Assembly (NCBI GenBank): GCA_023254245.1
Contig: JALQYE010000024.1
Coordinates: 1-34,473 of the forward strand
Source of the DNA: Emticicia sp.
GTDB lineage: Bacteria; Bacteroidota; Bacteroidia; Cytophagales; Spirosomataceae
DNA length: 34,473 nt
Direction of reading: 5' to 3'
Positions 1 to 34,473 of this stretch are shown piece after piece; within the stretch, counting starts at the first letter, position 1, and each line of letters starts with the position of its first letter. The position numbers were made by a program, and so were the translations under genes. Under the pieces are notes generated by a model. The model saw nothing but the letters and a program-made list of their open reading frames with translations, was not told where the DNA came from and searched no databases.

Positions 1-105
1 CACTTCAAAGAAAGTATTTTATTCCCATTCTTTAGATGCTCTTATTATTTTTAATTACATATTTTTAAACAGGCTCTAAATTTTTATTCAAATAGTAAAA
101 TTTTG

Positions 106-119
106 TGCAAACGATTGCA
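106..119. promoter_or_regulatory. Putative LacI-family operator (TGCAAACGATTGCA) upstream of susC
   Basis: Inverted repeat TGCAA-ACGA-TTGCA; nearly the same 17-mer (GTGCAAACGATTGCAAA vs GTGCAAACCTTTGCAAA) occurs upstream of galK at 8910-8926. Confidence 0.55.
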
Positions 120-287
120 AATTAAAAAATCAGTATAATCACACTACTTTTTCTATAAAATACCGTATTACAAGCCAAAATCTTACAATCTTCTTAATTT
201 ATCATATATATTTTTTAAAAAAAATTAATTTAATTTTAATCGAATTTTAATCTCAATAACGTCTATTAACTTTTTAACTAATCTTCT

Positions 288-3200
288 ATGAAAAAATTTA
301 CTCTACGGAGTATCTTTGTCCTGCTGCTCGGGGCAATAGGTGCTTTGTCTGTTCCTAATGTATTTGCTGGCCCCAGTTCAGGTAAATTCCTTGAACAAAA
401 AGTATCGGGAAAAGTAACCGACTCGGAAAAAGGTGAAGCCCTTCCCGGAGTGAGTATTCTCATCAAAGGTACTCAGAAAGGTACTACAACAGATGCCAAT
501 GGCGACTACACGCTTACTGTGGCAGATAACAAAGCAGTATTAGTTTTTAGCATTGTGGGCTACGAACCCCAAGAAGTTACGGTCGGTAATCGTACCTCTA
601 TAAACGTTGGTATGAAATCTGACACCAAGACTTTGGGCGAAGTAGTAGTGGTTGGTTATGGCGTTCAGAAGAAAGAAACCATTACGGGTTCGGTTGCATC
701 GGTAAAGGGTTCTGAATTAATCAAATCACCAACTGTAAATTTGAGTAACTCAATCGCTGGTCGTATGGCGGGGGTTGTGGCAGTAAACAGAAGTGGTGAG
801 CCTGGTGCCGATGGTTCAGCTATTCGTATTCGTGGTTCGAATACGCTCAACAACGGAGATGCCCTCATTGTAGTTGACGGTATTCCGAATCGTGCGGGTG
901 GTCTCGACCGTATCAATCCAAACGATATCGAAAGTGTTTCGGTATTGAAAGATGCCTCGGCCGCCATCTATGGTTCACGTGCAGCCAACGGTGTAATTTT
1001 GATTACTACCAAGCGTGGAAAAAGCGGCAAACCACAAGTTTCGTACTCGGCTAATCAAGGCTATTCACAGCCAACAGTAATCCCTAAATTAGCCAATGCT
1101 GCTCAATACGTAAGTATGCTCAACGACCTTGACATTTATGGTTTACCTGTAAGTGAGTGGGCAGCTGCCAATGCAGCATACAAATCAACAGGCTCATTCA
1201 CTCGTCCGAATGGAACAATCAGAAAAGCTCCATTCTCACCGACTGACATTCAGCAGTATTCTGATGGCTCAGACCCTTGGCTTCACCCAAATACAGATTG
1301 GTATAAAGCTACCTTAAAACCATGGTCACCTCAAACACAGCATAACTTGCAAGTTACAGGTGGTACAGAAAACGTAAAATATTTAGCTTCGATTGGTTAT
1401 CAAAACCAAGATGGTTTTTACAAAAACTCAGCTACAGCTTACCAACAGTATGATATCCGCTTCAATATTGATGCAAAAATCAATAAATACATTGACCTTA
1501 ATGTAGGTATTTTAGGCCGTGAAGAAGCTCGTAACTACCCAACTCGTTCGGCAGCAGCTATCTTCAGAATGCAAATGCGTGGAAAACCACAACAACAAGC
1601 ATATTGGCCAAACGGTCTTCCTGGTCCTGACATCGAAAACGGCGAAAACCCAGTTGTAATTACGACAAGTTTATCGGGTTATGACCGCCAAAGACAAGAT
1701 TATATCCAAACAAATGGCTCACTCGATATTAAAATTCCGTGGGTACAAGGTTTGAAATTTACGGGTACTGCCGCTATCGATAAAAGACTTGGTACGAGAA
1801 AATTATGGCAAATTCCGTGGACTCTTTACCAACAAGGTTCTGGCTTCGAGGCTGACGGTACAACACCTAAGTTAGTTGCAAGTAAAAGAGGGCCAGCAGA
1901 ACCAAACTTAACTCAATCATACGACGACCAGTTGAATATCTTATTGGGTGGAGTGGCTACCTACGAGCGTAAATTTGGTAATCATGGCTTGACTGTTTTG
2001 GCGGGTACAAACACCGAAACTATTAAAGGAAATAACTTTAATGCTTATCGTCGTTATTTCATCTCACCAGCTCTCGACCAAATGTTTGCAGGTGGTGACC
2101 TCGAAAGAAACAACGGGGGTGGTGGTTTTGAAACTGCACGTATCAACTACTTTGGTCGTGTGGCTTATAACCTCAAAGAAAAATACTTAGTTGAGTTTTT
2201 ATGGAGATATGACGGTTCTGACCGTTTCCCTAAAGCAACTCGCTACGGTTTCTTCCCAGGTGTAATGGCTGGTTGGGTGCTTTCTGAAGAAAAATTCATG
2301 AAAGAAATTCCAGCAATTAGCTTCTTGAAATTGAGAGGTTCTTGGGGACAACTCGGAAACGACCAAGTAAACCTTCCGAACTCATCAACGCCTGCAACTT
2401 ATCAGTACCTATCAACTTACGGTTTCCGTAGTTATATCTTAGGTGATGCCGAGCAAAAAACATTATTTGAGACTCGTCTTCCTAACGAAAATATTACTTG
2501 GGAGGTTGCTTCTAACTCAAATATTGGTTTAGAAGGAGGTTTATTCAACGGAAAAATCAATTTCGAGTTTGACTATTTCTATAATTACCGCTCAAAAATC
2601 CTTTGGTTTAAGAATGCTTCGGTTCCACAATCAACAGGTATTACTCTTCCTGCACAAAACATCGGCGAAGTATCAAATCGTGGATTTGACTTCAATGTTG
2701 GTTACCGTGGACAATCAGGTGAGTTTAAATATAATGTTAGCGTAAACGGTGGATATTCTAAAAACCGTATCGAATTCTGGGATGAAGCCCCTGGTGCTCC
2801 AGAATGGCAACGTACTACTGGCCGTCCGATGAACACTTTCATGGCTTATTTGTATGATGGCGTATTTAAAGACCAAGCTGCTATTGATGCTCGTGGTATT
2901 GATTACTCGGCCATCGTAAAAGAGCTTCGCCCTGGAGATATGAAATACAAAGATTACAACGGCGATGGTAAAATTACACCAGATGATATGGTGAGAACAG
3001 ATAATACTACGCTCCCACTTTTCCAAGGTGGTATTAACCTCGGTGCTCAATACAAAAACTTTGACCTTACTATCTTGATTCAAGGAGCAGCAGGTGCAAA
3101 ACAATATGTAAGTGCGGGTGAGATGGGTAATATCGGTAACTATTTGCTTGATATTTATCAAAATCGTTGGACAATTGATAACCCAAGCGATGTACATCCA

Positions 3201-3479
3201 CGTATCGCTAACCGCTCTGACCAATATTTCTCGGGTGGAAATACTTATTGGTTAAGAAGCACAGATTATATGCGTTTGAAAAACTTCGAGTTAGGTTATA
3301 CCATTCCTGAAGCAATCGGTAAAAGAATTGGTTTTAGTAGCATGAGAATTTACACAAGCGGAATCAACTTATTTACGATTGACAAATTGAAAGTATTCGA
3401 CCCAGAAACAGCCAGTACAACTGGTCAATACTATCCTCAATCAAGAGTTCTTAACTTAGGCTTAAACGTTAAATTTTAA
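288..3479 (+). CDS. SusC/RagA-family TonB-linked outer membrane protein
   Basis: Signal peptide, N-terminal carboxypeptidase-regulatory-like domain (VSGKVTDSEKGEALPGVSILIKGTQKGTTTDANGDYTL), plug motif (GEVVVVGYGVQKKETITGSV), SusC-type barrel; followed by SusD. Confidence 0.97.
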   Translation: MKKFTLRSIFVLLLGAIGALSVPNVFAGPSSGKFLEQKVSGKVTDSEKGEALPGVSILIKGTQKGTTTDANGDYTLTVADNKAVLVFSIVGYEPQEVTVGNRTSINVGMKSDTKTLGEVVVVGYGVQKKETITGSVASVKGSELIKSPTVNLSNSIAGRMAGVVAVNRSGEPGADGSAIRIRGSNTLNNGDALIVVDGIPNRAGGLDRINPNDIESVSVLKDASAAIYGSRAANGVILITTKRGKSGKPQVSYSANQGYSQPTVIPKLANAAQYVSMLNDLDIYGLPVSEWAAANAAYKSTGSFTRPNGTIRKAPFSPTDIQQYSDGSDPWLHPNTDWYKATLKPWSPQTQHNLQVTGGTENVKYLASIGYQNQDGFYKNSATAYQQYDIRFNIDAKINKYIDLNVGILGREEARNYPTRSAAAIFRMQMRGKPQQQAYWPNGLPGPDIENGENPVVITTSLSGYDRQRQDYIQTNGSLDIKIPWVQGLKFTGTAAIDKRLGTRKLWQIPWTLYQQGSGFEADGTTPKLVASKRGPAEPNLTQSYDDQLNILLGGVATYERKFGNHGLTVLAGTNTETIKGNNFNAYRRYFISPALDQMFAGGDLERNNGGGGFETARINYFGRVAYNLKEKYLVEFLWRYDGSDRFPKATRYGFFPGVMAGWVLSEEKFMKEIPAISFLKLRGSWGQLGNDQVNLPNSSTPATYQYLSTYGFRSYILGDAEQKTLFETRLPNENITWEVASNSNIGLEGGLFNGKINFEFDYFYNYRSKILWFKNASVPQSTGITLPAQNIGEVSNRGFDFNVGYRGQSGEFKYNVSVNGGYSKNRIEFWDEAPGAPEWQRTTGRPMNTFMAYLYDGVFKDQAAIDARGIDYSAIVKELRPGDMKYKDYNGDGKITPDDMVRTDNTTLPLFQGGINLGAQYKNFDLTILIQGAAGAKQYVSAGEMGNIGNYLLDIYQNRWTIDNPSDVHPRIANRSDQYFSGGNTYWLRSTDYMRLKNFELGYTIPEAIGKRIGFSSMRIYTSGINLFTIDKLKVFDPETASTTGQYYPQSRVLNLGLNVKF

Positions 3480-3490
3480 TTATTATAAAA

Positions 3491-5347
3491 ATGAAAATGT
3501 ATAAAAAAATAATTTTGTCATTCTTTACAGTTTCGTTTTTTACGATTAGTTGTAACGATGATTTTGTTGATACCAAACCTCTTGACCAGCTTTCACAAGA
3601 GGTAGTATGGGGAGATGCTTCTTTGGCTGAGGCCTTTGTGAGCGAATTATACGGTGGATTAGGTGTGGGTGGTTTCAACGAGCAAATGCTTGCTTCATTG
3701 ACTGACGAAACTATTTTTACTCACCCAGGCAGAAACATTACTACTATCACCGAAGGACGCAGTAATCCAGCCGACCCAGGTTGGATTAACGGAACTTTAA
3801 GTTGGGTAAACATGTATTCAAGAATCCGAGCTTGTAATTTAGCTCTTGCTAACTTGGCAAAGCCTCAGTTTCCGAATACGGGTAATATTGTAGAGCGTCT
3901 TATCGGTGAAACCAAGTTTATGCGTGCTTATTACTACCATCAATTAGTTCGCTATTATGGTGGAGTGCCGATTGTTGACAAAGCATTTGCCTTGACTGAT
4001 GCTGATTTCTTGACTCCAAGAAATACATTTGAAGAATGCCTAAACTTTATCGTGAAAGACCTCGATGAAGCGGCTACTTTACTTGATGGTAAATCATTGC
4101 AAAAAGGCCGTGCTACCAAAGCAGCAGCATTAGCTCTTAAATCACGCATGTTAATTTATGCTGCCAGCGATTTATACGATGTGCCAACCGCTAAAGCAAA
4201 ATCTAAAGCAATGGCTTCTTTCGGAAAACCTGAGTTGATGGGCTATGTATCAGGTAGCCGTACGGAACGTTGGCAAAAAGCAAAAGCAGCGGCAAAAGCA
4301 GTACTTGACCTTTCAGGATTTGGATTTCAATTAGGCTTGACTGCCCCAGTTGCTGCCGACCAAGGTACTACTAACTACATGAATCAATCGCTTGCTCGTA
4401 ATGGTGGACAAAACGAAATCATTTTTGGACGTTATTTTATCCAAAGCAAAAACGAAGATGGTGGTCGTGTTGGACTTTTCAATGGCCCTAATGGGTACAA
4501 CAACTGGGCTGGAAATACGCCAATCCAAGAATTGATTGATGATTATGAAATGATGGATGGCTCGAAATTCGACTGGTCTAAGCCTGAACTGGCAAAAAGT
4601 CCATACGATAACCGTGACCCACGCTTAAAAGCAAGCATTTTATACGAAGGTTCTCCGTGGAAACCACGCTCTGCAAGTGCAGCCCCACTTGACCCAGCTA
4701 ACCAAATTCAAACGGGTGAATATGAGATAATCTCAGGTGGTGCTAAAAAAACACACTTTGGTTTAGATACTCGTAAGAGTAGCATCGAAGACTGGAATGG
4801 TAGCTATACAGGTTATTACATGCGTAAGTTTACTGACCCTAACCCAGGTTTAGTTGACCAAAACTCTTGGCAACAAATTCCGTGGCCGTTCTTACGTTAT
4901 ACCGAAGCTATGCTTAATTATGCCGAGGCATGTATTGAATTGGGCGAAGATGCTGAAGCCAGAAAATGGTTAAATCAGATTCGTTTCCGTGCGGGTATGC
5001 CAGCAATCACTGAGTCAGGAGATGCACTTCGTCAGCGTTACCGCAACGAGCGTCGTATTGAGATGGTTTTTGAAGAACAACGTTATCACGATGCACGCCG
5101 CTGGATGATTGCTCCAACTACACTTGGCCGCAAAGCAAGTATCATTGTTGTAAAAGGCACATTGAAAGCAGGTAAAACCGTTACGACATATAAGTATGAC
5201 CCAAGCAATTACGATTATTCTTACACCGTAGGTAAAATTGACCCAGGTAAAGAAAACCGTAACTGGGATGATAAAATTTATTTCTTACCAATTCATCGAG
5301 ATGAAATGAATAGAAATAATAAACTGGTACAAAACCCTGGTTATTAA
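3491..5347 (+). CDS. SusD/RagB-family nutrient-binding outer membrane lipoprotein
   Basis: Lipoprotein signal (FFTISCND), SusD-like TPR region (RAYYYHQLVRYYGGVPIV), C-terminal RYRNERRIEMVFEEQRYHDARRW motif; 11 nt after susC. Confidence 0.97.
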   Translation: MKMYKKIILSFFTVSFFTISCNDDFVDTKPLDQLSQEVVWGDASLAEAFVSELYGGLGVGGFNEQMLASLTDETIFTHPGRNITTITEGRSNPADPGWINGTLSWVNMYSRIRACNLALANLAKPQFPNTGNIVERLIGETKFMRAYYYHQLVRYYGGVPIVDKAFALTDADFLTPRNTFEECLNFIVKDLDEAATLLDGKSLQKGRATKAAALALKSRMLIYAASDLYDVPTAKAKSKAMASFGKPELMGYVSGSRTERWQKAKAAAKAVLDLSGFGFQLGLTAPVAADQGTTNYMNQSLARNGGQNEIIFGRYFIQSKNEDGGRVGLFNGPNGYNNWAGNTPIQELIDDYEMMDGSKFDWSKPELAKSPYDNRDPRLKASILYEGSPWKPRSASAAPLDPANQIQTGEYEIISGGAKKTHFGLDTRKSSIEDWNGSYTGYYMRKFTDPNPGLVDQNSWQQIPWPFLRYTEAMLNYAEACIELGEDAEARKWLNQIRFRAGMPAITESGDALRQRYRNERRIEMVFEEQRYHDARRWMIAPTTLGRKASIIVVKGTLKAGKTVTTYKYDPSNYDYSYTVGKIDPGKENRNWDDKIYFLPIHRDEMNRNNKLVQNPGY

Positions 5348-5362
5348 TACACGTTATGAATC

Positions 5363-5408
5363 AAAATGGGTAGTCGAAAGTAGCAATACTTCTGGCTACC
5401 CATTTTTT
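5363..5408 (+). terminator. Rho-independent terminator of the susCD operon
   Basis: 11-bp inverted repeat AAAATGGGTAG (5363-5373) / CTACCCATTTT (5396-5406) followed by T-run, 15 nt after susD stop. Confidence 0.8.
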
Positions 5409-5528
5409 CTATTTCATACATTCAATTCTTTCTAACCTAACACATCTTTGTATATTTGTTTTCTTTTATAAAAAATAACTGAAAACCCGACGTTTGATTC
5501 TCTGATTTGGAGACTAATGACCTAACAA

Positions 5529-8500
5529 ATGAAAATCTCAACAATTGCATATCTGTTATCAATAAGCGTATTCATTACAAGCTGTAATAAATCTTCATCC
5601 GAGATAACCGAAGAAGAAGGTGAAAAACAAGAACCTATATTCACGTTACTATTTCCAGATAAAACCAACATCGATTTTCAAAATGTTATTAACGAAGGCC
5701 TAAACACCAATGTGTTGATGTATGAATACTTCTATAATGGTGGCGGGGTGGCTGTGGGCGATGTGAATGGCGATGGCCTTGAAGACCTCTACTTTACAAG
5801 TAACATGCAGCAAAACAAATTGTATCTGAATAAAAGCAAGATGCAGTTTCAAGATATAACAACCCAAGCAGGCGTGGCAGGCCGTGAAGGTCCTTGGAAA
5901 ACAGGTACTACGATGGTCGATATAAATGCCGACGGGAAACTTGATATATATGTGTGCCATTCGGGAAACCTAATGCCCGAAAAAAAGGCTAATGAACTAT
6001 TCGTCAATCAAGGGAACGATGCCAACGGCATTCCAAAGTTTCTTGAACAAGCCAAACAATATGGTCTTGATAGTCCAGCATCAAGTACAAACGCTTATTT
6101 CTTTGATGCCGATAAAGATGGCGACTTAGATATGTTTTTACTCAACCACAATATCAAGTCATTGCCTGTGCTTGATGAAGCCCGTACGGCAGCACTCATT
6201 AAGCAAGATGATGCAGTCAGTGGTTCGAGATTCTATAAAAATGAAAAAGGCTTTTTCAGAGATATTACTCGTCAAGCTGGTATTCAAAGTTCGGCTTTAT
6301 CTTATGGTCTCGGAGCTGGAATTGCCGATTTTAATCAAGATGGTTGGCCAGATATTTACGTGAGTAATGATTATGCTGTGCCTGATAGATTATACATTAA
6401 TAATAAAAACGGAAGCTTCAAGGAAGTAAGCAACGAACAACTCGGCCACACCTCTAATTTCTCGATGGGAAACGATGTAGCCGATATTAACAATGACCTC
6501 CTACCCGATATTTTTACGCTCGATATGCTTCCCGAAGATAATCGTCGTCAGAAATTATTGATGGCTCCTGACAATTATGATAAATTTGATTTAAGTGTAA
6601 GGTCGGGATTTCATTACCAATACATGCGAAATATGCTCCAACTCAATAATGGCAATGGCACATTTAGCGAAATTGGGCAAGTTTTGGGTATCTCAAATAC
6701 TGATTGGAGTTGGGCGGCTCTATTTGCCGATTATGATAACGACGGCCTAAAGGACCTATACATTACCAATGGCTATCTGCACGATTATACCAACCTTGAT
6801 TTTTTGAAATACATGGACGATTTCATGGCAACCAAACAAGGTGGTTTTCAACGAACTGATGTGCTTGAATTGGTACAAAAAATGCCTTCGTCAAATGTAA
6901 AAAACTACATTTTCAGAAACAATGGTCAACTAAACTTCAAAGACCAAACTACCAATTGGGGATTGGGCGAGCAGTCGAACAGTAGTGGGGCAGCTTATGC
7001 CGATTTAGATAATGACGGAGATTTAGATTTAGTGGTCAATAATATCAACTCACCTGCATTTATCTACCAAAACGAAGCCAATAATAAACTTGGCAATCAG
7101 TTTTTGAAGGTAAAACTCAACGGCGAAAATGGCAATGTAAGGGGCATTGGTGCAAAAGTTTATGTATATGCTCAAGGTAAAAGCCAATATCAAGAACAAA
7201 TGCCTACTCGTGGATTTCAGTCGAATGTAAGTTTTACGATGAATTTTGGTTTGGGTAAAAATGCTAAAATTGATTCAATAAAAGTTATTTGGAATAGCGA
7301 TAAAAGTCAGGTTTTGACCAACATCCAGCCAAATCAAACTTTAGTTTTAGAAGAAAAAAATGCTATGACTAAAGTCAATTTTGGTATTCAGAATGGTGGA
7401 GTTTTTACAGAGATACCTTCTCCAATTATCTCGGTTCAGAATAAAGCCGCATACAATGATTTCAAAAGACAAATTTTATTGACCAATTCACAATCTTACA
7501 CCAGTCCAGTAATGGTCAAAGGCGATGTTAATAAAGATGGTCTTGAAGATGTTTTTGTTGGTGGAAGCTATGGCAAAGCCAGCGAACTTTATATACAAGC
7601 GAGTGGCTCGGCATTACAATTTACTAAGAAATCATTTCCTTCGAATCCTAATGCTGATGTGAGTGATGCCGTTTTCTTTGATGCCAACGGCGATGGCTTT
7701 CAAGATATTTATGTGGCCCACGGTGGATACGGAAATTTTACCGAAAATGACCCAAATCTCCAAGACCAACTATTCATAAATAACGGCAAAGGAGATTTCG
7801 AGCTTAGTCCTTCTGCCCTACCTACTATGCTTACAAGCACTGGGTGTGTGCGAGTGGCCGATATCAATGGAGACTCTAAACCTGACATTTTTGTGGGTAG
7901 TAGAGTTTCTGTTGGAAAATATCCAAACATTCCACGTAGTTATGTGTTAATCAATGAAGGTAATGGAAACGGTTCGTCGCCACGATTCAAAGATAACACG
8001 CCAGAAGAATTAAAAAACATCGGCATGATAACCGATGCCGCTTTTGTAGATTTGAATAAAGATAAAAAACAAGAGTTAGTAGTTGTTGGCGAATGGATGC
8101 CAATAACAGTTTTTGAGAATGAAAATGGTAAACTGGCAGATAAAACCGAAAATTATTTTGACCGTAAACTCTCTGGTTGGTGGAATAAACTAACGGTTGA
8201 AGACCTCAACGGCGATGGTTCACCCGACTTATTAGTTGGTAATTTGGGACTAAATAGCCAATGTAAAGTGAGCGATAAACAACCCGCCGAACTTTACTAC
8301 AAAGACTTCGATGATAATGGTAGTATTGACCCTATTTTGTGTACTTATATTCAGGGAAAAAGCTATCCGTATTTAACCCGTGATGAATTATTAGAGCAAG
8401 TGCCAACCAAACGCCCAAAATTTACGTCTTATGATAGTTATTCAAATGCAACATTGACTGATATTTTTGGCGAAGATGAACTAAAAGATGCTAAAAAACT

Positions 8501-8870
8501 GGAAGCAAACTGCCTAAAAACGGTTCTTTTGATACAAAATATACAAGGAAAGTTTGAAGAAAAAGCACTTCCGATTGAAGTACAGTTTGCACCGATTTAC
8601 ACTATCATAGTTACTGATTATGACAAAGATGGAAAAAAAGACCTCGTGATGTGCGGCAATTTGAATAAAGCTCGTCTAAAATTTGGTAAATATGATGCCA
8701 ACTACGGGCTACTACTCAAAGGGGATGGTAAAGGTCAATTTATAAGTATTCCACAACGCCAATCAGGCTTTAATTTACAAGGCGATGTACGCTCAGCATT
8801 ACTAATGAAAGACCAAATTTTATTCGGAATTAATCAGCAGGAAATTCGAGCATTCAAAACCAAACCATAA
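5529..8870 (+). CDS. FG-GAP/VCBS repeat lipoprotein with ASPIC/UnbV domain (CRTAC1-like)
   Basis: Lipobox (ISVFITSCNKSS), many Ca-binding-like DxNxDGxxD repeats (DVNGDGLEDLYF, DADKDGDLDMFLLN, DLDNDGDLDLVVNN), ASPIC/UnbV-like segment (VRGIGAKVYVYAQGKSQYQEQMPTRGFQSN). Confidence 0.93.
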   Translation: MKISTIAYLLSISVFITSCNKSSSEITEEEGEKQEPIFTLLFPDKTNIDFQNVINEGLNTNVLMYEYFYNGGGVAVGDVNGDGLEDLYFTSNMQQNKLYLNKSKMQFQDITTQAGVAGREGPWKTGTTMVDINADGKLDIYVCHSGNLMPEKKANELFVNQGNDANGIPKFLEQAKQYGLDSPASSTNAYFFDADKDGDLDMFLLNHNIKSLPVLDEARTAALIKQDDAVSGSRFYKNEKGFFRDITRQAGIQSSALSYGLGAGIADFNQDGWPDIYVSNDYAVPDRLYINNKNGSFKEVSNEQLGHTSNFSMGNDVADINNDLLPDIFTLDMLPEDNRRQKLLMAPDNYDKFDLSVRSGFHYQYMRNMLQLNNGNGTFSEIGQVLGISNTDWSWAALFADYDNDGLKDLYITNGYLHDYTNLDFLKYMDDFMATKQGGFQRTDVLELVQKMPSSNVKNYIFRNNGQLNFKDQTTNWGLGEQSNSSGAAYADLDNDGDLDLVVNNINSPAFIYQNEANNKLGNQFLKVKLNGENGNVRGIGAKVYVYAQGKSQYQEQMPTRGFQSNVSFTMNFGLGKNAKIDSIKVIWNSDKSQVLTNIQPNQTLVLEEKNAMTKVNFGIQNGGVFTEIPSPIISVQNKAAYNDFKRQILLTNSQSYTSPVMVKGDVNKDGLEDVFVGGSYGKASELYIQASGSALQFTKKSFPSNPNADVSDAVFFDANGDGFQDIYVAHGGYGNFTENDPNLQDQLFINNGKGDFELSPSALPTMLTSTGCVRVADINGDSKPDIFVGSRVSVGKYPNIPRSYVLINEGNGNGSSPRFKDNTPEELKNIGMITDAAFVDLNKDKKQELVVVGEWMPITVFENENGKLADKTENYFDRKLSGWWNKLTVEDLNGDGSPDLLVGNLGLNSQCKVSDKQPAELYYKDFDDNGSIDPILCTYIQGKSYPYLTRDELLEQVPTKRPKFTSYDSYSNATLTDIFGEDELKDAKKLEANCLKTVLLIQNIQGKFEEKALPIEVQFAPIYTIIVTDYDKDGKKDLVMCGNLNKARLKFGKYDANYGLLLKGDGKGQFISIPQRQSGFNLQGDVRSALLMKDQILFGINQQEIRAFKTKP

Positions 8871-8910
8871 GAGAAACATTATATACTTTCTTAGAATTTT
8901 ACAAATTATG

Positions 8911-8924
8911 TGCAAACCTTTGCA
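8911..8924. promoter_or_regulatory. Putative LacI-family operator 1 upstream of galK (TGCAAACCTTTGCA)
   Basis: 6-bp perfect inverted repeat TGCAAA-CC-TTTGCA; flanks match the susC upstream site. Confidence 0.55.
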
Positions 8925-8953
8925 AAACTTTATTATGAGCGATAATGATACTA

Positions 8954-8967
8954 TTCAAACGATTGCA
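8954..8967. promoter_or_regulatory. Putative LacI-family operator 2 upstream of galK (TTCAAACGATTGCA)
   Basis: One mismatch to the susC site TGCAAACGATTGCA; centre about 43 bp from operator 1 (about four helical turns). Confidence 0.45.
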
Positions 8968-9024
8968 CTAATACTTATTTAACTGATAATCAAAACTATA
9001 TCAATAATTTATTCAAAAAAATAT

Positions 9025-9032
9025 TATTTTTG
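9025..9032 (+). promoter_or_regulatory. Putative Bacteroidota -7 element (TATTTTTG) for galK leader
   Basis: Matches TAnnTTTG; no convincing -33 TTTG seen at the expected spacing, so weak. Confidence 0.3.
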
Positions 9033-9080
9033 ATATTAGTAGAAAGAATCAAAAGTGATTAAGTTAACAAAACTTTCATA

Positions 9081-9116
9081 GAAGCCCCGATGTTTCTTGG
9101 GGCTTTCTTTTTTTTT
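9081..9116 (+). terminator. Intrinsic terminator located 36 nt upstream of the galK start codon
   Basis: AAGCCCC (9082-9088) / GGGGCTT (9099-9105) hairpin followed by CTTTTTTTTT-type T tract. Confidence 0.8.
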
Positions 9117-9151
9117 ACTCTTTAACCAAAAAACAAACTACTGACACAAAA

Positions 9152-10330
9152 ATGTTGAATGAGCTTTTAACCCAAAAATTTAAAGACTATTTTGGGGAAA
9201 ACCCTACTTTATTAGTAAGAGCTCCTGGTCGAATTAATCTTATCGGCGAGCATACTGATTACAATAATGGATTTGTTCTCCCCGCTGCTATTGATAAAGC
9301 TATTTACTTCGCAATTTCTCCGAGAACAGATAAAAAATGTATCCTTTTAGCTTATGACCTCAATGATATTTATGAGTTTTCTCTTGATACTATCAGAAAA
9401 ACAGAAAAGAGTTGGGCTAATTTTTTAATCGGAGTTTTAGCAGAAATGCTTGAAAAAGGCAAGCAAATCAATACTGGCTTTAATATCGTATTTGGTGGAG
9501 ATGTACCACTCGGAGCGGGTCTATCTTCATCAGCAGCTGTAGAAAGTGGTATGGGATTCGCACTCAACAAATTATATAATTTGGAACTTACTAAGCTTGA
9601 ATTAGCCCTTATTGCTCAACAAGCTGAACATAAATATGCTGGTGTTAACTGCGGAATCATGGATATGTTTGCATCAATTCATGGCAAAGCAAATTCAGTT
9701 ATTAAACTTGATTGCCAAGACCTTAGCTTTGAATACTTCCCATTTGATTTTCCAGAATATTCGCTCGTTTTATGTAATACTGGGGTAAAACATAACCTCG
9801 GTGATAGCGAATACAATCAACGTCGAGCCGAATGTGAAGAGGGTATTCGCCGCCTTCAATCTGCGTTTCCACAGGTCGATAGCCTACGTGATGTAACAAT
9901 ACCTATGCTCCGTAGTCAGGCCGATAAATTATCGCCCGTTGTATATAATCGATGTAAATATGTTGTCGAAGAAATAGAGAGAGTAGATGTTGCGTGTAAA
10001 GCCCTCGAAAACGATGACTTAAAGACTTTTGGGCAAAAAATGTATGAAACCCACCAAGGTTTAAGTCAAGATTATGAAGTTAGTTGCCCAGAATTAGATT
10101 TTTTGGTTGAACAAACATTTAACTTCGATTCAGTTGTTGGAGCCCGAATGATGGGAGGTGGCTTTGGGGGCTGCACAATTAATTTAGTCAAGGCCGATGT
10201 TGTAGAGACCTTTATTGACAATATAACTTTAGCTTATAAGAAGACTTTTAATAGAGAACTTATTTCTTATAGGGTAAAAATCACTAATGGTGTTGAAGCA
10301 CTTCATAGTATACTTGAAAAAGTATCATAA
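9152..10330 (+). CDS. galK: Galactokinase (GHMP kinase)
   Basis: RAPGRINLIGEHTDYNNGFVLPAAID signature and GHMP motif PLGAGLSSSAAVE; MGGGFGGCTINLV C-terminal motif. Confidence 0.95.
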   Translation: MLNELLTQKFKDYFGENPTLLVRAPGRINLIGEHTDYNNGFVLPAAIDKAIYFAISPRTDKKCILLAYDLNDIYEFSLDTIRKTEKSWANFLIGVLAEMLEKGKQINTGFNIVFGGDVPLGAGLSSSAAVESGMGFALNKLYNLELTKLELALIAQQAEHKYAGVNCGIMDMFASIHGKANSVIKLDCQDLSFEYFPFDFPEYSLVLCNTGVKHNLGDSEYNQRRAECEEGIRRLQSAFPQVDSLRDVTIPMLRSQADKLSPVVYNRCKYVVEEIERVDVACKALENDDLKTFGQKMYETHQGLSQDYEVSCPELDFLVEQTFNFDSVVGARMMGGGFGGCTINLVKADVVETFIDNITLAYKKTFNRELISYRVKITNGVEALHSILEKVS

Positions 10331-10339
10331 ACTTTAACC

Positions 10340-10849
10340 TCATAATTCAACAATTGTGTAAGTAATTGTTGTACTATATGTCTTTGCTGGCAATATAACC
10401 GATATACCACTTAGCGAGTACTCTATCGGAATATTGCTAATGCTGGCATTACCTAATCCTAAACTTAGTATACTAACATTGATTGTAAAAAAAGCAGTTG
10501 ATATATTTGTAATAGTTTGTGCAGTTGTACCGCCACTGGCACTTAATAAGCCTAAAAAACTGGGAGTGCCAGTGCCAGTTCGACGGGCGGTAAGTACTAA
10601 GTTGTTATGCCAATTGGTGTTGGTTTTACTTACTGAAATCTGATAATTTTTTATCGAAAGCAGCGACCCCAATCCTCCAGCAGTTATAAGAGTTTGATTA
10701 GCAGCACTCGTCAATGCACTACTCGAATAATCGCTACCCGTAGTAGTAATAGCAGTAACGGTTGGAATCCAATTTCCACTAACAGAGATTGTCTGTCCTT
10801 TAACTATTAAGTTTAAAGATAACAAAAAAGTAAGTAATCTAATCTTCAT
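10340..10849 (-). CDS. Secreted beta-rich protein, putative distal/tip subunit of pilus-like cluster
   Basis: Signal peptide (MKIRLLTFLLSLNLIVKGQ), Ser/Thr-rich beta-type sequence, C-terminal strand TYSTTITYTIVEL resembling those of the two other subunits; 3 nt after the preceding gene. Confidence 0.6.
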   Translation of the reverse strand: MKIRLLTFLLSLNLIVKGQTISVSGNWIPTVTAITTTGSDYSSSALTSAANQTLITAGGLGSLLSIKNYQISVSKTNTNWHNNLVLTARRTGTGTPSFLGLLSASGGTTAQTITNISTAFFTINVSILSLGLGNASISNIPIEYSLSGISVILPAKTYSTTITYTIVEL

Positions 10850-10852
10850 CAG

Positions 10853-11392
10853 TTAGTTATCTATTAGGGTGTACGTAATTTGAACAACACTTGTTCCTCT
10901 TCTCAAAAGCCCATAATTTGAAACATTGATAGTATAGGTAAGTTTGAAGCCATTGCCAACGCCAACACCAGTATAAGCTCCTGTTATATTATCAAGTACA
11001 ATAGCTGATGCTCCGAGTTTTATTGGACTTGCTACATTCGCTACGATAGTACCCAAAGTACCTCCCCCTCCAACAGCAGTATTTAAGCCTAATTTTAGCT
11101 CTAATCCGTTGGGTACTGTACCAGCAGAAATACTGGCCTCTATTCTTCTACTCACACCACTCCCCACTGCTGAGGTAAAATTAAGCCATTTAGTTTCGTC
11201 TTTTGCAGTTGTTGAGAGAGGCAAACCAGCGGTCGAAGGGCTTCCTAAGCTGAGTGTGCTACTTCCACTTGAGGCAATGCTTATTCGAGCAACGCTACTC
11301 AAAGTTAAACTCACAGAAGCACTCCCCGAGGTCTGAGCTTGGCTTTTCAGGTAAATAAGCGTTGATAATGATATAAGCACGAATTTTCTCAT
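10853..11392 (-). CDS. Secreted beta-rich protein homologous to the 15351-15938 product; putative minor pilus-like subunit
   Basis: Signal peptide; shares VLDNITGAYTGVG..LTYT....YGLLRRGT..VQITYTLIDN with VLDGITSCYTGTG..LTYT....YGALRAGTYTVTVTYTLADN of the 15938 gene. Confidence 0.65.
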   Translation of the reverse strand: MRKFVLISLSTLIYLKSQAQTSGSASVSLTLSSVARISIASSGSSTLSLGSPSTAGLPLSTTAKDETKWLNFTSAVGSGVSRRIEASISAGTVPNGLELKLGLNTAVGGGGTLGTIVANVASPIKLGASAIVLDNITGAYTGVGVGNGFKLTYTINVSNYGLLRRGTSVVQITYTLIDN

Positions 11393-11393
11393 T

Positions 11394-14300
11394 CTATTCT
11401 AAATTTGAAGCAACGCTTTTGCTTAGATTATAGCCCTGTTTGATACTCGACGTGCTATTACCCTCAATACTTCCTGCCTTTGTTTTATAATATTGCACTA
11501 TTCTATTATGCAACTGAAACTTGGAAGATATATCTAACTTTAAAAACATCGCATCTTGCTTCAAGATTAATTTAATAGGTATCGAATCAAATAATTTTTG
11601 AGCTTGATTCGCTTTACTTTTCTTTGATATAGGGCCTGATACTTGCTTTTTTGAAGCAGTAGATAAAATAGATTTTGTTTTTTTATCATCTACATTATTT
11701 TTCTCTACCAGCTTAAAGGTTTTTGGTATAAATTCTATCTTACGTTCAACTGGGCGTACTGCAAATTCAGTTTTTCTCATTTTATCAACCACAATTTCTA
11801 TCGTTTGTTGGGCATTTATTACCGTAAATCTTTCTTGATTATGGGGTAACGTTGCCGAAATTTGCCAAGTTCCAGGCTTTATTTCTTTAAATGAGAACTG
11901 ATTATTTTCGTTTAACTGGCTCACAAAGCTTTCTTTATCATTAAAAAGCTTCACTAAAACAACTGGTTTTTCAGTATAATTGGTTCCTATTTTATCTCCA
12001 TCTTCAAAAAACACCTTTCCTTCTATTCCCCCTGTTTTTATCAATTCTATCTGAATATTGCTTGTACTATCCGATTTTAAATCGACTTCCAATGGCATTT
12101 TCACATTCGTAACTACACCAAATGGAGTAGTACTTTTATCAATTTCCAAATAATATTTATCAGGAGTTAATTTATTGAAGTAAAAATTCCCTTTAGCATC
12201 GGTTAACATTCGTTTTCCGCCTAACTGTACAACAATTCCTTTTTTACTGGTACTATTAGAAAGCCCTAAGATTTGTCCTTTTATATTGCTCAAATTTTTA
12301 TTTTTGGCAATAGGGGCATTGATTCTTAACGTATATTTCAGCGACATGTAAGTGGTTTTCTGAAAATTTGCTGTTAAGTTAGGAATAAAAGTTTGTCCCG
12401 CAGTCAGATTAAATGTATGATTCTTGAGCCTAATCCCCACCGATAAATCCACTAAACTTCTATTTTCGATAAGTTCATCAGGTGCATAATTGTTTCTATA
12501 CGAAAAATTCGCACTAAATTTTTCACCTACCAACATTCGCAATGAGCCACCATAAAAAAATAAATCTGTTAAAGTATTTTCTGTCGAAAACCTGCTTGTG
12601 CGTTGGTGCTCAGCCATTCCGCCAATCCACATCCACGGAAAAAGACGTACTTGTGGTTGTAACGAATTGGCTATTGATTGTCTCGGTACGGTCGCATCAT
12701 TTCGCTGCAAGAGATTTTGGGCGGTTCCGTATTTACCTTCATACCAAAGCATAAATTTGGGGGCGTTTAGGTTATACGCAATTCGGGCAAAATCTTGTTT
12801 AAAATAAAATTTTTTGGGTTCAAATCTATCTTCTCGTTCTTGTTCATTATAACTCAACATTAGATTACTGAACTTACGCAGTTGAAAGTTTGAAAATACC
12901 TGTATGCTTGAATTATAGGGCGAAGTATTAAAATTAATGGCATCTAAACTCGGGTTTATACGAGTAATATTATTGCCAATACCAATACTTATCTTTTTAG
13001 TAATTGCCACCGAAATATTATTGACCAACAAATAACTATTATTATAATAGCCATAGAAGTTTTTTCCAGCATAGATATAATCACTGTGTAGCTGAAATCT
13101 TTTTAGTTGTATCGAAATTCGATTAAAGAGGCCATAATCATATTGTTTTTCTACATTATTTCCTACAGCTTCGGTTTCCCAATTCAGTATTTTTCCTTGA
13201 AATTTAGTAGAAACACCCACTAAATCAGACCAAAATACCCTATTTTTTCTAACCATATATTTCGACATATAATCAATCGAAATTCTAAATTTAGAGCTGG
13301 GTTTCAGGAAAAAGCTACCTCCGAATGTTTCTTTTTGCTCATTAAAAAATCTGGGTTGGATATAAAATCCAGAAAAACCAAGTTTCTTGTATTCATTATC
13401 AATACGTACACCACGACCAAATCGACCAAATTCCATGAGATTATTAAACTGTAATGTGTAATCACCCAATTTGATTAAATTTTGATTTTTAAAATTATAA
13501 TTGAGCGAATAAACATCATAACTTCCTAAAATCGGTATATTAATATTGGTAGGTCCATGAGCCGTAAAATCTAAGAAATGCTTTGATTTCATATCCAGAA
13601 ATCCTCTTCCTTTTATATCAAACTGGATTCCAGAAGTACTTTGGTTGCCAATCATATAATTGGTAAACCATACACCAGCTTCAATAGGAAACCTTAAGTA
13701 AGGGTCTTTTTTCTTGATTTTAGTAGAATATACTGGTAACGAATTAATTATTTGTATTGGGACGAGCGAATCTTTCAAATAAGCTTTGATACCCACTGGT
13801 GTTTCCCATGAATTACTATCACTTTCTTTAATAACTTGTAAAGTTTTCACCTTGATAGATTCATTTGGGTTGATTTTTAACGAATCATTATTTAGCTCAA
13901 TTCTACCATCTATACTTTCAACCTTTATTTTTTCTTGACTATTGCCCAAATTATGTATCAAGTATTCTACTCTCAGAGTATCTCCTTCTTTAACATATTC
14001 AGGAATTAAAACTGGGGCTATTTCTATTCTTCTAATTCTGACAACGTCAATCAGTATTTTCTTTGAGATAATTGGCTCGTCTTTCTTTTTTACATAAACA
14101 TAAAGCGAAAAGCTTCCTGTTTTAGCAAATTTTGGAGTCATTACCGTATAAATGTATTTGAGTGTTTCTTCGTTGATTTGATTTTGTGGTTCTTTCTTGA
14201 AAAGTACTTGCCAATAAGCAGGCACGCCAACCGAAACAATGAGAGGGTCTTGTAATTTAGTAGCACTTTTTATTTCAAAAATAATGTTAAAATGTGCTCC

Positions 14301-14408
14301 AGGAGAAGCCGTTTGGGGCACATTAAGCATGTTTATCTTCAACTCCTCTTGCCCAAAGCAGTCAAAAGAAACTATTATAAAAAAAAATATATAGGTAATG
14401 AACTTCAC
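11394..14408 (-). CDS. Large outer membrane protein: N-terminal Ig-like region, central beta-barrel-like region, C-terminal carboxypeptidase-regulatory-like repeats; usher-like candidate
   Basis: Signal peptide; COG1470-like Ig strands (VPAYWQVLF..., LIHNLGNSQEKIKVES); long Tyr/Asn-rich amphipathic strand pattern (aa about 235-690); two CarboxypepD_reg/SdrD_B-like segments (SNIKGQILGLSN..TDAKGNFYFNKLTPDKYYLEI; GGIEGKVFFEDGD..SFKEIKPGTWQISA). Sits between chaperone-like and subunit genes. Confidence 0.6.
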   Translation of the reverse strand: MKFITYIFFFIIVSFDCFGQEELKINMLNVPQTASPGAHFNIIFEIKSATKLQDPLIVSVGVPAYWQVLFKKEPQNQINEETLKYIYTVMTPKFAKTGSFSLYVYVKKKDEPIISKKILIDVVRIRRIEIAPVLIPEYVKEGDTLRVEYLIHNLGNSQEKIKVESIDGRIELNNDSLKINPNESIKVKTLQVIKESDSNSWETPVGIKAYLKDSLVPIQIINSLPVYSTKIKKKDPYLRFPIEAGVWFTNYMIGNQSTSGIQFDIKGRGFLDMKSKHFLDFTAHGPTNINIPILGSYDVYSLNYNFKNQNLIKLGDYTLQFNNLMEFGRFGRGVRIDNEYKKLGFSGFYIQPRFFNEQKETFGGSFFLKPSSKFRISIDYMSKYMVRKNRVFWSDLVGVSTKFQGKILNWETEAVGNNVEKQYDYGLFNRISIQLKRFQLHSDYIYAGKNFYGYYNNSYLLVNNISVAITKKISIGIGNNITRINPSLDAINFNTSPYNSSIQVFSNFQLRKFSNLMLSYNEQEREDRFEPKKFYFKQDFARIAYNLNAPKFMLWYEGKYGTAQNLLQRNDATVPRQSIANSLQPQVRLFPWMWIGGMAEHQRTSRFSTENTLTDLFFYGGSLRMLVGEKFSANFSYRNNYAPDELIENRSLVDLSVGIRLKNHTFNLTAGQTFIPNLTANFQKTTYMSLKYTLRINAPIAKNKNLSNIKGQILGLSNSTSKKGIVVQLGGKRMLTDAKGNFYFNKLTPDKYYLEIDKSTTPFGVVTNVKMPLEVDLKSDSTSNIQIELIKTGGIEGKVFFEDGDKIGTNYTEKPVVLVKLFNDKESFVSQLNENNQFSFKEIKPGTWQISATLPHNQERFTVINAQQTIEIVVDKMRKTEFAVRPVERKIEFIPKTFKLVEKNNVDDKKTKSILSTASKKQVSGPISKKSKANQAQKLFDSIPIKLILKQDAMFLKLDISSKFQLHNRIVQYYKTKAGSIEGNSTSSIKQGYNLSKSVASNLE

Positions 14409-14445
14409 AAAATTATTGGTCAGGTGGTTATTAGGTACTAATATT

Positions 14446-15237
14446 TTACTCTATCTCAATAGTAAGATTCGACCCAATTAGACCATTGCCGTTATCAGCC
14501 ACTAATACTCCATCATACTTACCTCTGGCTAAATCGCTTACTTCAATCTCAAAATTACTACATTTTTCGGGAAATACTCGGCGAGAACGGGCCTCTAAGG
14601 TCTTTATTTTTCGTCCCTTTTCATCATAAATTTCTAATTGGAGCTTCGTACGAACTGCAAACTGTCCTTCGTTTTTGAGTTGTACTTCAACTAATCGAGA
14701 TGAGATTTGAGTTTTTTTTAGGGTAATATCTTCAAAGTTCATTTTAGGATATTCAAAAGACCCTAAATCAACTAAAATCTGAACGGCATATCTTACCTTA
14801 GATGCTACATTGAGGCCATTTTTTTCATTGGTCGATATAGGGTCTCCAGGTTCAATCATTATCACAACCCAATATGTGCCTTTCTTATCCACTTGTCGTG
14901 GAATATTAATCGTATAAGATAAGTCGTATTGCTCTCCCCCTACCAATTTTTTTTCATCTATGCTTGTCTTAATCCAATTTTTTAGGCTTCGGTCGTGGGT
15001 TTCAGTACTTGAAAAAACTTCATTTTTGCCACAAGCAACTAACATATCTTGTTTATAAGCTACAAAACTTTCGGGTTTATCATTATCATTTTTCAGTGTT
15101 ATTTTCCCAGTAATGGTACTGCCATCAAAACCAGTATGCTGATGTGTGAGTCCATTTAGGACTACAATCGTTCCGAATGTTTGTGAAGACCAGAAAAAAA
15201 ACAAAACAAAATAGGTTGTAACATAATTTTTTCTCAT
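14446..15237 (-). CDS. Periplasmic two-Ig-domain protein, pilus chaperone-like candidate
   Basis: Track ORF starts at 15261; MRKNYVTTYFVLFFFWSSQTFG at 15237 is a better signal-peptide start. Contains DLSYTINIPRQVDKKGTYWVVIMIEP (periplasmic Ig / DUF916-like strand pattern) and a second Ig-like half (VEVQLKNEGQFAVRTKLQLEIYDEKGRKI). Confidence 0.6.
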   Translation of the reverse strand: MRKNYVTTYFVLFFFWSSQTFGTIVVLNGLTHQHTGFDGSTITGKITLKNDNDKPESFVAYKQDMLVACGKNEVFSSTETHDRSLKNWIKTSIDEKKLVGGEQYDLSYTINIPRQVDKKGTYWVVIMIEPGDPISTNEKNGLNVASKVRYAVQILVDLGSFEYPKMNFEDITLKKTQISSRLVEVQLKNEGQFAVRTKLQLEIYDEKGRKIKTLEARSRRVFPEKCSNFEIEVSDLARGKYDGVLVADNGNGLIGSNLTIEIE

Positions 15238-15277
15238 TGTAAGGATGGAATTTATTGGCACAAGTAATCTAATAAAG

Positions 15278-15312
15278 ATATGGCTTAGCTAAAATATATA
15301 ACTAAGCCATAT
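15278..15312 (-). promoter_or_regulatory. Intercistronic stem-loop between first subunit gene and chaperone-like gene
   Basis: Perfect 11-bp inverted repeat ATATGGCTTAG (15278-15288) / CTAAGCCATAT (15302-15312), 13-nt loop, no strong T-run on the minus strand. Confidence 0.65.
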
Positions 15313-15350
15313 TAACTTAACATCTTTATGAATAATACTGAAATCGAATA

Positions 15351-15938
15351 TCAATTATCTGCTAATGTGTAAGTCACTGTAACTGTGTAAGTTCCTGCTC
15401 TCAGAGCACCATATTGAGCGGAACTGAGTGTAGCTGGTAATACATCCGAAGTATAAGTCAACAAGCTACCATCAGTAGCCCCAGTTCCCGTATAACAACT
15501 TGTAATACCATCTAATACCTTTACCGTTGCACCTGAGGCCAATGTTTTATCAGGAGCTAATACGACTTGAGCTCCAGTAGTTGTACCAACAACTCCCGAA
15601 CCCGAAGATGGAGTAGCTGCTGCTACCTTAAAATTTAAGCCATTAGTAAGTCCAGTACCTGAAGCTGTAACATAAATTTTTCTATCAGTTACAGCCGCAT
15701 CCATCACAGATGAATATTGTAAATATAAGTCTGAACCACTCGCAACCGCTCCCGTAATTGGATTACCAGCTACCACCGGAGCTGAATATGTTAATGTCTT
15801 AGTGTTAGCAGTTGTTGGGCTTATTCTAATCATTGTAACTCCTGGAATTACAATACTAACATCATGCGATGTAGTTTGGGCTAATGACTTGGTGCAGATT
15901 CCACTTAAAACTACAAATGCGATAATTATTTTTTTCAT
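15351..15938 (-). CDS. Secreted beta-rich protein (DUF4402-like), putative major pilus-like subunit
   Basis: Signal peptide MKKIIIAFVVLSGICTKSLAQ; Ala/Thr/Gly/Val-rich beta protein; C-terminus GTYTVTVTYTLADN with alternating hydrophobics and Gly 14 residues from the end. Confidence 0.6.
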   Translation of the reverse strand: MKKIIIAFVVLSGICTKSLAQTTSHDVSIVIPGVTMIRISPTTANTKTLTYSAPVVAGNPITGAVASGSDLYLQYSSVMDAAVTDRKIYVTASGTGLTNGLNFKVAAATPSSGSGVVGTTTGAQVVLAPDKTLASGATVKVLDGITSCYTGTGATDGSLLTYTSDVLPATLSSAQYGALRAGTYTVTVTYTLADN

Positions 15939-16484
15939 TGATGTAAAATGGGTGTTTGAATTAAACTATAATGTAAACTATAAATACTACGTTAGACTCT
16001 TAAAAGACAGATTGTGTCATTCAAAGACATTTTAAATATTCAATTAACAGAATGAATTTTACACAGCAGATTATTAACTTCTGACTTACAATTTAGCAAG
16101 CCTGAAATTATTTTTTATTAAAAGGGATGTTTAACGGAGAGTCGAACTATTGTATTTAAACTTTTAGCCGTAAAAAAATACAGCAAAAAATGTACCAATC
16201 AACAAAAATAGTAATAAAACACAGCTTTTATATCAATTGTAGACAAAATAGTATAGCAAGACAAAGCATATTGTTGATAGCTATTATTACCTAAGTATTG
16301 CTCAAAAATCATACCATTTATAAAAATTACGCAAGATAAAAGTATTAAAAAATTGTATGCTGTTAATCCGATTAAAAGTAAATCATAAAAGTGCCACACG
16401 TCTGAAAAATAAATATTATTTTAGCTAAATGTTTGGTAACAAATATGAAAATAACACTCAATCCAGTAACAAGTACGGCAATTT

Positions 16485-18110
16485 ATGAATAGAAGTAAAA
16501 ACCTCGAAAGATTAGAAAATGAACAATTTGATATATGTATCATTGGTGGCGGAGCAAGCGGTGCTGGCTGTGCTTTAGATGCAGTCTTAAGAGGTTTTAA
16601 AGTGGCCTTGATTGAAAAAGAAGATTTTGCTGCCGAAACTTCTTCAAAATCAACCAAACTAATTCATGGCGGAGTAAGATACTTAGAGCAAGCCTTCAAA
16701 AACTTTGATTTTGCACAGCTTCGCCAAGTCAGACACGGACTTGAAGAACGCCATACTGTTATTCGGAATGCACCGCACTTAGCACACCCATTGGCATTGA
16801 TAACGCCAGTATTCAGTTGGTTTGAAGGCTTCTACTTTACTATTGGCCTCACCATATATGGTTTTTTTGCAAAAAATGATACTATGCCCAAAGCTCAATG
16901 GCTGAATAAAAAAGAGACCTTTGAACATATTCCGACACTTACGCCAAAGCTACATAGCTCGGTCATGTATTATGATGGACAACTTGATGATGCTCGCTAC
17001 TGTTTAGCCCTTGCCCACTCTGCTGATGAAGCGGGAGCGGCCGTAGTTAATCATTCAACAATCACAGGTTTTGAAAAAGATAGTAACGGCAAATTGGTTG
17101 CTGCAACTGTAAAAGACAATATTTTTGATAAAACCATTAGTGTAAAGGCCAAACTTTTTATTAACTGCACTGGCCCACACGGAGATAGTATTAGACTTTT
17201 GGCAAATTCTACTCAAGAAAAACGCCTACGCCCAAGTAAGGGAGTTCATATTATGCTTCCACCTGAAGTACTATGTAGTCAAGATGCAATGCTTATTCCA
17301 AAGACCAAGGATGGAAGAGTTGTTTTTGTTATTCCATTTGAGGGTGAAGTAATGGTTGGTACAACTGATGATGAATACAGAGACTTAGATAAAGAGCCTA
17401 TTTTAATTGAACAAGAAATTGATTTCTTGCTTGATACCCTCAGACCATATATAGCCAACGTTCCTAATAAATCTCAAATTAAATCGGGTTTTGGTGGCTT
17501 GCGTCCTTTAATTGCCTCATCTGGCTCGAAAGCTACAAAAAAACTCGTGCGTGACCATGAAGTAGAGTACGATGAAACATCGAATCTACTGAGCCTCTTA
17601 GGGGGTAAATGGACTACTTATCGCTTGATGGCTAAGGATACAATTGATGAAGCTTGTAAATTATTAAACAAAGAAGCCGAATGTAAGACAGAACTTCACT
17701 ATTTGATTGGTGGAGAAAACTATAATTTTGAAGAATGGCGAAACATTCAGGAAAAATATAAACTCGAAGAAGATATTTGTCAGCACTTAGCTAAAAAATA
17801 CGGTACAAGAGCCAAAAATGTATTAGAAGCATCTGACTTGACTGACCGAATCCATAGGGCTTATCCTTTCATCAAAGCCGAAGTTATTTATACGGTTCGC
17901 TACGAAATGGTGAATAGCTTACGAGATTTCTTTGCTCGTCGTACCCGCTTAGAGTTGATAGATTGGAAAGCGACACACAGTTCAGTCGATACGGTAGCTG
18001 AAATTATGGCTGCTGAACTAAATTGGTCTGAACAGCAAACACAAGCCAATAGTGATGATTATAAAAAGCTGTTGAAGAATTTTATACAATCAGCCAATAT
18101 AGTAGTTTAA
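16485..18110 (+). CDS. glpD: Glycerol-3-phosphate dehydrogenase, FAD-dependent
   Basis: FAD-binding FDICIIGGGASGAGCALDAVLRGFKVALIEKEDFAAETSSKSTKLIHGGVRYLE and C-terminal GlpD-type helical domain. Confidence 0.95.
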   Translation: MNRSKNLERLENEQFDICIIGGGASGAGCALDAVLRGFKVALIEKEDFAAETSSKSTKLIHGGVRYLEQAFKNFDFAQLRQVRHGLEERHTVIRNAPHLAHPLALITPVFSWFEGFYFTIGLTIYGFFAKNDTMPKAQWLNKKETFEHIPTLTPKLHSSVMYYDGQLDDARYCLALAHSADEAGAAVVNHSTITGFEKDSNGKLVAATVKDNIFDKTISVKAKLFINCTGPHGDSIRLLANSTQEKRLRPSKGVHIMLPPEVLCSQDAMLIPKTKDGRVVFVIPFEGEVMVGTTDDEYRDLDKEPILIEQEIDFLLDTLRPYIANVPNKSQIKSGFGGLRPLIASSGSKATKKLVRDHEVEYDETSNLLSLLGGKWTTYRLMAKDTIDEACKLLNKEAECKTELHYLIGGENYNFEEWRNIQEKYKLEEDICQHLAKKYGTRAKNVLEASDLTDRIHRAYPFIKAEVIYTVRYEMVNSLRDFFARRTRLELIDWKATHSSVDTVAEIMAAELNWSEQQTQANSDDYKKLLKNFIQSANIVV

Positions 18111-18279
18111 AGCGAATTTCGAAGGCCTACACCAACTCTCAATCGCAGATGCTACTCAGTATAAATGGGGCTGAGCTATGATTCATAAAAAACACAGTAA
18201 ATTTTACCCCATTTAACAAACTATTTTCTCATAATCAATAATAGGGGCTAATAAGTATTACGGCACAGAGTTGAGTATT

Positions 18280-18858
18280 TTATAACGAAACCCCCAAACT
18301 AACACCTCCCCGAAGTTCGTATTTACCTTCTACATACGAAGGTGTTACATTTGCTCTAAGAAAAACTACCCTTGGATGTGGCGGAATATCAAAAATAACC
18401 TGCTGCCTAAGTCCTAAAATAGCAAATGAATAAGTACGAGTATCAGCACTTCTGTAGGCTATGGGGGTAGCCCCAGCTCCTACCTCGACAAACCATTCTG
18501 CCGCAATTTTTGATGGAGCAGATTTACATTTTACACTTACTCGTTTGTGAATTCCTTTACGAAGATTATTAATTAAATAGTTATAGGTAATTGATGCGGG
18601 TACAGAAACTCCTCCACCATTTGCCACCGCTCCTATTCCTGTATCTTTTCCACCAGGAATAAAGCCAATTCCACCTCGTAAAGCTAAAAAGCTATTTTGC
18701 CATCTAACTGGTAAGTATTCCACATTAATGGAGCCCAGCGGACTAATCGCAAATGACTCAGCCATTACGGCGGTTCGATAGCGAGTGCGATACATTATTT
18801 GAGCTTGACTTATCTCAACTAATAAAAATAAAATTATGAGGGTTAGAAAATACTTCAC
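18280..18858 (-). CDS. Putative outer membrane beta-barrel protein
   Basis: Signal peptide; alternating strands (RWQNSFLALRGGIGFIPGG, VSVPASITYNYLIN, AAEWFVEVGAGATPIAYR, GKYELRGGVSLGVSL). Confidence 0.6.
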   Translation of the reverse strand: MKYFLTLIILFLLVEISQAQIMYRTRYRTAVMAESFAISPLGSINVEYLPVRWQNSFLALRGGIGFIPGGKDTGIGAVANGGGVSVPASITYNYLINNLRKGIHKRVSVKCKSAPSKIAAEWFVEVGAGATPIAYRSADTRTYSFAILGLRQQVIFDIPPHPRVVFLRANVTPSYVEGKYELRGGVSLGVSL

Positions 18859-19008
18859 TGATTATAGGGTTACGTAAACTAATCATAAGACAAAAACGTG
18901 CCAAAATGTATCCTTTAAATAATATTTTACAATTTTCTAACCGTATGTTTCTCTTAAAAACGAATTTTAACTTAAAAAAATTACAATAACAAATACTTAT
19001 TCACAAAA

Positions 19009-19035
19009 AAAGACGAGTTTTCTCGCCTTCTTTCT
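19009..19035 (-). terminator. Possible terminator downstream of fadJ
   Basis: CGAG-TTTT-CTCG hairpin with flanking AAG/CTT pairs; A-run on + strand gives T-run on the minus strand. Confidence 0.5.
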
Positions 19036-19060
19036 AATCGATACGATAAATCATCTATTT

Positions 19061-21205
19061 TTAGAGATTTCTTACCAGTTCCTTTTGCCTTTCGGTTAAT
19101 CTAAATCTTTCTCCATAAGTATCAGCTAAACGCTCTACTTCATTCAAGAAAGTTTCTTTTCCTATAAACTCAGGGAAGTTGAGTGTGCCACCCGCATACG
19201 GAGGAAACCCCCAGGCCAAAATCGAACCGATATTTCCATCTAATTTTGTCATTAATACTCCTTCATCAAAACATCGAATACACTCTACCACTTGGCGATA
19301 GAGCAAACGTTTTTTCACTTCTTCTACATCAGGTTGTGTTGCCGAAACAGGAAAATATTCAGCTAAACCTTCCCATAGATACTTTTTCCCTCCTTCTGGA
19401 TACTCATAAAAGCCTTTTTTGTTTTTCTTACCAAAACGACCTAAATCTTCCACCATCATTCGAGTTACTTGATAAGCTCCATCTTCTTCACTCAATGCTC
19501 CATCTGCAATACTTTGCTTAGAAATCTTCAAAGCTAAATCTAAAGCCACTTCATCGGATACGGCCAAAGCACCCACTGGCATTCCTGCATTTTTTCCTGC
19601 ATTTTCAATCAAAACTGGGTCAACACCATCTTTGAGCAAGGCAATTCCTTCGGTTGTGTAGGTGCTAAAACAGCGAGAAGTATAAAAACCACGAGAATCA
19701 TTAACCACAATTGGCGTTTTGCGGATTTTCTTCACAAAATCAACTGCCAATGCTACGGCATAGTCGGAAGTTTCTTTACCACGAATCAGCTCAACCAACA
19801 TCATTTTATCAACTGGCGAGAAGAAGTGAATCCCGATAAAATTTTCGGGCTTTACCGAAGCCTTTGCCAAGCCTGTAATCGGAATCGTTGAGGTATTTGA
19901 ACCAAATACTCCGCCTTCAACTAACATTGGTTCGGCCTCTTTAGTTACGGTTGCTTTTAGCTCACGGTTTTCAAAAACTGCCTCAATAATCAAATCACAA
20001 CCCTTAAAATCAGCTACATCGGCTGTTGGTTTTATCAAACTCAATAATTTTTCACCCTTATCGGCAGTCGTTTTTCCTCGTTCGATTCCTTTTTGTACCA
20101 ATCCTCTCGAATAATCTTTGCCCTTTTCAGCCGCTTCTATGCTTACATCTTTCAAAACAACCTCAATACCAGCCATTGCCGATACATACGCTATGCCAGC
20201 TCCCATGAAACCCGCTCCTAAAATACCGAGTTTTTTGACATCGGTTGCAGGAATATCTTTCGGGCGACTTGCTCCCTTGTCGGCCTCATTTTTGCCCAAA
20301 AACATTACTCCAATGAGGTTTTTAGCCTCACGAGATGTAGCCACTTTTACAAAGTAACGAGCCTCAATCGGAATCGCTCGGTCCATATTTACTTGTAAAC
20401 CTTCATAAACGCACGAAAGAATAGCAATCGGTGCAGGATAATTACCTTTGGTTTTATCCATAATCATGGCAGTTCCTCCAGCGAAAGTACGCATTCCCGT
20501 TGGCGACTGCACATTTCCACCTGGTACTTTATAATTTTCACGAGCCTTGATTGCTCCCGTCTTTTTATCGAACTCATCCCACGGCTGAATGGCCTTCTGA
20601 TTTGCTAAAATCCACTTCATGGCTTTTTCCATCATTTCCTCACGAGTAGCAGCAATGTCGTTGACCATGCCATAACCCAAAGCCTCTTTTGGCGAAATTC
20701 GCTTACCTTCAACCATCAACATCAGTGCAGCTTCCATCCCAATCAAGCGTGGCAAACGTTGTGTTCCGCCACCACCAGGAAGCAAGCCAAGCTGTACTTC
20801 GGGCAAACCAATTACGGCCTTTGGATTATCAAGAGCAATCCGATAATGGCAAGCCAAACATACCTCATAGCCACCACCCAAGGCTGTTCCGTTCATGGCT
20901 GCAACCACTGGCTTTCCGCAAGTTTCGAGTTTTCTGAAAATAGCGTTAAAATCAAGCGAAAACTTATGCATTTCGCTCGGGTCTTTGCTATTATTACGCA
21001 AAATCATCTTTACATCGGCTCCCGCAATAAATTCATTTTTCTCGGAAGTAATAATGATTCCTTTTACTTCGGAGTCAGCATAAGCTTTTTCGAGATGCCC
21101 TTCAAATTCAGGAATTGAAATATCGTTCAGAACGTTCATCGGCGACGTAGTCATATTCCAACTGATAATCGCCACGTTGTTTTCTACTTTATAGTTAATT
21201 TCCAT
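19061..21205 (-). CDS. fadJ: Bifunctional enoyl-CoA hydratase / 3-hydroxyacyl-CoA dehydrogenase (fatty acid oxidation complex alpha subunit)
   Basis: N-terminal crotonase motif (SEKNEFIAGADVKMI; GTALGGGYEVCLACHYRIA) and 3HCDH domain (KLGILGAGFMGAGIAYVSAMAGIEVVLKD; FIGIHFFSPVDKMMLVELI). Confidence 0.93.
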   Translation of the reverse strand: MEINYKVENNVAIISWNMTTSPMNVLNDISIPEFEGHLEKAYADSEVKGIIITSEKNEFIAGADVKMILRNNSKDPSEMHKFSLDFNAIFRKLETCGKPVVAAMNGTALGGGYEVCLACHYRIALDNPKAVIGLPEVQLGLLPGGGGTQRLPRLIGMEAALMLMVEGKRISPKEALGYGMVNDIAATREEMMEKAMKWILANQKAIQPWDEFDKKTGAIKARENYKVPGGNVQSPTGMRTFAGGTAMIMDKTKGNYPAPIAILSCVYEGLQVNMDRAIPIEARYFVKVATSREAKNLIGVMFLGKNEADKGASRPKDIPATDVKKLGILGAGFMGAGIAYVSAMAGIEVVLKDVSIEAAEKGKDYSRGLVQKGIERGKTTADKGEKLLSLIKPTADVADFKGCDLIIEAVFENRELKATVTKEAEPMLVEGGVFGSNTSTIPITGLAKASVKPENFIGIHFFSPVDKMMLVELIRGKETSDYAVALAVDFVKKIRKTPIVVNDSRGFYTSRCFSTYTTEGIALLKDGVDPVLIENAGKNAGMPVGALAVSDEVALDLALKISKQSIADGALSEEDGAYQVTRMMVEDLGRFGKKNKKGFYEYPEGGKKYLWEGLAEYFPVSATQPDVEEVKKRLLYRQVVECIRCFDEGVLMTKLDGNIGSILAWGFPPYAGGTLNFPEFIGKETFLNEVERLADTYGERFRLTERQKELVRNL

Positions 21206-21686
21206 TAGATGGTTGAATATATTTGGTTTGTTGTAAAATCAGATTTGCTTTTTTTAGGTCTTTCTCTCTACCAAATAGTGTAAAAATACGGTATTGTTCG
21301 GTCAGAGTTGGAATTTTGACACTTACCTTTTCATTTATCACAACCTCTTGCCAAGCATTAATGCTCAGAATTTGCCATGCGTTTTCATGAAAAACTTTTA
21401 GTTCCCCCATTACTTCAATCAGTATTTCATCAAATTTGAATCTACCAAAATTCGACAGAAATTTATCGGCATGAGCAGGCGAATAATTGTCCAGTCTATT
21501 TGTTTTCCAAAGTTGTTTCAAAAAGGCAGCATCACGATTTGAGGTCAATAAATCAACATCATCAATGTTTTCAAGCTCAATGCCAGCCAATACCAAAGCT
21601 GAACTTCCAACCACATAGCAGGTATCTTGCAATTGAGCTAAACCGTCCGCAATAATTTCTATTGATTTTTGAATTCTTTCTACCAT
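21195..21686 (-). CDS. Nucleotidyltransferase-like protein
   Basis: Track ORF begins at 21740; MVERIQKS (start 21686) is more plausible given a -7-like element at 21716-21723. CYVVGSSALVLAGIELENIDDVDLLTSN resembles the NTase G-S...D-x-D pattern. Overlaps fadJ start by 11 nt. Confidence 0.6.
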   Translation of the reverse strand: MVERIQKSIEIIADGLAQLQDTCYVVGSSALVLAGIELENIDDVDLLTSNRDAAFLKQLWKTNRLDNYSPAHADKFLSNFGRFKFDEILIEVMGELKVFHENAWQILSINAWQEVVINEKVSVKIPTLTEQYRIFTLFGREKDLKKANLILQQTKYIQPSNGN

Positions 21687-21715
21687 TACAATACCGTATG
21701 CTTGCATACTATTTG

Positions 21716-21723
21716 CAAATATA
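21716..21723 (-). promoter_or_regulatory. Putative -7 element (TATATTTG) for the NTase-fadJ operon
   Basis: Plus-strand CAAATATA; matches TAnnTTTG on the minus strand 30 nt upstream of the MVERI start; no good -33 seen. Confidence 0.35.
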
Positions 21724-21773
21724 AAAAATATGTTTAACATTTACATAGACAAGATTAATTATTCTGAGTGAAA

Positions 21774-21815
21774 CAAAAAAGCCCTTAAAATGTCTTTTAA
21801 CTACACTTTAAGGGC
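21774..21815 (-). terminator. Rho-independent terminator of the LD-carboxypeptidase transcription unit
   Basis: GCCCTTAAA (21781-21789) / TTTAAGGGC (21807-21815) with adjacent A-run (T-run on minus strand). Confidence 0.8.
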
Positions 21816-21838
21816 ATTAAATGAATGTCTATCTAATT

Positions 21839-22741
21839 TTAGAATTCTAACCTAACCAGCTCATTGTCAATTCTTAACGAAGCAAATCTACCACAAGGAA
21901 TCGTCCAATTAATGGCTTCATGCCCAACAGGAAAATCATAGCAAATTGGATAGTTATATTCGGCCGTATGCTCGGTGATGATTTCGTAGAAAGTTTTGCC
22001 AAATGGTTCGTCATTTTCTTTTACATCCGAAAAATCTCCAACTATTAAGCCTGCTAAATTTTTGAGTTTTCCTGCTCGTTTTAGCTGAAGCATCATTCGG
22101 TCAATATTATAAAGATATTCAGAAATGTCTTCGATAAACAAAATTTTTCCATCGGTATCTACTTCTGATTTTGAGCCTATCAGGTGAGCTAAAATACAGA
22201 GATTTCCACCTACAATTTGCCCTTCTCCAACTCCTATTCTATTGCTTGGCTTTGATGTAATTGTGTAATTAATATCTCTACCGAAAAGAAACGATTCAAG
22301 TTTCTGAACCGAATCATAATCTCGCATAAACGTTTTAGGCATTGGTGCATGAAGACTCTGAAAACCCATTACCTGCAACTGCCCATGTACAGCCGTAATA
22401 TCGGAGAAACCAATAACCCACTTTGGGTTTTTCTTGAATTCGGTAAAATCAACAGCATCAATGATTCTTGAACTTCCGTAGCCACCTCTTGCCGAAAAAA
22501 CTGCTTTAATTTCTTGATTATCAATATTTTGTTGAAAGTCCTTTAAACGAATTTCGTCTGTTCCTGCAAAATTAAAATACGATGCAGCTACCGATTCGCC
22601 CACGATAACTTCTACGCCCCAATTTTCCTGCATGAGGTTTATGGCCGACTGAATATCGTCGGGATTGAGTTTACTGGCAAGAGCTACTATGGCTACTTTA
22701 TCGCCTTTTTTTAGGAATGGAGGAGAAATTAATGAATTCAT
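21839..22741 (-). CDS. LD-carboxypeptidase, peptidase family S66
   Basis: SPPFLKKGDKVAIVALASK start and AVFSARGGYGSSRIIDAVDF S66 motif; likely start MNSLISPP at 22741 rather than the track start 22774. Confidence 0.9.
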   Translation of the reverse strand: MNSLISPPFLKKGDKVAIVALASKLNPDDIQSAINLMQENWGVEVIVGESVAASYFNFAGTDEIRLKDFQQNIDNQEIKAVFSARGGYGSSRIIDAVDFTEFKKNPKWVIGFSDITAVHGQLQVMGFQSLHAPMPKTFMRDYDSVQKLESFLFGRDINYTITSKPSNRIGVGEGQIVGGNLCILAHLIGSKSEVDTDGKILFIEDISEYLYNIDRMMLQLKRAGKLKNLAGLIVGDFSDVKENDEPFGKTFYEIITEHTAEYNYPICYDFPVGHEAINWTIPCGRFASLRIDNELVRLEF

Positions 22742-22816
22742 TGTTGTAACTTTTTTACCACATAGGCACGACACAGAGCTTCACGGAGTTTATTCTTATA
22801 AGAATTTTAAAAAAAA

Positions 22817-23812
22817 TTATGGATTCAAAGATACGAGGTCAAAATCATGAATTTTGCGTAAATCTAAAATATAACTTTCTTCGCCATCGTTTTCGAGCAT
22901 TGGTTTGAATTTTGCCCCCCAAACCAATTCATCATTAAAGTATGAATGACGCTTATGAACCGCATCTGCAAAAGTATCATCTATACCTTCGGTAGCAATC
23001 ATAAATTCGGCATCGGCTTCGGCGAGAGATTCGGGTGTTTCTCCATAAAGTGGGCTGTCTTCGGTTATAGCGTGAACGATTGTCCAGTTGGTCGGAAAAA
23101 AATTCACTTTTGAGCGTTCGAGCGTAAGACCATAATATTGTCTGTTTCTAACGCCATTCTTTTCTTCAACTTTCGAAAAAACCAAACTCACACTCATATT
23201 TATGATTTGATTACTTTTTTCATTAACCATTCTGAACATAAAAGCATTGGTATCGAGATATGGAGCGATGATGGCATTTCGACTAAATAAAATTCGAGGA
23301 TTAGGTCGAGAGAATCGACCATAAAGTAAACCCGTGATGATTGCAAACATCATGAGTCCGCTTAAAGCCTCAATACCTGCTACAAAACTGGCAGCAAAAC
23401 CCACAGGGGCGATACGCCCATAACCAACCGTAGTAAGTGATTGAGCAGAAAAAAAGAAGGCGTCCCAAAACTGTGAATGAGTATTGGTCATGTCAACACC
23501 CGCCAAATGCTCTACGCCAATCACATAGTATAGGCTCGCAAAAACAAGGTTTAATATCAGATAAACAATTAGTACGATTAAAATAAATGTACTCCAACGA
23601 ACCGTAATAAGTCGATTGTAGAGATTAAGCCATGCTTCAAATGATTGCCCAACACGCTTTACATTAAACTGTCCAGCTCCAGTGATTAGTCGGGTTTGGC
23701 GGTCGGTCATTTTAGTACCGAAACCTAAATCTTGACGATTACGTTCTTTTTCAACAAGAGAATCTTTTTTCTTCATAAATACATTGTGGGGCGAATCAAA
23801 CCTCGACCGCAT
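22817..23812 (-). CDS. Inward-rectifier-type K+ channel (KirBac-like)
   Basis: Selectivity filter TTVGYGRIAP, two TM segments, C-terminal IRK-like cytoplasmic beta domain (ILFSRNAIIAPYLDTNAFMFRMVNEKSN). Confidence 0.92.
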   Translation of the reverse strand: MRSRFDSPHNVFMKKKDSLVEKERNRQDLGFGTKMTDRQTRLITGAGQFNVKRVGQSFEAWLNLYNRLITVRWSTFILIVLIVYLILNLVFASLYYVIGVEHLAGVDMTNTHSQFWDAFFFSAQSLTTVGYGRIAPVGFAASFVAGIEALSGLMMFAIITGLLYGRFSRPNPRILFSRNAIIAPYLDTNAFMFRMVNEKSNQIINMSVSLVFSKVEEKNGVRNRQYYGLTLERSKVNFFPTNWTIVHAITEDSPLYGETPESLAEADAEFMIATEGIDDTFADAVHKRHSYFNDELVWGAKFKPMLENDGEESYILDLRKIHDFDLVSLNP

Positions 23813-23863
23813 TCTGTTAGGATAGTTCTAAACAGCAAACACAATTTTACTACAAAAAAGTTT

Positions 23864-24169
23864 TCAGAGAAATACCACATCATCAACAACCGACTCGCCT
23901 ACGTCTTTATTAATGAGGTCGAGTAGTTTGGTTTTTGCCATAAAAAGCTCTTGGCGAAGCGGAGATGAGTCGATTCGGAGATATAATACTCGATTTTTAA
24001 CGTAGATTTCTTTAGTTCGAGAAGCAATAGTAGGCCCCATCATTCGCCCCCAAAACGCAATTAGATAGGTTTCGTTGAAGCGAGTTTTTAGGTCGAATGT
24101 TTTCAGAAATGCTTCGATAGCATCTTTTAGTGGTGTAGCTTGCGAACGACGGGCGGTTTCTGATGCCAT
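23864..24169 (-). CDS. DUF721 (DciA-like) domain protein
   Basis: KDAIEAFLKTFDLKTRFNETYLIAFWGRMMGPTIASRTKEIYVKNRVLYLRIDSSPLRQELFMAKTKLLDLIN matches the DUF721 pattern. Confidence 0.85.
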   Translation of the reverse strand: MASETARRSQATPLKDAIEAFLKTFDLKTRFNETYLIAFWGRMMGPTIASRTKEIYVKNRVLYLRIDSSPLRQELFMAKTKLLDLINKDVGESVVDDVVFL

Positions 24170-24194
24170 AATTTTTAGTACTTTTGGCTATGAA

Positions 24195-24848
24195 CTATTT
24201 CAATAACTCTGCTACTTCAAAACTTATTAAGGCTTTTTCGGTATTTACTTTAACCAAATCATTCTGAGGTAAAGTAATTTTCACTTTATCATCAAAATTA
24301 GTGGCTAAATGCTTAGTTGGTATCTTAAGAAAAATCGTATCACTATATTTTTTGAGTACTGACTCAGGGCCTTCTAAAACTATCTCTAATGGAGAAATAT
24401 TGATAGGGCTCGATACAACAAAGTTCTTCTGTAAATCAATTCCTAAACTATCAACTCTTAATTTAATAGTTTTTCTCTTTTTTAGCTCAAAATGTAGGGT
24501 TGTTGTATCGGCCAAGATGTAATTCAGCTTTGGTCTTTTCAACAAAACCGTAAGAGATTCGAGTAATGATGCATTATCTAAGCTACTAACTGACAATGGA
24601 TTATTAATTTCATAAACCACAGGTGTAGCATTTGAAAATAAGTTATATTTCAGTAAATCCCAACCTGTACTCGATAAGCTAACATTTAACTTTTGTGGTA
24701 AAGGCTTGGTTGATATGTAGAGAGAGTCGTTGTATTTGATGCTTAGGGGGTAAGTAATTTTTGCTGAATACCCCGATTTATTTAAAGAATTTAGCAGCCA
24801 AATTACGAAGGCAGCCAAAAAGCACAATAATAAGGTTCTAATATTCAT
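24195..24848 (-). CDS. YbbR-like domain protein
   Basis: N-terminal TM (LLLCFLAAFVIWLLNSLNK) and YbbR-like repeats (ISPLEIVLEGPESVLKKYSDTIFLKIP); start MNIRTLLL at 24848 preferred. Confidence 0.75.
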   Translation of the reverse strand: MNIRTLLLCFLAAFVIWLLNSLNKSGYSAKITYPLSIKYNDSLYISTKPLPQKLNVSLSSTGWDLLKYNLFSNATPVVYEINNPLSVSSLDNASLLESLTVLLKRPKLNYILADTTTLHFELKKRKTIKLRVDSLGIDLQKNFVVSSPINISPLEIVLEGPESVLKKYSDTIFLKIPTKHLATNFDDKVKITLPQNDLVKVNTEKALISFEVAELLK

Positions 24849-24942
24849 GAGTCGATAGTGCACAGACCATAGTCGATAGCAAACAAAGTTTTGTAATAGA
24901 ATGCCTCTTACTGTGGTCTGTGGACTATCGACTATGGACTAT
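24849..24942. repeat. Degenerate short-word repeat region between ybbR-like and yajC
   Basis: AGTCGATAG occurs twice directly (24850-24858, 24871-24879); CCATAGTCGATAG (24867-24879) is inverted at 24925-24937; CACAGACCA (24861-24869) inverted at 24914-24922. Confidence 0.65.
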
Positions 24943-24943
24943 A

Positions 24944-25222
24944 TTATTTTTTTCTTGCAATAGCAGTTTTATCGAAAGTTAATCTTGCACCGCCACCTGC
25001 CGAAATGGTTACGGTAGTTTCATCTTTAGCTACAATCTTACCATGCATACCTCCGAAAGTTACAATTTCATCACCTTCTTTCAACTCCTCAACCATTTTC
25101 TTTTGGTCTTCGGTCTTTTTTTGTTGTGGACGAATCATGAAGAAGTAAAATACCGCTATCATACCGACCATCATCACTATCGAAAACATACCATTTCCGC
25201 CCTGTGCTTGTAAAAGAATCAT
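24944..25222 (-). CDS. yajC: Preprotein translocase subunit YajC
   Basis: Single TM followed by FFMIRPQQKKTEDQKKMVEELKEGDEIVTFGGMHGKI. Confidence 0.95.
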   Translation of the reverse strand: MILLQAQGGNGMFSIVMMVGMIAVFYFFMIRPQQKKTEDQKKMVEELKEGDEIVTFGGMHGKIVAKDETTVTISAGGGARLTFDKTAIARKK

Positions 25223-25262
25223 TATTTTTAGATTTTTTGGTTAGATTATTCCTTGTTTTTTA

Positions 25263-25742
25263 TTATTTCTCAGCTGCAGCTCCCACTGACTGTGCCGTAT
25301 CTTTTGCCTGCACAATTGCCGTAAAAGACAACACCGTTTGTGGGGGATTTGCATTTGAAAATATAGTTACAAACTTTTTATTTGTACCTACTTTTCCTTG
25401 GCTATTAAAACGAACAGTTATTTGGTCTGATTGACCAACGCCAATTGGGTGGTCAGGTTTTGAAGCTACCGTACAGCCACATTGCACCTGAACATCGGTG
25501 ATTGTTAAGGCACTTTTACCAACGTTTTTGAATTTAAAAACATGCGACACAGTATCTCCTTCTGTGAGTGTCCCAAAATCTACCACTTCTTTTTCAAACT
25601 CCATAATCGGAGCATTTGCAAGAGCAGTCAATGAATCTTCTTTACTCATTGATGTCTGTCCTTTTGAATCAATTAGATTGCAAGAAAAATTCAATCCTGC
25701 TAAAATAATAGTTGACGTAAGAACTAAAAATACTTTTTTCAT
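25263..25742 (-). CDS. DUF1573 domain lipoprotein
   Basis: Lipobox (LAGLNFSCN) and DFGTLTEGDTVSHVFKFKNVGKSALTITDVQVQCGCTVASKP; MKKVFLV start at 25742 preferred over 25754. Confidence 0.9.
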   Translation of the reverse strand: MKKVFLVLTSTIILAGLNFSCNLIDSKGQTSMSKEDSLTALANAPIMEFEKEVVDFGTLTEGDTVSHVFKFKNVGKSALTITDVQVQCGCTVASKPDHPIGVGQSDQITVRFNSQGKVGTNKKFVTIFSNANPPQTVLSFTAIVQAKDTAQSVGAAAEK

Positions 25743-25837
25743 TTCGTATTTCAATAAATTATATTTTGGACATTAACTATTTTTCGTTTTGCGAAGTCTT
25801 GTAACTACAAGGGTTCTACAAAACATTATCAATCTTA

Positions 25838-26158
25838 TCAGTTTTTTGACTTGATTTGGCTCATCAAAGATTCTACATCTTCGAGTAATTTCTCGGCTTT
25901 TTGGCGTGCTTCGCTTACAACTTTTTGGCCTTCTGCTTTGGCAGAACTATCACCACCAACGACTTCCATCGCTACTTCGTCGCCTCTTTCAATGAGGTCA
26001 TTGATGAATTTCTGTAATTGTTCACGATATTTCGATAGACGGAATGAAAGTTTATCGCGTGTTACTTCGCCTTTATCGGGTGCATATAAGATTCCGATGG
26101 CTGCTCCTGTGGCTACTCCTGCCAAAAATGCAATGAAAGTTCTTGATGAATTGCTCAT
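25838..26158 (-). CDS. YtxH domain-containing protein
   Basis: MSNSSRTFIAFLAGVATGAAIGILYAPDKGEVTRDKL is the classical YtxH start; upstream part of the track ORF overlaps the repeat-rich spacer and nusB. Confidence 0.85.
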   Translation of the reverse strand: MSNSSRTFIAFLAGVATGAAIGILYAPDKGEVTRDKLSFRLSKYREQLQKFINDLIERGDEVAMEVVGGDSSAKAEGQKVVSEARQKAEKLLEDVESLMSQIKSKN

Positions 26159-26159
26159 A

Positions 26160-26215
26160 AAATTCAATGAGTGAATGTTTGAATATTTGAATGAGTGAGT
26201 AAATTTCTCACTAAA
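26160..26215. repeat. Degenerate short-word repeat (GAATGAGTGA / GAATGTTTGAATATTTGAATG)
   Basis: attcaatgagtgaatgtttgaatatttgaatgagtgagtaaatt between nusB and ytxH. Confidence 0.5.
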
Positions 26216-26249
26216 ACTACTTTTTATTATACAGAACTCTTTTTTAGAC

Positions 26250-27386
26250 TTATTTATTATCCAACATACCTCTACCACTTTTGCGAAGTTTGCCTGATTC
26301 TTTAAGGTCTTTCGATACGCCATCTAAAATACCATTTACAAACTGACCGCTTTTTGGGGTACTGTAATCTTTAGCTATTTCAATAATCTCGTTTATTGTA
26401 ACTTTTACTGGTATACTTGGATAATTAAGCATTTCTACAACTGCCATCTTCAATAAGATATGGTCAGTGATGGCAATACGCTCAATTTCCCAGTTTTTGA
26501 GCTTCGGAATCAGAATTTCTTCTAAATCTTTAGTTTCGAGAATACTTTTCTGATACAAAGTTTGTAAAAATTCTTTTCTTTCATCCCATTCATCGTCTAA
26601 AAGAGCTAATTTTAATTTACCATCTTCTACCAAAGCTTGGAAAGTATGCGTAACAGCTGCTCTAAGTGTTTCGATATCATCAATCCAATACAAGTCTTGT
26701 TTCTCAAAAAACTCCCATGCAATTTCGTGTTTCAATATTACATTTTTGAGGAGATATTTCAAAATCGCAAAATCTTCTTCAAGGGTATGATTAGTTTTTG
26801 AAACATATTCTTTGTAGCGGTCGTTGGCACGAATTACCTCACGGTATAGCTTAGCAACAAAGACTTGCTCATCAACCATACTGATGCTGCGACGACTACA
26901 AATAATTTCAAGTGATTTTTCTTGGCGTAAAGCCTTAATAATTTGATTATCAATTAGTTTTGATTTTGCATCACCACTACTATCTTGATTGGCACGATTA
27001 CCGAGTTCGATAAAGAGTAATAAGATTTGTAGATACAATTCATACACTCTTTCGGCTTCAATTACCATACGTGTGGCATAATGCTGAACGTCTTTTTTAT
27101 TTTTTAGAAGATAAAATTCTTTTGCTTTTTCGACCATTCTCAACACTTCGTCGGGTGCATCAAATTTTTCAGCTTCTTGTCGAGAGAAAGCTTCTTGAAA
27201 AAGATTTTGACCCAATTTTTTTAATCCTTCCAATTTCTCTTTATCTTGATATTCCATCGAATTCAAATCTGGAGAAAAGTGGTCGGCAATTAAGTCTAAA
27301 GCTAATTGGAAATTCGCACCCTCGGCTTGTTTATAAGCAAAAAGGGCTTGCATCGCACGAATCCGTATGAGGCGTCTGTTAAGCAT
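26250..27386 (-). CDS. nusB: Transcription antitermination factor NusB (long Bacteroidota form)
   Basis: N-terminal RRLIRIRAMQALFAYKQAEG and C-terminal NusB domain (IAITDHILLKMAVVEMLNYPSIPVKVTINEIIEIAKDYSTPKSGQFVNGILDGV). Confidence 0.93.
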   Translation of the reverse strand: MLNRRLIRIRAMQALFAYKQAEGANFQLALDLIADHFSPDLNSMEYQDKEKLEGLKKLGQNLFQEAFSRQEAEKFDAPDEVLRMVEKAKEFYLLKNKKDVQHYATRMVIEAERVYELYLQILLLFIELGNRANQDSSGDAKSKLIDNQIIKALRQEKSLEIICSRRSISMVDEQVFVAKLYREVIRANDRYKEYVSKTNHTLEEDFAILKYLLKNVILKHEIAWEFFEKQDLYWIDDIETLRAAVTHTFQALVEDGKLKLALLDDEWDERKEFLQTLYQKSILETKDLEEILIPKLKNWEIERIAITDHILLKMAVVEMLNYPSIPVKVTINEIIEIAKDYSTPKSGQFVNGILDGVSKDLKESGKLRKSGRGMLDNK

Positions 27387-27419
27387 AGGCGTTCAAAGAA
27401 CTGAAGTTTTATTATGCTG

Positions 27420-27451
27420 CAAAATTAGTAAAAAAAATTTACAACCCCAAA
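27420..27451 (-). promoter_or_regulatory. Bacteroidota-type promoter for nusB operon
   Basis: Minus strand TTTG (27448-27451) - 20 bp - TAATTTTG (27420-27427), matching TTTG-N19-21-TAnnTTTG; 33 nt upstream of the start. Confidence 0.55.
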
Positions 27452-27554
27452 CGACAGCGGCCGACCGTCAGCAATTGTGGAATTTGTGTTTAGTAGTTAG
27501 ATTATTTTGTAACTGATATTTAAAAAATAATTATTTTGGAGTAGATTTGAGTTT

Positions 27555-29066
27555 ATGAAAAAAGCAAAAATGACTGTGAAACCAAGATATATTGTCCTTA
27601 TTATACTGTTAATCAGCCAGTTGAGTGGTTTCTCGCAAACCTACACGGCAGAACAGATAAAAGAAGACCTTGTTAATCTCAAAAATGAGATTGAAAAATA
27701 TCATCCAGACCCTTTCAAATATATTTCAAAAGAGCGTTTTACGTTTTTACAAGATTCGATACTACAGAAAGTTTCGGGGCGTTATTCGCTCCGTGAAGCT
27801 TATTTTACCTTTTTACCGCTGGTGCAGGCTGTTGGTTGCGGACATACACACATGTCGCCTGACCGCAGGCTACTTTCTAAAAGCAACTCATACTCCGAAC
27901 GCCCAAAGTTCTTTCCGTTTAGTGTGCGATACATCAATAATCAATTGTTGGTTTCCAGAAATTATTCTGCCGATAAAAAGATTACCCGTGGCACCCAGAT
28001 TTTAGAAATTGACGGTCAGCCTGTAAAGAAAGTTTTAGAACATTTAGAGAAGATTTCGTATTACAATGGCGATGGAATAAACCCCAATGCCAGAAAATAT
28101 TATGCGATTAGAGAGTTCAGAAAATTGTATTATTTATGGAAAGGTGAAGAAGATAATTTCTTGATAACGTATCTCAAACAAGGGCAGAATAAACCTAAAA
28201 CTACAAAAATAGAGGGACAAAGCATAGATTTTATGGAAAAGATGCTCGAAACACGTTATCCCGATGTTGATGAAGACACCACAGGAATTGTATCTTATCG
28301 GTTAATTGATACAACTCAAAAAGTGGCAATGGTTGATATTCGTTCGTTTATGTACGGTATAAAGGATTACGGCAAAAACACTAACTTTGAAGGTGAAACT
28401 CGCAAAATTTTCAGAAAACTGGAGGAAAATAAAATTGAAAATTTAATTTTGGACTTAAGGGGAAACTCGGGTGGAATCATTGACTATTCAATTTTCTTTC
28501 TACGGTATTTTGCCAATCAACCTTTTGATGCTTACAAATTAGGATTCAGAGACGAAGGCCTACAACGACTCAAACAAGATTACAAAAAATATGACGCTTA
28601 TTTGGCCAAAGAAGCGGCATCAAGGCTCAATAAAGAGTTTACGGTACGAGACTCAGACGGCTACCTTGAAAGCAAATACCAACAGAAACAACGCCCACAC
28701 GACGAATTTAGGTTTAATAAAAATGTGTATGTGCTGATGAATGGCGGTACGTTTTCGGCGGCAGCATTATTAGTTTCAAAACTTCATAATATGGGTGTGG
28801 GTACGTTTGTGGGCATGACCTGCGGCGGAGCATACGATGGCTGCTCAGCAGCTCAGTTTTCTTCAATTAAATTACCTAATACTGAACTGGAGATTTCACT
28901 GCCATTGGGAAGGATTCTCTATAATGTTGATGCCCAAAAATATAATAAGCCAATTTTACAGCCTGACTTTGAGGTAAATCCCAATCTTGAGGATTTCTTG
29001 AATAATGAAGATACGGTATTGAAATATACACTCAATCTGATTAAAAACAAGGTTAAAATTAGATAG
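27555..29066 (+). CDS. S41 family peptidase (tail-specific protease-like), secreted
   Basis: Signal peptide; NLILDLRGNSGGIIDYSIFFLRYF and catalytic-Ser region NGGTFSAAALLVSKLHNMGVGTFVG. Confidence 0.85.
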   Translation: MKKAKMTVKPRYIVLIILLISQLSGFSQTYTAEQIKEDLVNLKNEIEKYHPDPFKYISKERFTFLQDSILQKVSGRYSLREAYFTFLPLVQAVGCGHTHMSPDRRLLSKSNSYSERPKFFPFSVRYINNQLLVSRNYSADKKITRGTQILEIDGQPVKKVLEHLEKISYYNGDGINPNARKYYAIREFRKLYYLWKGEEDNFLITYLKQGQNKPKTTKIEGQSIDFMEKMLETRYPDVDEDTTGIVSYRLIDTTQKVAMVDIRSFMYGIKDYGKNTNFEGETRKIFRKLEENKIENLILDLRGNSGGIIDYSIFFLRYFANQPFDAYKLGFRDEGLQRLKQDYKKYDAYLAKEAASRLNKEFTVRDSDGYLESKYQQKQRPHDEFRFNKNVYVLMNGGTFSAAALLVSKLHNMGVGTFVGMTCGGAYDGCSAAQFSSIKLPNTELEISLPLGRILYNVDAQKYNKPILQPDFEVNPNLEDFLNNEDTVLKYTLNLIKNKVKIR

Positions 29067-29074
29067 TTTCTTTA

Positions 29075-29160
29075 GTCAACGGTCAGCAGTCAACGGCGAG
29101 CAGCAGTAAGCAATAACCAGTAACAAGTACACTAATAACAAGTACACCAATCTCCAGTCC
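29075..29160. repeat. Degenerate short-word repeat between the two S41 genes
   Basis: AGTCAACGG-type words (agtcaacggtcagcagtcaacggcgagcagcagtaagc) then TAACAAGTAC at 29121-29130 and 29136-29145; CCAGTAACAAGTAC (29117-29130) also at 16463-16476. Confidence 0.6.
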
Positions 29161-29177
29161 CTCAGTAACCAACCCTT

Positions 29178-30635
29178 ATGCAAAAAATACTTTTTCTTTT
29201 ACTATTCCCACTCCTTCTACAAGCACAAAAATCAAAAGATACTTTTTCGCCCGAGGAAATTAGGGCAGATATGGCTTTTCTGAAAAAACGGTTTGAGAAA
29301 ATACACCCAGGAATGTATTATTATGTGAGCCAAGAAGCCTATAATCAGCTATATGATTCTCTCTATAATTCTATTAATCAGCCACTTAACTATCTGGAAA
29401 CATTTCGAGTTTTATCTCAATTAGTGACAAACGTTAAAGATGGACACACCAATTTGCGATACGATAAGAAACGATTCCATAAGAAAAATGCCAAGTTTGT
29501 ACCTTTTTATCTTCGCAAAATTGACAAAAAATATTATTTAGCCTTGAATTACTCAGCCGACTCGACCATAATCCGAGGAAGTGAGGTGTTGGCTTTCAAC
29601 GACGAACCCGTTGGTCAATTAATGCAGAAACTCAAAGTATTTGTATCGAGCGATAAAGGAAACGAACACGTAAAAGACTACTATACAGTAAGTGCTTTTC
29701 CTACTTATTTTAAAAGGTATTTCGGAGAAGTCGATTCGATTAAAATCTCTTATCGTTTACCCAAAAACGATACTGTTTTCAATAAAAAAGTAGCTTGCCA
29801 AACGAACGCCGAAATTTTGAAAATAGATAAAAAACGCTACAAAAATCTCAATCGACCGAACCTTGCACTCAAAATAATGGATAGTGTTAATCACATTGCC
29901 AAATTGGATATTACAGAGTTTACGATGAGTGGGAAATTTCTGGATTTCAGTAACCAAAAATTCAAGCGAGTGTTGAGAGCAAGATTCAAAACCATAAAAG
30001 ACCTCAAAGTAGAGCACTTGATTGTTGATTTCAGAGCCAATGGCGGTGGATTTATTCCGAATATTTCTCGTTTCCTAAAATACCTTTCACCCAAGTCTTT
30101 TACGTTGGTTGACACGCTGGCTTTAAAGAAAAAAGCCTATTTTACACTTTTCAAGCCCTATTATTTTGGCCCACCGCTGGTAATGTGGTTAGGTTTCACG
30201 AAAAGAGCTGGCGAATTTATGTATCGGGTAAATAAACGAAACGACAAACAAAAACCTGAAAAAGAACTGGCTTATCGTGGAAAAACCTATTTTCTGACCG
30301 ACCCAGGTTGTTATTCGGCCACTACATTTACGCTAAACTTGGCCAAAGACATGGGCATTCCCGAAAAAATCGTTGGTCAACAAGTGGGTGGGGCTTCGTG
30401 GGGAAGTTTTGCGGTCAATTGGAGTGATTTTAAACTTCCAAACACTAAGTTTATTGTGCATACGCCCTTAATGAAAATCAGCCATAATTTGCCCAATAAT
30501 ATAAGTAATGACTTTTTCCTACAACCTGACTACGAAGTAAATCGCAATCGTGAAGAACTACTTAAGAATAATACAAGCGTGGTTGATTTTACAGTGGAGA
30601 TGATTAGACAGAGCAAGGCTTTGAGAGAAAAGTAA
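29178..30635 (+). CDS. S41 family peptidase, paralogue of the upstream gene
   Basis: Signal peptide; EHLIVDFRANGGGFIPNISRFLKYL and DPGCYSATTFTLNLAKDMGIPEKIVGQQVGGASWGSF. Confidence 0.83.
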   Translation: MQKILFLLLFPLLLQAQKSKDTFSPEEIRADMAFLKKRFEKIHPGMYYYVSQEAYNQLYDSLYNSINQPLNYLETFRVLSQLVTNVKDGHTNLRYDKKRFHKKNAKFVPFYLRKIDKKYYLALNYSADSTIIRGSEVLAFNDEPVGQLMQKLKVFVSSDKGNEHVKDYYTVSAFPTYFKRYFGEVDSIKISYRLPKNDTVFNKKVACQTNAEILKIDKKRYKNLNRPNLALKIMDSVNHIAKLDITEFTMSGKFLDFSNQKFKRVLRARFKTIKDLKVEHLIVDFRANGGGFIPNISRFLKYLSPKSFTLVDTLALKKKAYFTLFKPYYFGPPLVMWLGFTKRAGEFMYRVNKRNDKQKPEKELAYRGKTYFLTDPGCYSATTFTLNLAKDMGIPEKIVGQQVGGASWGSFAVNWSDFKLPNTKFIVHTPLMKISHNLPNNISNDFFLQPDYEVNRNREELLKNNTSVVDFTVEMIRQSKALREK

Positions 30636-30689
30636 AAACCTTTTCCACCTCAATTGGTTTAAATAAAAGCAATCAAGTGAAAAGTTTTT

Positions 30690-30875
30690 ATGCCCCGCCG
30701 TACTTCCATTAATGATATTCAAGAGATTACTGACTTAAATAATTTGGAGCGAATCGTACAAGATAAACGTAACGATAAGCGTGCCGATGCCAAGAAAAAC
30801 AGGCGAAATAGGCATTACACCAAAGTCTTAATCAAATACCAAATTAAAGATGGTTTTATAGGTGATGAAGCATAA
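30690..30875 (+). CDS. Small highly charged hypothetical protein (61 aa)
   Basis: Complete ORF in an otherwise empty gap, Lys/Arg-rich; no family recognised. Confidence 0.5.
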   Translation: MPRRTSINDIQEITDLNNLERIVQDKRNDKRADAKKNRRNRHYTKVLIKYQIKDGFIGDEA

Positions 30876-30913
30876 AAAAAATGGTACTTCTGAGCTAAAT
30901 CCTCAAAAGTACC
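30873..30913 (-). terminator. Terminator of the sodium:solute symporter gene
   Basis: GGTACTTcTGAG (30883-30894) / CTCAaAAGTACC (30902-30913) with A8 run on + strand (T-run on minus). Confidence 0.75.
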
Positions 30914-30933
30914 ACTTGTAAAAACTTTTCTTA

Positions 30934-32589
30934 TTACCAGAAAATAGTATAAATAATCGTAAAAATTGCCACTACAACTGCCGCTCCGATAGCGAAAGTT
31001 CTATCAACTTTAAACCATTCTTTCTTCACTTCAAAAGCATTTTCTTGGTCTTTGCCTTTTCCTTCAATCAAACTAATAATTACGTGAACCAACGAACAAA
31101 TCCAGAATACTACTCCCATACGATTTAAGAATGGGAATTCGGGATAAAGGTTTTCAATAACTGCCGAAAGGGCAATACTCAAAATAGCAGCCGTTAAAGC
31201 ACCATTAGCAGTAGCTTTTTTCCAGAAGAATCCGAGCAAGAAAATACTCAAAATACCTGGCGAGATATAACCTGTGTAAACCTGAATATACTCAAATGCT
31301 TGTCCGAAATTAGCCAAAAGTGGACTCACAATCAGAGCAATAATAAATGCAATAATGATGGCTACTCGACCCGTCCAAACGGTTTGTTTTTCGGTCAGGT
31401 TTTTATTGAAGAATTTTTTATGAATATCCAATACATAAATCGTTGAAATACTGTTGGCTTTTCCTGCTAATGATGCTACGATGGCCGCCGTAAGTGCAGC
31501 AAAAGCTAAACCTTTCAAGCCAACTGGCAATAGGTTTAATAGTACAGGATACGCATTATCGGGTTTTACGACCCCATTGCTCGTGATGCCATTGACGATA
31601 GAAGCATCGGCATTTTCTTGAAAAATCACATAAGCCGCCAAACCTGGTAAAACCACAATAAATGGCATCAACATCTTCATGAATGCTGCAAACAAAACGC
31701 CATTTCGAGCCGTTGAAATATCTGCACCCAAAGCACGTTGAGTCATGTATTGATTACAACCAAAATAGTTAAGGTTATTTACCCACTGCCCGCCAATGAT
31801 AAACATCATAATACCTGGTAATTGCTTATAGGCATCAATAAAGCCACCTTTTCCGTCGTGCACTTGATACTGATTAGGCTTAAAAATCATGTGCAAATGA
31901 CTGTCGGCTTTTTGAGCAATTAAGTTTATACCTTCAAACACACCCGCACCTGTACCCACTTTATTTGATAATAAATCGAGAGCCAAATAGGTAGTTGCCA
32001 AACCTCCGAAAATCAAACAAACTACCTGAATTACATCAGTATAGCCAATTACTTTCATACCTCCGAGCGTGATAATTACAGCAAAAACTGTCAAGAAAAT
32101 GGCACAAGTCATAAAGCTAAAACCTGTCATTTTTTCCAAACTCAAGCCTCCGAGATAGATAATAGAAGTAAGATTAACGAAAATATAAAGGAAAAGCCAA
32201 AAGACCGCCATGATGGTTGCCAGACGTTTGTCGTAGCGTTTGGCCAGAAATTGTGGCATCGTAAAAATCTTATTATTGAGATACATCGGCAGAAAATAAA
32301 CCGCCACAATAATCAACGAAACGCCACCCAATAATTCATAAACAGAAATGGCGATACCGAGCTGAAAAGCCTGCCCGCTCATACCAATAAATTGCTCAGC
32401 CGAGATGTTTGAAGCGATGATTGATGCACCAATTGCCCACCATGTGAGTGAACCTTCGGCTAAAAAAAAGTCTTTACTGTCGGCCGATTGTTTGCCTTTG
32501 TTTTTGTAAATCCAATAGCCGTAAGAAGATACGATAACGAAATAAATCAAAAAGATTACGTAATCGAGCGTTTCGAGTCCAAGAGTCAT
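30934..32589 (-). CDS. Sodium:sugar symporter, SSS family (SglT-like)
   Basis: About 13 TM segments; DFFLAEGSLTWWAIGASIIASNISAEQFIGMSGQAF, NYFGCNQYMTQRALGA, AFAALTAAIVASLAGKANSISTIYVLDI typical of SGLT/SSS transporters. Confidence 0.93.
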   Translation of the reverse strand: MTLGLETLDYVIFLIYFVIVSSYGYWIYKNKGKQSADSKDFFLAEGSLTWWAIGASIIASNISAEQFIGMSGQAFQLGIAISVYELLGGVSLIIVAVYFLPMYLNNKIFTMPQFLAKRYDKRLATIMAVFWLFLYIFVNLTSIIYLGGLSLEKMTGFSFMTCAIFLTVFAVIITLGGMKVIGYTDVIQVVCLIFGGLATTYLALDLLSNKVGTGAGVFEGINLIAQKADSHLHMIFKPNQYQVHDGKGGFIDAYKQLPGIMMFIIGGQWVNNLNYFGCNQYMTQRALGADISTARNGVLFAAFMKMLMPFIVVLPGLAAYVIFQENADASIVNGITSNGVVKPDNAYPVLLNLLPVGLKGLAFAALTAAIVASLAGKANSISTIYVLDIHKKFFNKNLTEKQTVWTGRVAIIIAFIIALIVSPLLANFGQAFEYIQVYTGYISPGILSIFLLGFFWKKATANGALTAAILSIALSAVIENLYPEFPFLNRMGVVFWICSLVHVIISLIEGKGKDQENAFEVKKEWFKVDRTFAIGAAVVVAIFTIIYTIFW

Positions 32590-32730
32590 TAGTAATTGTA
32601 TTAGGGTTGATTATGAGTCGTGAATATATCAATAAATTCTTTAAATCATTATATTTTGATTATCAATTCATCATTATTTAATAAAATAGTATGATAATTG
32701 AAAAAGTGAATTTCTCTGCAAGAATTGAAC

Positions 32731-32763
32731 CGAAGCCATTTATGGCTAATGTAAATGGCTTCG
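32731..32763. repeat. Perfect 12-bp inverted repeat between GH51 and symporter genes
   Basis: CGAAGCCATTTA (32731-32742) / TAAATGGCTTCG (32752-32763), 9-nt loop; no T tract on the minus strand. Confidence 0.7.
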
Positions 32764-32778
32764 ATTTATAAATAAACT

Positions 32779-34473
32779 TTATTTTTTAATTCTAAAAACC
32801 TTAAATGAATAAGGTTCTAAAATAAGTTTTGTTTTTCCTTGAGTAATGCTGATTAGGCTCTCGGAGGGAACAATTTTAGTTGGTTCATTAATAGTATTGA
32901 AATTCTTGATATCTTTCTCAAACATCGAAATCACTTTTCCATCGACTTTTTGGGGTAACCCACTAATATTCAAATCAATCGAATGCGTTTCACTCGAAGT
33001 ATTTACCAATTTTATGATGATTTCATTCGTTTTTTCATCAATCGAAGATGCTCCATAAAGACCGTTTTTACCCGTTAGATTCTCTCCATTACTTTTTATC
33101 GAAATAGTTTTCGTACCTGCATTATTGGCGTATAATTTTTGTACGTAATAATTTGCCGTTCCGAACGAAGTTAGGTTATCGAACCAAATCAAATCGGGAG
33201 TCCACTGCCAACGATTTACATGAGCAAAAAGTGGAGCATACGAAGTCATATAAACTACATCAGCGTTACGTTCTAAACCTGTCATGAATGCCGCTTCCGA
33301 TAACGCACATTCCCAGTTGTTTTTATTATCTGGTGTAGCTACGCCATTACTCTGAGCGGCATATTCGCCCGCAAATATTTTATAACGATTACGGTCATAA
33401 TTATCATAGCGAGTAGCATTATCTCTAAACCACTTTGGTTCTTTATAATAATGTTCATCAACAATCTGGGCATTGAGTTTGGGTAAAACTTTTTCGGCTT
33501 GCTCAAATAACTCTCCATCAGACGAAGGGCCAGTTCCCGAAACTAATTTAATATTCGGATATTTGGCATGAACAGCTTTTGAGATAATGCTGTAACGCTC
33601 GAAATATTCTTCACCCCATTGTTCATTTCCTACACCGAGCATTTGCAGGTTGAACGGTGTTGGATGCCCCATTTCGGCACGTAAAGCACCCCATTTTGTA
33701 TCCGTGCCACCATTGGCAAACTCAATTAAGTCGAGGGCATCTTGCACAAATGGGTCGAGGTCTTCTAAAGGTTGCATTTCCGAAGAATTGAACTGACAAG
33801 CCAATCCACATGAAAGAATCGGTAAGGGTGTTGCTCCAATATCTTCACACATCAAGAAATATTCGTAGAAACCTAAACCAAAAGTTTGGTAATAGTCAGG
33901 CGTTAGGCGATGCTTGAACTCCATATTCCAACGATTGACAATTTGTTGACGATTCTCAATCTTACCAACGGTTTTCTTCCATTGATAACGCTCAGCGAGT
34001 GTTCGACCTTCTACAATACAACCGCCAGGAAAACGTACAAAACCAGGTTTCAAATCGGCCAATAGTTGCACCAAATCTTTACGCAATCCACCTTTACGGC
34101 CTTTCCAAGTTTCTTGCGGGAAGAGCGAAATCATATCAATATCCAATTGCCCTGCTCCCTTGAAAAACACATTTACTTTACAGTTTGGGTCTGTTTCGGT
34201 GGCTGTAATTACCCCTTCAATTCTTTGCCAATTCGAACCAAGTAAACTTACCGTCGTGCTTCCAATAACTTGATTTTTGCTATTGATGATTTCTACTGAA
34301 AGGCTAATACTACCTTTATTAAGTCGAGCTAAGGCCGAAAAATCGTACTTTTCTCCTTTTTTTATACCAATACCATCAAAACCTTCATTTTGTAAACCCA
34401 AGGCTTTGTTTTCATCACGTTTATCTACTCTTACAACTCGTGGGTTATTGGGGTTTCCTTTGGAGTTATTATA
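32779..34473 (-). CDS. Alpha-L-arabinofuranosidase, GH51-like (5' end truncated by window)
   Basis: VRFPGGCIVEGRTLAERYQWKKTVG, GVGNEQWGEEYFERY (acid/base region), IVDEHYYKEPKWF, IFAGEYAA; open frame continues without stop from the listed TTG start (34401) to the window edge. Confidence 0.92.
   Translation of the reverse strand, partial: YNNSKGNPNNPRVVRVDKRDENKALGLQNEGFDGIGIKKGEKYDFSALARLNKGSISLSVEIINSKNQVIGSTTVSLLGSNWQRIEGVITATETDPNCKVNVFFKGAGQLDIDMISLFPQETWKGRKGGLRKDLVQLLADLKPGFVRFPGGCIVEGRTLAERYQWKKTVGKIENRQQIVNRWNMEFKHRLTPDYYQTFGLGFYEYFLMCEDIGATPLPILSCGLACQFNSSEMQPLEDLDPFVQDALDLIEFANGGTDTKWGALRAEMGHPTPFNLQMLGVGNEQWGEEYFERYSIISKAVHAKYPNIKLVSGTGPSSDGELFEQAEKVLPKLNAQIVDEHYYKEPKWFRDNATRYDNYDRNRYKIFAGEYAAQSNGVATPDNKNNWECALSEAAFMTGLERNADVVYMTSYAPLFAHVNRWQWTPDLIWFDNLTSFGTANYYVQKLYANNAGTKTISIKSNGENLTGKNGLYGASSIDEKTNEIIIKLVNTSSETHSIDLNISGLPQKVDGKVISMFEKDIKNFNTINEPTKIVPSESLISITQGKTKLILEPYSFKVFRIKK

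Follow-up and report, generated by a model that had tools for sequence, protein, structure and literature searches.

The surface fibres of Bacteroidota described so far are mainly of type V (FimA/Mfa1), whose subunits are lipoproteins matured by a protease, and these fimbriae are not known to have a PapD-like chaperone or an outer-membrane pore. Archaic (sigma) Csu-type operons, in comparison, are arranged as subunit, chaperone, usher-like outer-membrane protein (OMP) and further subunits. The anchors used in archaic systems are other than Arg8 and Lys112 (PMC4654587). According to PMC9452303, classical and alternative chaperone–usher pili are restricted to beta- and gamma-Proteobacteria. In WxL clusters, the Gram-positive WxLIP protein (DUF916+DUF3324; PF06030 + PF11797; PDB 9i25, 9i1y) has a hairpin that is proposed to complete its small secreted beta-sandwich partner, WxL (PMC10599100). 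WxL clusters and chaperone–usher pili have so far been studied separately, and the titles and abstracts of two papers found to name both, a surface-colonisation review and a localisation study, gave no link between them.

The window, the whole 34,473-nt stretch of Emticicia sp. DNA that was analysed, carried five open reading frames (ORFs) in one direction on the minus strand, all with a signal-peptide-like N-terminus as judged by eye, as the initial annotation had claimed. The features were located as follows:

15351..15938, minus strand: subunit A, 195 aa, proposed major subunit (ORF, signal peptide, homologue alignment, profile-profile comparison)
15278..15312, minus strand: RNA hairpin with a 14-pair stem, between the subunit A and chaperone genes
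14446..15237, minus strand: two-Ig periplasmic chaperone-like protein of the WxLIP/PapD type, 263 aa (profile and structure comparisons)
14764..14847, minus strand: chaperone residues 131-158, proposed donor strand (AF2 and alignment)
11394..14408, minus strand: OMP, 1004 aa, GTG start, proposed assembly/export pore (ORF, AF2, Foldseek/VIA)
13728..14339, minus strand: OMP residues 24-227, two Ig-like periplasmic domains (AF2 and profile similarity)
12318..13700, minus strand: OMP residues 237-697, about 24-26 barrel strands (AF2, Foldseek/VIA)
11739..12311, minus strand: OMP residues 700-890, two CarboxypepD-reg/SdrD_B-like beta domains (AF2, sub-threshold Pfam)
10853..11392, minus strand: subunit B, 179 aa, paralogue of A (ORF, profile-profile comparison)
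10340..10849, minus strand: subunit C, 169 aa, divergent third subunit family (ORF, profile-profile comparison)

The ORF coordinates confirmed that the last three genes (OMP, subunit B and subunit C) are 1 and 3 nt apart, and the junctions 3' of the OMP gene were short or overlapping across homologous loci. The length of 271 aa first given for the chaperone holds from an upstream GTG at 15261, while the ATG at 15237 yields 263 aa. The proposed chaperone–usher-like gene order, subunit–chaperone–OMP–subunit–subunit, was also found in relatives: of 28 loci from several Bacteroidota families, 26 have it, a conservation well beyond chance. The two exceptions were a natural fusion of B and C (L062) and a locus whose last gene was unrecognised (L063). 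A scan of genome contigs with the OMP returned one locus only, and no product of the five window genes had a Pfam or NCBIfam match above cut-off. Most loci had a hairpin 3' of the first subunit gene; among the homologous A–chaperone gaps, 18 of 20 had z < -2, compared to 16 of 40 control gaps (p = 1e-4). The hairpin is proposed to be a partial terminator or mRNA stabiliser.

The closest known relative of the 263-aa chaperone is WxLIP. The match of the chaperone family to WxLIP was nearly full length (hmmsearch E 5e-7; hhalign E 9e-11 over 218 columns and 1e-10 without signal peptides), the same two Ig-like domains occur in the same order, and Asn50, Tyr150, Asn189 and Tyr241 (window numbering) are kept. 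Of the 32 family members, 12 matched Pfam WxLIP_PGBD and 7 matched WxLIP_HBD, the window protein itself not being among them. The chaperone model gave a VIA Z of 17.0 with WxLIP and of 13.7 (FimC) and below with FimC/CfaA/Caf1M/CsuC-type chaperones. As to whether the two-Ig protein should be assigned to PapD_N or to the DUF916/WxL families, it belongs to the PapD/WxLIP fold group, with WxLIP the nearer of the two. Weak Por_Secre_tail and LpfB matches were put down to generic Ig-like similarity. Small secreted beta proteins are encoded nearby in both systems. However, WxLIP has a C-terminal transmembrane helix, while the window chaperone ends at the last strand of its second domain, and the window system has an outer-membrane barrel as partner in place of the cell wall of the WxL cluster.

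The window chaperone shares its two-Ig fold and its place in the operon with PapD, FimC and CsuC, but there was no direct sequence match to them. The PapD anchors Arg8 and Lys112 aligned with Thr31 and Gln153 and are not kept, no PF00345 match was above cut-off, and direct homology of the window family to PapD was not found (P 0.01 and P 0.15 in profile comparisons). The sister chaperones (chap_b/chap_f23) matched nine K-12 PapD-type chaperones over their full length (E 5e-9; 6e-6 without signal peptides, with a reversed control of 0.37), and motifs resembling those of Arg8 and Lys112 are kept in some of them (PPRLYF and GIKIF in L166/L168). Through its sister families, the chaperone family is thus homologous to PapD/FimC-type pilus chaperones. 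In the AF2 model, residues 131-150 form a low-confidence hairpin loop (pLDDT 56-66 in blocks) and residues 150-158 a G1-like strand, with Arg149-Tyr150 invariant in the family alignment. The region 131-158, which has the same position as the WxLIP hairpin, is proposed to be the donor strand.

The AF2 model of the OMP consisted of two Ig domains, a barrel of 24-26 strands and two C-terminal beta-domains, in agreement with the Ig, barrel and regulatory-like domains that had been proposed. Of the suggested barrel of about 24 strands with a plug, the large barrel was borne out while the plug was absent from the model, since residues 237-697 form consecutive hairpins with no plug insert. Over 67 columns, part of the Ig region resembles the profile of the chaperone family (P 2e-6). 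The top nine Foldseek matches of the model were all ushers (E 3e-16 to 1e-10), with the alignment continuing through the C-terminal domains and E values lower than that of AlgE by roughly eight orders of magnitude. On re-alignment with VIA, the 26-strand MtrB (Z 18.3) scored above the ushers (Z 15.6), and ordinary porins (Z 13-15) tied with ushers against the barrel. The OMP resembles FimD and PapC (PF00577) in the size of its barrel, which is preceded by a periplasmic part and followed by two beta domains, and its gene adjoins that of the chaperone. It differs from them in that the barrel of about 24-26 strands is plug-less and two Ig domains replace the usher N-domain. The expected lack of a classical FimD/PapC signature was confirmed, with PF00577 above cut-off in none of 292 Bacteroidota genomes, the window genome included. 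Profiles of the barrel gave no significant match to the ushers of sister family f23 (P 0.006) or of K-12 (P 0.05), and leaving the plug columns out of the usher profiles brought no improvement. An OMP–f23 usher match at E 2e-7 was discounted as due to the C-terminal beta domains rather than to the barrel. Consequently, given the plug-less model, the lack of an Usher Pfam match and no demonstrable barrel homology, the term usher is a functional analogy.

Subunit A has a signal peptidase I-type signal peptide, a mature N-terminus of QTTSHDVSIVIPGV and a conserved C-terminus of YTVTVTYTLADN. Profile-profile comparison of mature sequences related A to B (3e-46), upholding the earlier view of B as a paralogue, and A to C (5e-6). 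The B and C families were related with P 2e-5 once the L062 fusion row was removed; a B–C match of 8e-18 was an artefact of that fusion. A crude lipobox pattern occurred in 2 of 80 subunit homologues and in none of the three window subunits, as expected from the signal-peptidase-I-like leaders originally described. The subunits had no significant match to WxL, DUF4402 or FimA profiles once signal peptides were removed. The initial DUF4402 signal was due to signal peptides and disappeared after trimming, and the WxL likeness was a C-terminal look-alike of 15 residues (profile-profile P 0.05 without signal peptide), with no WxL Pfam match among the window proteins. The sequences suggest that the N-terminus is extended and that a strand lies at the C-terminus. 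By eye, the N-termini are partly alternating and the C-terminal strand is conserved, as in archaic Csu-type subunits, although the window subunits lack a Spore-coat-U Pfam match. The subunit genes are multiplied in several loci (five in L080; two each in L042, L054 and L055).

The f23 loci encode a PapD-related chaperone beside an OMP whose homology to K-12 ushers spans usher residues 128-404, the barrel/plug region (E 3e-10; reversed control 0.49). Unlike the window OMP, these OMPs retain the plug region and have a usher-type N-domain where the window OMP has two Ig domains. A first subunit of these loci was DUF4402 above the Pfam cut-off. The last gene of the window operon does not encode a two-domain adhesin as in Csu-type operons, while sister loci have such a gene. 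Its products, of 343-478 aa, fit the profile of the single-domain subunits over their C-terminal ~135 aa (E 7e-14 to 1e-23), which would be a tip-adhesin layout. A similar module, subunit–chaperone–OMP–subunit, is found on a Deinococcus deserti plasmid, with a chaperone matching the window family at E 3e-50 and an OMP at E 5e-34, the latter in its Ig and C-terminal parts.

The locus probably encodes a divergent chaperone–usher-like surface-fibre system, a function that we infer. The initial proposal of a divergent or analogous system is upheld in part: the PapD/WxLIP fold, the usher-topped Foldseek list and the gene order support it, while the model has no plug and homology of the barrel to ushers is not demonstrable. 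Strand donation, polymerisation, export and stoichiometry would, we infer, run as follows. Subunits A, B and C would enter the periplasm through Sec, be processed by signal peptidase I and be capped by the chaperone, the strand of its F1-G1 hairpin region (with Arg149-Tyr150) being lent to the incomplete Ig-like subunit. The complexes would bind to the pair of Ig domains at the start of the OMP. There the N-terminus of the incoming subunit would displace the donated strand, and the fibre would exit through the 24-26-strand pore as it grows. The hairpin 3' of its gene favours subunit A as the probable shaft subunit, and B and C may be minor base or tip subunits.

The OMP may instead be a true usher that lost its plug and diverged too far to be recognised by sequence, making the locus a full archaic chaperone–usher member. 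The usher-headed Foldseek list, aligned through the C-terminal domains, and the recognisable f23 ushers favour this reading, which overlaps with the preferred one and is not additive to it. It is nevertheless somewhat unlikely given the barrel P values, the lack of PF00577, the missing plug and an N-terminus of two Ig domains that is not of the f23/usher type. An ordinary porin or transporter that is merely co-operonic with secreted beta-sandwich proteins would account for the porin Z values level with those of ushers. However, the Ig–barrel–beta-domain architecture and the gene partners are constant across families and in Deinococcus, and the usher E values far surpass that of AlgE, making a mere porin quite improbable.

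A non-polymerising Gram-negative counterpart of the WxL cluster was also considered, in which the small proteins would remain bound to the chaperone for good and their complex would be anchored or displayed by the OMP. In its favour, the nearest homologue, WxLIP, is proposed both to complete WxL and to retain it at the cell wall. The C-terminal SPOR domains in OMPs of distant relatives also point this way. Such a counterpart is unlikely because 1) the chaperone has no anchor after its second Ig domain, 2) the window partners are not detectably WxL by profile, and 3) the multiplied subunit genes, the two-domain proteins with a C-terminal subunit domain and, in f23, the pairing of this chaperone family with usher relatives all suit polymerisation better. 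Type V pili or type IX secretion substrates are already disfavoured. Type V fimbriae share with the proposed system surface fibres of beta-sandwich subunits in Bacteroidota, the phylum whose described fibres are mainly of type V, and the Deinococcus chaperone has a weak match to Mfa2 (21.7 bits, just above cut-off). Type V subunits carry a lipobox, though, while 78 of 80 subunits here do not, the window subunits have no FimB/Mfa or T9SS tail matches in Pfam and NCBIfam, and the locus has a dedicated chaperone and OMP; this origin is most improbable.

The chaperone family is best read as a bridge between WxL clusters and chaperone–usher pili. It is possible, and we put it forward tentatively, that a third strand-donating chaperone branch in Bacteroidota and Deinococcota unites the two, the window branch exporting its fibres by way of a plug-less barrel of 24-26 strands that cannot be recognised as an usher. 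A conserved operon of this kind, with chaperone, OMP and subunits, in Bacteroidota and Deinococcus would extend the chaperone–usher pathway and link two systems hitherto treated apart. The comparisons suggest that WxLIP would then be a relative of PapD-like chaperones, and the usher plug may be dispensable for the export of such fibres.

The five open reading frames claimed in the initial annotation were present on the minus strand, from 15938 down to 10340, in tight tandem and with signal-peptide-like N-termini. The order subunit, chaperone, outer-membrane protein (OMP), subunit and third subunit was intact in 26 of the 28 loci compared, which came from several families; in one exception the last two genes were fused, and in the other the last gene was there and unrecognised. 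This natural fusion, which joins subunits B and C in a single 338-aa protein (locus L062, 5154-6170), suggests that these subunits lie next to each other once assembled. The window comes from an Emticicia-like member of the Bacteroidota: the Emticicia aquatilis locus (L017) carried the same genes as the window, with 83% identity in the OMP. It also had, at 3811-4344, an extra 177-aa secreted-type gene, absent from the window, between a 192-aa gene and the next, 540-aa dehydrogenase-like gene. The 1004-aa OMP, used as the query, was found in 12/296 genomes of the phylum and 22/148 closer relatives, the chaperone profile matched in 39/292 Bacteroidota genomes, and a Deinococcus deserti plasmid carried subunit, chaperone, OMP and subunit genes. 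The distribution is patchy, yet not local.

An RNA hairpin followed the first subunit gene:
15278-15312, minus strand, hairpin between the first subunit and chaperone genes, also in homologous gaps
Among loci with a gap of testable length, a strong hairpin was found in 18 of 20. Its sequence differed from locus to locus, so that structure rather than sequence seems to be kept.

The two-Ig periplasmic protein was chaperone-like in its predicted fold and homology, in line with the proposal. Its AF2 model (pLDDT 87.7) had two Ig-like domains and matched the Gram-positive WxL-interacting protein (WxLIP) best (Z 17.0), followed by the pilus chaperones FimC, CfaA, SfaE, YadV, Caf1M and CsuC (Z about 12.8-13.7). 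In an HMM search of solved structures, the single significant family was EfmWxLIP1 (E 5e-7, nearly full-length). When matches with E up to 0.5 were included, 12 of 32 chaperone homologues matched Pfam WxLIP_PGBD (best 3e-6) and seven matched WxLIP_HBD (best 7e-9); one protein of a sister branch, L080, exceeded the curated WxLIP_PGBD cut-off. Profile-profile comparison with nine plasmid-derived WxLIP sequences gave E 9e-11 over 218 columns. A plasmid record labelled Klebsiella pneumoniae (CP069367.1, 101758-102450) encoded a protein 74% identical to an Enterococcus faecium WxLIP, possibly through contamination or mislabelling.

Two sister chaperone families of Bacteroidota, chap_b and chap_f23, matched the window family (1e-25 and 6e-17), WxLIP (4e-9 and 5e-8) and K-12 PapD-type chaperones (6e-6 and 1e-4) as mature sequences, with reversed controls near chance; all the profile comparisons given here rest on small alignments of 7-34 sequences. 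The WxLIP hairpin gains order on completing WxL, according to published AF2 work (PMC10599100); at its position the window chaperone had a low-confidence stretch and a strand, where Arg149-Tyr150 is invariant. The positions of PapD Arg8 and Lys112 were instead Thr31 and Gln153, whereas similar residues were present, by eye, in the sister proteins L166/L168. In family f17 (L160, L161, L162), chaperone-family genes (E 5e-54 to 6e-62) followed a ~490-aa gene in a conserved neighbourhood with no recognised barrel or subunit gene adjoining, and appear to be an orphan use of the family.

Subunits A and B were clear paralogues and C a related family; all three were related to sister-locus subunits. 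Once signal peptides were trimmed, none of their similarities to WxL, DUF4402 or FimA was significant. The sister loci L080 and L165-L168 encoded an additional 343-478-aa protein with a subunit-like domain at its end. At L080:8687-15817 (genome G012), a subunit gene of 180-181 aa occurred five times within 8 kb, beside chaperone and OMP genes; the N-terminal 30 aa were identical in four copies, which could reflect gene amplification or a variation mechanism. The subunit genes of some distant relatives lay next to genes for large proteins that carry C-terminal sorting domains for type IX secretion (L072:1358-4423, L073:11331-14309, L157:10717-13710).

The AF2 model of the OMP (pLDDT 79.7, pTM 0.59) comprised:
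residues 24-227, two Ig domains
residues 237-697, barrel of about 24-26 strands
residues 707-886, two C-terminal beta domains
after these, a disordered tail
The model contained no plug domain. Foldseek placed FimD and PapC in positions 1-9 (E 3e-16 to 1e-10). Structural re-alignment (VIA) ranked the 26-strand MtrB first, with FimD/PapC and porins together after it, so that barrel size is informative and usher identity is not settled. By sequence, the barrel gave no match to ushers, and the C-terminal domains matched the f23 OMPs. In distant relatives, OMPs had peptidoglycan-binding SPOR domains near the C-terminus (L068:6852-10508, L154:8197-11712); the pore may therefore be tied to the cell wall.

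The f23 OMPs fell under the Pfam cut-off; against K-12 ushers they gave E 3e-10 over usher positions 128-404, the first strands and plug, and are on this match usher relatives. Their chaperone was adjoined by a DUF4402 protein above the Pfam cut-off.

The window cluster is most probably a chaperone-usher-like fibre pathway, in view of its parts, gene order, chaperone homology and sister systems with recognisable ushers. Because the plug is absent and barrel homology is unproven, the window OMP is not claimed for the classical usher family. Archaic chaperone-usher systems are said to span a wide range of phyla (PMC9452303); the open-access literature yielded no chaperone-usher system in Bacteroidota and no WxLIP-PapD chaperone link. 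What is new here is that bridge: a single family of chaperones, placed between WxLIP and PapD, has two different kinds of OMP serving it.
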